Of a stretch of 64,000 bases of DNA, positions 1 to 64,000 are shown one piece after another (the first letter of the stretch is position 1; each line of letters starts with the position of its first letter). The notes under the pieces are model-generated. The model did not search any database, was not told the origin of the DNA, and was given only the letters and a program-made list of their open reading frames with translations. The DNA lies in the NCBI RefSeq assembly GCF_900095305.1, contig NZ_FMDO01000044.1, forward strand, positions 124,001-188,000. The letters are read 5' to 3'. The translations under genes were made by a program, and so were the position numbers. This DNA comes from Proteiniborus sp. DW1. Lineage in GTDB: Bacteria; Bacillota; Clostridia; Tissierellales; Proteiniboraceae.

Positions 1-935
1 ATCATAGCACCGAATCCACTCATTTGCTCTTTAGCTATTTCATGCCCCTTGAAATCCTCAAGACCAGGGTAGTAGACTTCTTTTACATTTGGATGACTTT
101 TTAAAAATTTAGCTACTGCCATTGCATTTTTTTCGTGTTCTTTCATTCTTACTCCAAGTGTTTTAAGACCTCTAAGCAGAAGCCAAGCATTAAAAGGACT
201 CATAACACCGCCAAATTCACACATATAATCAAATTTGAGGGATTGGATATAATCTTCATCCTTAGAAACTGCAACTCCCCCAACTACATCTCCATGACCA
301 CAAATGTATTTAGTAGCACTATGAACTACTACATCTGCTCCCAGTGTTAATGGTCTTTGGAAGTATGGTGTTGCAAAAGTGTTATCAATAACTACTTTTA
401 CTCCCTTTTCCTTTGCTATACTTGCAATTTTCTTGATATCTAAAATCATAAGGTTTGGATTAGAAGGAGTTTCGAAATAAATAACCTTTGTATTCTCATC
501 AATTAACTCAGATAATTTATCAGTATCACTTAAATCAGCAATTTTATAGCTTACATTGTACTGCGGGAGAACATGGGTGACCACATTGTAACTAGAACCA
601 TAAAGTGTCTTATTTACTATAACATTGTCGCCTGGCTTAAGAAGTGAAAATAATACTGAACTTATAGCTGCCATACCAGAAGCAAAAGCAACTGCACCTT
701 TTCCTTCTTCTAATGCTGTCATTCTATTCTCAAAAAGTCTTAGAGTAGGATTATTTCCTCTAGTATATACATAGTCATCACTTTCAAAGGACATAACCTT
801 TTCAACATGTTCAATATTATCAAATACAAAGGTAGACGTCTGATAAATAGGTGGATTTAATGCGTTATTTGCATTTTTCCCTCCTCCTGCATGTATTGCC
901 ATAGTTTCAAAACTGTGTTTTTTATTTTTGTCCAT
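1..935 (-). CDS. Cys/Met metabolism PLP-dependent enzyme (gamma-lyase or sulfhydrylase type), 3' end outside window
   Basis: The reading frame is open from the ATG at 935 (ribosome site GAGGAG upstream) to the window edge, giving 311 residues. The fold is the Cys/Met metabolism PLP family: an N-terminal YTRGNNPT stretch, an LYGSSY phosphate/tyrosine region near residue 112, DNTFATP near 184 and the PLP lysine in SATKY (K209). This family covers methionine gamma-lyase, cystathionine gamma-lyase and O-acetylhomoserine sulfhydrylase. Methionine gamma-lyases typically carry a Cys two residues after the LYG Tyr; here that position is Ser, so the exact reaction is open. It lies downstream of the MTA-salvage operon on the same strand but beyond a hairpin, so it may be a separate unit. 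A sulfur amino-acid role suits the context. Confidence 0.85.
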   Translation of the reverse strand, partial: MDKNKKHSFETMAIHAGGGKNANNALNPPIYQTSTFVFDNIEHVEKVMSFESDDYVYTRGNNPTLRLFENRMTALEEGKGAVAFASGMAAISSVLFSLLKPGDNVIVNKTLYGSSYNVVTHVLPQYNVSYKIADLSDTDKLSELIDENTKVIYFETPSNPNLMILDIKKIASIAKEKGVKVVIDNTFATPYFQRPLTLGADVVVHSATKYICGHGDVVGGVAVSKDEDYIQSLKFDYMCEFGGVMSPFNAWLLLRGLKTLGVRMKEHEKNAMAVAKFLKSHPNVKEVYYPGLEDFKGHEIAKEQMSGFGAM

Positions 936-1130
936 TAACTGCACTCCTCTCTTTTTCTTATATTTTATGAAAACATGAACTTATGAATCTAAGCTCTATA
1001 TCTTCTAGCGCCCTGATATTTTTTTCACTGCCAATAATAGTCACCAACAGTTTGATACTAAATACTAAACTTAAGACATTGGTATTATTTTATCTTATGT
1101 TTACTATTCAGTATCTCTTGTTTAATAAGC

Positions 1131-1147
1131 CGGGGGAAAATCCCCCG
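1131..1147 (-). terminator. G/C hairpin ending the MTA/ECF operon
   Basis: A perfect stem CGGGGGA/TCCCCCG with an AAA loop lies just past the stop codon of the ECF S-component gene. On the minus-strand transcript it is followed by a modest U-containing stretch (CUUAUUAAA), so it is a plausible but not textbook intrinsic terminator. The rest of 936-1156 shows no gene; I looked for a SAM riboswitch ahead of the PLP enzyme and did not see one. Confidence 0.55.
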
Positions 1148-1156
1148 ACTATGTTA

Positions 1157-1951
1157 TTATTGCATAAAGCTACCAATGAATGTTGCTACTACGCCTATTC
1201 CTGCTACAAGAACCACACTCATTCCCTCTGCTACACTACTAGCAAAACTGAAAGCTTCTTGTCCAGCTCCTAGAGCTACTACAAATCCGCCTATCATCCC
1301 AAATCCTATTCCTAATACCATAATTATTGAACCGATTCTAGCTCTTCCACCAGTTTGTGGTAAATCTTCTTCTGGCATAATATCTGTCCATAGAAGATCC
1401 CATTTTTTAATTCTAGGATATAATACTAATAATAAAGGTATCCCAAGAATAATTGATGGCACTAAGTTATTCATAGATATTATTGCACCTAGTGCTGCAA
1501 ATGGAACCATACCAAGTAGTTCAAGTCCCCAACCTATTACTAGTGCACATGATAATGCTCCTCCTAATGCTGCTACTATAAATGCTACAACTTTTCTACC
1601 TGATTTAAGATTTGGTTCTGCATCCTCTTTGTCAACTATCCCAAGATTCTGCCATATCTTATATGGCACATATGCAAACATAAAGTTACCAAAGAATCCA
1701 AAAATACTTCCTACTCCTAGTGAGCCAAAGAAATCTCCTATTAGATTTCCAATAGCTGAGCCCCATGCTCCTGCAGGTCCAAATAATAGACCAAATACTA
1801 TAGGAAGCGCACTTGCAGGTCTAACCTCTGTAATCCCGGGAATTAAAACAATTGCTTTAAAAGGTATTAACAATGCTGCATAAAGTCCAGCACATAACGC
1901 TACTAAAACTACCATTTTAGTTGACTTCCACATTTTAAATACTTCTTTCAC
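1157..1951 (-). CDS. ECF-type transporter substrate-binding (S) component, predicted MTA/methylthioribose-type substrate
   Basis: 264-residue integral membrane protein with about six hydrophobic helices, starting at GTG 1951 with a GGGGG site eight bases upstream. The N-terminal half (VRPASALPIVFGLLFGPAGA then IGNLIGDFFG) has the small-residue-rich look of ECF S components. It is longer than the usual 170-200 residues, with an extra C-terminal hydrophobic segment after a polar loop near 195. The same operon encodes the energy-coupling ATPase (3513-5234) and T component (2753-3511), so this should be a dedicated group I ECF importer. The substrate is inferred only from the neighbouring MTA-degrading enzymes. 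The exact S-component family was not identified. Confidence 0.7.
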   Translation of the reverse strand: MKEVFKMWKSTKMVVLVALCAGLYAALLIPFKAIVLIPGITEVRPASALPIVFGLLFGPAGAWGSAIGNLIGDFFGSLGVGSIFGFFGNFMFAYVPYKIWQNLGIVDKEDAEPNLKSGRKVVAFIVAALGGALSCALVIGWGLELLGMVPFAALGAIISMNNLVPSIILGIPLLLVLYPRIKKWDLLWTDIMPEEDLPQTGGRARIGSIIMVLGIGFGMIGGFVVALGAGQEAFSFASSVAEGMSVVLVAGIGVVATFIGSFMQ

Positions 1952-1972
1952 AACAAAATCCCCCTTTTTTTA

Positions 1973-2740
1973 TTAAAGTTCAATAATTGCATTTTTGCAG
2001 TTACAGTGTTCCTGGTCAAGGTCTTTACTAAATACTTTCAAAAAAGCTTTACTAATTCTTTCTTTGTTTGCAGACAATGTACCTTGAATATCGTGTAAAG
2101 TTATATCACCCTTAACACCTGTACACCAGTTAGTAATTATACCAACAGCCGCGTAGCACATACCTAGCTCCTTTGCAAGTACTACTTCGGGTACATTGGT
2201 CATGCCAACTACATCACCTCCCATAGCTTTAAACATTTTTATTTCGTATTCTGTTTCAAATCTAGGTCCTTCAGTGCAAATATAAACTGCATCCCCTTTG
2301 ACATCGATTGATTCGTCCTTTGCTACTTTACAAAATTTGTCCCTAAGATTTTTACAATAGGGGTCTCCCATGTCAGTATGTTTTACTGGCTCGTCCCCGC
2401 CTTCAAAAAAAGTAACAGGTCTTTGCTTAGTAAAATCAATAAAATTATTAACAATTACTACATCTCCTGGTGCATATTTCTCATTACATGAGCCAACTGC
2501 AACAGTTGCATAAATATATTTAACTCCCAATTGCTCTAATGCTTTCATATTTGCTCTATAATTTATTAAATGTGGTGGAGTTGAATGACTTTTCCCATGT
2601 CTAGCTAAAAAAACGATTTCTTCACCATTAATACTAACTATATCTACTTCTACTTTCCCATACTTTGTCTCTACAATTTTGCTATGGCTGCTTTCTCCAA
2701 TATCATATACTCCTGTACCTCCAATAATTGCTTTCCTCAC
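1973..2740 (-). CDS. mtnP: MTA/methylthioinosine phosphorylase (PNP/MTAP family, 6-oxopurine-type site)
   Basis: 255 residues, GTG start at 2740 with AGGAGG eight bases upstream. PNP/MTAP family: GGTGVYDIG at the N terminus, the phosphate-binding RHGKSHSTPP stretch (residues 48-56), TEGPRFET at 156-163 and MTNVPEV at 180-186. Human MTAP reads the adenine amino group with Asp220 and Asp222. Here the aligned positions are Asn204 and Cys206 (ITNWCTG). Asn at this site is what 6-oxopurine nucleoside phosphorylases use. Together with an MTA/SAH deaminase in the same operon this suggests it acts on 5'-methylthioinosine, giving hypoxanthine and methylthioribose-1-phosphate for MtnA. The alternative is a broad or adenine-type MTAP. 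Confidence 0.85.
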   Translation of the reverse strand: MRKAIIGGTGVYDIGESSHSKIVETKYGKVEVDIVSINGEEIVFLARHGKSHSTPPHLINYRANMKALEQLGVKYIYATVAVGSCNEKYAPGDVVIVNNFIDFTKQRPVTFFEGGDEPVKHTDMGDPYCKNLRDKFCKVAKDESIDVKGDAVYICTEGPRFETEYEIKMFKAMGGDVVGMTNVPEVVLAKELGMCYAAVGIITNWCTGVKGDITLHDIQGTLSANKERISKAFLKVFSKDLDQEHCNCKNAIIEL

Positions 2741-2752
2741 AGTATTAACCTC

Positions 2753-3511
2753 CTATAACTTAAATGCTATTTTCGCATATATGGAAAATATCACTGCTAA
2801 CAGTGTAATCACCATCAATACATAGTCTCTTCCATCGAAGCTAATCTCCATCAAATTAGTTCTATCCTTATCATATCCAAAACCTTTTGATTCAAGTGCC
2901 ATTGAAAACACATTTGTACCCCTAATTACAGATATAAAAGTAGGTATGATTAGTGGTACATATTTCTTTACTTTTTGAAATATTGAACCAGAATCTAAAT
3001 CAAGACCTCTTGATTTTTGTGCCTGAGTAATGGTATAGCTTGTACCCACTATCATAGGAACAAGTCTTATGGCAGTGGAGAAGGCAAATGCTCCCCTGTA
3101 AGGTACTTTTAGCTTTACAAGTCCTAAAGCTATTTCTTCAATTTTTGTAGAACTTAAGAATATCATTCCAGCCACTATCATTACATTAAACTTAATTCCT
3201 ACAGTTATGCCATATAATAAGCCTTCTAATGTTATAGGTCCTAATATTCTTGTCTCTCCTCCCTTAGTTAATGACCAAATGATAATTGACATTAGGGCAA
3301 TCATAAATAATATTACTCTTATACGTTTAAGATTCGACAGTACTTTTCCTGACTGACCATATAGAATTATGATCACTCCTAAAGCAACTAGTATGGGAAG
3401 TGAATTAAACAACAACGCAATTGTAAAAGTTCCAAACATTATTAATAGCTTAGTTCTAGGGTCTAGTCTATGGAGAAAAGTATCTTTATCAATATATAAG
3501 AACATATCCAT
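2753..3511 (-). CDS. ecfT: ECF transporter T component (EcfT/CbiQ family)
   Basis: 252-residue membrane protein with about five hydrophobic helices and the EcfT-type cytoplasmic coupling helices: the AQKSRGLDLDSGS stretch (around 165-177) and LESKGFGYDKDRT (around 208-220). These carry the two short Ala/Glu-x-Arg/Lys-Gly motifs that dock on the ATPase grooves. It overlaps or abuts the ATPase gene upstream (2-base gap) and is followed after 12 bases by the phosphorylase gene, so it is translated as part of the operon. It transmits ATP hydrolysis to the S component at 1157-1951. Confidence 0.9.
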   Translation of the reverse strand: MDMFLYIDKDTFLHRLDPRTKLLIMFGTFTIALLFNSLPILVALGVIIILYGQSGKVLSNLKRIRVILFMIALMSIIIWSLTKGGETRILGPITLEGLLYGITVGIKFNVMIVAGMIFLSSTKIEEIALGLVKLKVPYRGAFAFSTAIRLVPMIVGTSYTITQAQKSRGLDLDSGSIFQKVKKYVPLIIPTFISVIRGTNVFSMALESKGFGYDKDRTNLMEISFDGRDYVLMVITLLAVIFSIYAKIAFKL

Positions 3512-3512
3512 G

Positions 3513-5234
3513 TTATTTCGCCCCCTTAGTACAACTAATCATTTCATCTACTGATAACATTGTTTTACCCAGCTTGTTACTTAAACTTACTATATGAGGT
3601 GTCTTTAGATATGACTTTAAAAGTTCCTCTTCATTCTTAAATACATCTCTAGTGTTACCATACATCTTTATCTCACCATCATTTATAACTGCTACTTTAT
3701 GTGCATATTCAGAAACTACCCACATTGTATGAGTAATCATGACTATAGTATGTCCACTTTCATTAAGCTTCTTAATCAGTTCCATCATCTGTCTCTGTTC
3801 TTTATAATCAAGTCCTGTAGTAGGCTCATCCAATATAATTACCTTAGGCCTTGCAGATAAGATAGAAGCCACTGCTATTCTCTGCCTTCCACCCTTTGTG
3901 AGTGAAAACGGGTCTTCCTCCTCGTATCCCTCCATATCAACTGCTCTCAATGCTTCCTTTACTCTTTCATCTATTTCCTCTTTTGAGCAGCCTCTAATTT
4001 TAGGGCTGAAGGCTACTTCCTCGTATACTGTGTCAGCAAATATCTGATGATCAGGATTCTGAAAGGCATATCCTACTTCCTTCCCAATTTCAAATATCGT
4101 TGTATTCTTTGTATCTTTACCATTAACTATTACACTTCCACTTGTTGGTTGTAATAAACCGTTAAAATGCTTTACTAGTGTAGTCTTCCCACTACCATTA
4201 TGTCCTAGCACAGCTAAAAACTCGCCTTCTCTTACTTTCAGATTTGCCCCTTTCAAAGCAGTCTTTCCATTTGGATAAGTATGTTCTAAATCTCTTACTT
4301 CTATAATTACATCTCCATACTTACTTTCTCTCTCCTTCTCTTTTTTAAGTAGTTCTTCATACTTTTCTTCATCTATCTTTAGATTTAGACTATTAAATCT
4401 TTCTAATCCTTCTTCTGGAGTTAGTGGCAACTCATCTTTATCAAGCAAGGAAAGCTTTGAAAAAAACTTAGGAATTTGAAGAGACATTATTCCAATACCA
4501 TCAGTTAACTCGATTTCTCTAAGGACATCTTTAGGAGATCCATCTCTTAAAATATGTCCATCCTCCATTATTATGATTCTATCAGCATTCAGAGCCTCTT
4601 CTGTCTCATGTTCTATTATAATCAGTGTAAGATCTTTATTCTCGTGTAATTCCTTTGCTATAGTAAATATCCCTAATTTCCCTACAGGATCAAGATCTGT
4701 AGTAGGCTCGTCCATACATATGACATTAGGCTGTGAAGCAAGTACAGAGCCTATAGCTAGTCTTTGCTTCTGCCCACCTGATAATGTTGAAGGTTGCCTG
4801 TCTTCAAAACCTTGTAAATTAACTGTCTTTAACACTTTATCGATTCTTCGCTTTATTTCTTCTCTTTCAACTCTAAAATTTTCAGGGCCAAATGCTATTT
4901 CAAGCAGTGTATTTGTGGAAAAAAGCTGGGATTCAAAATCCTGGAAAACCAATCCTATTTCTTTCGCCATTCTACTAACATTATTCTCCTTGGCATTGAC
5001 TCCATTTACTGTGACTTCACCACTGTAATGTCCTCTAATAAAATGGGGTATTAATCCATTTAGACAATTTGCTAAAGTGGACTTGCCAGCACCACTAGGG
5101 CCCATTATTACTACAAATTGTCCCTTTTCAATATCTAAATTTATGTTTTCAATGGCATTTTTATCTTTTTGGTCCTTGTACTTAAATGTTAGGTTCTTAA
5201 TGGATATAGCTTTTTGATTCACATTATTATCCAA
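3513..5234 (-). CDS. ECF transporter energizing ATPase, two NBDs fused in one chain
   Basis: 573 residues with two ABC nucleotide-binding domains in tandem. NBD1: Walker A GPSGAGKST (about 45-53), signature LSGGQKQR, Walker B VICMDEPTTDLD. NBD2 (from about residue 310): Walker A GHNGSGKTT, Walker B VIILDEPTTGLD, but its signature reads LTKGGRQR rather than LSGGQ. Fusion replaces the separate EcfA/EcfA' subunits of other ECF modules and fits a dedicated (group I) transporter with the T and S genes downstream. The altered second signature may make the two ATP sites unequal; that is inference. Confidence 0.93.
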   Translation of the reverse strand: MDNNVNQKAISIKNLTFKYKDQKDKNAIENINLDIEKGQFVVIMGPSGAGKSTLANCLNGLIPHFIRGHYSGEVTVNGVNAKENNVSRMAKEIGLVFQDFESQLFSTNTLLEIAFGPENFRVEREEIKRRIDKVLKTVNLQGFEDRQPSTLSGGQKQRLAIGSVLASQPNVICMDEPTTDLDPVGKLGIFTIAKELHENKDLTLIIIEHETEEALNADRIIIMEDGHILRDGSPKDVLREIELTDGIGIMSLQIPKFFSKLSLLDKDELPLTPEEGLERFNSLNLKIDEEKYEELLKKEKERESKYGDVIIEVRDLEHTYPNGKTALKGANLKVREGEFLAVLGHNGSGKTTLVKHFNGLLQPTSGSVIVNGKDTKNTTIFEIGKEVGYAFQNPDHQIFADTVYEEVAFSPKIRGCSKEEIDERVKEALRAVDMEGYEEEDPFSLTKGGRQRIAVASILSARPKVIILDEPTTGLDYKEQRQMMELIKKLNESGHTIVMITHTMWVVSEYAHKVAVINDGEIKMYGNTRDVFKNEEELLKSYLKTPHIVSLSNKLGKTMLSVDEMISCTKGAK

Positions 5235-5246
5235 TTGTCTTACCCC

Positions 5247-6284
5247 CTACTTAAGTTTTAATATGTTTTCTTTATATGGTGCTCTAACTATCCCCTTTTC
5301 TGTTATAATACCAGTAATATTCTCACCTGGAGTCACATCAAATGCTGGATTATACACTTCAATTCCCTCTGGTGCTATTCTGATATTTTCAATATGAGTA
5401 ACCTCTTCACCACTTCTTTCTTCAATTTCTATTCCTTCCCCAGTTTCTGTGTCAAAATCTATAGTAGTAGTAGGAGCAACTACATAAAATGGTACATTAT
5501 AAGCTTTTGCAACTACTGATAACATAAATGTACCTATTTTATTTGCAGTATCTCCATTTAAAGCTATTCTATCTGCACCTACTAGTATTACATCAATCTT
5601 ACTGTCCCTTATCAAAGTAGCTGCTACGTTGTCAGCAATAAGCTTGGCTGGTATTCCCTCCTGCTTTAGCTCCCATGCAGTAAGTCTTCCACCCTGAAGC
5701 CTAGGTCTTGTTTCGTCTGCGTATACAAATATATCCTTACCAGTATAAAATGCTTCTCTTATAACCCCTAAAGCTGTTCCGAAACCTGCTGTAGCTAAGG
5801 CTCCAGTATTGCAGTGTGTAAGAATAGTAGCTTTTTCAGGTATAATTTTATTCCCATGTTTGCCCATTTTTTTGTTGGTTTCTATATCCTCATTGAGAAT
5901 CTTATCTGCTTCTGTTTCTATCTTTTTGCATATTTCATTTACTGATAACTCTTTGTTTTCTTCTATGAGATTCCTCATCCTTCGTATAGCCCACATTAGA
6001 TTCACTGCTGTAGGTCTTGATTTATTTAGCACACCAAGGGCTTCCTCCATATTCTTTAGAAAATCACCTTTGCTATTATCTATGAACTCTTTTGCAGCGA
6101 GAACTACTCCATATGCTGCTGCAGCTCCAATGGCAGGAGCTCCCCTTACAACCATATCCCTAATAGCAAATTCCACATCTTTATATGTCTTACACTGAAA
6201 TATTTCATATGTAATTGGTAGTTTCCTTTGGTCTATAAGGTATAAGGTGCCATCCCTATATTCAATTGCATTAATTTCTTTCAT
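5247..6284 (-). CDS. mtnA: S-methyl-5-thioribose-1-phosphate isomerase
   Basis: 345 residues, full length for MtnA (eIF2B-like fold). It contains RGAPAIGAAAAYG near residue 48, the catalytic cysteine in THCNTGALAT (Cys158) and the catalytic aspartate in VGADRI (Asp238), followed by NGDTANKIGT. It interconverts methylthioribose-1-phosphate and methylthioribulose-1-phosphate, the step after the phosphorylase at 1973-2740. It sits 12 bases upstream of the ECF ATPase. No MtnB dehydratase, MtnW/X, MtnD or class II aldolase is in the window, so the fate of its product is not shown here. Confidence 0.93.
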   Translation of the reverse strand: MKEINAIEYRDGTLYLIDQRKLPITYEIFQCKTYKDVEFAIRDMVVRGAPAIGAAAAYGVVLAAKEFIDNSKGDFLKNMEEALGVLNKSRPTAVNLMWAIRRMRNLIEENKELSVNEICKKIETEADKILNEDIETNKKMGKHGNKIIPEKATILTHCNTGALATAGFGTALGVIREAFYTGKDIFVYADETRPRLQGGRLTAWELKQEGIPAKLIADNVAATLIRDSKIDVILVGADRIALNGDTANKIGTFMLSVVAKAYNVPFYVVAPTTTIDFDTETGEGIEIEERSGEEVTHIENIRIAPEGIEVYNPAFDVTPGENITGIITEKGIVRAPYKENILKLK

Positions 6285-6311
6285 TAAATTATCCTCCTTT
6301 GTTATACCTGT

Positions 6312-7262
6312 CTAATATTTTTTTAAGTCAAACACAACCTTTAATGTATTTTTAGAATCAAATGCGTCTTCAAAGTCCTTAAGTGAATATATCCCACTTA
6401 TTAATTCATTGACGGATATTAGCTTTCTTTCTAAAAGCCGCAACGCTGCATCCAAGGGTCCACATCTTGTACCTAATACAGTTATCTCATTAACAACCCA
6501 GCTTGTTGGGTTTAGAACGGCATCAGAATTATAGGTGCTCTTAAGTATTATTATTCCTCTAGCTTTTACTATTTCCACAGCATATTTTAATCCCTTATCA
6601 TTTCCAGTACAGTCAACTACTAGGTCAAAATAATTTTGAAATTTAGCATCCTTTAGTAAAATTGTGTTAGCTTTATCTCTTAGAAGCGCCAGCTTCTCCA
6701 AATGCTTTCCTATTACCGTTAAATCACATGCTGTTAGACTTAGTGTTTGGGCTATAAGCTGCGCTAGCTTTCCATCACCTATTACCGCAACCTTGTGAGT
6801 AGGTTTAACATGGTACATTTCAGTTATCTGTAGCGCTGCAGCTAAAGGTTCAGTAAATACAGCTTCTATATCTGATACATTGTCAGGAACAAGGTGTAAA
6901 TTTTTGTTTGGAAGGGTAATGTAATCTGCAAATGCTCCATTTTTGTCAGTCATTCCAAGTATCTTTCTGCTCCTACAATGATTTTCAAATCCTCCTTTAC
7001 AAAAATCACAACTACCACAGCCTATATTTATCTCACCAACTACTCTTTTTCCAATTAGCCTTTTATTAGAAGAATCCTCTACTATCCCTACAAACTCATG
7101 TCCTAATATACCTGTAAAGCTTTTATATCCCTTTATTATCTCTTTGTCCGTATTACATATTGAAGCATAAATCACTTTTATTAAAGATTCATCGCCCTGA
7201 ATCTTAGGTATTTCTATGTCTTCCCTATATCTCAGCTTTCCATCAAAATATAATCCCCTCAC
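6312..7262 (-). CDS. Zinc-dependent medium-chain dehydrogenase (alcohol/polyol type)
   Basis: 316 residues, slightly short for the MDR superfamily (about 340-350). Catalytic zinc ligands are visible as Cys36 and the GHE pair His55/Glu56; the structural zinc loop has Cys82, Cys85, Cys88 and Cys96. The Rossmann motif near residue 161 is VIGDGKLAQ, a variant of GxGxxG. Its place between the MTA deaminase and MtnA suggests a substrate from MTA breakdown. In the MTA-isoprenoid/DHAP shunts of other bacteria an alcohol dehydrogenase reduces 2-methylthioacetaldehyde made by an aldolase acting on the MtnA product; this enzyme could play that part, but no aldolase gene is in view. Substrate unproven. 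Confidence 0.85.
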   Translation of the reverse strand: MRGLYFDGKLRYREDIEIPKIQGDESLIKVIYASICNTDKEIIKGYKSFTGILGHEFVGIVEDSSNKRLIGKRVVGEINIGCGSCDFCKGGFENHCRSRKILGMTDKNGAFADYITLPNKNLHLVPDNVSDIEAVFTEPLAAALQITEMYHVKPTHKVAVIGDGKLAQLIAQTLSLTACDLTVIGKHLEKLALLRDKANTILLKDAKFQNYFDLVVDCTGNDKGLKYAVEIVKARGIIILKSTYNSDAVLNPTSWVVNEITVLGTRCGPLDAALRLLERKLISVNELISGIYSLKDFEDAFDSKNTLKVVFDLKKY

Positions 7263-7302
7263 ATACTCACCCTTTTCTCAAACAAGCTAAGTTTAGAATC
7301 GA

Positions 7303-8586
7303 TTATTGGAATAGGCTCTTTGCGCATCTTTCTGCATTGAACATTACTTTTTCTAAATCTATTGTCTTTAATTCATAGTTTTCCATCAGTACTTTACCAT
7401 TTACTATTACAGTTTCCACATCTGACGCCTGAGCTGAATAAGCTAACGATGCTACTAAGTTATATCTTGGATAGAAATGCGGTTTATTCAAATCTAGCAT
7501 TATAATATCTGCTTTTTTACCAACTTCCAGTGTTCCTACTTCTTTTTCTATGCCTAATGCTCTTGCTCCATTTAAGGTAGCCATCTTAAGGGCAGTAGTA
7601 GCAGGTATTGAAGTTGTATCACCTGTATAGCCTTTATTTATTAGAGCAGCTAGGTTGATTTCCTCAAACATATTGAGATTGTTATTGCTTGCAGAGCCGT
7701 CAGTTCCAAGTGCTACATTTATTCCACTTCTTAACATGTCTTCAACTCTTGCAAATCCGTTTCCTAGTTTTAGATTGCTACCTGGGTTATTAGCTACGCT
7801 TACCTTTTTCTCTGCTAGTATAGCTATATCCTCATCTGATAAATGAACACAGTGTGCAGCTAATGTAGGCAGGTCAAAAAGTCCTAAATCATAAACATGT
7901 TTTATAGGAGATTTTCCACGTAGATTATAGCTATCTTCAATTTCCTTTTTGCTTTCTGATAAATGTATATGGATTCTCATTCCTTTTTCTGATGCCATGT
8001 CTATTATTTTCGTTAAAAACTCTGGACTACAAGAGTATGGAGCATGTGGTCCTGCCATTACAGTTATTCTCCCATCGGCTTTACCATGCCAATTATCAAA
8101 GAATTCTCCAGTGTTTTTTAACTTAGCTTGCTGGTCCCCACTATCAGACATACCTATACATAAACTTGCTCTTATGCCAGTTTCTTCTGTTGCTTTAGCT
8201 ACTTCATCCATAAAGAAATACATATCAGCAAAGGATGTCACTCCAAATCTGATCATCTCCGCTATGCTTAACATAGAGCCCCAATATACGTGTTCTGGTA
8301 TTAGCTTTTCTTCTTGAGGCATTATCCTTTCAAATAACCATGTCCAGAATGGTAAATCATCAGCATAATTTCTAAAGAGAGACATAGCAATATGTGCATG
8401 GGAATTTACTAACCCTGGCATTGCTAGTTTATTTGTTCCATCAATAATCTTTTCTGCTTTAAAATTCTCTGGTACTATACCTATATGTTTTATTGTCCCA
8501 TTCTCAATAGCTATACTAGTCTTTTCTAAAATCTCAATATCTCCACTTACAGTAAAGACTGAAGCGTTCTTTATTAAAATATTCAT
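7303..8586 (-). CDS. mtaD: 5'-methylthioadenosine/S-adenosylhomocysteine deaminase (amidohydrolase)
   Basis: 427 residues, typical for the MtaD/SsnA-like amidohydrolases. The metal and catalytic residues are in order: His63 and His65 (NSHAHIAMS), His206/His208 (HIHLSES), His245 (LAAHCVH) and Asp296 (LGTDGSAS). A C-terminal beta piece (EVGKKADIIMLD) completes the fold. It deaminates MTA (and often SAH or adenosine) at N6, giving the inosine analogue. This matches the Asn/Cys purine site of the phosphorylase downstream. It follows the GntR gene by 35 bases and is the first enzyme of the operon. Confidence 0.88.
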   Translation of the reverse strand: MNILIKNASVFTVSGDIEILEKTSIAIENGTIKHIGIVPENFKAEKIIDGTNKLAMPGLVNSHAHIAMSLFRNYADDLPFWTWLFERIMPQEEKLIPEHVYWGSMLSIAEMIRFGVTSFADMYFFMDEVAKATEETGIRASLCIGMSDSGDQQAKLKNTGEFFDNWHGKADGRITVMAGPHAPYSCSPEFLTKIIDMASEKGMRIHIHLSESKKEIEDSYNLRGKSPIKHVYDLGLFDLPTLAAHCVHLSDEDIAILAEKKVSVANNPGSNLKLGNGFARVEDMLRSGINVALGTDGSASNNNLNMFEEINLAALINKGYTGDTTSIPATTALKMATLNGARALGIEKEVGTLEVGKKADIIMLDLNKPHFYPRYNLVASLAYSAQASDVETVIVNGKVLMENYELKTIDLEKVMFNAERCAKSLFQ

Positions 8587-8621
8587 GTAATATCCTCCTT
8601 GTTAGATTTATATTTTATATT

Positions 8622-9353
8622 TTATCTTAACCTATTAACCTTAAACTTAAATACATCAGTATTAAAATAATCCATAGAATAAATTTGAGGATTACCCTCT
8701 TTATCGTAATGAATTTGATGTAATAGTAAAAATAGCTGGTTCTTTTTTATCTTCATATGTTTTATCATTTCAGCAGTTGGCAAAGTAGGAATAATATCTG
8801 CTATAGCATATTCTGGTTCTATTCCATATTTTTTCTTAAAATAGTCAAACATAGATTCATCTTCAATTCTTTTTGGTACTTCCTCCATGTCGGCCATCTT
8901 TTTTATTGTATCTACACAATATACTGCAACCTTTTGATTTGCTGTCCTAACTCTAGTAAAAGTTATTACTTTTTCCCCTTCCTTTAATCCCATTTTATCC
9001 ATCATATCCTTTGTAGGAAGTTCTTCCTTGATATCGATCCAGATAGTACCTGGTTCATATCCAAAGCTCTCAATTATTTCAGTTATACTCTCTAGTTTTT
9101 CAAGTCCACTTTCAATATGTGTAGGCACCTTGTTTATGAACGTACCTTTCCCTTGAATCTTATATAATATTTTATCCTGCTCCAATAACGCTAGCGCCTC
9201 TCTTACAGTATATCTACTTACTCCAAGCATTTCCATTAGCTGTACTTCTGAAGGTAGCAGACTATCGGGCTGGAGATTTCTCTCTTTTATGTACTCTATT
9301 ATTTTCTCTTTCACTTTTTGGCTTAGAGAAACAGATTTTTCTTTGTTTTTCAT
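8622..9353 (-). CDS. GntR/HutC-family transcriptional regulator
   Basis: 243 residues from the ATG at 9353. A TTG at 9362 touches the AAAAGGAG site with no spacing, while the ATG lies nine bases from it, so the ATG is preferred. N-terminal winged helix (LLPSEVQLMEMLGVSRYTVREALALLEQDKILYK region, about residues 33-66), then a UTRA ligand-binding domain ending in DYFNTDVFKFKVNR. HutC-type regulators sense a pathway metabolite and usually bind GT-N-AC palindromes. A 14-bp palindrome lies 22-35 bases upstream of this start, so it very probably represses itself and the whole MTA/ECF operon. Confidence 0.9.
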   Translation of the reverse strand: MKNKEKSVSLSQKVKEKIIEYIKERNLQPDSLLPSEVQLMEMLGVSRYTVREALALLEQDKILYKIQGKGTFINKVPTHIESGLEKLESITEIIESFGYEPGTIWIDIKEELPTKDMMDKMGLKEGEKVITFTRVRTANQKVAVYCVDTIKKMADMEEVPKRIEDESMFDYFKKKYGIEPEYAIADIIPTLPTAEMIKHMKIKKNQLFLLLHQIHYDKEGNPQIYSMDYFNTDVFKFKVNRLR

Positions 9354-9374
9354 ATATAACAACTCCTTTTACTT

Positions 9375-9395
9375 GTCAGACGTCTGACGTCTGAC
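9375..9395 (-). promoter_or_regulatory. Palindromic operator for the GntR regulator
   Basis: GTCAGACGTCTGAC at 9375-9388 is a perfect 14-bp palindrome, and a further GTCTGAC follows at 9389-9395, so three heptads are stacked. It starts about 12 bases downstream of the -10 hexamer, over the likely start of transcription, where a bound repressor would block initiation or clearance. The GTC...GAC ends agree with HutC-type operators. Assignment to the adjacent regulator is by position. Confidence 0.8.
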
Positions 9396-9406
9396 ACCTT
9401 AAATAA

Positions 9407-9435
9407 ATAATAACACCATCTGAATTTTCTGTCAA
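9407..9435 (-). promoter_or_regulatory. Sigma-A-type promoter of the MTA/ECF operon
   Basis: On the minus strand TTGACA (9435-9430) and TATTAT (9412-9407) are separated by exactly 17 bases, a near-consensus housekeeping promoter. Transcription would begin near 9400 and run through the regulator, deaminase, dehydrogenase, mtnA and ECF genes. Confidence 0.85.
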
Positions 9436-9446
9436 TATGCTTTCTT

Positions 9447-9484
9447 AGAAAAAAAGCAGCTCATTAGTCAATTAATGAACTGCT
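9447..9484 (-). terminator. Intrinsic terminator after the 95-residue gene
   Basis: A 12-bp stem (9455-9466 with 9473-9484, one U-G wobble on the minus transcript) with a six-base loop is followed by seven T residues on the minus strand. It separates the small gene at 9501 from the operon promoter. Confidence 0.85.
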
Positions 9485-9500
9485 TATTTTGAAAATTATA

Positions 9501-9788
9501 TTAATGGAGGTTTGAAGAAATGGTATCTCTTAACAAGTCTCTAATTCCATTGGCTGTGAAGTCCTTGACATCTATCCAGCCATTTCTATTTTTATTATAA
9601 TCGTTGTAATTCTTGTTATATATATATCCTTCTCCACCTTCATTAAACCCTTTTGCTATGAGCTTATGTGTATTTTCATCAGATAAATAGTATGAAAATA
9701 CATTATTATCATCTTTTACTTCTACAACATTGTTAAAGGAATTTAGTATAGCCCTTTTTTCTTTTAAGGTTACAAACATCTTTCTCAA
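9501..9788 (-). CDS. Small hypothetical protein, 95 residues
   Basis: I do not recognise this protein. The start is TTG at 9788, chosen because AAAGGAGG lies nine bases upstream; the next ATG (9779) would be 18 bases away. The sequence begins MRKMFVTLKEKRAIL, is polar, rich in Asn/Tyr/Lys in the middle (NKNYNDYNKNRNG) and has no membrane helix, signal peptide or cysteine cluster. It is read after the ABC exporter genes (70-base gap) and ends in its own strong terminator, so it may be the last gene of that unit. It is likely soluble; function unknown. Confidence 0.65.
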   Translation of the reverse strand: MRKMFVTLKEKRAILNSFNNVVEVKDDNNVFSYYLSDENTHKLIAKGFNEGGEGYIYNKNYNDYNKNRNGWIDVKDFTANGIRDLLRDTISSNLH

Positions 9789-9857
9789 AGTGCAAGCCTC
9801 CTTTCCCTATGGTCCCTTATAATATTTTGCCTAAGTTGAGGCTGCTTTATGCTTTTC

Positions 9858-11717
9858 TTATCCCTTGAGTATCTTTGCATTCTGCTCTTCTATAAATTGA
9901 TTTGTGTACAGTCTATAGTAATATCCTTTTTTCTCTAATAGTTTATGGTGATTTCCTTCTTCTATTATCTTACCGTCTTTTATTACAAGGATTCTATCTG
10001 CTGTACGTATTGTAGAAAGTCTGTGTGCTATGATGAAACTAGTTCTTCCTTTTAATACCTTGTGTATAGCATCTTGGATTTTTTGTTCTGCTTCTGTATC
10101 AATTGAGGAAGTAGCCTCATCTAGTACAAATATTCTAGGATCAGCAAGTACTGCTCTAGCAAATGAAATAAGCTGTTTTTCACCTGTAGATAGCTTACCT
10201 CCTCCTTCTCCTACCTCTGTATCATAGCCCTTTTCTAGCTTTTTGATGAACTCGTGAGCATTTACTAGCTTTGCTGCTCTTATTATATCTAGCTCGCTAG
10301 CATCTAACTTTCCATATCTAATATTATCCTTAATGGTTCCGCTAAATAAGTGAGGTCCCTGAAGTACATATCCCAAATTAGAGTGTAACCAAAGTAATGG
10401 CATCTTTTTGTAATCAATACCATCTATTAGTATTTGACCACTTGTAGGCTCATAAAACCTGCAAGCAAGATTTACTATGGTACTTTTTCCTGAACCTGTT
10501 TCTCCAACTAAGGCGATTGTCTCTCCTGCTTTAATATGAAGATTAAAATTCTCAAGAACCTTTTCGCCTGTATTATAGGCAAATGTAACATCCTTAAAAG
10601 TTATATCTCCCTTAATCTCTGGCCAAGCTTCTTTATTTGAATTAAATGAGTCCCCATACTCTTTTATTACATCTTCACTATCTTCTATTTCAAGCTTAGT
10701 ATCTATCATAGACATAACCCTTTCTGCAGAAGCCTGAGCTGATTGTAACTCTGCAAAGACACGAGCCACCTCTCTAACAGGTTCAAAGAAGTGAACTGTA
10801 TATGATATGAATGCTACTAAGGTACCATAGCTAATAGCATCTGAAAACACACTCTCTCCTCCATACCAAATTGCTAAACCAGTTCCTATAGATGAGAGTA
10901 CCAATACTACTGGCTGGAATAATGAAGAAAATACTGTTGCTCTTATGGAATTAGCCTTCATGCTTGTTGTTAATTCAACAAACTCATTTAGATTTTCTTC
11001 TTCTCTAACTAGTGTTTTTGTAGTTCTAGCACCCATTATTCCTTCGTTAAAAGCACCAGTAATACGTGAATTTATCTTTCTAGTTTGCCTATGTGCTTTC
11101 AATATTTTTTGTTGAAAATACATACTTACTACTGCTAATATAGGCATCACTAATAGCACTAGTAATGCTAGCTTCCAATTTAGAAATAACATTACAATAG
11201 TCGTTGTAATCATTAAAACAAATCCCCAAACCATATCAACAATGCCCCATGCAATAGTATCTCCTAGTCTCTGAATATCTGACGTCATACGGGCCATTAT
11301 CCACCCTACAGGAGTAGTATCGAAATATGAGAATGATAACTCTTGTAAGTGTTTAAAACCCTTTCTTCTAATAATATAAACAAGCCCTGTCTCCACTTTT
11401 CCTGCTATAGCTATGAAGAAACCTATTGTAAATACTTGGATTACAATTAAAAGAAAATACACTATCCCAAAAACTACAATTCCATCAATATAGATACTAT
11501 TAAAGATTGTAATTCCCTTTAAATTTTTTTCTACTACATAGTTATCAACTATAAATCTTGTCATCAGTGGAAAAATTGCATCTATAACTGCTAGACTTAC
11601 CATTAAAAAACATAGTATTATTAATTGCTTTTTTAGTGGCTTTGCATAAGAAAAAATCTTTTTCCACAATTTTAAGTCAAATTTACTATTATAATCTTGT
11701 TCTTGAAAAGAACTCAT
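9858..11717 (-). CDS. bmrD: ABC exporter half-transporter, consensus-site subunit (BmrD-like)
   Basis: 619 residues: six-helix exporter membrane domain (about 1-330) then a nucleotide-binding domain with Walker A GETGSGKST (around 406), signature LSTGEKQ and Walker B VLDEATSSID with the catalytic Glu intact. Its partner (11754-13562) lacks the catalytic Glu, the known asymmetry of heterodimeric exporters such as BmrCD and TM287/288, where the consensus subunit is the BmrD/TM288 type. Gap to the partner is 36 bases. The likely function is efflux of hydrophobic drugs or lipids; induction by the leader upstream suggests ribosome-targeting drugs. Confidence 0.9.
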   Translation of the reverse strand: MSSFQEQDYNSKFDLKLWKKIFSYAKPLKKQLIILCFLMVSLAVIDAIFPLMTRFIVDNYVVEKNLKGITIFNSIYIDGIVVFGIVYFLLIVIQVFTIGFFIAIAGKVETGLVYIIRRKGFKHLQELSFSYFDTTPVGWIMARMTSDIQRLGDTIAWGIVDMVWGFVLMITTTIVMLFLNWKLALLVLLVMPILAVVSMYFQQKILKAHRQTRKINSRITGAFNEGIMGARTTKTLVREEENLNEFVELTTSMKANSIRATVFSSLFQPVVLVLSSIGTGLAIWYGGESVFSDAISYGTLVAFISYTVHFFEPVREVARVFAELQSAQASAERVMSMIDTKLEIEDSEDVIKEYGDSFNSNKEAWPEIKGDITFKDVTFAYNTGEKVLENFNLHIKAGETIALVGETGSGKSTIVNLACRFYEPTSGQILIDGIDYKKMPLLWLHSNLGYVLQGPHLFSGTIKDNIRYGKLDASELDIIRAAKLVNAHEFIKKLEKGYDTEVGEGGGKLSTGEKQLISFARAVLADPRIFVLDEATSSIDTEAEQKIQDAIHKVLKGRTSFIIAHRLSTIRTADRILVIKDGKIIEEGNHHKLLEKKGYYYRLYTNQFIEEQNAKILKG

Positions 11718-11753
11718 TTATTACACCACCTTTTTCGTCGAAAACCTATAGGT

Positions 11754-13562
11754 CTAAACTGTTTTAGTCTCTATTAATAGCTCTTCCTCTAAGGCATTTT
11801 GAATTTCCCAAATACGCCTATATAGCCCCTGCTGTCCTATTAGTTCTTCATGAGTACCAGACTGTACTAGTTCTCCACCATCTAATACAAGTATAATATC
11901 TGCCTCTGATAATGTTGAAATCCTGTGAGATATTATAAATGTTGTAGTCTTTTCCTTCCTCGTCTTTAGAGCCTTTCTTATATTTGCATCAGTTTCAGTA
12001 TCTACTGCACTAAGAGAATCATCAAACACTAAAACTGGATAGTCATTTATTATAGTTCTAGCTATGGCAACTCTTTGTTTTTGTCCTCCTGAAAGAGTAA
12101 CTCCACGCTCCCCTACTAATGTGTCGTAGCCTTTTTCAAAGTCTAATATTACATCATGGATAGAAGCTATTTTTGCTGCTTCATAAACCTCAGAATCAGA
12201 TGCCTCTTTCCTTGCAATTTTTATATTATCCTTAATATTCTTTGAATATAGAAAAGGCTCTTGTAGGATTATACCTACATTTTTTCTAATCCACTTCTTA
12301 TCTATCTCCTTAAGCTCTATGCCATCAATCTTAATAGAACCACTCTGATAATCATAGAGTCTACCTAAAAGATGAATTAAAGTAGATTTACCAGAGCCTG
12401 TAGGACCTAGTATAGCTACTGTTTGCCCTTGTTTAACTTTAAATGATACATTCTTTAAAATAGGTCTTTCCTTTTCATATTCAAAACAAACATCCTTAAA
12501 CTCTATATTTCCCTTTACTTCAGGCTTTAGCTGATTTTTATCTGTTACCTCTAAAGGTTCATCTAATATTTCCCCTACTCTCTTCAAGGAAACTATCATC
12601 TTCCCGAAATCTGCTAGAATTCTACCCATTTGCCTTATTGGCCACAGTAGCATTCCCTCATAGGTTGTAAATACTACTAATGTACCTAGAGATATTTCTC
12701 CCATAGCTGCCCAATATGCTCCAAATACCAATACTGCTCCAATCTGTAATAGACATGCTAAATCTGATAAAGCCCAGTACCATGCAAGTAGTTTAATCAG
12801 TCTGTAAGTCAAACCTCTAAATTCAACATTCTTTTCATCAAACTTATCTATTTCATATTGCTGACGAGCAAAAGCTCTAACTACTCTTATTCCAGTAAGA
12901 TTTTCTTGAAGTACATTTGAGAGTCTACCTTCAGCCTCATCTGACTTTTGAAATGCATCTCTCATTTTTATAAAGAAAACTATAGCAGCTACAAAAATTA
13001 CTGGAACTACTAACATTGCGATTAAAGTAAGCTTAACGCTTAAAGAAAGTAATATACTTAATACAAATGTAATCATGAATACTGCATATCCTATTTCAAC
13101 AAATTGAACTGCAAGAAATCTTCTTATAGTTTCAATATCTGAAGTACATCTTTGTATTAAATCTCCCGTTTCAGCCTTTACATGGTATTCATAAGATAAA
13201 TGCTGTAAGTGGTCATATACTTTCTCTCTAAGATTTTTAGCTATAGACTCAGATGCCACTGCTGACCATTTACCTCTTAAGTAAGTAAATAATCCTCTTC
13301 CTATAGTTAGAATTATAAGTGCTAAGCTGCATATCCAAAGATTTTGAGCTAATGTGTTTTTACCACCTAATGAATCGATTATACTTAGTACCCAATTAGG
13401 TACATCCATTGGTTTATCTCCTATTACTGAGTCAATAGTAAAACTAATAACTAAAGGCCCTGCCAATGTAAATGCTGTAGCCAGTGCTACACTCAGTATT
13501 GCACCAACATATAACAATCTGTTCCCCTTCATTGATTTCATTAATAATTTAATACTGTCCAT
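11754..13562 (-). CDS. bmrC: ABC exporter half-transporter, degenerate-site subunit (BmrC-like)
   Basis: 602 residues with six membrane helices and an NBD: Walker A GPTGSGKST, canonical signature LSGGQKQR, but Walker B reads VLVFDDSLSAVD, so Asp replaces the catalytic Glu. That is the hallmark of the non-hydrolysing NBD in heterodimeric type IV exporters. It pairs with 9858-11717. It is the first large gene behind a roughly 590-base leader holding a leader peptide, two terminators and a second small ORF, so expression is probably controlled by attenuation, as is known for Bacillus bmrCD. Confidence 0.92.
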   Translation of the reverse strand: MDSIKLLMKSMKGNRLLYVGAILSVALATAFTLAGPLVISFTIDSVIGDKPMDVPNWVLSIIDSLGGKNTLAQNLWICSLALIILTIGRGLFTYLRGKWSAVASESIAKNLREKVYDHLQHLSYEYHVKAETGDLIQRCTSDIETIRRFLAVQFVEIGYAVFMITFVLSILLSLSVKLTLIAMLVVPVIFVAAIVFFIKMRDAFQKSDEAEGRLSNVLQENLTGIRVVRAFARQQYEIDKFDEKNVEFRGLTYRLIKLLAWYWALSDLACLLQIGAVLVFGAYWAAMGEISLGTLVVFTTYEGMLLWPIRQMGRILADFGKMIVSLKRVGEILDEPLEVTDKNQLKPEVKGNIEFKDVCFEYEKERPILKNVSFKVKQGQTVAILGPTGSGKSTLIHLLGRLYDYQSGSIKIDGIELKEIDKKWIRKNVGIILQEPFLYSKNIKDNIKIARKEASDSEVYEAAKIASIHDVILDFEKGYDTLVGERGVTLSGGQKQRVAIARTIINDYPVLVFDDSLSAVDTETDANIRKALKTRKEKTTTFIISHRISTLSEADIILVLDGGELVQSGTHEELIGQQGLYRRIWEIQNALEEELLIETKTV

Positions 13563-13603
13563 TAATTATTCACCGTCCTTTGATGTTTTTGTAATTCCAT
13601 TTG

Positions 13604-13660
13604 TCAACCTGATTCGATAATAAAACTCTGTTCCATTCTTCTTTTTAATAGCTTTTTCAT
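13604..13660 (-). CDS. Short ORF (18 residues) just before the exporter gene
   Basis: ATG at 13660 has a very good ribosome site (AGGGAGG, seven bases upstream) and the frame encodes MKKLLKRRMEQSFIIESG before TGA at 13604. It is basic at the start and has no homologue I know. It lies 41 bases ahead of the exporter start, so it may couple or tune translation of the BmrC-like subunit. It could also be a chance ORF kept by the ribosome site alone. Confidence 0.45.
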   Translation of the reverse strand: MKKLLKRRMEQSFIIESG

Positions 13661-13682
13661 AATAATTCCTCCCTATGATCTG

Positions 13683-13867
13683 TAATTTGCAGTTTTGAAA
13701 CACAAATTTCTTCACTCCCATTCAGTCGTGTAAATTTGGTTCTCATTGCCTTTGCCCTATGCTACAATTACTCAAATCTTTGATTTGGGATAATTGTAGT
13801 ACTCAAAAACTTGATTTCTGAGCTTCCTATATTTTCTGATAAAAACATTCAGAAAATTAGATTAGAG
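13683..13867 (-). repeat. Hairpin-rich intergenic repeat, copy C
   Basis: On the minus strand this stretch contains ATTTTCTGA/TCAGAAAAT (13857-13831), CTACAATTA/TAATTGTAG around CAAATC/GATTTG (13799-13762) and CAAATTT/AAATTTG (13738-13703). It shares blocks such as CAATGAG-ACCAAATT and AAATTTGTGTT-C-AAACTGC with the stretches at 45781-45915 and 17628-17730. Here it lies inside the exporter leader, between the terminators and the 18-residue ORF. Confidence 0.6.
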
Positions 13868-13870
13868 CAT

Positions 13871-13904
13871 AAAAATAGCCACAGGATTATTATTTCCCAT
13901 GGCT
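13871..13904 (-). terminator. Second leader terminator (segments 3:4)
   Basis: On the minus-strand RNA AGCCAUGGG (13904-13896) pairs with CCUGUGGCU (13885-13877) using two G-U wobbles, followed by AUUUUU. On the plus strand the wobbles would be A-C mismatches, which argues that the minus transcript is the selected one. Confidence 0.75.
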
Positions 13905-13919
13905 TCTAAAGAATACAAA

Positions 13920-13949
13920 GGTATTATGCTTCAAAAAGGCATAATAACC
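13920..13949 (-). promoter_or_regulatory. Central hairpin between the two leader terminators
   Basis: GGTATTATGC (13920-13929) pairs with GCATAATAACC (13939-13949) with one bulged A. It could form inside a larger antiterminator in which the 3' arm of the first terminator pairs with the 5' arm of the second. Confidence 0.6.
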
Positions 13950-13961
13950 CTATATAAATAC

Positions 13962-13997
13962 AAAAAGCCATAGGATAATATACACAACCCTATGGCT
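13962..13997 (-). terminator. First leader terminator (segments 1:2)
   Basis: On the minus strand AGCCATAGG (13997-13989) pairs perfectly with CCTATGGCT (13974-13966), loop 14 bases, followed by TTTT. It lies 30 bases past the leader-peptide stop, as expected for an attenuator of the exporter genes. Confidence 0.85.
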
Positions 13998-14026
13998 ACT
14001 TTTACATAGTACAATGTTAAAAAATA

Positions 14027-14119
14027 CTAAAAAAGCACCTCAAAAAATACCGGTCGTGTATATAAATTATTTAGTTTTATTCTGTTTTTAATGATTAGAA
14101 TATTTACTTTGATATTCAT
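14027..14119 (-). CDS. Leader peptide of the ABC exporter (30 residues)
   Basis: ATG at 14119 follows an ideal AGGAGG site (seven-base spacing) and encodes a 30-residue basic, Ile/Asn/Lys-rich peptide starting MNIKVNILII and ending LYTRPVFFEVLF before TAG. It starts about 33 bases after the predicted transcription start and ends 30 bases before a perfect terminator. It is too short to be an enzyme or ordinary secreted peptide. The layout is that of ribosome-mediated attenuation, where a drug-stalled ribosome on the leader changes RNA folding. Bacillus bmrCD is controlled through a leader ORF (bmrB); this peptide is not obviously similar to it. GGTCGTGT at its ribosome site can pair with ACACGACC near its 3' end. 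Confidence 0.75.
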   Translation of the reverse strand: MNIKVNILIIKNRIKLNNLYTRPVFFEVLF

Positions 14120-14158
14120 GACACGACCTCCTTTTTGAAATATTTTCTAACATAAAAT

Positions 14159-14187
14159 AGTATATTATAAGAATATGGAAAATACAA
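14159..14187 (-). promoter_or_regulatory. Promoter of the exporter leader
   Basis: Minus strand TTGTAT (14187-14182), 17-base spacer, TATACT (14164-14159). Transcription would start near 14152, giving a leader of about 590 bases before the BmrC-like gene. Confidence 0.65.
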
Positions 14188-14328
14188 CTACTTTTTTGCT
14201 TTGTAATATAAATGTAATATTTTCAAAAAACAATATTAGAAAATTAAAAAATTACTAGTATTATCGAGATATTATGAGAATTTTTATAATATTTTTATAT
14301 ATTCCTTGTTTTTCATCTCAAATCATAC

Positions 14329-14356
14329 TTGAATATCAATATAAATATAATATAAT
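14329..14356 (+). promoter_or_regulatory. Promoter of hsp20
   Basis: TTGAAT (14329-14334), 16-base spacer and TATAAT (14351-14356) sit just upstream of a CtsR-type operator and 56 bases before the hsp20 start codon. Confidence 0.6.
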
Positions 14357-14366
14357 AAAAGTGTAA

Positions 14367-14389
14367 GGTCAAAGAAAGTCAAAGTCAAA
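14367..14389 (+). promoter_or_regulatory. CtsR operator
   Basis: GGTCAAA-GAA-AGTCAAA (14367-14383) is an exact match to the CtsR heptad direct repeat (R-GTCAAA, NAN, R-GTCAAA), and a third GTCAAA follows at 14384-14389. It lies directly downstream of the -10 box, so the class III heat-shock repressor CtsR should control hsp20. The ctsR gene itself is not in the window. Confidence 0.85.
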
Positions 14390-14411
14390 TAAAATTAAGG
14401 AGGTTTTAAAT

Positions 14412-14873
14412 ATGTTTGGTTTAAGTCCATATAACAGAAGAAATAGAGGGATGATGAGTAGACCAAGTGACTTCTTTAATTTCGATAGCTTCAACAACTT
14501 CATAGAAAGCTTCTTTAACACCGATTTCTTCCCTCAAGTTCAAAGTGTTGGTCAAATGAAGGTTGACATAAAAGAACAAGACAACAAATACGTCCTAGAA
14601 GCCGAACTACCAGGAGTAAACAAAGATGAAATAACAGTTGAACTAAGAGATGATATGCTTACTATCTCTGTTCAAAGAGATGAGAGAATTGAAGAAACTA
14701 AAGAAAACTACATCAGAAAAGAACGCAGATATGGCTCTCAATCTAGAAGTTTCTATTTAGAAAATGTAAAAGCTGAAGATATCAAAGCTAAATTTGAAAA
14801 TGGAATTTTATCAATCTCTCTACCAAAAAAAGAAGTAAAAGCTAAGAATAGCAGAAAAATTGATATCAACTAG
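14412..14873 (+). CDS. Small heat-shock protein, Hsp20/alpha-crystallin family
   Basis: 153 residues, normal for bacterial Hsp20. A Phe-rich N-terminal arm (about 1-45) precedes the alpha-crystallin domain (about 46-140), with the conserved AELPGVNKDEITVELRDDMLTI region and the A-x-x-x-x-G-I-L signature (KAKFENGILSISLPK). It is an ATP-independent holdase that keeps unfolding proteins soluble. AAGGAGG lies seven to eight bases before the ATG. It is a single-gene unit controlled by a CtsR box upstream and closed by a bidirectional terminator shared with leuS. Confidence 0.95.
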   Translation: MFGLSPYNRRNRGMMSRPSDFFNFDSFNNFIESFFNTDFFPQVQSVGQMKVDIKEQDNKYVLEAELPGVNKDEITVELRDDMLTISVQRDERIEETKENYIRKERRYGSQSRSFYLENVKAEDIKAKFENGILSISLPKKEVKAKNSRKIDIN

Positions 14874-14910
14874 ATTACCCTCTTATATCTATGTAACAAA
14901 AAGCCCAAAA

Positions 14911-14938
14911 AGTCCAGCTGATTTAGCTGGACTTTTGC
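14911..14938. terminator. Bidirectional terminator between hsp20 and leuS
   Basis: AGTCCAGCT (14911-14919) and AGCTGGACT (14925-14933) form a perfect 9-bp stem with a 5-base loop, flanked by A residues on the left and T residues on the right, so it can end transcription from both convergent genes. Confidence 0.9.
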
Positions 14939-14954
14939 AGTTCTATGGAATTTT

Positions 14955-17363
14955 TTATTTTACAACTATATTAAATATTCTACCTGGTACATATATTTCT
15001 TTTACTATAGTCTTGCCTTCTATTAGTCCATGTAACTTTTCATCTTCTACTAGTTTAGCTTTAGCTATTTCTTGAGTTGCATCTGCTGGAATTGATATAG
15101 TGCCTTTTACCTTACCATTAATTTGAACTGCTATTTCTATTACATCTTCTACAGTTTTAGCTTCATCCCAAGTAGGCCAAGATTGCTCGTTTAGCATTCC
15201 ACCAAATCCATTTATATCCCATATTTCTTCTGTTATATGTGGAGCTACTGGATTTAATAGTACAAGGAACGTTTTAAACTCGGCTCTATTTACTTTTCCT
15301 GCATCGTTAAATTCGTTTAGTAAACTCATAAGTGCTGCTACAGCAGTATTAAATTTCAATGTTTCGTAATCTTCACTTACCTTCTTAATTGTCTTATGCA
15401 TACTTGTTTCTAGCTCTTTTGAATACTCATCACCATCAACTAGAATATCTTGAAGTCTCCATACCCTATCTAGGAACCTTCTACAGCCCTTCACTCCATT
15501 TTGAGACCAAGGAACGCTTTTTTCGAAGTCACCTATGAACATTTCATATAATCTTAGAGTATCTGCACCAAATTCATCAACTATTTCATCAGGATTTACT
15601 ACATTGCCCCTTGATTTTGACATCTTCTCATTGTTCTCTCCAAGTACCATTCCATGTGATGTTCTTTTTTGATATGGCTCTGGAGTAGGTACTATTCCGT
15701 AATCATATAAGAATTTATGCCAAAATCTTGAATACAATAAGTGAAGTGTAGTATGTTCCATTCCACCATTGTACCAGTCTATAGGAAGCCAATAATCAAG
15801 GTTTTCCTTACTTGCTAACTCCTTATCATTATGTGGATCTGTATATCTTAAGAAATACCATGATGAGCCAGCCCATTGAGGCATAGTATCAGTTTCTCTT
15901 TCTGCATGGCCTCCACATTTTGGACAAGTTGTTTCTACCCATTCTCTAATATTAGCAAGTGGTGATTCTCCATTATCTGTAGGTTCATAGGTCTCTACCT
16001 CTGGAAGTAGTACTGGAAGCTGATCTTCAGGTACTGGAACCCAGCCACATTTCTCACAGTAAACTAAAGGTATAGGCTCTCCCCAATATCTTTGTCTTGA
16101 GAATACCCAGTCTCTTAGTTTATAGTTTACTTTTCTTTCTCCAAGTCTCTTTTCTTCTAGCCAGTCACTAATCTTTTCCTTTGCTTCTTTTACTGGAAGT
16201 CCATTTATGAAGTCAGAGTTTACTATGGTCCCATCCTCTGTATCAGTAAAGGCAGCTTCTTCAACATTACCTCCAGATACAACCTCTATTATAGGAAGAC
16301 CAAACTTCTTAGCAAATTCCCAGTCTCTGCTGTCATGTCCAGGAACAGCCATTATAGCTCCTGTACCGTAGGACATCAACACATAATCAGATATCCATAC
16401 TGGAATTTCCTTTCCAGTCACTGGATTAATAGCCTTTATTCCCTCAATTTCTACTCCTGTCTTCTCTTTTACCAGCTCAGTTCTTTCAAAATCTGATTTC
16501 TTACTAGCATATTCTCTGTATTCTTCTATTTTATCAAAATTACTGATTTTGTCTTTAAGCTCATCTATAAGTGGATGCTCAGGCGATAGCACCATGTAGG
16601 TTACACCAAATAGTGTGTCTGGTCTTGTAGTAAACACTCTTATTTTTCTATCTCCTGTTATTGCAAAGTCTACCTCCATACCTTCAGAGCGACCTATCCA
16701 GTTTTTCTGCTGTATTTTAACTCTGTCTATATAATCAACTAGGTCAAGATCCTTGATTAATCTCTCTGCATACTCGGTTATCTTTAACATCCATTGGTTT
16801 TTAGTTTTTCTTACTACTTCTCCACCACAGCGCTCACATACACCATTTACTACTTCTTCATTAGCTAATCCAACTTTACAGCTAGTACACCAGTTAATAG
16901 ATGCTTCTTTCTTATAAGCTAAACCCTTTTCAAATAACTTTAAGAATATCCATTGAGTCCATTTGAAGTATTCTGGGTCAGTTGTATTGATTTCTCTTGA
17001 CCAGTCAAAGGATAGACCTAATGACTTAAGCTGCTGTTTAAATCTTGCAACGTTTCTTTCTGTTACAATGGCAGGATGTATCTTGTTTTGTATTGCATAG
17101 TTTTCAGTTGGAAGTCCAAAAGCATCCCATCCCATTGGATATAAAACATTATATCCTTCCATTCTTCTTTTTCTAGATACTACATCAAGGGCTGTATATG
17201 GTCTAGGATGACCAACGTGCAATCCTTGACCTGATGGATAAGGAAATTCTATTAATGCATAGTATTTTGGCTTTGATTTATCATCGGAAGCATAAAATGT
17301 TCCTTTCTCATCCCAAATATCTTGCCATTTCTTTTCAATTGACTTTGGATTATACTCTCTCAT
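14955..17363 (-). CDS. leuS: Leucyl-tRNA synthetase
   Basis: 802 residues, full length for a bacterial LeuRS. HVGH (residues 49-52) is the HIGH motif and KMSKS is at 580-584. Between them lie the zinc-binding Cys pairs (CTSC, CERC), the CP1 editing domain with the TTRPDT stretch, and a second Cys cluster (CEKC, CPKC). The C-terminal domain carries the anticodon-binding region. It charges tRNA-Leu. A T-box leader at 17764-18000 on the same strand controls it by sensing uncharged tRNA-Leu. It is the only gene of its unit. Confidence 0.97.
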
Positions 17364-17459
17364 ACTCTCACTCCTAAACTTTCAATGTTATATATTTTCA
17401 AGTTTTTAAATAGAATACTAAACGAACATTTGCAGGACATGACTATAATTCTTAGCGAA

Positions 17460-17760
17460 TGTAAGTGAAAAATCCGTTAAGCACTTTTATTAAGGTAAGG
17501 CCAGCAAACGCTGGCATAAGGAGTTACGACGAAATCAAAGATTTCTGTAACTCCATTAACCGAAGCGAGTTTGCAAGCTGTAGGATTTTTTGCTGGAATG
17601 AGCTATAGAATTATTCATGGCCGATTATGACCTAACCCGATTCATGAAATGAATCGATGGTAGGTCAAATGCAACTCTTACCAAATTTATGTGAGCGTAG
17701 CGAGCAAATAAATTTGTGTAAAGAGACTGCTACCCGTGAGTGTGTATTCTATTAAAAACT
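17460..17760 (+). repeat. Hairpin-rich intergenic repeat, copy A
   Basis: Between leuS and its T-box lies about 300 bases with no gene but several strong inverted repeats: GCCAGC/GCTGGC near 17500, GGAGTTAC/GTAACTCC around GAAATC/GATTTC (17520-17554), TGACCTA/TAGGTCA around CGATTCAT/ATGAATCG (17628-17667), and CTCTT-CAAATTTAT/ATAAATTTG-AAGAG (17675-17725). The last two match the repeat at 45781 in layout; the GAAATCAAAGATTTC core matches the middle hairpin of copy C. Because it lies inside the leuS leader, leuS mRNA probably carries it as antisense of the repeat. Confidence 0.65.
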
Positions 17761-17763
17761 ATA

Positions 17764-18000
17764 AAAAATAAAAAAACCTTTCAACTCATATAGAGACGAA
17801 AGGTTCGCGGTACCACTCTAATTGATAGTAAAATGCTTACTATCCACTCAATAATTTTAACGGATTTATCCGACTAGAGCTAATATACTTCACTCTAATA
17901 GCTCGGAGACGAGTTCGGTTACTATTGCTATCGTTTTTCACCAGCCAACGACTCTCTAAAAGCAACTTCATAGCCTACTACTTCTCTTCAACGCAAATAT
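17764..18000 (-). promoter_or_regulatory. T-box leader of leuS
   Basis: The minus strand shows the T-box signature: AGAGTGGTACCGCG (with the tRNA-acceptor-pairing TGGT, 17820-17806) followed by a terminator stem AACCTTTC/GAAAGGTT (17805-17775) and a T tract. Upstream the Stem I elements are present, including GTTGGCTGGTGAAAA and GAACTCGTCTCCGAGC, where CTC codons (Leu) can serve as specifier. Uncharged tRNA-Leu would favour the antiterminator and switch on leuS. The T-box lies more than 400 bases from the gene because repeat copy A intervenes. Confidence 0.92.
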
Positions 18001-18333
18001 TCTAATTATATGGTATTGTACCAAATTTTTATCTATAAAGCAAATACTATTTATATTAATTTTATATTGTGCGTTCAACATATTATATTAGGTGTATTAT
18101 TTGCAGGTTATAGTGAAAAAATACTTATATAAATACTTTATTAATTAAGCCATATTTATTACTTATTGAACCTTATAACAAGGTTTATTTTGAATAATCG
18201 CAATACTATTTTCTATAACGAGCTTTCAGTCAAAGTATGTAATAAATAGAACTATAAAATATCAAAGCTTTTTAAGTGATTTTATATCATAGTTATATTA
18301 TCAACCAATACATAAGAAAGTAGGAGAATTTAC
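18001..18333. other. AT-rich intergenic region without a recognised gene
   Basis: This stretch holds the start of leuS leader transcription on the minus strand and the promoter of the formate/nitrite transporter on the plus strand. I see no ORF with a ribosome site, no riboswitch and no clear operator; GTAGGAG ahead of 18334 is the ribosome site of the next gene. Confidence 0.6.
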
Positions 18334-19116
18334 ATGGAAAAAAGATATCTAGCACCTTCAGAGGTTGCACAAGCAATTATCCATTCTGCAGAAACAAAGG
18401 CAAGCCTATCTGTAACTAGAATGCTGATTCTTGGAATAATGGCTGGAATGTTAATTGGGTTTGGAGCTTTTGCCAATATTTTAATAACACAAACCATAAG
18501 TAATATAGATGTTGGATTATCAAAGTTCTTAGGTGCATTAGTTTTTCCCGCAGGCTTAATGCTAGTAATCTTTTCAGGAAGTGAGCTTTTTACTGGGAAC
18601 AATCTAATGACAATGGCACTACTAGATGAGAAAATAACATTCATTAAAATGATAAAAAACTGGTTTTTTGTTTACTTAGGTAACTTTATAGGTTCGGTAA
18701 TATTAGCGTATATAGTATATAATTCAGGACTAGTTAGTGAAAATGTCCTATCTACTACACAAAATATTGGTTTAGCTAAAATTTCTTTATCCTTTCAAAC
18801 TGCTTTTCTTAGAGGATTTCTTTGCAATATATTGGTTGTGCTTGCAGTATGGTCAGCTTCCTCTGCAATTGATATAGGTTCAAGGGTACTGTCTATATGG
18901 TTTCCAGTAATGTTATTTGTTCTAAGTGGATTCGAGCATAGTGTCGCTAACATGTTTTATCTTCCTCTTGCTATATTCTCTGGATTACCTACTAGTTGGA
19001 AGGATATCTGGATATCAAATCTTATTCCAGTCACTTTAGGAAATGTAGCAAGCGGAGGAGTATTTATTCCATTAGTATATTATATTACATATATTTTACC
19101 TGCAAAGAAAAATTAA
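18334..19116 (+). CDS. Formate/nitrite transporter family protein
   Basis: 260 residues with six hydrophobic helices in the FNT fold. Recognisable parts are the N-terminal LAPSEVAQAIIHSAETKA, the first re-entrant half helix near LVFPAGLMLVIFSGSELFTGN (about 70-92) and the second near FEHSVANMFYLPL (about 198-210) with the conserved pore histidine. Members form pentameric channels for formate, nitrite, hydrosulfide or small organic acids across the cell membrane. It stands alone between the leuS leader and a bidirectional terminator, so the substrate cannot be inferred from partners. Confidence 0.92.
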   Translation: MEKRYLAPSEVAQAIIHSAETKASLSVTRMLILGIMAGMLIGFGAFANILITQTISNIDVGLSKFLGALVFPAGLMLVIFSGSELFTGNNLMTMALLDEKITFIKMIKNWFFVYLGNFIGSVILAYIVYNSGLVSENVLSTTQNIGLAKISLSFQTAFLRGFLCNILVVLAVWSASSAIDIGSRVLSIWFPVMLFVLSGFEHSVANMFYLPLAIFSGLPTSWKDIWISNLIPVTLGNVASGGVFIPLVYYITYILPAKKN

Positions 19117-19118
19117 TT

Positions 19119-19166
19119 AAAGAATGCGGAAATTCTGCTATATATAACAGACTTCCGCATTCTTTA
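19119..19166. terminator. Bidirectional terminator, FNT gene and iadA
   Basis: AAAGAATGCGGAA (19119-19131) and TTCCGCATTCTTT (19153-19165) form a perfect 13-bp stem with A/T-rich flanks; the right arm overlaps the iadA stop codon. Confidence 0.9.
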
Positions 19167-20336
19167 TTCTTCAAATGTACCTTTAATCTTTACTTCTCCA
19201 TTCTCATACATTACTTTACCCTTTGCTATTACAGTATTTATGTTTAAATCATCTTTTTTTAATAACACTATGTCTGCATCCTTGCCAACTTCAATATTGC
19301 CTTTGCTCTTAAGTGCATAGATATTTGCAGGGTTGGAAGTAATGACTTTTAATACAACTTCCATTGGGACTTCATCATTTAAGATTGCTTCCCTCACAGC
19401 AGTATATAGAGAAGTTACCCTCCCAATTCCCAGATCTACAAACCTATTTTGCTTGTCAAATATAGGTAGACTTCCCTGTCCATCAGATGTAAATGTTATA
19501 TTATCAATGCTAACTCCTTCTTCAAGCATGATTTTTAGAGCTTTTCCAGGTGTAAGCTTTTTTTCCTCAGGGGAATTTGTTGTACTTGTAGTGAAATCTA
19601 CAATTCCCCCATTTTTAGCATAATCTATGGCTTCCTTAAATAACTCTGGATTACGTAGAACATGAGTTAAAACGAATTGACTCGGTGGTATTTCTGTTTT
19701 CTCTGTTATTTTCTTTATAAAACTGAGATTTCTATGTCCATCTCCCATATGTATAGTTACAGTCCCTGCTTTACCAGATAATATACCTCCTACCCTTGCT
19801 TCAGCAGCCACTTTAGCTATCTCCTCTATTGTAGGTTGAGAAGATCTATGGTCAGATAAAGCTATCTCTCCAACACCGATTATCTTTTCTATGAGTATAA
19901 TATCATCCTGAATACTACCTGTAATAGTTCTAACTGGGACCTGATAAGAGCCTGTCAAAGCGTAGCAACTTATACCTTCTTCTTCTAAGGCATAAGCCTT
20001 TGCCAGTAAGTTTGACATAGTCCTAGTAGTTCCATCAGTTCCTAGAACGCCTATAACTGTGGTGACTCCTCCTCTTGTTATATCAGAAAGTTGTATTTCT
20101 GGGGTTCTAGTTTTGAACCCTCCTTCTCCTCCACCACCAGTTATATGAACATGCCCATCTATAAAGCCCGGAGTCACTATACATCCTGTTGCATCTATGA
20201 CTTCAATATCTACAAAATTATCTGGCAAATTGATATTATCATCTACATATCCAACCTTGGTTCCAGTTAAGAGAATATCTTTTTTACCTATGTATTTTGG
20301 TGAATACACTTCTCCGTTTTTAATAAGTTTAAGCAT
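19164..20336 (-). CDS. iadA: Isoaspartyl dipeptidase
   Basis: 390 residues, the length of IadA (amidohydrolase fold). Metal ligands in PGFIDGHVHITGGGGEGG (about 56-73), then ELTH-like positions TIHMGDGH (near 195) and LTHVLRNP, and the catalytic Asp in TFTSDGQGSLP (about 284). GSYQVPVRTITGS is the substrate-loop region typical of the family. It hydrolyses beta-aspartyl dipeptides from damaged proteins. In this window it stands between FNT and the LysO pair. A REP-like tandem array (20393-20488) lies upstream. Confidence 0.93.
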   Translation of the reverse strand: MLKLIKNGEVYSPKYIGKKDILLTGTKVGYVDDNINLPDNFVDIEVIDATGCIVTPGFIDGHVHITGGGGEGGFKTRTPEIQLSDITRGGVTTVIGVLGTDGTTRTMSNLLAKAYALEEEGISCYALTGSYQVPVRTITGSIQDDIILIEKIIGVGEIALSDHRSSQPTIEEIAKVAAEARVGGILSGKAGTVTIHMGDGHRNLSFIKKITEKTEIPPSQFVLTHVLRNPELFKEAIDYAKNGGIVDFTTSTTNSPEEKKLTPGKALKIMLEEGVSIDNITFTSDGQGSLPIFDKQNRFVDLGIGRVTSLYTAVREAILNDEVPMEVVLKVITSNPANIYALKSKGNIEVGKDADIVLLKKDDLNINTVIAKGKVMYENGEVKIKGTFEE

Positions 20337-20392
20337 TTGAACTCCCTCCTATATATTTATCTGATGAAAAACAAATTATGAAGCAGTTACTC

Positions 20393-20488
20393 CGTCCCTT
20401 TGATTCATGCGTCCCTTTGATTCATGAAGCAGTTACTCCGTCCCTTTGATTCACCCCGTCCCTTTGATTCACCCGTCCCTTTGATTCA
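20393..20488 (-). repeat. Tandem array of five CGTCCCTTTGATTCA units (REP-like)
   Basis: Exact 15-base units begin at 20393, 20410, 20439, 20457 and 20474. A larger unit that includes ATGAAGCAGTTACT is itself repeated (before the first and third units). The array touches the stop codon of the LysO C-terminal gene at 20491. GGGACG is shared with the ends of the tyrosine transposase element at 62013-62885, which suggests these are REP sequences handled by a RAYT enzyme. Confidence 0.85.
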
Positions 20489-20490
20489 CC

Positions 20491-21084
20491 TTAGATTTTA
20501 ATCATAAAGGACACTAGAATAGGTACAGAAGTAGATACTATTACCCCACTTATAAAGGCTATTATAGCAGTTTGTGGATTTGTAGATTTTGCTATCAAAG
20601 GCAATGATGTATCCATTGAAGTAGCTCCTGCTGGTGCAATACTTTCGATATCTCCTATATATTTTGATATAAGTGGAATTGTAAGTAGTGCAATAATCTC
20701 CCTAGTTACATTAGAAATAAACGCTAATGCACTAAGTTTTGACGAATATGTGGCTAGCATCATTGAAGATAGTGAGTACCATCCTAGTCCAGCCCCTACT
20801 GCTCCTGCCTCATTTACTGGTATACCTAATATAAGCCCTGCCACAATACTTCCTAGTATGCTTCCAATTATAATCATAATAGGAACTAGAAGCACTCTAA
20901 ATCCAATTTTCTTTATTTTTTCAAGAACATCTTTATTTTTTCCTATATCAATACCTACAAAAAACAAAAGCAAGCACAATCCTATATCTAGTATATAATC
21001 AGTATATTTTAGTATTTCACTGGGCAGTACAAAGTATCCTACTCCAATACCCGCCGCTACTGCTAATATAATCTTAATGCTCAT
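20491..21084 (-). CDS. lysO: LysO-like lysine exporter, C-terminal part (DUF340)
   Basis: 197 residues, six or so hydrophobic helices. It contains the LysO/DUF340 hallmarks LLFFVGIDIGKN (about 37-48), GAVGAGLGWYSLSS (about 95-108) and APAGATSMDTSLP (about 150-162). In E. coli LysO is one chain of about 300 residues; here the first 100 residues are a separate gene (21074-21385) overlapping by 11 bases, so the transporter is made as two coupled subunits. Lysine export is the family role; no lysine riboswitch is visible upstream. Confidence 0.8.
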   Translation of the reverse strand: MSIKIILAVAAGIGVGYFVLPSEILKYTDYILDIGLCLLLFFVGIDIGKNKDVLEKIKKIGFRVLLVPIMIIIGSILGSIVAGLILGIPVNEAGAVGAGLGWYSLSSMMLATYSSKLSALAFISNVTREIIALLTIPLISKYIGDIESIAPAGATSMDTSLPLIAKSTNPQTAIIAFISGVIVSTSVPILVSFMIKI

Positions 21085-21385
21085 TTTTCTGTTCTCCTTG
21101 TTGTATATTTTTTATAACGAAGCCTTTAATTAGCTTTACTAGTATAACACTAAAAGTAATTGTAAAAATTGATATCACTAAAGCCTGAAAACCTAATTCT
21201 AAAAATGACGAAATCACTTTCTCATCTAGTCCCATTTTTAGTCCCATAATAAAAAGCAAAAATAAAAGACATATTGTTTGGATAACTCCAAGCTTGGAAT
21301 CAAGGTTTTTCCCACCATACCCCTTGTAGCCAAAATATCCTCCAAAGATTAGTATTCCTAAATATAATAATAGTCTAATGCTCAT
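21074..21385 (-). CDS. LysO-like lysine exporter, N-terminal part
   Basis: 103 residues with three hydrophobic helices (about 4-20, 35-52, 66-90), matching the N-terminal domain of LysO-type exporters (LLFIMGLKMGLDEKV). Overlaps the C-terminal subunit gene by 11 bases and is read first, so the two are translationally coupled. AGAAAGGAG lies before the ATG. The split is a gene organisation, not a frameshift: both parts have their own start and stop and the overlap is in different frames. Confidence 0.75.
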   Translation of the reverse strand: MSIRLLLYLGILIFGGYFGYKGYGGKNLDSKLGVIQTICLLFLLFIMGLKMGLDEKVISSFLELGFQALVISIFTITFSVILVKLIKGFVIKNIQQGEQKNEH

Positions 21386-21587
21386 ATGCTTTCTCCTTTC
21401 TATTTAGTCCTAGAATTAGATTATCATTACTATCTATATATGGTCAATAAGTCGCCTATCAAAAATAACTTCTAAAAACATATTATACTGCTCTAATATT
21501 TCTTTTTTGATAACTATACTTTTCAATCTTACGTTTTTGGGGTATATTATCTCTATATGATAAAGCAAACAAAAGGACGGTGGAAAA

Positions 21588-22580
21588 ATGTTATATATAA
21601 AAAATGAATCTAATAATCCATACTTTAATCTTGCATTAGAAGAATATGCTCTCAAAAATATTGACTTAGGAGAAGATATTCTAATTTTATGGATTAATGA
21701 GCCTACTGTAGTTATTGGAAGAAACCAAAACACCATAGAAGAAATCAACAGCAAATTTATTAAAGAAAATAACATCAATGTAGTCAGAAGAATGTCTGGC
21801 GGTGGTGCTGTATACCATGACCTTGAAAATGTAAACTATACCTTTATCACCACTACTGAAGGTGATAGTGCTAACAACTTTAGAAAATTCACTAAGCCTG
21901 TTATTGATTATTTAGCTGAGCTAGGAATAAAAGCAGAGTTTACTGGAAGGAATGACATCACCATAGATGGTAAAAAGGTTTCTGGTACTGCCCAATACTA
22001 CTTTAAGAACAGAATGCTTCACCATGGAGCCATTTTATTCAATACTGATTTGGATGTACTTAAGGATGCACTAAATGTGAAGCTTGATAAGATAGAGTCA
22101 AAAGGAATAAAATCTGTCAGAAGCAGGGTTACAAATGTCTATGACCATCTACCAGTAAAAATGAATGCAAAGGAATTTAAAGAGGGTCTTTCCCAATTTA
22201 TACTTAATTCAAGTGAAGAAAATAAAGAGTATGTACTTACAGATGAAGATATAGCAGCTATAAATAAAATGAAGGATGAAAAATACAGTACTTGGGAATG
22301 GAATTATGGGGAGTCACCTAACTTCGACCTGCAAAAATCTAAGAGATACGCAGGTGGTAGTATAGATATAAGGCTTAATGTTCAAAATGGAGTTATTAAA
22401 GAATGTAAGATATTTGGTGACTTCTTTGGTAAAAAAGAAGTCTCTGGTCTAGAAAAACTCCTCATTAATACTAATTTTAATGAAAGCTCAGTAAGAAATG
22501 TATTAGCTTCTGCTAGTTTTGAAGAGTATTTTTACGGAATAACAATTGATGATTTTATTGATTGTATGTTCTTCGAATAA
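21588..22580 (+). CDS. lplA: Lipoate-protein ligase A
   Basis: 330 residues with N-terminal ligase domain and C-terminal accessory domain (from about 250), the full LplA form. Motifs: RRMSGGGAVYHDLENVNYTF (about 67-86), the lipoyl-AMP pocket GRNDITIDGKKVSGTAQY (about 120-137) with the catalytic Lys, and HGAILF. It attaches scavenged lipoate to E2 and GcvH lipoyl domains. The window contains an E2 (42275-43588) with one lipoyl domain, an obvious client. Ribosome site AAAGGA/GGTGG precedes the ATG. It is a single-gene unit closed by the terminator at 22647. Confidence 0.95.
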   Translation: MLYIKNESNNPYFNLALEEYALKNIDLGEDILILWINEPTVVIGRNQNTIEEINSKFIKENNINVVRRMSGGGAVYHDLENVNYTFITTTEGDSANNFRKFTKPVIDYLAELGIKAEFTGRNDITIDGKKVSGTAQYYFKNRMLHHGAILFNTDLDVLKDALNVKLDKIESKGIKSVRSRVTNVYDHLPVKMNAKEFKEGLSQFILNSSEENKEYVLTDEDIAAINKMKDEKYSTWEWNYGESPNFDLQKSKRYAGGSIDIRLNVQNGVIKECKIFGDFFGKKEVSGLEKLLINTNFNESSVRNVLASASFEEYFYGITIDDFIDCMFFE

Positions 22581-22646
22581 AACTTGAAAAGAAATCAAGG
22601 AGTACTGTGCACTAACCCTCGTGAATAGAAAGCAAAAATTCACGTT

Positions 22647-22685
22647 ATGACATCAATCATATAATTATGGTTGATGTCATTTTTA
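22647..22685 (+). terminator. Intrinsic terminator after lplA
   Basis: ATGACATCAA (22647-22656) and TTGATGTCAT (22671-22680) form a perfect 10-bp stem followed by TTTTATA on the plus strand. Confidence 0.88.
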
Positions 22686-22772
22686 TAATACCTAAAATTC
22701 CATAAAATATATGAAATACAATCTAAAATATTGAGTATAATAATTATAAAATCCTAAAAGGAGGAGATTGAT

Positions 22773-23015
22773 ATACCTGTAAAAACTGTAGATTTAAGTA
22801 ACTTTAATCATAATGACAAGCATAAAGCTGTATTTGATGCTTTTGATACTTTAAATTTAGGTGAGCAAATGCTCTTAATTGACAACAGTGATCCAAGTAC
22901 ATTATTCAATCATCTTGATGATGAAAGAGGAACTAAGCTTGATTGGAGATACTTAGAAGAAGGCCCTGAACAATGGAAAGTAGCTGTTGAAAAAAGATAC
23001 TTAAGCTTTATTTAG
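22773..23015 (+). CDS. DUF2249-type small protein with apparent ATA start
   Basis: An 80-codon frame begins PVKTVDLSN after ATA (22773) and ends KRYLSFI before TAG. A strong AAAAGGAGG site lies eight bases before the ATA and no ATG, GTG or TTG occurs in frame near it. Residues such as LRYLEEGPEQW-like TKLDWRYLEEGPEQWKV at the C terminus match DUF2249 proteins, small redox-sensing or metabolic accessory domains of unknown mechanism; family members commonly start MPVKTVDLR, so the ATA sits exactly where Met is expected. It is either a rare non-AUG start or a point mutation that weakens the gene. It is closed by a terminator at 23037. Confidence 0.7.
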   Translation: MPVKTVDLSNFNHNDKHKAVFDAFDTLNLGEQMLLIDNSDPSTLFNHLDDERGTKLDWRYLEEGPEQWKVAVEKRYLSFI

Positions 23016-23036
23016 TCATTTAAAGCTGATATATAG

Positions 23037-23085
23037 AAAGGAGACAAGAGTATTACATTTAAGTGAACATCTTGTCTCCTTATTT
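23037..23085. terminator. Terminator between the DUF2249 gene and ytvI
   Basis: GGAGACAAGA (about 23040-23049) pairs with TCTTGTCTCC (23070-23079), with A residues on the left and TTATTT on the right; it can serve both convergent genes. Confidence 0.8.
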
Positions 23086-23096
23086 AGATATATTCT

Positions 23097-24140
23097 TTAT
23101 AATGCCTTTACTTCTGTTAAAACCTTATAGAAAATAATTAATGCTATGAGATAAATCATTCCAACAAAACCATAAGCCTTAAGCCCTATAAATATAGCTG
23201 CTAGTATCATTATTGGGTGTATATCTAGTGTCGTAGATACAAGCTTTGGTTCTACTGTTTGACGAACTATAGTAACTACCCCTAATAAGACTAATAAACC
23301 AATAGTTATAAAAGTTTTACCTGTAAGAAAATAAAATATGGCTAATGGAATATAAACTATGCTTACTCCTACAATCGGTAACACATCCATGAATGAAGCT
23401 AACAAGCTTAGGAGAAAGGCATAATCAACTCCTAGTACAGTAAAGCCTATTAAGGTCTCAATAAATGTGATTAGAATTACAGTGCAAAAGGCTTTAGCAT
23501 ATCCCGTAACCATTCCAACAGCATGCTTCACAATATACTCCATTCTTTCCTTTCCATCATTTGAAAAGATAGAGTAGAAATTTCTATTGAACAGGCTCAT
23601 ATCTTTTGAAAATAGAAAAGTAGCTAAAAGAGTAATAAAACCGAGCATTAGAACCGATGGTAGCTTTAGTACAAAAGATAATACTGAGTTCAGTAGCTTT
23701 ATTGTTAGATTTAATGCACTAGTGGCCATGGAGCTTAAATACTGATAAACTTTTTCCACTATAGATGCATCAAGCTGTACGAAAATAATTTCAGCTTCAT
23801 ATAAAAAGTGCTTAATATAATCTAGAATAACATCCATGCTAGGAATTTTTCCGACAAGTAAGATGGCCTCATTTGTAATTTTATAAATTAAAGCTGTTAC
23901 AACAACTATCAAAAGCGCAAAAATTAATATAGTTGTAATTAATGAAGAAATTACATTAGGAAGCTTAAGCTTTTTCTGAATGAATAAATTTATTGGTCTG
24001 ATTAAGAGAGCTAATATAAAAGCCAGCACAAATGGTATTGTATAAGGTAATGTAAGGAAAAACAATATGTATATCGCTGTAAATATAGCAAAGAATATAG
24101 CAGATTTCTTAAGCCTAGTCAAAAATGCCTGATCAAACAT
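23097..24140 (-). CDS. ytvI: AI-2E family membrane protein, YtvI-like (sporulation)
   Basis: 347 residues with seven or eight hydrophobic helices, the AI-2E transporter/PerM architecture: paired N-terminal helices with the proline-rich turn LALLIRPINLFI, a central soluble stretch (about 95-190), then GVDYAFLLSLLASFMDVLPIVG (about 237-258) and EPKLVSTTLDIHP near 292, which are typical. YtvI in Bacillus is a sporulation integral membrane protein of this family; the size and the family signature fit, but other AI-2E members cannot be ruled out. It is separated by 83 bases from the ABC operon upstream and may be read with it. Confidence 0.8.
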   Translation of the reverse strand: MFDQAFLTRLKKSAIFFAIFTAIYILFFLTLPYTIPFVLAFILALLIRPINLFIQKKLKLPNVISSLITTILIFALLIVVVTALIYKITNEAILLVGKIPSMDVILDYIKHFLYEAEIIFVQLDASIVEKVYQYLSSMATSALNLTIKLLNSVLSFVLKLPSVLMLGFITLLATFLFSKDMSLFNRNFYSIFSNDGKERMEYIVKHAVGMVTGYAKAFCTVILITFIETLIGFTVLGVDYAFLLSLLASFMDVLPIVGVSIVYIPLAIFYFLTGKTFITIGLLVLLGVVTIVRQTVEPKLVSTTLDIHPIMILAAIFIGLKAYGFVGMIYLIALIIFYKVLTEVKAL

Positions 24141-24223
24141 TCTCTTTCCCCCATCTTACTGGATAATTTTTGAACCTATTAAGATAATTATACAGTTGGC
24201 TACATGAAAATACTAGAAAAATC

Positions 24224-25330
24224 TTATTTAACTGCCTTTTCTGTTTCTTTATCAAAAAAGTGTATCCTTGTCATATCAAAAAACAAATCAACCTCGTCAG
24301 TATAGTCGCCTCTTCTCTTAGAATCAGTTTTAGCAATTATTAAATTATTATGAGCCTGTAAATATAAAAATGTATCTGCTCCTACCATTTCAATCAAATC
24401 GACACTTGCCCTAAACTTGCTAAATCTATAATCACCTTCAAAATGTTCTCCTACATAGACATCTTCAGGTCTTATGCCTAAAGTAACTGTTTTACCAGTG
24501 TATCCACTATCCCTGAGAAGTTTTGATTTTTCCTCTGAGAGTTTAAGTCTAATGCCTCCAAACTCAGCATAAGAGCCATTTTCTTCTATCCTTACATCTA
24601 TAAAATTCATCTGGGGACTACCTATAAAGCCTGCTACAAAAAGGTTTGAAGGAGCTTCATAAATCTCCTGGGGTCTAGCCACCTGCTGTATTATACCATC
24701 CTTCATAACAACTATTCTATCACCCATAGTCATAGCTTCTGTCTGATCATGAGTTACATATATAAATGTAGTTTGTAGTCTTTTATGAAGCTTTACTATT
24801 TCACTCCTGGTCTGCACCCTTAGTTTAGCATCAAGATTAGATAAAGGCTCGTCCATAAGGAACACCTTTGGCTCTCTAACTATAGCTCTCCCTAAAGCCA
24901 CTCTTTGTCTTTGTCCACCTGATAATGCCTTTGGTTTTCTATCTAACAACTCTTGTATCCCAAGTATATCTGCAGCCTCTTTTACTCTTTTATCTATCTC
25001 ACACTTTGGAATTTTCCTAAGCTTTAACCCAAAAGCCATATTATCATAAACAGTCATATGGGGATATAGTGCATAGTTTTGAAAAACCATTGCAATATCT
25101 CTGTCCTTAGGAGGGATGTCATTAACTAGTATATCATCAATATATAGCTCCCCCTTTGTAATTTCCTCTAGCCCCGCCACCATTCTAATAGTAGTAGACT
25201 TACCACAGCCTGAAGGACCTACTAATACTACAAATTCCTTATCCTCTATTTCTAAGTTAAAGTCATTAACAGCCATAATATTATCAGGCTTGTATATCTT
25301 AAATACATTTTTAAATGTTAATTTAGCCAT
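24224..25330 (-). CDS. MalK/UgpC-type ABC importer ATPase
   Basis: 368 residues: NBD (1-235) with Walker A GPSGCGKST (38-46), Q-loop FQNYALYPHMTV, signature LSGGQRQR, Walker B VFLMDEPLSNLDAKLR and H-loop YVTHDQTEAM, then a C-terminal TOBE regulatory domain (about 240-360). This is the energizing subunit for the MalF/MalG-type permeases at 27714-29354. It is the only ATPase in an operon that also encodes a MacB-like permease and a membrane-fusion protein, so whether it powers both is an open question. MalK/MsmX types are sometimes shared between importers. Confidence 0.95.
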   Translation of the reverse strand: MAKLTFKNVFKIYKPDNIMAVNDFNLEIEDKEFVVLVGPSGCGKSTTIRMVAGLEEITKGELYIDDILVNDIPPKDRDIAMVFQNYALYPHMTVYDNMAFGLKLRKIPKCEIDKRVKEAADILGIQELLDRKPKALSGGQRQRVALGRAIVREPKVFLMDEPLSNLDAKLRVQTRSEIVKLHKRLQTTFIYVTHDQTEAMTMGDRIVVMKDGIIQQVARPQEIYEAPSNLFVAGFIGSPQMNFIDVRIEENGSYAEFGGIRLKLSEEKSKLLRDSGYTGKTVTLGIRPEDVYVGEHFEGDYRFSKFRASVDLIEMVGADTFLYLQAHNNLIIAKTDSKRRGDYTDEVDLFFDMTRIHFFDKETEKAVK

Positions 25331-25348
25331 GATTTACAGCCCCCCTGT

Positions 25349-26434
25349 TTACTGTTCTACCGATTCTATATCCTGCTTTAGCATTAATGAATATTTTCCC
25401 TTCCCCTTCAACTTACTACTTAAAAGCATAGCAATAATAATGGTCATCAATGAACCTAAAATATTTATTAGAATAATATCTATTGAAATATCAGTAAATC
25501 CATTCTGCAAATGTAGCATTAGCTGATTGTACTTAGCTTTTAATACAGTTAAGTAGCTGCTAGGTGAAAACAAGTTATCTGGTATTATGGTATCTGCCAG
25601 GAATAAATAGGATTTGGCTACCCATATTCCTAGTATTAATATAAGCATACCCATTATTTTACCGACTGCCTTACTAGTATCTTTTATATTGGCTTTTATA
25701 AATCTAAACCACTCAGTATTTCTTCTCACTTCCTTGTATTTATTGAACAAGTGCAATGTTTCTTTTTTTAGATATATATAAGTTCTGAATGTGTAAAAGG
25801 CAAAGAAATATATAATTACTAGAATGACAAGATTCATATAAGCATAAATCTTTTCCTTATAAATAACAGTATCATACACTTCTATTCCTCTCAGATTCCT
25901 AAGCTTTCCTTCTACTTTTTCTATTGCTGCATATAATGGCTCTTTATCTTTTACAGAGTATTTTATGTTTTTTGCTTTCCAATCTAGTGAGGTTAGATCC
26001 TGAGAAAATGGAATATAGATATCTTTACTTCTCTTTAATACTCCAATTACTTCATACTCTTCCCCATAGATAAGTATATTCTTACCAACTACTTCTTCAC
26101 TTCTAAAATAGTAGTCTGCAACCTTATCTCCTATAACTGCAACTTTTCTATCTAGGCTTGATATAAACTGTCCATAAATAAGATCAATGCTCTTTAATTG
26201 TCTATCCATGCCAGTTGTCATCACTAATTTATGTTTGTCATATGGCATCCAATAGCTTATATTAACGCTGTCTACTTGGCTAATTTCCTTAATCTTATTA
26301 GAAGCCTCTTCTGTAACACTCCCTCTGACACTAAGCTCAACTCCCATAGGATTATACTTGTTCTCTAGAAAAATAAATGATACTAATGCAAATATCACAA
26401 TCAGGCATAAAACAACAACTATTCTTATTTCCAT
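25349..26434 (-). CDS. MacB/FtsX-like ABC permease without ATPase domain
   Basis: 361 residues: an N-terminal helix (about 5-24), an extracellular domain of about 180 residues with the MacB core pattern (GKNILIYGEEYEVIGVLK, about 117-135), then three helices near 205-225, 258-282 and 328-350. That one-plus-three topology with the large first loop is that of MacB/FtsX-type mechanotransmission permeases. The gene overlaps the upstream membrane-fusion gene by 10 bases and is followed 18 bases later by the MalK-type ATPase. A dedicated LolD/YknY-type ATPase is missing from this operon. Confidence 0.75.
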   Translation of the reverse strand: MEIRIVVVLCLIVIFALVSFIFLENKYNPMGVELSVRGSVTEEASNKIKEISQVDSVNISYWMPYDKHKLVMTTGMDRQLKSIDLIYGQFISSLDRKVAVIGDKVADYYFRSEEVVGKNILIYGEEYEVIGVLKRSKDIYIPFSQDLTSLDWKAKNIKYSVKDKEPLYAAIEKVEGKLRNLRGIEVYDTVIYKEKIYAYMNLVILVIIYFFAFYTFRTYIYLKKETLHLFNKYKEVRRNTEWFRFIKANIKDTSKAVGKIMGMLILILGIWVAKSYLFLADTIIPDNLFSPSSYLTVLKAKYNQLMLHLQNGFTDISIDIILINILGSLMTIIIAMLLSSKLKGKGKYSLMLKQDIESVEQ

Positions 26435-27714
26435 AGGAATACCTTCACTCCATCCTTAATCTTATAGGAGAGATTTGTTATAACCTTAGGTTTGGTAAAT
26501 CCCTCAAGACCTGTAATACTAACATTGTTATCTCCAACCCCAGTTAAGGTGACATTTACCTGCTTAGCAAAATACTCTGTTCCTAGTATTCCTTCCTTCT
26601 CTTCTAAGATATAAACTATTCCTTGATTTCCTATATCAAAACTGCCAACAGGAATTATAGCATCTTTGGGAATAGTTCCTTCTAAGTTGAAGTTTCTAAC
26701 AGCTTTTCCTCTTATTCTTTGACCGATTATAGGCTCTTTAGTACTTCTGCCAAATTCGCCTTCTACTCTTATCATATTATTCTCTGAAATCCTGCTTATG
26801 CTAGTTACCACAACTTCCTTAGGCATTGCCTTATCTTCAAAATTTAGCTCAATTCTCTTAGTGCTATTAATAAAATCATAATATTCATCAGTAACTAATG
26901 CTTCAAATAGAACTGAATCAAATCCATCTACTAATGCAATTTCTACAATGCTAACATCCTGGCTTAGAATATTACCAGCAGTATTTATATCTAAAATAAT
27001 ACCGTCGACTTCAGAAAAGTATATCCCATCTTCTCCTAGGCGAGAGTAAAACTTCTTCTGATTTTCAATGCTTGCAATTTCATCTTGAATCTTCTTAATA
27101 TCTCTTTGAATTTCTGCAACTAACATATCCTTCTTTGATTTTTTAAGCTCCATCTCATGCTTCATTATCTCAAGAGTTAACTCACTTGCTGTTAATTCCA
27201 TCTTTTTTTGCTCAAGAATTGAGTAAGCTACTGCACCATTTTCATATAACTCCTCAAGCTTTTCTAGCTCCTCTTTTTGAAGCTTTAACTTTTCTTCAAA
27301 TAACTCAATGTTCTTCTCGTCTGATTCATATGATTCAGAAATGAGCTTTTCTAACTCTTGCTTATTCTTGTCTAGACTTAGCTTTAAATCATCAAGTCTT
27401 TGTCCTGATGTCCTTATTCCAAAGGAATTGTCTATCTTAAATACGGGCTGATCCCTCTTAATCTCCTGCCCTGCCTTAACATAAAACTCATCTACAATTA
27501 TGTCCCCATTGATTCTCACCTTAAAGACTTCTTTGGGCACTACAGAACCTTCTATATCTAAGGTTTTACTATATGCGCTTTTCGTAACTGGAGCAACTTG
27601 AACCTTTGGCAAAAATAAGGCTATGGTAGATTTAGAAAAGAATCCTAAGATGAAAATAATTACAAAAAAGCTTATCACCACATTTTTGATCCTTTTTAAA
27701 AGTTTATTATCCAT
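26425..27714 (-). CDS. Membrane-fusion protein (HlyD/MacA/YknX-like periplasmic adaptor)
   Basis: 429 residues: N-terminal membrane anchor (about 11-32), lipoyl/barrel-sandwich half motif (VVPKEVFKVRINGDIIVDEFYVKAGQEIKRDQPVF, about 54-90), a long coiled coil (about 105-215, rich in Glu/Lys heptads), the second half of the lipoyl domain, and a beta-barrel/C-terminal region. In Gram-positives such adaptors (YknX) assemble with MacB-like permeases. It starts one base before the stop of the MalG-like gene (TAATG), so it is translationally coupled to a sugar-type importer, an unexpected partner. Confidence 0.85.
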   Translation of the reverse strand: MDNKLLKRIKNVVISFFVIIFILGFFSKSTIALFLPKVQVAPVTKSAYSKTLDIEGSVVPKEVFKVRINGDIIVDEFYVKAGQEIKRDQPVFKIDNSFGIRTSGQRLDDLKLSLDKNKQELEKLISESYESDEKNIELFEEKLKLQKEELEKLEELYENGAVAYSILEQKKMELTASELTLEIMKHEMELKKSKKDMLVAEIQRDIKKIQDEIASIENQKKFYSRLGEDGIYFSEVDGIILDINTAGNILSQDVSIVEIALVDGFDSVLFEALVTDEYYDFINSTKRIELNFEDKAMPKEVVVTSISRISENNMIRVEGEFGRSTKEPIIGQRIRGKAVRNFNLEGTIPKDAIIPVGSFDIGNQGIVYILEEKEGILGTEYFAKQVNVTLTGVGDNNVSITGLEGFTKPKVITNLSYKIKDGVKVFLWK

Positions 27715-28529
27715 TACTTATTCCTCCCTATAACGAGACCTTCCTGAAGGTATTTTTCTCCCTTTATAAATATAATCAAAGCAGGAATAATATAAAGTAC
27801 TGCTCCTGCAAAGAAAACCTTGTAGTCATTATAGTAAATGTTCTCTAAAAATACTGATAGTGGCATCTTTGCTGGTGTATCAATAAATATAACTGCCTGT
27901 TCAATAAGGTTCCAATTGTCTATGAATGTAAGTATTACTAGGGAAAATATCGCGGGCTTTATCATAGGTAGTACAACTCTAAACAATATTTTTATATATC
28001 CTGCCCCATCAATTCGTGCTGCTTCAATTATTTCGCTTGGAATCCCCCTTATAAACTGTCTTAGGAGAAAGACCCCAAAGGATGTAAATATACCAGGCAA
28101 GATTATAGACAAATGAGTATCTAGTATTTGAAAATTCAATACTCTATGAATTTTATCTAGTACTAAATAGTTTGGCACTAATGTTACCTGAAATGGCAGC
28201 AAGACTGCCAAAATGTATATCATGAATATAAAGTTTCTTCCTGAGAAGTCTATCTTAGCAAATGCAAAGGCTGCAAAAATGCCTAGCACTATTTGTCCTA
28301 TTATTATAAAGGCTGTCAACTTAACTGAGTTCAAAAAAAATCTAAAATACTCAGCCTTATCTGTAACTAATGAATAATACTGCTGAATATTAAATTCATC
28401 TGGGATTATGTGTACACCTTCTGTATTAATCTGAGCTTCTGTCATAAAGGAATTGGTAAATGTGTAGACTATGGGATATATGTAAATAAGTGATATGACT
28501 AGAATTAATACAAATAATATTTTCTTCAT
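27714..28529 (-). CDS. ABC importer permease, MalG type
   Basis: 271 residues with six membrane helices and the EAA loop EIIEAARIDGAGYIKILFRVVLPMIKP (starting near 165) that docks on the MalK-type ATPase. N-terminal segment includes EAQINTEGVHIIPDEFNIQQYY, typical of the P2 loop of carbohydrate permeases. It pairs with the MalF-type gene immediately upstream, which ends one base earlier. Length fits the family. Confidence 0.92.
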   Translation of the reverse strand: MKKILFVLILVISLIYIYPIVYTFTNSFMTEAQINTEGVHIIPDEFNIQQYYSLVTDKAEYFRFFLNSVKLTAFIIIGQIVLGIFAAFAFAKIDFSGRNFIFMIYILAVLLPFQVTLVPNYLVLDKIHRVLNFQILDTHLSIILPGIFTSFGVFLLRQFIRGIPSEIIEAARIDGAGYIKILFRVVLPMIKPAIFSLVILTFIDNWNLIEQAVIFIDTPAKMPLSVFLENIYYNDYKVFFAGAVLYIIPALIIFIKGEKYLQEGLVIGRNK

Positions 28530-29354
28530 TTAGCTATCCCCCACTTTCCTGGAATAGTTTTTATCCATCATAAATACCAAAAAGGCAAATGTAAATATGA
28601 TTAGTGCAAATACATATGCTGCTGAAGTGAGTTTTTCATACTGTAGATCTCTAAATTTATTGTTCATGTAATGCTGAAGCATATATATCTTTGGGTTGGG
28701 ATAACTTCCCTGTAGTATGTATATATCCTTAAACACCTTAAAAGAGTTAATAATAGTGACTATTGATGCAAATACTGTAGTAGGAATGCAAAGTGGAATA
28801 ATGACATGCCATAGCTTTTGAAGATAACTTGCTCCATCTATTTCAGCAGCTTCAATTACTTCTTTATTTATCTGTGATAGCCCTGCCAGGTAAATAATTA
28901 GATTATATCCCGTATTTCTCCATATGAAAATAAGTATAACAACTAACATTGCATAATCTGAGTCTATGATATCAAAGCCTGATGCACCAAATATTTTTCT
29001 AAAGAAGCCTGCGACTGTAGCAGATGGAATTATCATTGGGAGTATTATGAATAGTTTAATTAGCTTTGGGGCTTTTATTTCATGTATAATGAGAGATATG
29101 ATAAATGAAAACATGATAATAAGCGGTACAGCTATTCCCATAAAAACACCTGTATTTTTCAGTGCAAGTCTAAATGCTTCACTTTCAAAAATTTCTTTGT
29201 AATTCTTTAAGCCTACAAATGTATTGTTAAATCCACTCATGCTAAATGAGTATTTTATCCCGCCTATAAATGGCAATACAAAGAAAAATGCAAAGCCTAA
29301 AAGGCTCGGCAGTATAAAATAATAGCCTTTAAGTTTTTTTAAATATTTTCTCAT
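28530..29354 (-). CDS. ABC importer permease, MalF type
   Basis: 274 residues with six membrane helices; the EAA loop reads EVIEAAEIDGASYLQKLWHVIIPLCIP (starting near 165). N-terminal YFILPSLLGFAFFFVLPF is the usual first helix of the family. The gene abuts the MalG-type gene with no gap and follows the binding-protein gene by 41 bases. Together they form the channel of a carbohydrate-type (CUT1) importer; the actual substrate is unknown. Confidence 0.92.
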   Translation of the reverse strand: MRKYLKKLKGYYFILPSLLGFAFFFVLPFIGGIKYSFSMSGFNNTFVGLKNYKEIFESEAFRLALKNTGVFMGIAVPLIIMFSFIISLIIHEIKAPKLIKLFIILPMIIPSATVAGFFRKIFGASGFDIIDSDYAMLVVILIFIWRNTGYNLIIYLAGLSQINKEVIEAAEIDGASYLQKLWHVIIPLCIPTTVFASIVTIINSFKVFKDIYILQGSYPNPKIYMLQHYMNNKFRDLQYEKLTSAAYVFALIIFTFAFLVFMMDKNYSRKVGDS

Positions 29355-29395
29355 GTCTAAGTCCCCCTTTTGTCTGACTTAGCTACAGATTTGAT

Positions 29396-30742
29396 TTATT
29401 CATTAAGCCACATATTGTATTTATCCTCAAGTCTTTGAAGTTCCTTACTTAACTCTTCATCTGAGTACTCTTCCTTTGAAAAAATTAATTTCATAAGATC
29501 CTTATGTAGCATCTGACGAAATTCATATAGGGTTGAATCTATTTGCTTATAAGGCTTTAATTCTCCAGCTTTTATCTTTTCTAGTATGTACTTTCTTAAT
29601 ATAATTGCATCTTTATTAACATCATTATCCAACTCAATTTTACTGATTTTTTCTTCTATATCTTTATTAACTGGATAACCGCCATAGGTTAGGTTGTTAA
29701 ACATTGAAAGCTGAACTTCGTCATCTAATAATCCGTTTAAAAAATCTATTGCAAGGTCAGTATTTTTACCATTTCTATTAATAATAAATCCTGATGTTGA
29801 TAATGCAGTATCTACATCTAGTCTAGGTAGTATCAATACATTTTCCTTTTCTATATATGAGCTTGTAACAAATGACTTTAAGGCACGTACTCCAAATCTC
29901 CGCTCTAGCATATTATTGTCGTTCCAGAAATCAAACTCTTTGGTTTTAAGGTGTTCATTAGTATTATAATCAAAAAATGCATTATAATAATCCATATAGG
30001 AATATTGCTGATTGATTATGTAACTTCCTGAAAATAACTTTTCTCTTGCGATATTTATTAAATCCTTAATTTCGCTAGTATTTAGATAAATTACCTTCTT
30101 TTCTTTATCTATTATTTCTAAATCATTTAATGGTCTCTCTACAATATCTCTATATACGATGTAACTAAAGTTCACTTGTTCTTTATGCTTTATCCATTGT
30201 TCTTTAATCCTTGAGTACTCTTCATGTGTCCAATCAATATTAGGCTCTTCCATATCCAATTCATCAAGTGCACTTTTATTTAATACAGTTGAAATATAAC
30301 TCATCCCAACTGGAACAAAGGAGTCCTTATATTTTAATGAATCATATACTTTATCATAGTTTGGAATTTTACCTTTGATATTTAATGCAATACCAGCATC
30401 TATATATTTGCCATAGTTTTCAGCAGTTGAAAAAAATACTAAAGTAGGCCCTTCTTTCATATATAGCTTGGTGTTGAGCTTCTGGATATAGTCATCATAA
30501 TTGCTAAAGTTTATTTTTTCAAAATTTACTTTTATACCTTTCTCCGCTTCAAATTTCATTATATATCTAGCTAGTTCAGGAAAAGATTTATAAAGTTCGT
30601 CCTCATTAGTAAAATGTGCGATAATAGATATTTCTCTCTGTCCGTCACCTTTGTCCGTATTATTTTTAGAACTATTTAAAGAACACCCAATAGTTAAAAA
30701 TGCTAGGAAAATACTCAAAACAAGCATAACAGATTTTTTCAT
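29396..30742 (-). CDS. Extracellular solute-binding lipoprotein of CUT1-type importer
   Basis: 448 residues with a lipoprotein signal (KKSVMLVLSIFLAFLTIGCS, Cys20 as lipid site) and a family 1 binding-protein fold: EISIIAHF near 37, a central YGKYIDAGIALNI stretch (about 112-124), LPRLDVDTALSTSGFIINRNGKNTDLAIDFLNGLL (about 302-336) and a Glu/Lys-rich C-terminal helix. Distances to the known sugar-binding proteins are large, so the ligand is not inferable. A decayed paralogue lies just upstream (30757-31390). It is the first intact gene of the operon and would be the most highly made product. Confidence 0.88.
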   Translation of the reverse strand: MKKSVMLVLSIFLAFLTIGCSLNSSKNNTDKGDGQREISIIAHFTNEDELYKSFPELARYIMKFEAEKGIKVNFEKINFSNYDDYIQKLNTKLYMKEGPTLVFFSTAENYGKYIDAGIALNIKGKIPNYDKVYDSLKYKDSFVPVGMSYISTVLNKSALDELDMEEPNIDWTHEEYSRIKEQWIKHKEQVNFSYIVYRDIVERPLNDLEIIDKEKKVIYLNTSEIKDLINIAREKLFSGSYIINQQYSYMDYYNAFFDYNTNEHLKTKEFDFWNDNNMLERRFGVRALKSFVTSSYIEKENVLILPRLDVDTALSTSGFIINRNGKNTDLAIDFLNGLLDDEVQLSMFNNLTYGGYPVNKDIEEKISKIELDNDVNKDAIILRKYILEKIKAGELKPYKQIDSTLYEFRQMLHKDLMKLIFSKEEYSDEELSKELQRLEDKYNMWLNE

Positions 30743-30756
30743 AACTCAACACCTCT

Positions 30757-31390
30757 TTACTCATTAAGCCATATTCTATATTTTGTCTCAAGCTTTTGCA
30801 GCTCTTCGCTCAATTCTTCATCAGTGTAAAGCTCATCTGCAAAGATGTATTCTACAAAATCCAAATAGAGCTTGCTTTGTAACTCTTGTTTCTTTATGCT
30901 GCTATGATAGCGCTCGTAATTACCAAGTTCAATTTGATTTATTAAATATTTTCTCAGTCCTATAGATTCTTCATTAATCCCTTTTTCTGTTTCAATTTTG
31001 CTGATTTCATTCTCTATTTCTTTATTAACCGGATATGGACTATACTCCTTTGTAAACATTTCTAGTTGATTGTCATCTTCTAATAATTCATTTATAAATT
31101 CCATTCCTAGCTCTATGTTCTTTCCATTTGCGTTAACTATAAATCCCCATGTATCAAATATATTGTCTTCTCCATAAACGACATTTGGCAAGATAACTTT
31201 ATTATCATCGCTTGCAATTTAATAGAAACGCAGCACGTTCTTTAACCCAGTCATAATCATTATCTGTGAGCATTATAGTGATTTCTTTTGGATTATCTAT
31301 TTTCTTACCTACGTCTTTTGTACCATTAGTACTGCTTACAGTAAATAGTAAAAATACAATAATTAATATAAAGAGATTAGCTTTTTTCAT
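30757..31390 (-). pseudogene. Solute-binding lipoprotein paralogue with large internal deletion
   Basis: The 5' piece (31390 to 31205) encodes a hydrophobic signal (MKKANLFILIIVFLLFTV) and PKEITIMLTDNDYDWVKERA, similar to the start of the binding protein at 29396-30742. It stops after NCKR. The 3' piece (31191 to 30757), in another frame, matches the last 140 residues of the same protein (SGFIIN-like WGFIVNANGKNIELGMEFINELL and TDEELSEELQKLE). About 270 middle residues are gone and the junction is frameshifted. It is a remnant of a duplicated binding protein; the ribosome site and promoter upstream still look intact. Confidence 0.85.
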
Positions 31391-31495
31391 TATGATTCCT
31401 CCAACTTTTTATAGCTGACTCTAGTTCTTTTGATGAACGAGAGAAAATTTAAAAGATAATGGTTTTTTTTGGTATTTTTGTACTCCATTTAGTTT

Positions 31496-31524
31496 ATTAT
31501 ACCACTTAATGTAATCAAATCCAA
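31496..31524 (-). promoter_or_regulatory. Promoter of the importer operon
   Basis: Minus strand TTGGAT (31524-31519), 17-base spacer, TATAAT (31501-31496). It lies 106 bases before the start of the decayed binding-protein gene and would drive that remnant and the importer/MFP/MacB operon. Confidence 0.75.
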
Positions 31525-31563
31525 CCTTTGTATATTGTTTTTATATGATTCATAAAAATAAAT

Positions 31564-31587
31564 AAAGCTAAGGTTATCCTCAGCTTT
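31564..31587 (-). terminator. Terminator after the lpd fragment
   Basis: On the minus transcript AAAGCUGAGG pairs with CCUUAGCUUU (one G-U wobble, 4-base loop), followed by a U-rich tail. It would stop transcription coming from the RiPP cluster before the importer promoter. Confidence 0.75.
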
Positions 31588-31609
31588 ACTTTTATATATA
31601 TAATATTTT

Positions 31610-31804
31610 TTACTTCAATGTATGAATTGAACTCCCTAATGGTAAATGTGATGTTTTCATAACTGTTTTAGAAAGAGTTGGATGAGGATGGATTACTTTT
31701 GCTAGGTCTGCCAGAGTTCCTTCTAGTTCCTTTGTCATGACTCCTTCTGCTAAAGCCTTTCCGTTTGTACTTAGTGAGGATGTGCCTACTATGATATCAA
31801 ACAT
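31610..31804 (-). pseudogene. Fragment of a dihydrolipoyl dehydrogenase 3' end
   Basis: 64 codons read like the end of the lpd gene at 40876-42261: DIIVGT-SLS-NGKALAEG joins directly to VMTKELEGTL-DLA--IHPHPTLS and ends IHTLK. The 36 residues that lie between the two AEG sequences in the intact enzyme are missing, so it looks like a deletion between short repeats. No ribosome site is seen. DNA identity to the intact copy is high but clearly not perfect, so the duplication is not recent. It is the far edge of the RiPP cluster. Confidence 0.85.
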
Positions 31805-31886
31805 TTCATGAAAGCAAAGTTATTGCTTCATCCAATAACAATAACTCAACTTCCTAACTTTTTTCATTTCCATTTCGGTAAGACAT

Positions 31887-33524
31887 CTAAAATTCAACTA
31901 TTTCGTCATATAGATCAAGATTTTCGTGTGATATAATAATGATTAGTTTTGATCTTCTATTCTTTTCAATTAATTGATAAAAACTCTTTTTACTTTCTTT
32001 ATCTAATGCAGAGGTAGGCTCATCAAATATCCATACATCTGCTGATGATAAAAAAGTACGAGCTAAAGCTATTTTTTGACGTTCTCCACCAGATACTTCA
32101 TCATTCAGTGAATCCAGTTCACTATCAAATCCATCTTTTTTTGAGTTAGCAATATTTGCAATATTAAAATTATCAAGAATAAACTCTGTTTCAAAATCTC
32201 GTTCTTCTAAAGGATTTTCAATCTCACTCTTACAAAATAGATTATCAGTCAATGATTCACTTAAAATAAATGGTCTTTGTTCTACAATAGATATTTTTGA
32301 AGTTATTACCTTTGAGAAGTTTATATCTTTTAGTGGATAATCATTGATAAAAATGTTACCATGAAAATCTAAACCATACAACCCAGCCAATAAATTAATA
32401 AATGTAGTTTTTCCACTTCCATTGCTGCCTTTAATCCAGTAAATTTTACCTTTCTCGAATTGTTTACTTAACTCAAACACAGTATCTTTATCATACTTAA
32501 AGCTTACATTATCGAAATAGATTCTTTCTACAGAATTAATATTGATATTCCCATATTTATGCTCTTCATGGCTTGTATATTGCATTAGTCTATCATAACT
32601 AGATTTTACATTCTGCAATTGAGTACCTAATTGTAAAAAATAGTCTGTTGAATTTAGCAGTTTTGAAAAATAACTAGTCAAAACCACAAAAATTCCTATG
32701 CTCATATTTCCGTGTAGTACCATATTACCGCCATATAGATACAAAGAAACCTGAGCGGCTATAGTAATTGCTGATGTAAAGAAGTTAAAGATATTTGATA
32801 GTTTTACTTGTTCAATTAGTTCATGCTTATAAGTATCAAAAACTAAATTTTGCTTTTCAACAGTTCTAGAAAAAAAACCATTTATTTTAATAGACCTTAA
32901 ATTGCCTAATAAATTATATAATTTTCCAAAAAAATCAGATTGTTTATTTTTAACTTTTAGCGACTGATCATATAACTTATTCTTAAAGCCATAATAAATT
33001 ATGCTATAACATCCTACAAGAATCATGAACAGAATAGACAGAGCTCTAGATTGCCTAAAAACAATAACGAAGACAGTAAAAATAATAGCTATGTTTACTA
33101 AAAGATCTCTAAATAATGTTATACAAAAAATCACTATTATATTACAATCATTATTTATCATTTGATTGAGTGATGATGGATTCACATTGCAAACTTCCCT
33201 ATATGAAGCATTATATATTTTTTCAATACTTGAAATATTCGCTATGTAACCCGATTCACTTTGTATTCTAATATATTGTAAATTAGTAATATAAGATAAT
33301 ATAAATTGAATAAGTATTAAAATTACAAAACTCCCAACTAACTGTTGCAAGCTAACCATTGTATTCTTTCCAGTAATCATGTCAACAATCTGACCAGTTA
33401 TCAAAGGTACAAAAACACCTATTAAACTAATCAATAAGGACAAAATTATATAAAATATATAGCTATATCTATGTTTATTTATATATTTGAAACCAAATTT
33501 AAGAATATCACTTATATTTTTCAT
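31887..33524 (-). CDS. ABC exporter (fused membrane and ATPase domains) of the RiPP cluster
   Basis: 545 residues: six membrane helices (about 1-310), then an NBD with Walker A KGSNGSGKTT (about 357-366), signature VSGGERQK, Walker B VWIFDEPTSALD and H-loop ISHENLD. There is no N-terminal C39 peptidase domain, so it cannot cleave a leader itself. It follows the ABC-2 permease gene by two bases and is the last intact gene of the cluster. It probably exports the matured peptide; immunity is an alternative. Confidence 0.88.
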   Translation of the reverse strand: MKNISDILKFGFKYINKHRYSYIFYIILSLLISLIGVFVPLITGQIVDMITGKNTMVSLQQLVGSFVILILIQFILSYITNLQYIRIQSESGYIANISSIEKIYNASYREVCNVNPSSLNQMINNDCNIIVIFCITLFRDLLVNIAIIFTVFVIVFRQSRALSILFMILVGCYSIIYYGFKNKLYDQSLKVKNKQSDFFGKLYNLLGNLRSIKINGFFSRTVEKQNLVFDTYKHELIEQVKLSNIFNFFTSAITIAAQVSLYLYGGNMVLHGNMSIGIFVVLTSYFSKLLNSTDYFLQLGTQLQNVKSSYDRLMQYTSHEEHKYGNININSVERIYFDNVSFKYDKDTVFELSKQFEKGKIYWIKGSNGSGKTTFINLLAGLYGLDFHGNIFINDYPLKDINFSKVITSKISIVEQRPFILSESLTDNLFCKSEIENPLEERDFETEFILDNFNIANIANSKKDGFDSELDSLNDEVSGGERQKIALARTFLSSADVWIFDEPTSALDKESKKSFYQLIEKNRRSKLIIIISHENLDLYDEIVEF

Positions 33525-33526
33525 CT

Positions 33527-34747
33527 CTACTCCTTATAATTAACCCATAATAAATTTACAGAGTACAAAATAAAGTTGCTTAAAATAAAAATACTCAATG
33601 CCCAAATCCATGAAAAACTCAAAGCCCCTGATAATAATTTGTTTATATCTATAAATTGTAAGAGATTAATAGCCGATTTTTTAGGCTCTGTGGGTGTTAA
33701 AAGAGATACTGATAGCATGACTATTCCAACCATGGATATTAGTATAGATATTTGCTGATTCTTTGATGCATAAGATACAAAGGTCGCTAATGAAAATGTT
33801 AAAAACATAAACAAAATGAATATAAGACTACTATACAAAGCTAGCTTTCCTATACTTATTACTATATCATAAGCTTGTAAAAATTCATTAGCATTTTCAA
33901 AGCTACCAAAGGCATATAATGCTTGACTATTTATTGTGGCAAAACTATCTATTCCCGACCCATATTTACAAAAGCCAATTATACACAAAATTATTATTGG
34001 GATTAATACTGAAAATAACGATAGAACAAATCTAGTAATAAATCTTATATTGAAGATTTTTGTTTTACTGTAGGGAAGTGTGAAAATTAACCTTACAGTT
34101 TCATTATCAAAGTCTTTTGACCATATATCAAAGTTAAAGAGTATAATTAGTACTATAGCAAGTAAACTCATGTAGCTACTGCCATTGAGTGAATCAATTA
34201 ATAAGTACATTGCTGTTGGCTTTAAAGGATTAATCTCCGCCTCTATACCCACCTCATTATATTTCTCTGACAACATCCTTCTTTTATTCCATTCTCTTTC
34301 TACATCTCTATATAAACGAGTAATACCTGTTTCAATATTCATCTCATTTACTTCAATTAAACTTTCGTCTATTCTCTGTTCAACTTTAATAATTTTTTCT
34401 TTGTTTTCTTCAGGATCTTTCCATAAAAGACTAAGCGTTGTTAGGTTTTTTAAGTGGCTTTTCCATGTTTGATCCATGAGCTCTGCTTCTGGAGTACTAG
34501 GATGTCCGGGAAGTTCATCTATTAATCGCTCAAGTCGCCTTGTATAACGAGCTGACCATACTTTTGCATTATTAACTTCTTCATATAGCTTCTGTAGACG
34601 CTGTTGTGAATACCTCTCGTATTGCCTTTCATAATTTACTTGAAATATTAAAACTGTTATAACACAAGATATAATTAAAATTAAAATGTTTTTTTTAGAA
34701 TAAAACATTTTAATTTCATTCTTAAATAGCCCCTTCATATTTATCAC
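33527..34747 (-). CDS. ABC-2-type permease of the RiPP cluster (I)
   Basis: 406 residues. One N-terminal helix (about 18-36) is followed by a large extracellular, charged and partly coiled region (about 40-180) and then five or six helices from about 185 to 402, with FDNETVRLIFTLPYSKTKIF near 212, typical of ABC-2 permeases such as those for bacteriocin immunity. It overlaps the ATPase gene at 34722-35645 by 26 bases. It most likely forms a two-permease, one-ATPase transporter with 35655-37016, for immunity or export. Confidence 0.82.
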   Translation of the reverse strand: MINMKGLFKNEIKMFYSKKNILILIISCVITVLIFQVNYERQYERYSQQRLQKLYEEVNNAKVWSARYTRRLERLIDELPGHPSTPEAELMDQTWKSHLKNLTTLSLLWKDPEENKEKIIKVEQRIDESLIEVNEMNIETGITRLYRDVEREWNKRRMLSEKYNEVGIEAEINPLKPTAMYLLIDSLNGSSYMSLLAIVLIILFNFDIWSKDFDNETVRLIFTLPYSKTKIFNIRFITRFVLSLFSVLIPIIILCIIGFCKYGSGIDSFATINSQALYAFGSFENANEFLQAYDIVISIGKLALYSSLIFILFMFLTFSLATFVSYASKNQQISILISMVGIVMLSVSLLTPTEPKKSAINLLQFIDINKLLSGALSFSWIWALSIFILSNFILYSVNLLWVNYKE

Positions 34748-35645
34748 CGTACACTTTTTTATAATAACTTTCTAGGTCATTATGTTCTTTTCTTATATCA
34801 AGAACATATATATTCTCTTTGGATAAAGCCATCAATAACTTTCCTAGAGCCTTTTCTTCCTTACACGTGAAATAAATCCAAGTATCATCATCCTGCTCTG
34901 GCAGCAAATTGACTTCAGAAATATTTTGAATATGCTTTCTAGCTTCTTCACGCTCATGAACTAATATGCCATATGCAGCTTCTGATAGCAAATCTTCTGG
35001 CAATGGTCCATCATAAAGCTTATTCCCTTTATTAATGAAAATCACTCTGTCAACTATCTTCTCAACTTCACCTAGTTGATGTGAAGAAAATAAAATAGAA
35101 GAACCTTCTTGACGTATAAATTCCATTTGCTGACGCAGTTTGAAAACAGCCTGTGGATCTAAACCGTTTGTTGGCTCATCTAGTATTACTAATTTAGGCC
35201 TGTGCATAATTGTTAAAGCTAACATAAGTCTCATCTTCATTCCCATGGAATATTTGCCAGTAGCTTTTTTGATTTCTATTCCTAAACCGCTGAATTCTAC
35301 CATCTCTTTCACTCTATTTTTATCTATTCCACGCCAATTAGCCATCATCTTCAAATGGTCTAAACCTGAAAGCTCTGGATATAGTGTAGGATGTTCTATA
35401 CTGACACCCATATGAGCCAAAGCCTTTTGTCTCTCTTTTACAATAGAATGACCGTTAACTTCTATATTTCCATTATTTGTATGATATAAGCCACAAATGC
35501 ATTTTAGTGTAGTGGATTTACCACTACCATTAGGACCTAAAAAACCTACTATCTCTTGCTCCTTAACTACAAAGCTCAAATCTGGAATAATGCAAGCCTT
35601 CCCAATATTTTTCCTTAAGTGCTCGACCTTCAATATATCTTTCAT
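34722..35645 (-). CDS. ABC ATPase of the RiPP cluster (ABC-2 partner)
   Basis: 307 residues: Walker A GPNGSGKST (about 36-44), signature in ATGKYSMGMKMRLMLALTIM (YSMGMKMR in place of LSGGQ), Walker B LVILDEPTNGLDP and H-loop SSHQLGEVEKI. The C-terminal 75 residues are a regulatory tail typical of BcrA/CcmA-type bacitracin/lantibiotic-immunity ATPases. It sits between the two ABC-2 permease genes and overlaps the downstream one, so it should energize both. Confidence 0.92.
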   Translation of the reverse strand: MKDILKVEHLRKNIGKACIIPDLSFVVKEQEIVGFLGPNGSGKSTTLKCICGLYHTNNGNIEVNGHSIVKERQKALAHMGVSIEHPTLYPELSGLDHLKMMANWRGIDKNRVKEMVEFSGLGIEIKKATGKYSMGMKMRLMLALTIMHRPKLVILDEPTNGLDPQAVFKLRQQMEFIRQEGSSILFSSHQLGEVEKIVDRVIFINKGNKLYDGPLPEDLLSEAAYGILVHEREEARKHIQNISEVNLLPEQDDDTWIYFTCKEEKALGKLLMALSKENIYVLDIRKEHNDLESYYKKVYGDKYEGAI

Positions 35646-35654
35646 TGTTTCCTC

Positions 35655-37016
35655 CTAGCCTACATAATCTCTTTTTTCATTTATGACATAAAATACAATA
35701 TGCATAATAATAATTGATATTATAAGTACAGCTGCTGATTTAAACCATGTATATGTAGCTGATCCTGTTGCAACATCCCAAGATGAATTAATGGAAAGTG
35801 GGTTGAAATACATCTTATTTGCTAACCTCTGTGAGACTAAATAGAAAACCGAAACTATAGTCAGTACAAAAGATGAACGCATGACACTAGTAAAGCTAAG
35901 TCCTATACCTACTCCTAATATGGTGAAGAAAATGACCTTTAATAAACTAATAATTAAAGAAATTAGCATGACCTTCCATAAAGGATAGATTGTAAGTATA
36001 GTTGCCGGATAATACCCTCCTTCAAACCATGGTCTCGTTCCATAAAATTTACCTAATCCATAATAGGAATATTCCTGAACATGTGTATATCCTGTAAATG
36101 AAGTAAATCCCTGTTCATAGACAAATATAGGATTTTGTAGCCCATTGAATCCATACTTAAAGCCAAAATAAAGTATAGGCAATATAAGTGTAATAACCAG
36201 AATACTCATTACAGATATAAGACCTAATTTGTAATAATAGCTTATTATATAGCTTCTTTTTTCAGGCAACATCTCAATAAGCTTGTTACTTCTATTTTTA
36301 CGTTCTTCTAAAATAACAGCACCTGTAAAAATGATTACAAGTACAGCAAGTAATTGGTATGAATACTCTTCCAAGCCTACTTTATTGATATAAAATGTCC
36401 AAGGGGAAGCTGTTCCTGAATACAGTTGTTTTTCCCCTGATTTTGCTAATTCAAATCTTGCCTTTAGCGTTTGTTTAAGTCCATTATATACATACTCACA
36501 GGTTTCTTCACTCCAAGCATTATCTATACCTTTCATTCTAGCAATATCCCTTATAAGATGAAGCTGACTTGAATCAAAAGGACAATTAATGTCTAAGTTT
36601 AGAAGTTCTATTTCTTCCTTAAATACATCATGTGATAATGCCCTTCCATTATCAGGATTAGCTACAGTGTCCATATATGTCATAGTCATCTCAATATCAC
36701 AGTACAGTTCATCCTTCCATGTGTCAGACGAAGTACTATTTTCTAATTTTTCAGCCATAACCTTATATTTTTCTAGCTTCCATTCTAAGTGTAAGATATA
36801 GTTATCCCATATCGGTTTCTCAGTCTCAGTTAGTTGTAAAAGCTCCATACCTGCTTTTTCCATTCTTATAAGCTCTTCTTGTTCGAGGGCAAGTAATTCA
36901 TAGCGAATAGCAAGGTTATGCTTTGAGTTATGGGCAATTTTTTCTAAGCGAATAATAGTGTAGATATTTAGTATGATAAGTATAATAGCAAATGCTAAAG
37001 TAATTTTACTTTTCAT
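35655..37016 (-). CDS. ABC-2-type permease of the RiPP cluster (II)
   Basis: 453 residues with the same plan as 33527-34747: N-terminal helix (about 5-23), a charged extracellular domain (about 25-225), then about five helices from 226 to 447. It includes an aromatic stretch between the helices (TSFTGYTHVQEYSYYG). The gene lies 10 bases ahead of the ATPase gene and 112 bases after the precursor gene. The two permeases are distantly similar and probably pair. Confidence 0.82.
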   Translation of the reverse strand: MKSKITLAFAIILIILNIYTIIRLEKIAHNSKHNLAIRYELLALEQEELIRMEKAGMELLQLTETEKPIWDNYILHLEWKLEKYKVMAEKLENSTSSDTWKDELYCDIEMTMTYMDTVANPDNGRALSHDVFKEEIELLNLDINCPFDSSQLHLIRDIARMKGIDNAWSEETCEYVYNGLKQTLKARFELAKSGEKQLYSGTASPWTFYINKVGLEEYSYQLLAVLVIIFTGAVILEERKNRSNKLIEMLPEKRSYIISYYYKLGLISVMSILVITLILPILYFGFKYGFNGLQNPIFVYEQGFTSFTGYTHVQEYSYYGLGKFYGTRPWFEGGYYPATILTIYPLWKVMLISLIISLLKVIFFTILGVGIGLSFTSVMRSSFVLTIVSVFYLVSQRLANKMYFNPLSINSSWDVATGSATYTWFKSAAVLIISIIIMHIVFYVINEKRDYVG

Positions 37017-37127
37017 AATAGATTTTATTGAGTATCTTATGGCAATTCCTCCCTTTCGCTTTTTTGTAGTGATGATGCTATCTCATATTTATTCTAGATC
37101 TTAGTCAAATACTATTCTTGTTTTGCT

Positions 37128-37331
37128 TTATGCTTTTGGATTTATTCCTTCTGGAGAATACTTAACTCCAGTAGGTGTAACACATACTTCAAAAGTGCCA
37201 CAGTAACCCCCACAATCACGTGTACAATTATTATTACATGGGCTGCTATATGTAACAGTCCCAGAATTGTTTCCACATGAACAGGTATCTAATGGAGAAA
37301 TCAATTCCAACGGATTTACTATAAAATTCAT
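37128..37331 (-). CDS. Cysteine-rich RiPP precursor peptide (Clo7bot-like)
   Basis: 67 residues. A short leader (MNFIVNPLELISPLD) is followed by seven cysteines at 17, 19, 32, 36, 40, 44 and 50, with the central four spaced C-x3-C-x3-C-x3-C and rich in Asn/Gly. It lies 163 bases behind the radical SAM/SPASM gene and ahead of three ABC genes. Seven Cys, a clostridial host and an adjacent SPASM maturase match what is known of the Clo7bot (CLI_3235) precursor family; the likely product has sulfur-to-carbon (sactionine or ranthionine) crosslinks. The leader cleavage site and activity are unknown. Ribosome site GTGAGGT, eight bases before ATG. Confidence 0.82.
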   Translation of the reverse strand: MNFIVNPLELISPLDTCSCGNNSGTVTYSSPCNNNCTRDCGGYCGTFEVCVTPTGVKYSPEGINPKA

Positions 37332-37493
37332 AACAAAACCTCACTTTCTATCAATTATAACACAAGCTAATATCATCATCTAAGTTTAAGTTTGTTACTA
37401 CTTACCATTTTGTAATCTTGAAACAATTATTTGTTTTTATTACTCTGGTCAATTGAGAATAGCATCATCATAACTACCATAATAGCACTTATC

Positions 37494-38813
37494 TTAATTA
37501 CTTGACGTAATAAGCTGATAGCTTTTTAGTATTGAACTAGTAATATTCTTCATTTGTAGCTCACAGTTCTTTACTTTATCACGACTTCTTCTTAATGGAC
37601 AGCCTCCACCCATACAAATAGGTAAAATATTGCAGTTAGAACATTGCTCTGATAATGTAGGATCAAATAACATATAATCATAATATCTTTCTGGTAGATT
37701 AAGTACGGTGTTATTACCCACTTGACCAATACAAGCATTAATGTCTCCAATTTCTTCCCAGCATTTATATACGCTTCCATCGGGACCTATTACCCCAGTA
37801 TTTACCCTATCGCATACACATATTGCATTAACTCTTTTCGGATAGAATAGAGTATTGCTAATCTGAAACCCCTCATCTCTACATAGGTCTACAAAATCAT
37901 TTTTAACCTTACTATATTCCTCAAGTGTCAATGTATATAAATGCTCCACATCTGCTGGATCATAAACAGCTGCGATATCAAGTGCAATAAACTTAGATAA
38001 GGGGCTATTGGATATATATTTTAACAGTCCAAATGCTTCATCTTTATTATTTCTATCAGTATTGATCCTTACATTTATACGAGGTAATTCTTCCTTTTTT
38101 TCTTTGTATATATCAACTAGTGCATATAAATTATCTATAATTTTACTAAATGTTTTTCCACCATCTTTTAGATACCTCCGCTTATCGTGAGTTTCTTCTG
38201 TTCCATCTAATGTTATCTGTATGGTTTTTACCTTGTTTTTAACAAGCATCAAAAAATTCTTACGCGTTAATAAATACCCATTTGTTATAATACCTGCATC
38301 ATAATTTACTCCATGTTCATTACATATCTCAATTATTTGCTCACTCATTCGGTCTATTCGCTTACTTTCTAGAAGCGGCTCACCACCATACCATGTAATA
38401 CTTAATGTATGAATGCTATTTATCTTTGATTTAATAAAGCTAATAATTTTATTTTCTACATCATCTGTCATAACTTTATTTTCTAATACATCTTTTTCAT
38501 AGCAATAAGGACATCTAAAGTTACAATCTGCCGTTGGAGCAATAGTCAATTGTAATATTTCTGTTGAAAACCTAGCTCTATACATATCATGCCTAATTGA
38601 TGCCAACTCATCAAAATCATCTTGAATCAAAAATCCTCCATAAAACAAATCTTGCTTAAGTTTTTCATCACATTCGTTATTTGGATTCTCAAGGATTTTT
38701 AGGATAGTATCATATTTGGGATATGATACCTCTGCTAGAGCAGATGTTCGAGAATTATATGCCAATACGTTATTTCCGTTTTCAATGAATATATTATATT
38801 TTGAACTTTTCAC
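37494..38813 (-). CDS. Radical SAM/SPASM peptide maturase (CcpM-like)
   Basis: 439 residues from GTG at 38813, chosen because GGAGG lies seven bases upstream; an upstream ATG would lack such a site. N-terminal RRE-like region (about 1-75), radical SAM core with C-x3-C-x2-C at Cys97, Cys101 and Cys104 (ADCNFRCPYCYE) and GGEP near 144, then a SPASM domain with VCDRVNTGVIGPDGSVYKCWEE, and CSNC...CMGGGC...C at the end. SPASM enzymes hold two auxiliary clusters and install thioether bonds on Cys-rich precursors. Its substrate should be the 67-residue peptide downstream. Confidence 0.93.
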   Translation of the reverse strand: MKSSKYNIFIENGNNVLAYNSRTSALAEVSYPKYDTILKILENPNNECDEKLKQDLFYGGFLIQDDFDELASIRHDMYRARFSTEILQLTIAPTADCNFRCPYCYEKDVLENKVMTDDVENKIISFIKSKINSIHTLSITWYGGEPLLESKRIDRMSEQIIEICNEHGVNYDAGIITNGYLLTRKNFLMLVKNKVKTIQITLDGTEETHDKRRYLKDGGKTFSKIIDNLYALVDIYKEKKEELPRINVRINTDRNNKDEAFGLLKYISNSPLSKFIALDIAAVYDPADVEHLYTLTLEEYSKVKNDFVDLCRDEGFQISNTLFYPKRVNAICVCDRVNTGVIGPDGSVYKCWEEIGDINACIGQVGNNTVLNLPERYYDYMLFDPTLSEQCSNCNILPICMGGGCPLRRSRDKVKNCELQMKNITSSILKSYQLITSSN

Positions 38814-38972
38814 TAAATCACCTCCGGATAATAAAGCACTCTTCATAACCACGTTAAACACTATTACTCACTTTAATAGTAAATAGAATACTTTTATTAC
38901 TTAGTTAAGAAAATAAATTGCTAATTCTCAATACAAATAATCATTATATGCATTCCATAGCTTCATAAATAG

Positions 38973-39133
38973 TTATTTATTCTTTAAGCACCAACACTCG
39001 ACTTTGTTCTTTCCACCAAGAATTGGTGGTTTTTCATTATCACTTGCTGATGCAACAGCAGATACTATACAAAGCTTAAAAATCATTATCATAAGTACCA
39101 AAACAATTTAAAATGTCTTAGTGGTTTCTTCAT
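38973..39133 (-). pseudogene. Small secreted peptide gene with frameshift, near the RRNPP regulator
   Basis: AAGGAGGGG lies eight bases before ATG 39133, but that frame stops after 14 codons (MKKPLRHFKLFWYL). In the -1 frame a 39-codon ORF (first ATG 39092) gives MIMIFKLCIVSAVASA, a good signal peptide, then a short basic tail ending ECWCLKNK before TAA at 38973. Joined, they form one exported peptide of about 50 residues with the ribosome site in the right place. One base seems to have been lost near 39103. I see no canonical slippery heptamer. It may be a decayed signalling or second-product peptide, or a read error. Confidence 0.6.
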
Positions 39134-39232
39134 GATATCCCCTCCTTATTAAACATAATTCACCTTTGTCTTTGTGTTTTTTGTAACACTACAACAAAAC
39201 ACAGTCACGCCTGTTCAATATTATTTACTGTC

Positions 39233-39261
39233 AGTATATATGTTTTTTTTATCAATGTCAA
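39233..39261 (-). promoter_or_regulatory. Promoter of the RiPP cluster
   Basis: Minus strand TTGACA (39261-39256), 17-base spacer, TATACT (39238-39233), near consensus. It would drive the small peptide, maturase, precursor and ABC genes. Confidence 0.8.
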
Positions 39262-39321
39262 TTATAAAAGCTCGACAATATCTTACATCAGTAGTTTTAT
39301 GATGTTGTTAAAAATATGTTG

Positions 39322-39350
39322 TTGCTTATATAAAAATAATCTGATATAGT
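39322..39350 (+). promoter_or_regulatory. Promoter of the HTH-TPR regulator
   Basis: TTGCTT (39322-39327), 17-base spacer and TATAGT (39345-39350), 36 bases before the start codon. It is divergent from the cluster promoter, about 60 bases apart, a layout suited to control of both by the regulator. Confidence 0.6.
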
Positions 39351-39386
39351 GAGGTAAATTATATTTACTTATGGCGGTGATTAAAA

Positions 39387-40679
39387 ATGACTAAACTAAC
39401 CTTAGGACAAAAAATAAGAAAGGCACGGTTAGAAAAAAATCTTTCACAAAGTGAACTGGTAGGAAATTTTATTACAAGAAATATGTTAAGCAAGATAGAA
39501 AATGATTCTGCTAATCCTTCACTAAAAACTATTGAATACCTTGCAGAGAAGCTTGAGAAGCCAATATCATATTTTCTTGATAATTCAATTGTAATTGAAA
39601 ACGGAAAAAAGAGTAGTATTGAACTGGCATTTGAACATTCAACATATTTGTTTAAGAATAAGGAATATGATGACTGCATTACTTATATAAAAAAAATATT
39701 AGAAGAGTATGATTGCTCAACTGACATAATAAATTATCCTAGAATCCTAAGCATTCTAGGAAGATGTTATGTTTACACTAACAAATCAGAGGATGCACAA
39801 AAAGCTTTTGAAGAATGCATTAAACTTCTAGATTTGAATAAAGATTATTATTATCTAATAGTTTCATATCTTAATCTAGGCTATATTTATTTTAATAATA
39901 ATGAGTTCAAAGATGCAGAAAAATCTTCTAGAAAAGCTATTGAACTACTAAGCAATTCTCATATAGATAATGAGTTAATAGAAATTAAATTGTATTATGT
40001 CTTAGGATATTCTCTATTCGAGCAGCAAAAGTACATTGAAGCAATACCTCCTCTTTTATACTCTTTAGATATTTCTAAGGAATACAATTGCTTCTATAAT
40101 GCAGGCAATATTCATATGCTTTTAGGCTTAGTATATGAACAAAATGGTGATATTAAAAAAGCAATATACCACACACAAAAGTCCATCGTTTTCTATGATT
40201 TCACAGAAAAATACGACCTCAAGGCTGCAAGCCAAAAAAACTTAGGTAATTATTATATTACAGAAGGTAATTATTCTGATGCCAAATTATATTTAATCGA
40301 AAGCATGAAATATTACGAGAAAACTAACAATCAATTAAAGGTTAATACAATAAAATCTGATATTATAGAAGTCTTAACTAAAGAGGAAAAATATATAGAT
40401 ACAATTAATCTCTCAAAAGAAGTAGATATTAACATTATCAAGGATACTGATAGAGCTTCTATATACAAAAACTTAGGTAAATGCTACATTTTTTTAAATG
40501 AATATAGTAAGGCAGAAAACTATCTTAATAAAGCTATAGAAATACTAGAAAAAAGCGAAAAGCTGAATACTCTTTACGATGCATATACTTTTTTAGCTGA
40601 GTTACATTCTTTGACTGATGATTATAAAAAAGCCTATGAATTTTCTAATAAATCAAAAGAAATACTAATAAAAATATAA
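39387..40679 (+). CDS. HTH-TPR transcriptional regulator (RRNPP-like, peptide-sensing)
   Basis: 430 residues: an N-terminal XRE helix-turn-helix (about 4-60; SQSELVGNFITRNMLSKIENDSANPSLKTIEYLAEKL) followed by about nine TPR-like helical repeats (from 70 to the end; e.g. SILGRCYVYTNKSEDAQKAFEECIKLL, KNLGKCYIFLNEYSKAENYLNKAIEIL). This is the plan of RRNPP regulators (PlcR, NprR, Rgg), whose TPR domain binds a re-imported signalling peptide. It lies divergent to the RiPP operon and its small peptide gene, so it probably controls them in response to a peptide. Ribosome site GGCGGTGA. Confidence 0.88.
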   Translation: MTKLTLGQKIRKARLEKNLSQSELVGNFITRNMLSKIENDSANPSLKTIEYLAEKLEKPISYFLDNSIVIENGKKSSIELAFEHSTYLFKNKEYDDCITYIKKILEEYDCSTDIINYPRILSILGRCYVYTNKSEDAQKAFEECIKLLDLNKDYYYLIVSYLNLGYIYFNNNEFKDAEKSSRKAIELLSNSHIDNELIEIKLYYVLGYSLFEQQKYIEAIPPLLYSLDISKEYNCFYNAGNIHMLLGLVYEQNGDIKKAIYHTQKSIVFYDFTEKYDLKAASQKNLGNYYITEGNYSDAKLYLIESMKYYEKTNNQLKVNTIKSDIIEVLTKEEKYIDTINLSKEVDINIIKDTDRASIYKNLGKCYIFLNEYSKAENYLNKAIEILEKSEKLNTLYDAYTFLAELHSLTDDYKKAYEFSNKSKEILIKI

Positions 40680-40743
40680 GGCATAGTTAAACATTGCAAA
40701 ATCATTTCTTAGAACCTTAGTTTTACTCAGTTTAATGAAATGA

Positions 40744-40787
40744 GAAACGAGGTTACTTGCTTTATCCTAAAGCAATAACCCCGTTTC
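40744..40787 (+). terminator. Hairpin after the regulator gene
   Basis: A long stem (GAAACG/CGTTTC at the base, then GGTT and TTGCTTTA/TAAAGCAA above) spans 40744-40787. The tail lacks a T run, so it may be a weak terminator or processing site. Confidence 0.55.
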
Positions 40788-40807
40788 TTCGCTTTCCCCT
40801 TAAAGCA

Positions 40808-40856
40808 AAAAAATAAGCTGGCATACTATTTTATCCTTGCCAGCTTTGTTTTTTAT
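40808..40856. terminator. Bidirectional terminator, regulator and PDH operon
   Basis: AAGCTGGCA (40815-40823) and TGCCAGCTT (40838-40846) form a perfect 9-bp stem, with TGTTTTTTATAT to the right and A-rich sequence to the left. It would end the PDH operon transcribed from the minus strand. Confidence 0.85.
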
Positions 40857-40875
40857 ATAGAGAGTTACAGATTTT

Positions 40876-42261
40876 TTATTGTTTCAATGTATGAATCGGA
40901 TTACCTAATGCCAAATGAGCTGCTTCCATAACAGTTTCAGAAAGAGTTGGATGAGGATGAATGCCTCTTGCTAGGTCTTCAAGTGTTCCCTCTAGTTCCA
41001 TAGTCATGACTCCTTCTGCTATCATGTCTGTAGCAGTAGATGCCATCATATGAACTCCTAGGATTTCTCCAAATTCTTTATTAGCAACTATCTTAACAAA
41101 ACCATCTCTATCTCCTTCAGCTAAGGCCTTTCCATTTGCACTTAGCGGGAATGTACCTACTATGATATCATATCCCTTTTCCCTTGCCTCGTCTTCTGTA
41201 AGACCTACAGTTGCTATTTCTGGGAAGCTATAGATACATGAAGGTATTCTGTCATAGCTCATTTTACTATCCACACCCATTATATTTTCAACTGCTATAA
41301 TTCCCTCAGCTGAAGCAACATGAGCTAATAGATGTTTACCATTTACGTCTCCTATCGCATATACTCCTTCTATATTAGTTCTCATTCTTTCATCAGTGAT
41401 TATACCTTTTCTATCAGTTTCTAAGTTTAGGTTCTCAAGACCTTTCAAGTTTGGGGTTCTTCCTAGGCTAACGAGTATCTTATCTCCTTCAAAGGTTTTT
41501 TCTTCCCCATTAACTTCTACTGTTACCTTGTTGCCTTCGAACTTCTTATGTTTTACTCCATAAATTATCTTTACACCTTTTTTAGTTAGAATCTTAGCCA
41601 TAGCTTCACTTAAATCCTTGTCTATTCCTGATAATATTCTAGGGGATCTTTGAAGTATGGTAACTTTGCTGCCAAGTGCATTATAAAGTGTTGCGAACTC
41701 AATACTAATAGTTCCTGCTCCTAATACTATCAAGTGTTCAGGAAGCTCCTTTGGATCAAGAACCTCTGTGCTAGTAACTGCATAGCCTTGTTCAAAGGAC
41801 TCTTTAATTCCTTCAATATCTGGAATCATAGGAGATGAGCCTGTTGCAATAATTAAGTTCTTAGTATTTAATATCTCGTCATTTACTTTTACAGTATTCT
41901 TGTCTACTACCTCTCCAAAGCCCTTATAGATATCTACACCATTTTTCTCTAGCAGAAGTTTAACTCCTCCTGTAAGTCTTTTAACCGCTTGATTTTTTCT
42001 CTTAACCATTGCATCTAGGTTAATAGATACTCCGTCTTTGTCTTTAATGTCAACGCCATATTTATTTGCATTCATTACATATTCGTATACCTTGGCACTT
42101 TTCAGAAGTGTTTTAGTTGGTATACATCCTACATTTAGACAAACTCCTCCTAATTCTCCAGCTTCGACTACCGCTGTCTTTGCTCCCATTTGTGCTGCTT
42201 TTATGGCAGCTACATAACCTCCTGGACCTGCTCCAATAACTAAAATGTCGTACTGTTTCAT
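40876..42261 (-). CDS. pdhD: Dihydrolipoyl dehydrogenase (E3)
   Basis: 461 residues, typical E3. FAD motif GAGPGGYVAAI (10-20), the redox disulfide in GGVCLNVGCIPTK (Cys41, Cys46), NAD motif LGAGTISIEF, and the C-terminal HPHPTLSE with the catalytic His. It reoxidizes dihydrolipoamide on E2 with NAD+. It is the last gene of the four-gene complex operon, 13 bases after E2. A diverged copy of its last part lies at 31610-31804. Confidence 0.97.
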   Translation of the reverse strand: MKQYDILVIGAGPGGYVAAIKAAQMGAKTAVVEAGELGGVCLNVGCIPTKTLLKSAKVYEYVMNANKYGVDIKDKDGVSINLDAMVKRKNQAVKRLTGGVKLLLEKNGVDIYKGFGEVVDKNTVKVNDEILNTKNLIIATGSSPMIPDIEGIKESFEQGYAVTSTEVLDPKELPEHLIVLGAGTISIEFATLYNALGSKVTILQRSPRILSGIDKDLSEAMAKILTKKGVKIIYGVKHKKFEGNKVTVEVNGEEKTFEGDKILVSLGRTPNLKGLENLNLETDRKGIITDERMRTNIEGVYAIGDVNGKHLLAHVASAEGIIAVENIMGVDSKMSYDRIPSCIYSFPEIATVGLTEDEAREKGYDIIVGTFPLSANGKALAEGDRDGFVKIVANKEFGEILGVHMMASTATDMIAEGVMTMELEGTLEDLARGIHPHPTLSETVMEAAHLALGNPIHTLKQ

Positions 42262-42274
42262 CCTTTTTCCTCCC

Positions 42275-43588
42275 TTAGCTTAGTAACAGCAACATGGGGT
42301 TACTCAAAAGCTCCTTAAGTCTTAGTAAAAATCTTCCTGCATCTCCTCCGTCAATAATCCTATGGTCAATACTTAGCGATATAGGCATCATGTGCCTAAT
42401 GACTATTTCATCATTTATCACTACAGGCTTTTTGTCTATTTTACCTATGCCTAGTATCGCTACCTCAGGATGTCTGATTACAGGAACTCCATAGGATGAG
42501 CCTAATGCACCATAGTTAGTTATTGTAAATGTTCCTCCGTATAGGTCATCTATGCCTATAGTCTTGTTTCTAGCCCTTTCCACAATACCTTCAAGTTCCT
42601 TAGCAATCTCTAAAATTCCCTTATTATTTGCTTCCTTCAAAACTGGAACCATTAACCCCTCTGGTGTATCTGTTGCTATACCAATATTATAGTATTTTTT
42701 ATAAATAATTTCATCCTTTATATCATCAAAACTTGAATTAAATACAGGGAATTCCTTTAATGCAATAGTTAAAGCTTTTATAATAAATGGCATATAGGTT
42801 AGGCTAATGCCTCTATCTCTAGCCATTTCTTTCTGTTCTTTTCTAAGCTTCACTAATTCAGTTACATCAAAATCATCCATAACTGAAGTATGAGGAATTA
42901 CAGATTTAGACAGTACCATATTATCTGATATGGTCTTCCTTATCCTAGAAATAGCCACTCTTTCAACTTCACCGTAAACCTTTATTTCTTCTCGTTTAAT
43001 CTCAGGTCTTAGGAAAGTACCTCCTACAGGCTGGACAAATACGCTCGTTTCTTCAACTTCCTTCGCTTCTTCTACTTTCTTATTCATTTCTTTATATGCA
43101 TATATGTCTTCTTTCATTACTCTACCAGCTGGTCCTGTGCCTTTTACTAAGTTTATATCTATCCCTAAATCCTTAGCTAGCTTTCTAGCTACAGGAGTTG
43201 CCAGTGATTTAGTTCTGGTTTTCTTCTCATCCTGTTTTCCTTCGTCACTGCTATCTATAACTTCTGAGGATACTTCTATATGTCCAACTACTCCAGCACC
43301 CTTTTCATCCTCACTTAAAGGCTCCTGCTTTAATTCGACTTTATTGTCTCCACTTCCATCATCTATTATAACTACTGTATTTCCTACATGGATTGTATCG
43401 CCAACTTCTCCAAATAGCTTGTATATCTTTCCACTTACAGGTGAGGGTATCTCTGCATTTACTTTGTCTGTTTCTACAAGGAAGAGAGACTCCCCTTCTT
43501 TAATTCTATCTCCTTCTTTAACAAACCATTTTAATAGTACACCTTCGTGTATTCCTTCTCCTATATCTGCAAATTTAAATTCAAACAT
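42275..43588 (-). CDS. pdhC: 2-oxoacid dehydrogenase E2, dihydrolipoyl acyltransferase
   Basis: 437 residues: one lipoyl domain (1-80) with Lys42 in VETDKVNAE, a flexible linker, the peripheral-subunit-binding domain (about 128-165, SLATPVARKLAKDLG with KGTGPAGRV), and the catalytic domain with DHRIIDGGDAG near the C terminus. It carries the acyl group to CoA. The lipoate on Lys42 should come from the LplA at 21588-22580. The PSBD can bind E1 and E3 encoded on either side. Confidence 0.96.
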   Translation of the reverse strand: MFEFKFADIGEGIHEGVLLKWFVKEGDRIKEGESLFLVETDKVNAEIPSPVSGKIYKLFGEVGDTIHVGNTVVIIDDGSGDNKVELKQEPLSEDEKGAGVVGHIEVSSEVIDSSDEGKQDEKKTRTKSLATPVARKLAKDLGIDINLVKGTGPAGRVMKEDIYAYKEMNKKVEEAKEVEETSVFVQPVGGTFLRPEIKREEIKVYGEVERVAISRIRKTISDNMVLSKSVIPHTSVMDDFDVTELVKLRKEQKEMARDRGISLTYMPFIIKALTIALKEFPVFNSSFDDIKDEIIYKKYYNIGIATDTPEGLMVPVLKEANNKGILEIAKELEGIVERARNKTIGIDDLYGGTFTITNYGALGSSYGVPVIRHPEVAILGIGKIDKKPVVINDEIVIRHMMPISLSIDHRIIDGGDAGRFLLRLKELLSNPMLLLLS

Positions 43589-43601
43589 TCTATCACCTCC
43601 G

Positions 43602-44579
43602 TTAAAACTCTACTAGTTCTTTTATCTTCTTAGCAATCTGTCTAGGTTTTATTATAAAGTGGTGTTCTCCTCTTGGTAGTGGAACAGTTATATCAAATCC
43701 AGTGAGCCTTGTTGGAGGTGCTTCAAGATATAAAAATGCCTTCTCATTTACTATTGATATAAGCTCCGCTCCCGCACCAAAGGATTTTACTGCCTCGTGT
43801 ATAACTAGAAATCTTCCTGTTTTCTTCACAGATTCTATTATTGTATCTTTATCTATTGGAGATATAGTTCTTAAGTCTATTAACTCAACGCTTATTCCCT
43901 CTTTCTCTACTTTCTCTATTGCTTTTTGTGTCTCTCTAACTAATGCTCCCCATGCTACTACAGTTATGTCTTCACCACTTTTCACTACCTTAGCCTTGCC
44001 TATGGGTACTGTATAGTCTTCTTCTGGCACCTCCTGCTTGAATGCTCTATATATTCTCTTTGGCTCTAAGAATATTACTGGGTCTGGGTCTCTAATTGCT
44101 GATAAAAGTAAGCCCTTTGTATCATATGGTGTAGAAGGTATCACTACCTTAAGTCCTGGTATATGAGCAAATATAGCTTCAGGGCTTTCAGAGTGATGTT
44201 CTAGGGCCCTTATTCCACCGCCATAAGGCATTCTTATTACCATAGGAAGACTATACTTACCTCTACTTCTATTTCTCATTCTTGCAGCATGTGCAATTAT
44301 TTGATTCAGTGCTGGTAACACAAAGCCATCAAACTGTATTTCAACTACTGGTTTCATACCATTTATAGCCATGCCTATTGCAGTCCCTACTATAGCCGCT
44401 TCCGATAAAGGTGTATCAAAACATCTATCTACTCCATATTTTTGTTGTAATCCTACTGTGGCTCTAAAAACTCCACCTTCATAGCCTACGTCTTCACCAT
44501 AAACTATAACAGAGCTGTCTCTTTCCATTTCACTATCTAAAGCGTGTGTCAATGCGCCTATATTATTTAATAAAGCCAT
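43602..44579 (-). CDS. pdhB: 2-oxoacid dehydrogenase E1 beta subunit
   Basis: 325 residues, transketolase-like beta chain with GEDVGYEGGVF (about 28-38), the GTAIGMAINGMKPVVEIQF stretch (about 65-83) and RMPYGGGIRALEHHSE (about 115-130). It shares one base with the stop of the E1 alpha gene (TAATG), so it is translationally coupled to it. Alpha and beta together form the thiamine-diphosphate decarboxylase. Confidence 0.96.
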   Translation of the reverse strand: MALLNNIGALTHALDSEMERDSSVIVYGEDVGYEGGVFRATVGLQQKYGVDRCFDTPLSEAAIVGTAIGMAINGMKPVVEIQFDGFVLPALNQIIAHAARMRNRSRGKYSLPMVIRMPYGGGIRALEHHSESPEAIFAHIPGLKVVIPSTPYDTKGLLLSAIRDPDPVIFLEPKRIYRAFKQEVPEEDYTVPIGKAKVVKSGEDITVVAWGALVRETQKAIEKVEKEGISVELIDLRTISPIDKDTIIESVKKTGRFLVIHEAVKSFGAGAELISIVNEKAFLYLEAPPTRLTGFDITVPLPRGEHHFIIKPRQIAKKIKELVEF

Positions 44580-45664
44580 TACATTCCCTCCTCTTGAAGA
44601 AATTTCTTATATTCCTCGTATTGCTCTACTAGATTTGGAGTCATTTCAGCATAAGTGTACTTAAATATATCTTCTAGTGGAACAAGTCCTGATTCTTCAA
44701 CTTTCTTGAAGGTTTCCCCAACATAGTTTTCGTATTCCTCATATTGCTTTTTATCTTCTTCTTCACTCCAAATACCTTTATCTATTAAATACTTCTTAAA
44801 TCTCTCAATTGGATCTCTCTTTTCCCATTCTTTAACCTCACTATCATCACGATATATTGTAGGATCATCTGATGTAGTATGAGGCCCTAGTCTATAGGTT
44901 ACTGCCTCTATAAGTGTAGGTCCTTCTCCATTTCTTGCTCTCTCTACAGCTTCCTTAGTTGCAGCATACATTGCTAATACATCGTTACCATCTACTTGAA
45001 TTCCAGGTATTCCATAAGCAATGGCTTTTTGTGCCAAGGTTTTAGATTTTGTCTGTATGCCTCTAGGTACAGATATAGCCCATTGGTTATTTTGGATTAA
45101 GAATATAACTGGTGCATTAAATACTGCTGCAAAGTTAACTGCTTCATGGAATTCTCCTTGAGAAGTTCCTCCATCTCCAACATATACAATTGCTACATCT
45201 TTTTCTCCCTTTATCTTAGAAGCCATTGCAATACCAGTGGCATGATTAAGCTGTGATGCTATAGGAACTGATACAGGAAGCATCTTTATATCATCAGGAA
45301 ACTTACTTCCCATTTCATTTCCATACCAATATAAGAATATTTGCTCAAGTGGTACACCCTTATATAACCATGCTCCTAATTCCCTAAAGGCTGGAACTAG
45401 CCAATCGTTTTCCTTAGTGGCTGCTATTGAACCCACTTGTGCTGCTTCTTGACCTCTATTAGGTGCATAGGTTAACATTCTGCCTTGACGCTGATATTGA
45501 AGTGCTTTTATATCTGCTACCTTTGTAAGAAGCATTGTTTTATACATCCTCAACAGATTATCATTCTCAATTAAGGGGTGTAAATTATCATTTATTATTT
45601 TCCCATCCTTATCTAGTATGCTAAGCATTTCTTCTTTTAATGGATTAAATCTATCTGTAAGCAT
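44579..45664 (-). CDS. pdhA: 2-oxoacid dehydrogenase E1 alpha subunit (pyruvate-type)
   Basis: 361 residues with the thiamine-diphosphate motif GDGGTSQGEFHEAVNFAAVFNAPVIFLIQNN (GDG to NN, near 165-195) and YAPNRGQEAA near 66. The pattern RLGPHTTSDDPTIYRDD near 268 is the regulatory loop of pyruvate/branched-chain E1 alpha. Length and sequence are closer to pyruvate-type than to branched-chain forms, but this is by eye. First gene of the operon alpha-beta-E2-E3. Confidence 0.92.
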   Translation of the reverse strand: MLTDRFNPLKEEMLSILDKDGKIINDNLHPLIENDNLLRMYKTMLLTKVADIKALQYQRQGRMLTYAPNRGQEAAQVGSIAATKENDWLVPAFRELGAWLYKGVPLEQIFLYWYGNEMGSKFPDDIKMLPVSVPIASQLNHATGIAMASKIKGEKDVAIVYVGDGGTSQGEFHEAVNFAAVFNAPVIFLIQNNQWAISVPRGIQTKSKTLAQKAIAYGIPGIQVDGNDVLAMYAATKEAVERARNGEGPTLIEAVTYRLGPHTTSDDPTIYRDDSEVKEWEKRDPIERFKKYLIDKGIWSEEEDKKQYEEYENYVGETFKKVEESGLVPLEDIFKYTYAEMTPNLVEQYEEYKKFLQEEGM

Positions 45665-45780
45665 TTAACCAGTCCTCCTCACTTTTAAGATATATAGTCT
45701 AATTTCTATATTATGAAAACAAAATAGTTTTATTGTCTATTTTTATAATACCCCCTTTTTTAAAAGTAAAACTATGTTTT

Positions 45781-45915
45781 ATGACCTAACCCGATTTTCT
45801 GAATGCCTTTTTCAGAAAATTGCTGGTAGGTCAAGCGCAATGAGCACCAAATTCATGCGAGCGACAGCAAGCAGATAAATTTGTGTTGCGAAACTGCGAT
45901 GTATAGATTCTTCAC
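45781..45915 (+). repeat. Hairpin-rich intergenic repeat, copy B
   Basis: In the 315-base gap ahead of the PDH operon TGACCTA/TAGGTCA (45782-45788 with 45827-45833) encloses ATTTTCTGA/TCAGAAAAT (45794-45802 with 45812-45820), and CGCAA/TTGCG (45836-45840 with 45886-45890) encloses CAAATT/AAATTTG. Copy A has the same layout with CGATTCAT/ATGAATCG and CTCTT/AAGAG instead. The remaining gap (45665-45780) should hold the PDH promoter on the minus strand; I see only a weak TAGACA...CATAAT candidate. Confidence 0.7.
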
Positions 45916-45930
45916 TAGCGTTAAAAATGA

Positions 45931-45960
45931 CAAAAAAAGAACAGATCAGTTAATCTGCTC
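45931..45960 (-). terminator. Terminator after the response-regulator gene
   Basis: Minus strand GAGCAGAT (45960-45953) pairs with ATCTGTTC with one G-U wobble, followed by seven T residues. It ends the FMN-lipoprotein/kinase/regulator operon. Confidence 0.85.
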
Positions 45961-45979
45961 CCTATAGGATTTACCATTT

Positions 45980-46672
45980 TTATTCTTCTTTTAATCTATA
46001 TTTATTCTGAGGTCTTCCCACTTTTCCGTATTCAAGTTCAAGGACAATCTTCTGCTCTTTTTCAAGCAAGTCTAAGTATCTTCTTGCTGTTATCCTAGAG
46101 ACTCCAATACTCTTTGACACCTGCTGTGCTGTAAATGTTTGTCCTTTCATATTCTCAATGTAATTTATGACTTTCTCATAGGTATATTGACTAAAACCCT
46201 TTACATCTCCAATTTCTTCTAGAAGGTTGGTATTTGCTTTCTTTTCATTTAATACATACTTATCAATTATTTCTTGATCTATAGCTTCATTGGATGATAG
46301 GTTCTTTTTTCTATTTCTGTACTGAAGCATTGCTTCTTTGAACCTTTCAAAGACAAATGGCTTCACTATATAATCAACAGCACCATATCTAAAGGCTTCC
46401 TCGACAGATTCCATATTTCTGTCTGCTGTTATTAGAATCACATCAATTTTTAAATCCTTTTTCCTTGTCCACTTTAAAAGTTCTAGCCCTCTTCCCTGTG
46501 GAAAAAATATATCTAATAATATTAGATCAGGCTTATCTTGTAAAATAACTTCCTTTGCCTTATCTATTGACCCAACACTAGCACATAGTTTGTAGCCTTC
46601 TATTTTTTTTAAAAACTTCTCATTGATTTCTCTAACCATTGGGTCATCTTCAACTATAAGAACCTTTATCAT
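45980..46672 (-). CDS. CitB/DcuR-family response regulator
   Basis: 230 residues: receiver domain (1-120) with the acidic pocket VEDDPMV, phosphoacceptor Asp54 (LLDIFFPQGRG) and Lys near 103 (YIVKPF), then a helix-turn-helix of the CitB type (FTAQQVSKSIGVSRITARRYLDLLE, about 176-200). Cognate kinase is the CitA-type gene one base upstream. These pairs regulate carboxylate uptake and metabolism; its target here may include its own operon or the neighbouring electron-transfer genes. Confidence 0.93.
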   Translation of the reverse strand: MIKVLIVEDDPMVREINEKFLKKIEGYKLCASVGSIDKAKEVILQDKPDLILLDIFFPQGRGLELLKWTRKKDLKIDVILITADRNMESVEEAFRYGAVDYIVKPFVFERFKEAMLQYRNRKKNLSSNEAIDQEIIDKYVLNEKKANTNLLEEIGDVKGFSQYTYEKVINYIENMKGQTFTAQQVSKSIGVSRITARRYLDLLEKEQKIVLELEYGKVGRPQNKYRLKEE

Positions 46673-46673
46673 A

Positions 46674-48248
46674 TTAATTCCCCCTTCCCATGGGAATAGT
46701 TATTTCCCAACAAGTACCACTATCTGATTTGAGTTCTATTGCTCCTTCTGCAGCATCTACTATTTTTTTCACAATATTTAAGCCAAATCCTCTATATCCA
46801 GATTTAGTAGTATATCCTCTTAAAAATATTTTATCTCTAATATCTTCACTTATACCCATTCCATTATCCTTTACTATGATTTTAAGTTCATTCGCATCTG
46901 AATTAATCTTAATATATAGTTTCCCATCTTTTACCTTAACCAATTCATCTATAGCATTATCGATTAAATTTCCTAATATTGAACAGACATCGTCTGCACT
47001 AATTTCTTTAGGTAATGCTGTTACATTTGAATTAGGATCTATTTTCATTTCGATTTTAGCCTCAGCAGCCTTATTATACTTCGATAAAAGTATACCTGCC
47101 ATATGAACATCTTTTATCTTATAGGTTAATGTTCCTAATATTTCATGTCTCCGTTCAGATAAGTCAGATATATATTTCACTGCCTTATCATACTCTTCAA
47201 GCTGAATAAGCCCAGATATGGTTTGGAGTTTGTTTGAAAATTCGTGGCTTTGGGCTCTTAGGTCATTTGTCAGCTTTCTTATACCTGTAAGCTCTTCAGC
47301 CATTCTCTTAACCTCTGACAAGTCCTGAAAACTAGATACGACTCCTATAATTTCATTTTTATGATTTTTCATTATTGTATGGCTACAGAGAAGTATTTTT
47401 TGAGGTGCAAGTCTAACTTCTTCATTGTAGATAGACTCTTTGCTTTCAAGTACATCCATTATTTCTTTAGTATAGGCTAAATTAAAGTTAGAAATGTTCT
47501 TACCTACATCACTATCCTTAAAACCTAAAACATCTTTTGCATTCTTATTTAAAAGTATAATATTACCTTTTTCATCTACTGCCATTATTCCGTTTTTCAA
47601 GCTTTGGAGTATGTTATCTCTCTGTCCTAGTAGGAGAGCGATTTCCTTTGGTTCAAGTCCAAATATGGATTTTTTGATATTATAAGACAATGCTGCAGCA
47701 CCAATAATACCTACTATTATGCCTATTGCAATTGTCAACTGGAAGTTAAATATATACGGCCTTACTTCTTCATAAACAGTATTGTTTAATAAACCTACTA
47801 GTACTGCCCCTACCTGCTCTCCTTCATAATAAACTGGAACAAAGGCTCTTATGGCTGATATTAATACATTTTTGTCGGCAGATACGTATGATTCCCCATA
47901 CTTCAGTACCCTTTCCTCTCCACCACTAATGTATTTCTTCCCTAAATCATACTCTATTGGATAGGAATATTTAATACCATCCATATCCATGACTATTATA
48001 TAATTAAACCTTGTATCATGCTTGAAGCTTTCAATTTTGTCTTGAATAACTCTATAATCCTTAGTTGTAGCTAGTGTTTCTTTTATGACATCCATAGAAG
48101 CTATAGTCACTGCTAAATCCATTGCATTGTTTCCCATCTGATGCTCTATTGTATTTTCAACTTGTCTAAAAGTAAGTATTCCAATTCCACCTATTACAGT
48201 GACAAGCATAAGAGTCATAAATATAGTTATTTTATACTGGAGCTTCAC
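46674..48248 (-). CDS. CitA/DcuS-family sensor histidine kinase
   Basis: 524 residues: two membrane helices (about 10-28 and 170-190) flank an extracytoplasmic Cache/PAS sensor (about 30-168), then a cytoplasmic PAS (about 210-310), the H box HEFSNKLQTISGLIQL with phosphorylated His335, and an HATPase domain (N box ILGNLIDNAID, G boxes DNGMGIS and GFGLNIV). The family senses di- and tricarboxylates. It is cotranscribed with an FMN-binding lipoprotein (25-base gap) and the response regulator. Confidence 0.95.
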   Translation of the reverse strand: MKLQYKITIFMTLMLVTVIGGIGILTFRQVENTIEHQMGNNAMDLAVTIASMDVIKETLATTKDYRVIQDKIESFKHDTRFNYIIVMDMDGIKYSYPIEYDLGKKYISGGEERVLKYGESYVSADKNVLISAIRAFVPVYYEGEQVGAVLVGLLNNTVYEEVRPYIFNFQLTIAIGIIVGIIGAAALSYNIKKSIFGLEPKEIALLLGQRDNILQSLKNGIMAVDEKGNIILLNKNAKDVLGFKDSDVGKNISNFNLAYTKEIMDVLESKESIYNEEVRLAPQKILLCSHTIMKNHKNEIIGVVSSFQDLSEVKRMAEELTGIRKLTNDLRAQSHEFSNKLQTISGLIQLEEYDKAVKYISDLSERRHEILGTLTYKIKDVHMAGILLSKYNKAAEAKIEMKIDPNSNVTALPKEISADDVCSILGNLIDNAIDELVKVKDGKLYIKINSDANELKIIVKDNGMGISEDIRDKIFLRGYTTKSGYRGFGLNIVKKIVDAAEGAIELKSDSGTCWEITIPMGRGN

Positions 48249-48272
48249 ATAAATACACTCCCTTTGTCCTAG

Positions 48273-48623
48273 TTATTGATTAATTAATGCCTTACTCAGT
48301 CCGTCTTTAATAGCATCAATAAGCCCAATACTTGTATATGATGCTCCTGCAACCACTTCTACATCAGGTTTATTAGATTTAATTACCCTATTAGGAATAT
48401 CTTTGTAAACAATCTCTGCAAACTCCGGCATTTCATATTCTTCAATAACCTGGATACTCAATATATTATATTCATCAGTTATTATTTTAACCTTTATTGG
48501 ACCATGATGTCCTTCTCCAACTCCTATATATTCTCCTGGAACATATAGGTTTTGTTTTGATGTACATGCTTCTAGCCCAAAAGCTAACACAACAATTAAT
48601 AAAATCAATAAAGTTCTTTTCAT
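48273..48623 (-). CDS. FMN-binding domain lipoprotein
   Basis: 116 residues. A lipoprotein signal (LLILLIVVLAFGLEAC, Cys20) precedes one FMN-binding domain (about 28-112) with GEYIGVGEGHHGPIKVKI and the flavinylation region VAGASYTSIGL (Ser95 in place of the usual Thr as FMN acceptor). ApbE enzymes attach FMN to such domains; an apbE gene lies at 52059-53189. PplA-like flavinylated lipoproteins pass electrons outside the cell; this one has a single domain where Listeria PplA has two. It heads the kinase/regulator operon. Confidence 0.85.
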   Translation of the reverse strand: MKRTLLILLIVVLAFGLEACTSKQNLYVPGEYIGVGEGHHGPIKVKIITDEYNILSIQVIEEYEMPEFAEIVYKDIPNRVIKSNKPDVEVVAGASYTSIGLIDAIKDGLSKALINQ

Positions 48624-48732
48624 AGAATCTTCCCCTTTATAATTAGAGGTTAAAAATATTAAAAAAATTTTGGTCTTATTGTAAATTTCATTATAATAAT
48701 TATAACATCTATGGGCTTTTTTGTCACATAAA

Positions 48733-48771
48733 AAAGACCTATAATATGTATGGACACATATTATGGTCTTT
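48733..48771 (-). terminator. Terminator after the polyprenyl synthase gene
   Basis: AAAGACC-ATAATATGT (48733-48749, one base between blocks) pairs with ACATATTAT-GGTCTTT (48756-48771), followed by a T run on the minus strand. Confidence 0.85.
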
Positions 48772-48779
48772 AAAGTTTC

Positions 48780-49751
48780 TTAATATTCCCTATTTAACAA
48801 CTTTGACACAGAAGCTTTAATTATTCTTTTGGCCTCACAATCTGGCAGCTTTTCAATTCTATTAATTGCTTTTTCAGTATATCTATCTGCAACTGCTTTC
48901 GCTTTATTTATACCATCGTATTTATTTACTAGTAATAATATTTCATCTATTTCAAGTTCTGTTAGGCATTGGCTATCCAGCAGCTTTTTAAGCTTACCAT
49001 CCTTGTCATTTTGTAAGGCATAAATTAAAGGTAGAGTATAGTAACCTTTTTGTAAATCTCTTAAAGCAGATTTTCCTAACTTTTTTGTATTACCATTAAA
49101 ATCAAGTATATCATCAATAATTTGAAAGGCCATTCCTGCATTATATCCTATTTTGCCTAGAGAGTTTGTTATTGATTCATGACAATTTGCCTCATGTGCT
49201 CCCACATAGAAGCTTATTGCAAAAAGAGCTGCAGTTTTTCCAGATATTATTCGTATATAGTTTCTTAAACTTGCATTTTTCCCATATCTAAGATTATATT
49301 GAGTTATTTCTCCCATACATATCTTAGTCAATGCTTTTGAAATATCCCTTAGATTCTCCATGTGATAATCATATTTAGCTAACATGTTAAAACATTGGCA
49401 GAAAAGAAAGTCTCCAACATATACTGCATAATCCTTTCCATGCTTGAACTGTACAGTATCACAACCTCTTCTAATCTCTGCATCATCTATTATATCATCA
49501 TGAATTAATGTAGCCATGTGAAGCATCTCAATCACTGCTGCTATATTATGAATTTTGTCTAAATCACATTCACCAAACCTGCTGGCCAGAATAAGAAAAG
49601 CTGGTCTAAGCATCTTACCACCATTTTCAAGCATTGGCGATATAGATTCTTCTAAAATGCTCTCTCTGGACTTGATATTCTGTTTTATGATACTCTTAAC
49701 TTCATTTAATTCTTCAATAAATGCAGGATAATCGTTCCAAAATTTAATCAT
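48780..49751 (-). CDS. Polyprenyl diphosphate synthase (HepT-type long-chain)
   Basis: 323 residues from ATG 49751, chosen because AAAGGTGAG precedes it and no ribosome site precedes the upstream ATG at 49772. Both Asp-rich motifs are present: HDDIIDDAEIRRG and FQIIDDILDF. The family makes the C30-C50 isoprenoid tail of menaquinones; the small-subunit gene is not in view. In Listeria-type extracellular electron transfer loci a homologue (DmkB) supplies a demethylmenaquinone side chain; its place beside NDH-2, an FMN lipoprotein and ApbE fits that role. Confidence 0.88.
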   Translation of the reverse strand: MIKFWNDYPAFIEELNEVKSIIKQNIKSRESILEESISPMLENGGKMLRPAFLILASRFGECDLDKIHNIAAVIEMLHMATLIHDDIIDDAEIRRGCDTVQFKHGKDYAVYVGDFLFCQCFNMLAKYDYHMENLRDISKALTKICMGEITQYNLRYGKNASLRNYIRIISGKTAALFAISFYVGAHEANCHESITNSLGKIGYNAGMAFQIIDDILDFNGNTKKLGKSALRDLQKGYYTLPLIYALQNDKDGKLKKLLDSQCLTELEIDEILLLVNKYDGINKAKAVADRYTEKAINRIEKLPDCEAKRIIKASVSKLLNREY

Positions 49752-49812
49752 CTTCTCACCTTTGCCTATCATTTAAAATTATTGTTAGTTATATGATTCT
49801 ACATAATAATGA

Positions 49813-49846
49813 AATGTCCTTCTAAAGAATTCTTTAAAAGGACATT
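49813..49846 (-). terminator. Hairpin after the NDH-2 gene
   Basis: AATGTCCTT (49813-49821) and AAGGACATT (49838-49846) pair perfectly around AAAGAATTCTTT. The tail on the minus strand (TTCATTATT) is only partly T-rich. Confidence 0.6.
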
Positions 49847-49858
49847 AGATTTTATCAT

Positions 49859-51724
49859 CTAATCAATATACAGGTATGTTTTCTTTGCAAATCCTGTATT
49901 CTTCCACCATTTTTTCAGAACAGGTAATACATAGTAATCAAGCCCTAATGTACTTCCAGAGCCGCCAATTAACGCAATACCTGCTGCGAAATACCATAGC
50001 ATTTCTGTTGGTGCCATTCCAGAAGACCATATCATAAGTCCCATTACAACAGATATTATAGAAGCCAAAGCTGTAAATAATCCTGCAATTAATAATAATC
50101 CTACTATTATTTCACCTATTACCATACCTGCTTGGAAAATTTCAGCTAATTTTGTGTATCCTCCATCAGATGTATAGAAAAATATATCCATTGTCCAGCT
50201 TACGATATTGGATATGAATTCAGGTACTGGCAATGCTTCCCCCCATTGAGATGCTACTTCAGCTGCACCAGAAGCTGCCGCTGTTGCTGAAGCTGCCGCT
50301 GTTGCTGCTGCATTGCCTGCTGTTGGTGGTGCAGGTATTAAGAATATTTTTGAAGGATCTTCAAGAATGCTTGGCAATTTATCTAAACCTTGCATTAACC
50401 ACTTAAATCCAACGAATAATCTTAATGGGAATAACCAAAAATTTGGAGAACGTTTAGCTAAATGTCCACCTATAAAGCTTCTATTATCTTTCACATGGAA
50501 GAATTCATACATTATATATGACCAGCACTTATTAAAACCTGCTACTTGGAAGAAGTATAATAGGTTTATGAAGTGTTTTGAAAGCATAGCAAAGAAGCTT
50601 GGTAATCCAAAGAACTTACCTGGTAAACCTACATGAGCCATACCATATTTTCCACCAATACAAACCATAGCTCCATGGAATTTTGGCTTATATGATTTCT
50701 TTTCTCCACCTTTTATATCTGAATAAATATTGTGCGCAACTAGTGGTGCTGAATGCTCTGCATTTTCAACCATTTGTGGAACTGGCCTTTCTTCACCTTC
50801 AGGTATATAGAATATATTGTCTCCAACTACGTAAACATTATCATAATCCACTGATTGAAGCTTATCATTAGTGACAATTCTCTTTCTGCCTTTTTGCTCA
50901 ATGTCTAAATTATCTAATAAGTCTGCTCCTTCAACTCCTGCTGCCCAAATTACTGTCTCAGCCTCTATGCTACCTTTATCTCCCATTGTAACAGAACCTG
51001 GTTTAACTTCTGTAATTCCTGCTCCTGTAATTATTTCAACGCCTAGTTTTCTAAGTCTATTTTCCGCTCTCTTTATTAACTTATCTGGGAATATTGGAAG
51101 GATTTTTGGCAGGGCATCTACTACATAAAGTTTTACTTCATCTTTGTCTACATAGAAGTCTTTGCAAAGTCTATCTTTCCACTCTGCAAGCTCTCCTATC
51201 ATTTCAACTCCAGTAAAGCCTCCGCCCACTACTACAAATGTAAGCATCTTTCTTCTTTTTTCTGCATTAGGTTCTTTTACTGCTTCCCTAAACATATGAA
51301 GGATATGTTCTTTTAGACCAACAGCATCTTCATAGGACCAAAGCTTTTTAGTGTATTCCTCTGCTCCAGGTATACCAAAGTACGTTGGTTTACAACCAGT
51401 ACCTAATACAAGGTAGTCGTATTTGTAGGTATTGTTCTCTGACTTTAAAGTATTAGCTTTAAAATCAATGTCTGTAATTTCGTCAAGTACGAAATCTACT
51501 TTTCTCTTAGCAAATACCTTTTTGAATTCGATTCTAATAGAATCTTCAGGCACTCTATCTGCTGCAACCTCATGTAGCTCTGTTAACATTGTATGATATG
51601 GCTTTTTATCAATCAATGTAACCTCCACGCTGTCATCTTTTTTAAACAATTTTCCTAGTTTTTTTGCAGCTAATATACCACCATAGCCGCCCCCTAGTAC
51701 TATTATTTGTTTAGTATTAGCCAT
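49859..51724 (-). CDS. ndh2: Type II NADH dehydrogenase fused to a DoxX-like membrane domain
   Basis: 621 residues from ATG 51724 (GGGAGG six to seven bases upstream; the upstream ATG lacks a site). Residues 1-400 are NDH-2: FAD motif GGGYGGILAAK near the N terminus, NAD motif VVGGGFTGVEM (about 164-174), and WAAGVEGADLL/DNVYVVGDN for FAD closure. A stretch near 450 begins a membrane part with HLAKRSPNFWLFPLRLFVGFKWL, an Ala/Thr-rich low-complexity linker (about 485-510), and four DoxX-like helices to the end. The enzyme would pass electrons from NADH to quinone; the fusion anchors it. Adjacent genes suggest an extracellular electron transfer role. Confidence 0.93.
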   Translation of the reverse strand: MANTKQIIVLGGGYGGILAAKKLGKLFKKDDSVEVTLIDKKPYHTMLTELHEVAADRVPEDSIRIEFKKVFAKRKVDFVLDEITDIDFKANTLKSENNTYKYDYLVLGTGCKPTYFGIPGAEEYTKKLWSYEDAVGLKEHILHMFREAVKEPNAEKRRKMLTFVVVGGGFTGVEMIGELAEWKDRLCKDFYVDKDEVKLYVVDALPKILPIFPDKLIKRAENRLRKLGVEIITGAGITEVKPGSVTMGDKGSIEAETVIWAAGVEGADLLDNLDIEQKGRKRIVTNDKLQSVDYDNVYVVGDNIFYIPEGEERPVPQMVENAEHSAPLVAHNIYSDIKGGEKKSYKPKFHGAMVCIGGKYGMAHVGLPGKFFGLPSFFAMLSKHFINLLYFFQVAGFNKCWSYIMYEFFHVKDNRSFIGGHLAKRSPNFWLFPLRLFVGFKWLMQGLDKLPSILEDPSKIFLIPAPPTAGNAAATAAASATAAASGAAEVASQWGEALPVPEFISNIVSWTMDIFFYTSDGGYTKLAEIFQAGMVIGEIIVGLLLIAGLFTALASIISVVMGLMIWSSGMAPTEMLWYFAAGIALIGGSGSTLGLDYYVLPVLKKWWKNTGFAKKTYLYID

Positions 51725-51983
51725 TACTTGACCTCCCTTTATTTTGCATTCAAATGAGCTAATCATCTCATGAACTTAGTCTTAATTGAAAATAATAGTA
51801 AATAAAATAGACCCACTATAAGTTTGATAATCTACTAACTATCCTAGTTAAAATATTATCATAACCCTAACAAATGTCTATATTTACAAAGTTTTTGGTC
51901 ATTACCTATACAATTTGTTTATTTTGTTCATGAATTAATCACTGCTTTTTATGAAAGAATAATAGGTTAGTATTTTTCTTTAC

Positions 51984-52012
51984 TTTAAAGATATTTTCAA
52001 TAATGCTATAAT
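51984..52012 (+). promoter_or_regulatory. Promoter of apbE
   Basis: TTTAAA (51984-51989), 17-base spacer, TATAAT (52007-52012), 46 bases before the start codon. The divergent NDH-2 promoter must lie in 51767-51960, but no clear pair stands out. Confidence 0.55.
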
Positions 52013-52058
52013 GTTTTTTGATAGCATATAACTTGAATCATAAAGAAAGAGGGAAAGT

Positions 52059-53189
52059 ATGAAAAAAAACAGAAAAATGACTATTATTAAAAATGAAGAA
52101 GAGTCTAACATAGAATACAAAGGGAATGGAAAAACTAAAAAGTTTATTGTTTATATATTGTCCATTATTGTAATAGCTATTGGTATGTATTCAATTATCA
52201 GTAAATATAAAGGGGCAAATCTATCTAAAGACAGTTTAATTAAAGAAAAAACAGGTTTTCTATTAGGAACAGTGGTACAAATAAAATTTCCTGAATCACA
52301 ACCTGTAAGGCTATTTGATGATGTCTTCGTTCTTTTAAAGGAAATAGAAAATGATATGAGCATAAATATTGAAGATAGCGAAGTAATTAGAATCAATAAA
52401 AGTGCTGGTAAATCCTATGTAAAAGTATCTCCAGAGACCTATTATGTAATTGAAAGAGGAAAATATTATTCTGAGCTTTCAGAAGGGAGATTTGATATTA
52501 GCATAGGTCCTTTAGTAAAACTATGGGGAATAGGAACCAATGCCCCTAAGGTTCCAACACAAGTTGAAATAGAAAAAGAATTAAGTAAAGTTGATTATAC
52601 TAATATATTGCTTAATGAATCTGACAAGAGCATTATGCTAGCAAAGGAAGGCATGATCATAGACTTAGGCGGAATTGCAAAAGGATATGCTGCCGACGTA
52701 GTTGCAGATTATCTAAAGTCTAAAGATATCCATAATGCAATCATCGACTTAGGTGGCAATATACTGGCTTTAGGTGGAAATGGCAAGGCTGACTTTTGGA
52801 ATATTGGTTTGCAAAACCCATTTGAGGCAAGAAATAAACACTTAGGTATTCTTAAAGTTAAAGATAAGACCATAGTCACATCTGGAGTATATGAAAGGAA
52901 TTTTACTGAAAAGGGCAAAACATATCATCATATTCTAGACCCCTTCACAGGCTATCCAGTAGAAAACTCCTTAATGAGTGTCAGCATAATTGCTGATAAG
53001 TCTATAGATGCTGACGGATTGTCTACTACAGTATTTGCACTGGGACTTGAAAAAGGAGCAGAAATAATTAAAAGTCTTGACGGAGTTGATGCTATTTTTG
53101 TAGATAAAGCTAAGAATGTGTACATTACTGAAGACATTAAGAATTCTCTGACTATTACAAATGATGAATTCACTGTAAAGGATATCTAA
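52059..53189 (+). CDS. apbE: FAD:protein FMN transferase (ApbE)
   Basis: 376 residues with a 30-residue cytoplasmic N-terminus and one membrane anchor (about 31-50), not a lipoprotein box, then the ApbE domain facing outside: SEGRFDISIGPLVKLWGIG (about 140-158), IDLGGIAKGYAAD (about 203-215), NAIIDLGGNILALGG (about 226-240) and YHHILDPFTGYPVEN (about 288-302). It cuts FAD and links FMN to Thr/Ser of FMN-binding domains. The FMN lipoprotein at 48273-48623 is a likely substrate; the two are separated by the polyprenyl synthase and NDH-2 genes. Confidence 0.95.
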   Translation: MKKNRKMTIIKNEEESNIEYKGNGKTKKFIVYILSIIVIAIGMYSIISKYKGANLSKDSLIKEKTGFLLGTVVQIKFPESQPVRLFDDVFVLLKEIENDMSINIEDSEVIRINKSAGKSYVKVSPETYYVIERGKYYSELSEGRFDISIGPLVKLWGIGTNAPKVPTQVEIEKELSKVDYTNILLNESDKSIMLAKEGMIIDLGGIAKGYAADVVADYLKSKDIHNAIIDLGGNILALGGNGKADFWNIGLQNPFEARNKHLGILKVKDKTIVTSGVYERNFTEKGKTYHHILDPFTGYPVENSLMSVSIIADKSIDADGLSTTVFALGLEKGAEIIKSLDGVDAIFVDKAKNVYITEDIKNSLTITNDEFTVKDI

Positions 53190-53320
53190 GAAATTTCAAA
53201 GCATGAAATTAAGACTTTTATGGAAATGCTTAAAACTAAGAGAGCTTTTATTGAAACTCATAAGTAGCAAATCCTCTTATATAAAAAATGATAGTAAGAC
53301 TTTCTTTTGATTAAAAATAA

Positions 53321-53368
53321 AGAAGTATCACAAGCTACAAAAGTAACTTAGTGATACCTCTTTTTTTA
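53321..53368. terminator. Terminator between apbE and the glucosaminidase gene
   Basis: GTATCAC (53325-53331) pairs with GTGATAC (53351-53357), extended by AAG/CTT pairs inside, followed by a run of T residues on the plus strand; A-rich on the left, so it may also serve the minus gene. Confidence 0.8.
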
Positions 53369-55474
53369 TATACTTATTTCATCAAGCTTGTGTAAGTTAT
53401 GTTGCTTAATAAGTTTCATAAGCTTTATTGGATATTGTGGGTCAGTAGCATATCCTGCTCTTCTTAGAGCCCACGCACCTTGAGTACTATCGTGCATTAC
53501 ATCTCTAAAGATACCATATCTTTCTCTTGTTAGCAGTAAATTATTGTAATCAGCCCAGCTTTCATTTAGATTGTTATATGCTCTGAATTCTGCATCTACA
53601 CGGAAAGACACTCCATTATAAACCTCCCATGTGTTAGATATTACAGAGCCAGCTGATGCACTCCCTTTATATCCGAATAGGTTATATGATACCTTACCAT
53701 TGTATTTATCTACTGGTACACTTTGCCCCCAGCCTGTTTCTAAAATAGCTTGAGCTGTTTGTATGGCAGCTGACATACCTGTCTTTTCCCAAGAAGCCTT
53801 AGCTAGCTTAGATGCAAATCCAATAAAATTGTCTTTTTCTACAACAGGAACAGCAGAATAAGTCTTACCTAAGTAGACTCTAACAGGGATTTCTTCACTT
53901 AGTACTTTCTTTCCTGAATTATATATTCCCTCAGCTTGAACTATCCAATTTCCTTCATCCCCTTGGGCAGGCGTAAATGTATACTCAGCTTGTGGAGCTT
54001 GGTTAGATGCTATGACCTTTCTTGCTCCAGTATTAGCATTGATTAGAATATAGTTTACATTGTCTAAAGCAACATTGCTAACAGTCTTTAATTTAACAGG
54101 TCCTGTAATAACTTGCTTAGGTCCTACACCTTCTAAAAATAATTTAGGTGAACCTGAAAATTTAACACTTACTCCTTTACTTTCATGAATTATACCTTTA
54201 GTATCCTTAACTCTAACTAATAATTCCTTAGTACCTGTGTACTCAGGTCCTGGAAACCATTTATAACTGCCATATGGTATTTGAGCTAAAATTTTCTCTG
54301 TCCCAGTACTTGGATCTCTTAGTACATACTCTGTCTGACTAACATAGAAATTAATAGAAGATGAAAGTGTTACTGGCTTAGTAATCGTTGCACCATTTGA
54401 GACACCGGTTAATATCAGCTTACGAGGCATATCAACTCTAGCATATACAATCTGACTTTCATAAGCATTATTTTCACTATCATATGCTATTGCCTTAAAT
54501 GAGTAATTTCCGTTGTCGTACATATTAGGAGTCCAAGTATATGGCCCATATGGGTCAGCCTCAGAAGTCTTTGTTACTTTGTTGTTGTCTAAATTAGTAA
54601 TCTCGTATTTAACATAGGACGCAATAAAGTTCGTATCTATACTCATGGAAACAGTATCAGTTATTAACTGACCTTGTGTTAAACCTGTTAATGATATTTT
54701 AGGAATAACTTCTATATTTACAGCTATAGAGTCTCCTCCTAAGAATTTCCCATTGCTATCATAAAGAGCAGCTACAAGTACCTTTTCTCCTCTATCCTGT
54801 AAATTAGGTATCCAAAGATATTTTTCCTCTAACTTGTTTCCTCTTGCTACAACAGTTCCTTTTGCTGTATTTGGGTCAAGTAATAGATATTTTATTTCCA
54901 CTGCCTTTGTGCTAGCTCCATTAGGTAATTGGATTTGTAGCTCTGTTTTTCCTGTGATAGCTTGTCCTGAAGTAAGAGATGATATTCTTACATCAAAAAA
55001 TGGCTCAACATCTGCCTTTTTGCTAGAATCTATGAGTATAGTGTTAGTAGCTCCGTCCCAATCAACTCCAATACCTAGAGCATTGCTAACTAAACGTAGA
55101 GGTACATAGGTACGCTCATTGATTATTGTGGGAGGCACATCGCATAAGCTAAATGCTTTTTCTCCATTCTCTCCACTCTCATATGAAACTAGGTGACTAT
55201 TAATTCTTAAAAGAATCGAAGCATTCCCTTTTACCACATTAACAGTCCTGTCCTCATTATTCCATTTAACTTGTGCTCCAAGCTGTTCTGCTATGAAGCG
55301 TATAGGTACTAGAGTTCTATCGTTTTGAATTATTGGGCTTGCTATTGTAGTGATATCCTGTCCATTTAATAATAATCTAGGCTCATTGGAAGCCAAAGCC
55401 TCAGGACTAGGCAATTGAAGAAACATAAGCATAATTAATGTTATGTAAAATTGTATCCATTTTATTATTCTAAT
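53366..55474 (-). CDS. Secreted glucosaminidase-type autolysin with copper-amine-oxidase-like N domains; ATT start inferred
   Basis: 702 residues if started at ATT 55474. An ATG exists at 55432, but GGGGGAG lies six bases before the ATT and only the longer form gives a normal signal peptide (RIIKWIQFYITLIMLMF, cleavage near ALA-SN). Mature domains: a copper-amine-oxidase-N repeat (two copies of the R-T-L/Y-VP-R type motif, RTLVPIRFIAEQLG and RTYVPLRLVSNALG), four about 90-residue Ig-like repeats (each starting with a LTxxxxGQxIT-like strand), and a C-terminal glucosaminidase domain (about 545-690) with the catalytic Glu in AILETGWGQS. It probably remodels peptidoglycan. Confidence 0.88.
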   Translation of the reverse strand: MRIIKWIQFYITLIMLMFLQLPSPEALASNEPRLLLNGQDITTIASPIIQNDRTLVPIRFIAEQLGAQVKWNNEDRTVNVVKGNASILLRINSHLVSYESGENGEKAFSLCDVPPTIINERTYVPLRLVSNALGIGVDWDGATNTILIDSSKKADVEPFFDVRISSLTSGQAITGKTELQIQLPNGASTKAVEIKYLLLDPNTAKGTVVARGNKLEEKYLWIPNLQDRGEKVLVAALYDSNGKFLGGDSIAVNIEVIPKISLTGLTQGQLITDTVSMSIDTNFIASYVKYEITNLDNNKVTKTSEADPYGPYTWTPNMYDNGNYSFKAIAYDSENNAYESQIVYARVDMPRKLILTGVSNGATITKPVTLSSSINFYVSQTEYVLRDPSTGTEKILAQIPYGSYKWFPGPEYTGTKELLVRVKDTKGIIHESKGVSVKFSGSPKLFLEGVGPKQVITGPVKLKTVSNVALDNVNYILINANTGARKVIASNQAPQAEYTFTPAQGDEGNWIVQAEGIYNSGKKVLSEEIPVRVYLGKTYSAVPVVEKDNFIGFASKLAKASWEKTGMSAAIQTAQAILETGWGQSVPVDKYNGKVSYNLFGYKGSASAGSVISNTWEVYNGVSFRVDAEFRAYNNLNESWADYNNLLLTRERYGIFRDVMHDSTQGAWALRRAGYATDPQYPIKLMKLIKQHNLHKLDEISI

Positions 55475-55564
55475 TTTTATCTCCCCCTTTATTTTTGTAA
55501 AAACAGTTCCTATACTAATATTCTACACCATATTACAAAATTAATTAAGTTACTATTTGATTAC

Positions 55565-55599
55565 AAAAAGATGACAGAATAAATCGTATCCTGTCATCA
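55565..55599 (-). terminator. Terminator after the HesB-like gene
   Basis: Minus strand GATGACAG pairs with CTGTCATC (13-base loop), followed by TTTTT. It ends the short transcript of the HesB-like gene. Confidence 0.85.
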
Positions 55600-55606
55600 A
55601 AGCAAG

Positions 55607-55876
55607 TTAAAAATGAGTAGTTATGACATAATCATCTCCCCATTCATAACTTTCATAGTCAATGTCTATAGTTGGAGCATAACTCTCTATCTTCTTATTT
55701 ATTATTACTTTTACTGAACCAATATTATATACATTGTCATCATCTTTTGGCTCATCCAGAGCCAAGTCAAATATTACCCCTGATCAGCTTCTTCTATAGG
55801 GAAAAATCCTTACTGTTTTTCCACTGAACTCTTGTTCTAACCGTTCTTTTGCTTTGTTGGATATGCCAAACTCCAT
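55607..55876 (-). CDS. HesB/IscA-like protein, probable selenoprotein (in-frame TGA)
   Basis: ATG 55876 with AGAGGTGA site; 89 residues to TAA at 55607 if TGA at 55786-55784 is read as selenocysteine (position 31). Before it: MEFGISNKAKERLEQEF then TVRIF; after it: SG-IFDLALDEPKDDDNV and KVIINK...IDY, ending WGDDYVITT. In HesB/IscA proteins this is where the Cys of a C-SG-x-F-x-LALDEP type motif lies, and HesB-like selenoproteins with Sec-Ser-Gly at that place are known in anaerobes. A 7-bp hairpin 18 bases past TGA matches a bacterial SECIS. The alternative is a nonsense mutation. The stretch just before TGA (PYRRS) is less typical of the family. Confidence 0.75.
55747..55765 (-). promoter_or_regulatory. 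SECIS-like hairpin downstream of the in-frame TGA
   Basis: Minus strand TTGGCTC, loop TGGAT, GAGCCAA: a perfect 7-bp stem whose loop contains GG. The stem begins 18 bases after the TGA, within the window used by bacterial SECIS elements recognised by SelB. Confidence 0.75.
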
Positions 55877-56038
55877 ATTAATCACCTCTTTATAATTATT
55901 CCCCTTGGCTTAGATGAATAAACAAGTATTAAGACAGCAATTTTCTTTAAAAAAAATGATAATTTTTTGAAACAAAACCTGATGATAATTGTTTAGTATA
56001 TGAGTAAGTACATAAATAATATAATGGAGGTAATAATC

Positions 56039-57535
56039 ATGCATAAGAAAATAATGAGTCTGGTTCTTGTTATAATATTAACTCTGTCATGTATAGTATT
56101 AGCTTCTGCAGAAAAACCTATGCCTACCTCTTTGGAAAGGCCTGAGAGTCTAACAGTAAGAGATAATGGAGGAATATTGGAGGTCCGTTGGACTAATCCT
56201 AAAAGCATTGTTCAGATAGCTAACGATGCAAATGATCGAACATTTGAATATTATGCAAATTTGGTTTATGTGTTTGATTGGAAAAAGAATGATGGTAATT
56301 GGAATATAGGTTTGACACGTAATGATCCAAATTTCAACGATGAAATCCATGGTTATTTTACAGAGTGGGTTCCAAATGGTGATGTAGATGGAATTCGTGT
56401 GCAAGACTGTTTTTTCACTACATGGCATTTTGATCCTAATGATGATGGTGAATTTGATTTAAAAAATAATACCTACTATTTTAGATTAAGGTATGTTCTC
56501 GAATCAGGTTATGACGAATTTGAAACCATTTATTCGCCTTATTCAGATGTATTTGCCATAGGAAAGAATGCAAACACTGCTAAGATTACTAAACTAGATG
56601 CTCCAAAGGACCTTAAGGTAGAAGTAAAGAAGGATAACAATAATAGACCATATTTCCAGCTTAACTGGACAATACCAGAATCTATAGTTGAAGCAAACAA
56701 ACACATCCCTGTATATCATAAAATTGACTTTAAAGTAGGAGATGGGCCATGGCTTAAGGATACTGAATCATGGGAATGGATGCCAAGTGCTCCAAGTAGT
56801 CTATTGATGTCCTCTGATACTTTCGATCCAGTTGAAAAAAATTTAGTAGATAAGGTAGTAATTGAGGAAAACGTCTATTACTTTAGAATCATTTTTGAAG
56901 CTGAACCTACAACTTCTAATTATATTCGTTCTGACTTTTCAAATATAGCTTCAACTAAGGTAGAATCATATAGCAACGCTTCTAACTGGGCTAAATCAGA
57001 ACTTGATAAGGCAGATGATTATGGTTTAATTCCTAGCTCTTTAAAGGGCGCTGACATGACAAAGCCTATTACTAGAGAGGAGTTTGCTGAACTTGCTGTA
57101 AAGCTTTATGAAAAAACAACTGGAAAAACTATAGAGCCAGCAAGCCCAAATCCATTTACAGATACAACAAATCCTGAAATCCTTAAGGCTTATAAAGTTG
57201 GTATAACAGCAGGAACTTCCGCTACTACGTTTTCTCCAAAAGTTCTTATTAGTCGTGAACAGTTAGCTACTATGCTCAGTCGTGGAATACGAGCTATGGT
57301 ACCAGATGCAGATTTTTCTATTGATGGTGCTCCTACTTTCAATGATGAAAAGGATATTGCAGCCTATGCCCTTGAACATGTAAAATTCATGAGCAAGAAC
57401 GGTATAATACAAGGTTCTAACGGAAATTTTATGCCTAAGGCCATAACTCAAACACAAATAGCGCAAGGGTATGCACAAGCTACTAGAGAGCAAGCTATAG
57501 CTATGGGTGTAAGAAGTTATGAGAAGTTCAAATAA
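56039..57535 (+). CDS. S-layer homology (SLH) domain surface protein with fibronectin-like repeats
   Basis: 498 residues from ATG 56039, chosen for the GGAGG site seven bases upstream; the longer frame has none. Signal peptide (HKKIMSLVLVIILTLSCIVLASA) then two fibronectin-III-like domains (about 30-160 and 180-310, starting PESLTVRDNGGILEVRW and PKDLKVEVKKDN), then two to three SLH motifs (about 330-490; e.g. AKSELDKADDYGLI, PITREEFAELAVKLYEK, ISREQLATMLSRGI, AYALEHVKFMSKNGIIQG). SLH motifs bind pyruvylated cell-wall polymers. It is a single-gene unit closed by the terminator at 57551. Confidence 0.92.
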   Translation: MHKKIMSLVLVIILTLSCIVLASAEKPMPTSLERPESLTVRDNGGILEVRWTNPKSIVQIANDANDRTFEYYANLVYVFDWKKNDGNWNIGLTRNDPNFNDEIHGYFTEWVPNGDVDGIRVQDCFFTTWHFDPNDDGEFDLKNNTYYFRLRYVLESGYDEFETIYSPYSDVFAIGKNANTAKITKLDAPKDLKVEVKKDNNNRPYFQLNWTIPESIVEANKHIPVYHKIDFKVGDGPWLKDTESWEWMPSAPSSLLMSSDTFDPVEKNLVDKVVIEENVYYFRIIFEAEPTTSNYIRSDFSNIASTKVESYSNASNWAKSELDKADDYGLIPSSLKGADMTKPITREEFAELAVKLYEKTTGKTIEPASPNPFTDTTNPEILKAYKVGITAGTSATTFSPKVLISREQLATMLSRGIRAMVPDADFSIDGAPTFNDEKDIAAYALEHVKFMSKNGIIQGSNGNFMPKAITQTQIAQGYAQATREQAIAMGVRSYEKFK

Positions 57536-57550
57536 AGTATAGAAAATAGT

Positions 57551-57588
57551 AAAGTCCTCTATTAGACTTCTCTTAATAGAGGACTTTT
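57551..57588. terminator. Bidirectional terminator, SLH protein and ABC transporter
   Basis: AAAGTCCTCTATTA (57551-57564) pairs with TAATAGAGGACTTT (57574-57587), 14 bp, with flanking A and T residues. Confidence 0.9.
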
Positions 57589-57600
57589 GCTTGATGTATT

Positions 57601-60600
57601 TTATCTTCCAAGACTCCTTATATTTTCAACTGGATATTGCTTAGTTATATTTTTGCTAGGTATATAATATATTAACACTGTTAATATAGAGAACACTGCA
57701 CATATAGCTATATGAAGCATCCAAGGATATAGCCATAATCTATATGCAAATATGTCTTTGATATAATCTCCAGAGGTCATAGCTATTCCATCTACTGTAG
57801 CCATAGATGTCATAAACAGTACTACTAATAGTAATATATTAACAATTATTATTGATATCAGCCCATTAAGTATACCTAACCAAATATAATGCTTTGAAAA
57901 CTGAGTATTCGTCACTCCAAGGGACTGTAATATTCCTATTCTATTTCTATCCTGCTCTAATTTAGATGACATTGTGTTGTATAAAATTATAAATGCTATA
58001 GTTGCTGCTGTAAACCCTAGTAATCCAATAATAAGCGCATTGTTAAAGGCTTCTTGATACAGTTTGGAATTGCTCGCCTTATAATTATATACAGTATATC
58101 CATTGCTATTAGCATAAGCTAATAGTTTTGAATCTAATACTACATCTTGCTCCCTAGAATCAGTATTTAAATACCAAAGAGTACGTCCGTACCTAGTCGG
58201 ATATATCACATCTACGGCTGTCTTTCTTTCTTCTAAAGTATGGGGATATAGCCCAAATATAGAACCTGGATAAATAGACTCCATACCGTTCAATGAGCTA
58301 ATAACCACATAAGGTGCTATACTATCAGAAAATGGCCACATCCCTTCTTTTGGAAAATAGTGTATGATGCCTCCAACTTTAACTTCTTTTGTATTAAAAC
58401 TAATCACATAGCTTTCATTCACTATTTTCTCATCATTAGAAGACAAATAAACTGTATCGCCTGGTCTAATGTCTTCAAGCGTATCATAATATTTGCTATA
58501 CCTGCTATCGTATGTGATTTTGTATGTACCACTTCGTTCAAGTAACCAGCTCATTCTGTTATTTTCATTTGTTGCAGCTATTACTTCATTTTCATTGAAA
58601 GGTCTTACATCAATATTAGTATTTTCTGAAATATACATTGGAACTAATAGTATAATCTCTTCACCCTTTGAAAACTTCTCCTTATCAACTACTCCTTTAG
58701 TGACGCTAAGGCTAAATCGAGAAAACAATTCGCTGTCTGGGTCTATTCCGTAGGTTTTAGTGTAGAATGCATCTTTTATCCACTCAGGCTCATTTTCATA
58801 TGTCTTATCATAACTAACAAAATGCCTAGGTAGAAGACGTTGTGGTAACAGTTGTTCATAAGTTCTCAATAATTTATTTTCTTTGATTCCATCATACCAT
58901 AGTAATGTTTGCTTTCCTACCTTATATACCTCTGTAGATTTAATCCCATCCATTGCTTTAAAATTTTCATCTACTTCTTTAATAACTCTACTTGTTTCAC
59001 CATAATAAGTTTCAAGAGAATAGTCTGGTCTTCCATTGAATAAGACTATGTTCTTATAGTCATCAAAAGAAATATAACATAGTAGAACAGTTGTAAGCAT
59101 TATAGTAATTGTGATGAAAGATATGCCAAAGGATATAAATGTTTTGCCCTTGTTCATTTTTATATATCTCCAATTAATATATCTGAAGGTTTGGCGTTTT
59201 ACTTTTGCCTCATTATGGGCTTTGTGCTTAATTTTCTTACGCTTAGGAGGCTTTGACATAGTGCCTACTAGAGGTATTCTAGTAGCAAATAACATAGGTA
59301 CTGCCATGCCAACAAACAGCGCCAAACATCCTGCTAATATACCAATGAAAAGAAAAGATGGAATCACATGAAACTGTAGATTTCTTCCTCCAAAAATATT
59401 CATTCCAAACACAATTAGAGCTGCCAGCCCAAATCCTCCAGGTATACCAACTAACACTCCTGTTCTCAAAAGATATAATCCTTCATATAAAAGCATCTTT
59501 ATGATCTGTCCATTAGTAGCACCAATTGATTTCAAAAGCACTATTTTTCTAGCTCTTCTCTTCATTTGTGTTAAGAAAATTTGGAATATAGCTAAAGCTG
59601 TTGCTATAAATATAACCGCAATTATTGCTAAGGTTAGAACATACTCAGTTGAAGCAGTGGTTTCAGGATAAGAAAATCTATTTCTACGAAAATTATCAGT
59701 ATTTATTTCCATCTTACTCTCTGTGTTCCCTTGTCCCTCTAAATAATTATCTCCCAAGTCATCTAACTGTCGCCTACTAAGTCCCCAATTCTCTGCTCTT
59801 TTAAACTCCGCATCTATTTCTTCATCTGTTAGTCCAAACATATATCTACCATACCACTCATTTACATCTATATTTAACTCTTCATTTTTCAGAGTTTCTT
59901 CTAAGTTGGAATATTTATTCTCCAACCGAGAATGCAAATTTTCCTTATTGGAATTAGAGACTAAAAACATATTATATCTCATTTTATAATTTGAAAAATC
60001 GCCTATTGTAGTATTGTAGAAAGCATCTGTAAAAGTCCTTGCTCCCTCTTCAGTTATAAAAGCATTAGTAGCCTTATGTCCTCCTAAGTCCCACTTATCA
60101 GTATAGGTTTGCAATATACCAGTTACAGTAAATTCCTTCTTAAGGATAATCTTCTGATTTCTTAAAAGCCCCTTTTCCCTTATTATTTCAGGGTTTATTT
60201 CATCTCCCATAAAGTAATAATTCACGTAATCATTGCTTCCTACTACTGTCACATCTCCTATTTGTTCAAAGGGAGTTTCAAGATGGCGGTGATGGTTAAT
60301 ATTATTCCAAAAATAATATTTAGAGTATAGTTTTCTTAACTCAGCCTCAGCTTCTTTTTCATCTGTAGGCAACTCTCCAACATTCTCCTCATAGTCTTTA
60401 ACTAACCATTTTAACCCTAAGAAATTTACTCCCTCTACTTCTTTATTAAACCTATCAATAAACTCTTTGTTAAGACTTTTTATATAGTCTTTCATACTTC
60501 CATCCACTGTTTGAAATGCAATGGCAACCTGTACCTTTTGACCAACCTCTAAGTTAAGATTCATCTTGCTCATTTGGTTAAGCTCCAGCATTATTTCATC

Positions 60601-60960
60601 AGCCGTTTCTGGATAACGACCTTTATATAACGAAAATCTCCCCATTTCTATTAATTCTTGATTAAAAGACCCTACAACTCCGCAGGTATCTGATTCCCCA
60701 ATGATTAAGCTCGCACCCACCTTATCTATCTCTGGCTCTTGTCTCAAACTATTTAAAACTTCCTCGTCTCCATTAAGATATGCTGCATGCCATTCTCCAT
60801 ATAAATCAAGTCTTTGCTCTAGCTTAGTTTTATCTGTACTAGCCTGAAATATAGTTGATGCCACAATAAAAATAAAAGATAATGTAATAACTAGTTTAAG
60901 CAAAAAAGTATCTCTTTTTCTTCCCTTTAATCCTCTTTTCGCAATGTCTCTAATTTTCAT
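57601..60960 (-). CDS. Large FtsX/MacB-type ABC permease (two FtsX domains)
   Basis: 1119 residues from ATG 60960 (GGGGGAG just upstream; the earlier ATG lacks a site). TM1 about 22-42, then about 390 extracellular residues, three helices (about 455-580), a basic cytoplasmic loop with KPPKRKKIKHK, another helix (about 615-640), a second extracellular domain (about 645-975) and three helices to the end. This double FtsX plan is that of large peptide- or antibiotic-resistance permeases of Firmicutes. It is paired with the LolD-type ATPase 8 bases upstream. Substrate unknown; drug, peptide or lipoprotein efflux are possible. Confidence 0.9.
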   Translation of the reverse strand: MKIRDIAKRGLKGRKRDTFLLKLVITLSFIFIVASTIFQASTDKTKLEQRLDLYGEWHAAYLNGDEEVLNSLRQEPEIDKVGASLIIGESDTCGVVGSFNQELIEMGRFSLYKGRYPETADEIMLELNQMSKMNLNLEVGQKVQVAIAFQTVDGSMKDYIKSLNKEFIDRFNKEVEGVNFLGLKWLVKDYEENVGELPTDEKEAEAELRKLYSKYYFWNNINHHRHLETPFEQIGDVTVVGSNDYVNYYFMGDEINPEIIREKGLLRNQKIILKKEFTVTGILQTYTDKWDLGGHKATNAFITEEGARTFTDAFYNTTIGDFSNYKMRYNMFLVSNSNKENLHSRLENKYSNLEETLKNEELNIDVNEWYGRYMFGLTDEEIDAEFKRAENWGLSRRQLDDLGDNYLEGQGNTESKMEINTDNFRRNRFSYPETTASTEYVLTLAIIAVIFIATALAIFQIFLTQMKRRARKIVLLKSIGATNGQIIKMLLYEGLYLLRTGVLVGIPGGFGLAALIVFGMNIFGGRNLQFHVIPSFLFIGILAGCLALFVGMAVPMLFATRIPLVGTMSKPPKRKKIKHKAHNEAKVKRQTFRYINWRYIKMNKGKTFISFGISFITITIMLTTVLLCYISFDDYKNIVLFNGRPDYSLETYYGETSRVIKEVDENFKAMDGIKSTEVYKVGKQTLLWYDGIKENKLLRTYEQLLPQRLLPRHFVSYDKTYENEPEWIKDAFYTKTYGIDPDSELFSRFSLSVTKGVVDKEKFSKGEEIILLVPMYISENTNIDVRPFNENEVIAATNENNRMSWLLERSGTYKITYDSRYSKYYDTLEDIRPGDTVYLSSNDEKIVNESYVISFNTKEVKVGGIIHYFPKEGMWPFSDSIAPYVVISSLNGMESIYPGSIFGLYPHTLEERKTAVDVIYPTRYGRTLWYLNTDSREQDVVLDSKLLAYANSNGYTVYNYKASNSKLYQEAFNNALIIGLLGFTAATIAFIILYNTMSSKLEQDRNRIGILQSLGVTNTQFSKHYIWLGILNGLISIIIVNILLLVVLFMTSMATVDGIAMTSGDYIKDIFAYRLWLYPWMLHIAICAVFSILTVLIYYIPSKNITKQYPVENIRSLGR

Positions 60961-61007
60961 ATGCTCCCCCTCATTTGAAGTTATTGCATAAATCCCCAAC
61001 TTTCGTC

Positions 61008-61706
61008 TTATATATGTTTAAATTCATTTGCATCTACTATAGAAGAAATCCTTCCATCTGCAATAGTAATTATTCTATCTGCTTCAGCAGCTATTTCTAA
61101 ATCGTGAGTCACTAGTATAATTGTCTGATTAAATTTCCTAGCAGATTCTTTTATTAGCCTTAGAACCTCTCGTCCTGTCTTTTCATCTAAGTTTCCAGTA
61201 GGCTCATCTGCAAGAACTATTGCAGGTTTAGAAACTAAAGCACGGGCAATAGCAACACGTTGTCTTTCCCCACCTGAAAGTTCATCAGGATAGTAGGATA
61301 GCTTCCCTTCAATACCTAAAGAAGTTATTACCTCATTAAAATGACTCATATCTGGTTCCCCACCATCTAAATGTATAGGCATAAGAATATTTTCCATAAC
61401 AGTATGCTCTTGTAAAAGATTAAAAGCCTGAAATACAAAGCCTATACGTCTACGACGTAATACAGCTAGTTCTGAGTCCTTCAAATCAAATACACTCTTT
61501 CCTTCTAGATATAATTTCCCTTCAGTCGGCTTGTCCAACCCCCCTAGAATATGCAAAAGAGTTGATTTTCCAGAACCACTTTTACCTATAATAGCATAAA
61601 AGAATCCTTCTTCTATTTCCAAGTTTAAAGGTTTCAATGCATTAACCTGCAATTCTCCCTTACCATAAGTCTTTTCAATATTTTCTGTCCTAAGAATAAT
61701 ACCCAT
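61008..61706 (-). CDS. LolD/MacB-type ABC ATPase
   Basis: 232 residues from ATG 61706 (GGGAGGTG site; six-base spacing). Walker [10 protein letters not shown] (about 39-47), signature LSGGERQR (about 140), Walker [13 protein letters not shown] (about 160) and H-loop VTHDLEIA. The D-loop TGNLDEKTG is typical of LolD/YknY-type ATPases that work with FtsX-like permeases. It is the first gene of a two-gene operon with the 1119-residue permease. Confidence 0.95.
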
Positions 61707-61875
61707 GTAAACACCTCCCAAGTTTTAAAGAATATAACACATACTACCTACATTATCAATATGTTGTTTTCAAAATTGCAGTAAAGCAATAAATCTTCCG
61801 ATATTTGTGGTAATTTTCTAAATATTTAAAAATATTAATTTATTTCATCTTTGTAAAATATTCTTGATTTTTACA

Positions 61876-61994
61876 TTAATATGTCTTAAAAACTTGAAAG
61901 TATTTTTCCTCCAAATCTTCTAAATGTCCAATTATATGTACTAAATCTTCTCCAAAATCATTTAAAGAATAATATATGGTTCTATCTTTAACGG
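61876..61994 (-). pseudogene. 3' remnant of an ArsR/MarR-like regulator, truncated by the RAYT element
   Basis: The minus strand encodes, without start, VKDRTIYYSLNDFGEDLVHIIG and a charged C-terminal end before TAA at 61876. The R-x-IYYSL-DFG pattern is the wing and last helix of winged-helix regulators. The rest of the gene is missing: next comes the GGGACGG repeat end and the transposase gene, and no matching N-terminal part is seen beyond 62886. The insertion appears to have removed or displaced the DNA-binding part. Confidence 0.65.
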
Positions 61995-62012
61995 GGATGC
62001 AATGGTGCAATG

Positions 62013-62885
62013 GGGACGGTTCTTTTTGCATTAATCAAGTTTTTTTGCTATGCCATGAATAGTCCCTCGACTTACATGTAATAATTCAGCAATTCTTCTG
62101 TGTGATAAATAACTATTCTTAAGAAGTTGTTTAACCGTATCTTCTAAAATATTTTTGTCATTAGTTAATGCCTTAATATCTCTTATATCATATTTCTTTA
62201 AAAATTTATCAATAATTTTTTGAGCTCTTTCTTCACGTTCTTGTTCTAAATCTTCACTAATTTCTAAAAATTCTTCTATTTCTTCTTCTAAATGAAAACT
62301 CTTGAAATACTCTATTGAGTATGAGAATAGACCTAGTATAAATTCTCGTTCTCTAGGACATACTAATTTATTTTTGCCTTCTATATATTCTTTGTAACTA
62401 CTCCAATAATAATCATCTGTATTAATTGCTATCTTAGCTTTTACTGGATTATTATGTATATATCTCATAGCTCTTATTAGATACCCTTCTGAATCTATAA
62501 CTTCACTTTTAAATCTATCTTGAAAAACATGCCCTACTCTTTCGTACTTAGAATTATAAAGTCCTGCAAATTTAATATTTATCCTTTTAAATGCATCAGT
62601 CATCTTCGGTAATTCTGAGTGTATTAACAAATGTACATGGTTATTCATTAAACAGTATGCAACAATTGAAATATTCTTTTTTTCTACTTGTTCCTGCAGT
62701 TGTTCAATAAAATACTTTTTTTCCGCAACTTTCGCAAATATCATTTCTTTATTATTCCCTCTCATCATTACATGATAATATCCTGTTGGGCTTTCTTTTC
62801 TTGCAACTCTTACCATATTATCACCTCAATAAAATATTATCATATTTTGGGAATTGTGCAATATAAATGCAAAAAGAACCGTCCC
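62013..62885 (-). mobile_element. RAYT element with 18-bp inverted repeats
   Basis: GGGACGGTTCTTTTTGCA at 62013-62030 and its exact reverse complement at 62868-62885 bracket the tyrosine transposase gene. Both sides continue with GGATGCA-type sequences. The left repeat abuts the stop codon. The GGGACG core is shared with the five-unit array at 20393-20488. Confidence 0.85.
62031..62816 (-). CDS. REP-associated tyrosine transposase (RAYT, Y1/IS200-like)
   Basis: 261 residues with the HUH metal motif in NNHVHLLIH (His60, His62) and the catalytic Tyr119 in RYIHNNPV, preceded by FQDRFKSE. The C-terminal 80 residues include a helix-turn-helix (YLSHRRIAELLHVSRGTIHGIAKKL). RAYTs cut single-stranded REP hairpins. 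Unlike full IS200 elements the enzyme usually acts on short repeats elsewhere in the genome. The gene is flanked by perfect 18-bp inverted repeats and looks intact, so it may still act. Confidence 0.9.
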   Translation of the reverse strand: MVRVARKESPTGYYHVMMRGNNKEMIFAKVAEKKYFIEQLQEQVEKKNISIVAYCLMNNHVHLLIHSELPKMTDAFKRINIKFAGLYNSKYERVGHVFQDRFKSEVIDSEGYLIRAMRYIHNNPVKAKIAINTDDYYWSSYKEYIEGKNKLVCPREREFILGLFSYSIEYFKSFHLEEEIEEFLEISEDLEQEREERAQKIIDKFLKKYDIRDIKALTNDKNILEDTVKQLLKNSYLSHRRIAELLHVSRGTIHGIAKKLD

Positions 62886-63070
62886 TAATGCATCCTATAA
62901 AAAAGTTACCATTTTTACTGAAATAATGTATAATATATATATAGGCTGTCGGTAATGTTAATCTTTTAAATTAATTTTAATGAAAAGTTTTAAGTACGAA
63001 ATTGCAGCTGATTTAATAATCGGACAAAGAGTGACATTTAATTTCATTTTGTTTTATAGGAGGAATCAAC

Positions 63071-64000
63071 TTGGAAGACATAAAAATGAAGCTTAAAACA
63101 ATGAAGAAAAAAACAGATAAAAAGGGCAAAAAATTTAATTTTAAGAACATTAGAGTAAAGTCACAAATAACCAAAAAATTACGGAACAAGGATAATAGAA
63201 AAATTAACTTTAGAAGTATAAAAACTAAATTAGTTATTATTTTTTCAATTCTGATACTATTTTCATCTATCGTTATAGGCATGACTTCTATGGTATTTAG
63301 CGGTACAACTCTTACTAAAGAAGCTGAAAAATCTCTATTAGCTTTAGCAGTAGAAGGTTCTAAAGTAACAGATAGTAGGATTCAAACTCAATTAAAAGCA
63401 CTAGAAACCCTTGCAGGGATAAGTGATATTCAAAGTATGGATTGGAGTTTGCAAAAACCAATACTTCAAGGACAGTTACATAGATTAAACTTTTACGACA
63501 TTGGGGTTGTTCAGCCAGATGGAACTGTAAGTTATACAGATGGAACAACTATTAAACTGGGAGATGCTGAATATGTAAAAAAAGCTTTAAAAGGAGAATC
63601 AAACGTATCAGACTTGATAATAAGTCATACAACAAGTGAAGTTGCTTTAATCTATGCTGCTCCTATTGAAAAGGGAGGTAAAGTTGTAGGCGCATTAGTA
63701 GGTCGTAGAAGTGGAAACACCCTAAGTGAAGTTACAGATGATATGGGATATGGAAACGAAGGATATGCCTATATGATTAATAGCACAGGGACAGTAGTTG
63801 CACATCCTGACAAGAGTAGGGTTCTAAATCAATATAACCCATTTGAAGAAGAAAAAAATGATAAAACTCATAAATCAGTTGCAGAATTATTTGAAAAAAT
63901 ATTAGAGAAAAAAAATGGAGTTATCGGTTATTCACTTGAAGGCAGGAATATATATGCTGGCTATGCACCTGTTAAGGGTACTGACTGGATACTAGTTATT
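63071..64000 (+). CDS. Methyl-accepting chemotaxis protein, 5' part (dCache sensor)
   Basis: 310 codons to the window edge from TTG 63071; AGGAGG lies six bases before it, while the first ATG is five codons further. A very basic cytoplasmic N terminus (about 60 residues, KLKTMKKKTDKKGKK), a membrane helix (about 65-88) and an extracytoplasmic dCache domain (from about 90) with DTVQPDG-like VVQPDGTVSYTDGTTI, VGALVGRRSG and GYAYMINSTGTVVAHPDK, ending GYAPVKGTDWILV. The HAMP and signalling domains lie beyond 64000. It should sense a small ligand, often an amino acid or carboxylate. The long Lys-rich N-terminal extension is unusual. Confidence 0.9.
   Translation, partial: MEDIKMKLKTMKKKTDKKGKKFNFKNIRVKSQITKKLRNKDNRKINFRSIKTKLVIIFSILILFSSIVIGMTSMVFSGTTLTKEAEKSLLALAVEGSKVTDSRIQTQLKALETLAGISDIQSMDWSLQKPILQGQLHRLNFYDIGVVQPDGTVSYTDGTTIKLGDAEYVKKALKGESNVSDLIISHTTSEVALIYAAPIEKGGKVVGALVGRRSGNTLSEVTDDMGYGNEGYAYMINSTGTVVAHPDKSRVLNQYNPFEEEKNDKTHKSVAELFEKILEKKNGVIGYSLEGRNIYAGYAPVKGTDWILVI

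Follow-up and report, generated by a model that had tools for sequence, protein, structure and literature searches.

A TGA-interrupted hesB-like gene of Proteiniborus sp. DW1 as a probable selenoprotein gene in a divergent IscA-fold branch

Within the 64,000-nucleotide stretch of DNA analyzed here (the window), a minus-strand frame from ATG 55876 to TAA 55607 poses the question of whether its in-frame TGA is a lesion, a stop codon read through in some general way, or a codon for selenocysteine (Sec). Direct reading and translation both bore out the original prediction that this TGA, at codon 31 (55786–55784), is the only stop inside the frame. Read-through yields the product MEFGISNKAKERLEQEFSGKTVRIFPYRRSUSGVIFDLALDEPKDDDNVYNIGSVKVIINKKIESYAPTIDIDYESYEWGDDYVITTHF. 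Our analysis indicates that this is very probably a Sec-decoded gene of the HesB/IscA fold, with the following features.

55607..55876, minus strand: probable hesB-like selenoprotein gene, 89 amino acids, Sec31 (from the frame, relatives, and predicted fold)
55784..55786, minus strand: in-frame UGA, codon 31, putatively decoded as selenocysteine (from TGA in 8/8 branch members and the Sec machinery)
55883..55889, minus strand: Shine-Dalgarno-like AGAGGTG, with the ATG 6 nt further on (direct reading)
55747..55765, minus strand: SECIS-like hairpin, 7-bp stem, loop UGGAU (from folding and the bSECIS rules)
55570..55598, minus strand: intrinsic terminator directly 3' of the hesB-like gene, 12-bp stem and T tail

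Because AGAGGTG precedes the frame and an intrinsic terminator ends it (one found against 0.1 expected), the gene appears to form a complete transcription unit by itself. Comparable AGGTG or AGGAG motifs stand 5' of the ATG in relatives. In the window, the gene lies between a downstream copper amine oxidase N-domain/glucosaminidase protein and a divergent upstream S-layer-homology protein. A window-wide scan of TGA read-through frames free of overlap with long ORFs ranked 55876–55607 first as the longest, and the 58-codon open stretch 3' of the TGA has a chance probability of ∼0.004 from base composition alone.

The window holds several other items of interest. A T-box leader (17789–18000, minus strand; 154 bits) was the only element returned by an Rfam scan of the window. 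An ORF at 62031–62816 resembles a REP-associated (Y1) transposase. Positions 48273–53189 encode an FMN-binding lipoprotein, a polyprenyl synthase, and an NDH-2-like oxidoreductase with a membrane C terminus, with ApbE on the opposite strand, a set resembling flavin-based extracellular electron transfer.

The gene could be a pseudogene, that is, a hesB-like gene that acquired a nonsense codon at position 31 and is decaying. The window alone is compatible with such a recent mutation, and a naive caller does stop at codon 31; as predicted, the standard-code ORF list of the window omits the gene. Comparison with relatives argues against decay. Both same-genus genomes, G002 (80% identity) and G001 (73%), carry the gene with the TGA at the same codon. 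Across three pairs, substitutions 3' of the TGA were distributed over the codon positions as 7/4/15, 8/3/32, and 11/5/28; the second of these compares the window gene with G001 and has a third-position bias of p = 4e-8. Since substitutions concentrate at third codon positions, the frame beyond the TGA is, by this measure, under purifying selection at the protein level. We regard the TGA shared by the congeners, together with the third-position substitutions downstream of it, as decisive sequence evidence for a real gene.

A branch profile extended this pattern. Four genomes in one other family of the order (G042, G017, G051, and G030) contain members scoring 124–144 bits, all four with the TGA at the same codon, and the next homologues fall to ∼50 bits. 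An eighth TGA-containing member is present in Acetoanaerobium noterae, in a record with only 4 listed features, so that the lack of an annotation there carries no weight either way. The TGA thus occupies the codon-31 position in 8/8 branch members from at least two families. It had been expected that a mistaken assignment would show itself in close homologues with neither Cys nor TGA at this codon; the seven other members all have the TGA. No Cys form of this exact branch was found, the five distant relatives all having TGA, so the Sec/Cys swap is visible only against the wider IscA family, whose members have Cys in the Sec31 column. With the same TGA in eight genomes, selection on the frame 3' of it, and a full Sec machinery in the genome (below), we consider a pseudogene extremely improbable.

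Branch members appear to be narrowly distributed, with a U-x-G motif that lacks a following P. Neither a phylum-wide sample of 398 genomes nor a class-wide sample of 391 genomes contained further members at branch-level scores. A contig search with the single window protein as query found nothing; with the branch alignment as query, it matched only an Andreesenia angusta MAG, whose contig appears to be the same as that of G030. Viral contigs yielded no branch member.

The original prediction would have failed had the genome lacked a Sec machinery, and all four genes were found: the source genome (G000, 99% complete) contains selA (562 bits), a selC-encoded tRNA-Sec (72.7 bits against the Rfam gathering cut-off of 47), and a selD-selA-selB operon, giving a complete Sec-decoding trait. 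The six G-numbered relatives (G001, G002, G042, G017, G051, and G030) all have selA. At least three further TGA-containing selenoprotein genes are present in the source genome. Its selD itself carries an in-frame TGA (SGUAAK), grdA carries one TGA, and a second, canonical hesB-like gene (G000:C3:115443) has its TGA within GVGUGGPSFG and scores 66.9 with TIGR01911, above the cut-off of 66.35. At L040 (complement, ∼10930–11970), the selD start lies upstream of the standard ORF, across an in-frame TGA (SGUAAK), and a standard caller would therefore shorten selD.

The residue inserted at a UGA is not given by sequence alone, and this codon might instead undergo generic read-through or encode Trp (code 4). 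Against this stand the tRNA-Sec, selA, and selB of the genome, the long genes of the window, which as standard-code ORFs do not cross TGA codons, and the alignment of the site with the Cys of IscA and AQ_1857 rather than with a Trp. Decoding other than as Sec is therefore very unlikely, and we infer actual Sec insertion at UGA31.

A perfect 7-bp hairpin with GG in the loop had been predicted 18 bases after the TGA. This hairpin is real: 55765–55759 pairs with 55753–55747 around the loop UGGAU, starting 18 nt past the TGA. The bSECIS model, as quoted in PMC13188914, asks for a loop of 3–9 nt, a stem of 4–16 bp, a G at the first or second base of the loop, a distance of 16–37 nt after the UGA, and a minimum free energy of −7.5 kcal/mol or lower. 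The window hairpin lies within all of these limits, with a 5-nt loop, a 7-bp stem, G at the second loop position, a loop beginning 25 nt past the UGA, and an energy of about −11 kcal/mol. Dinucleotide shuffles of the 47-nt stretch made the hairpin look unremarkable (z = −1.5, 15/200). Because the protein is conserved, synonymous recoding is the better test, and recodings rarely equaled the hairpin (z = −4.1, p = 0.003). Over a wider set, the mean z was −2.2 in 54 Sec rows versus −1.0 in 18 Cys rows, one of the latter (L031) being really a Sec gene with its UGA one codon on. In G001, G017, G051, and G030 the hairpin is weak and, taken alone, falls short of the −7.5 kcal/mol rule. The folding results thus argue strongly for a SECIS in the window gene, whereas for the branch as a whole they are mixed.

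In the mechanism that we propose, SelB bound to the hairpin at 55765–55747 would bring Sec-tRNA-Sec to UGA31, and translation would then run on to TAA 55607, giving an 89-residue selenoprotein of HesB/IscA fold. The predicted SelB-mediated insertion at UGA31 is the well-supported part of this scheme.

Against known families, the product scored below all three curated cut-offs: 45.6 against 85 for NF038090 (E = 6.6e-12), 24.8 against 66.35 for TIGR01911, and 21.9 against the Pfam cut-off of 26.3 for PF01521 (E = 2e-4). Five other branch members tested likewise fell under the TIGR01911 and NF038090 cut-offs. HesB-like selenoproteins are tabulated with a UxGP motif (PMC13188914); the window protein reads USGV, and in branch relatives the residue after UxG is V, I, or N. 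In a tree of 72 homologues, the seven branch members then available formed one clade (support 97/97) apart from the UGGP selenoproteins and the Cys forms; many forks of the tree lacked resolution because the protein is short.

A PDB search with the branch profile matched E. coli IscA and AQ_1857; in both, the first conserved Cys aligned on Sec31, in keeping with the prediction that the TGA sits at the Cys/Sec position of the family. AlphaFold2, run on a two-sequence alignment of the read-through product with L046, gave a model with a pLDDT of 79, and Foldseek matched it to HI1723, AQ_1857, SufA, IscA, and DsrR (probability 1.00; TM-score 0.56–0.67 by query length). The read-through product is thus predicted to have an IscA/SufA fold, whereas a 30-residue termination product would contain only its first strand, helix, and second strand. 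The frame, its conservation, the Sec machinery, the SECIS-like hairpin, and the family (by profile and predicted fold) are all read from sequence, and every checked detail of the original observation proved correct.

Sec is the sole Cys/Sec residue of the window protein, whose C terminus (WGDDYVITTHF) lacks the CxC Fe-S ligands; seven of the eight branch members have no Cys besides Sec, and the G017 protein has one elsewhere. The original assignment as a HesB/IscA-like selenoprotein therefore stood as to an IscA-type selenoprotein and not as to a standard member of TIGR01911 or NF038090.

Other unusual seleno-HesB genes were seen along the way. L022 (G067) carries three in tandem (∼669, 1058, and 1362), one TGA each, with diverged U-site motifs (UADV, UGGR, and UGGP). 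Tandem pairs of another divergent type (SUCG, GUAG, and GUNR), also without C-terminal Cys, lie in L023 (G094, 1195–1790) and L028 (G098, 1431–2060). L031 (G054, a 77% complete genome; ∼1305) encodes a HesB-like protein in which a C-U pair (SCUGERAFG) accompanies a lipoprotein-type signal peptide, possibly an exported seleno-HesB.

What might such a protein do? Each chain of an A-type carrier binds iron or a cluster through three cysteines. In the window protein, Sec would stand where IscA has its first conserved Cys, and the single selenolate would serve as a metal or redox ligand, helping to handle iron or taking part in thiol/selenol chemistry; it would not belong to a three-Cys Fe-S site of the classical type. 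We favor this role because the branch keeps only the first of the three carrier cysteines, as Sec, and we offer it tentatively. A selenoprotein acting as a classical Fe-S carrier, with other ligands from a partner or dimer, would suit the IscA fold, the shared first ligand position, and the same-strand ferritin gene that two relatives have immediately upstream. The lack of a C-terminal CxC or any other Cys in the window protein speaks against it, as does the canonical seleno-paralogue of the same genome, which keeps its C-terminal Cys, and we judge such a carrier unlikely. On residue content, the one-selenolate function is more likely than the classical carrier.

The upstream ferritin hints weakly at a part in iron handling. 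A functional reading from neighbors was weakened: apbE is the adjacent gene in G017 and G051, and in G000 and G002 a single gene intervenes, but the orientation is convergent, so that the two form no operon, and G042 has a LysR gene in its place.

Listings of HesB-like selenoproteins as a prokaryotic family go back at least to 2005–2006 (PMC1088965, PMC1794560). According to PMC11097638, mutagenesis and 75Se labeling revealed such a protein in Methanococcus maripaludis; a mutant disrupted in its gene still fixed nitrogen, and the function of the protein was not clear. Because the window gene falls short of the curated cut-offs and lacks the UxGP motif, we file it as a probable divergent branch of this known kind, neither a new class nor a member of TIGR01911. 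The novelty seems to be the branch, distinct from the GUGGP type that the same genome also carries; a small search of open-access papers found no description of it. The selenoprotein family that it would extend is among the less understood, and the added branch, apparently overlooked so far, slips under profile cut-offs tuned to UGGP proteins. The branch may be a separate and functionally distinct one in which a single exposed selenolate, with no other thiol in the protein, does the chemistry, such as soft-metal or iron transfer; if so, current family models would miss it, its scores lying below their cut-offs. The source genome encodes two Sec HesB-like proteins, and none of its proteins exceeds the PF01521 cut-off, which makes it a convenient one in which to study the function of such HesB-like proteins.

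Compared with known systems, the window protein shares the predicted fold and first Cys/Sec position with the IscA/SufA/ErpA A-type Fe-S carriers (PF01521) and differs from them in lacking their C-terminal CxC ligands and in scoring under the Pfam cut-off. DsrR (PDB entry 2k4z) has an IscA-type fold, with a weak profile match and a Foldseek match, but only 19% identity to the window protein; it too is not known to have the Fe-S cysteines. Likeness to the HesB-like selenoproteins (TIGR01911 HesB_rel_seleno; NF038090 IscA_HesB_Se) lies in the small IscA/HesB fold, Sec at the first conserved Cys, and a GG-loop hairpin that is likewise positioned over the LALDE codons; the window protein departs from them in USGV versus UGGP, the missing C-terminal Cys, its separate clade, and its sub-cut-off scores.
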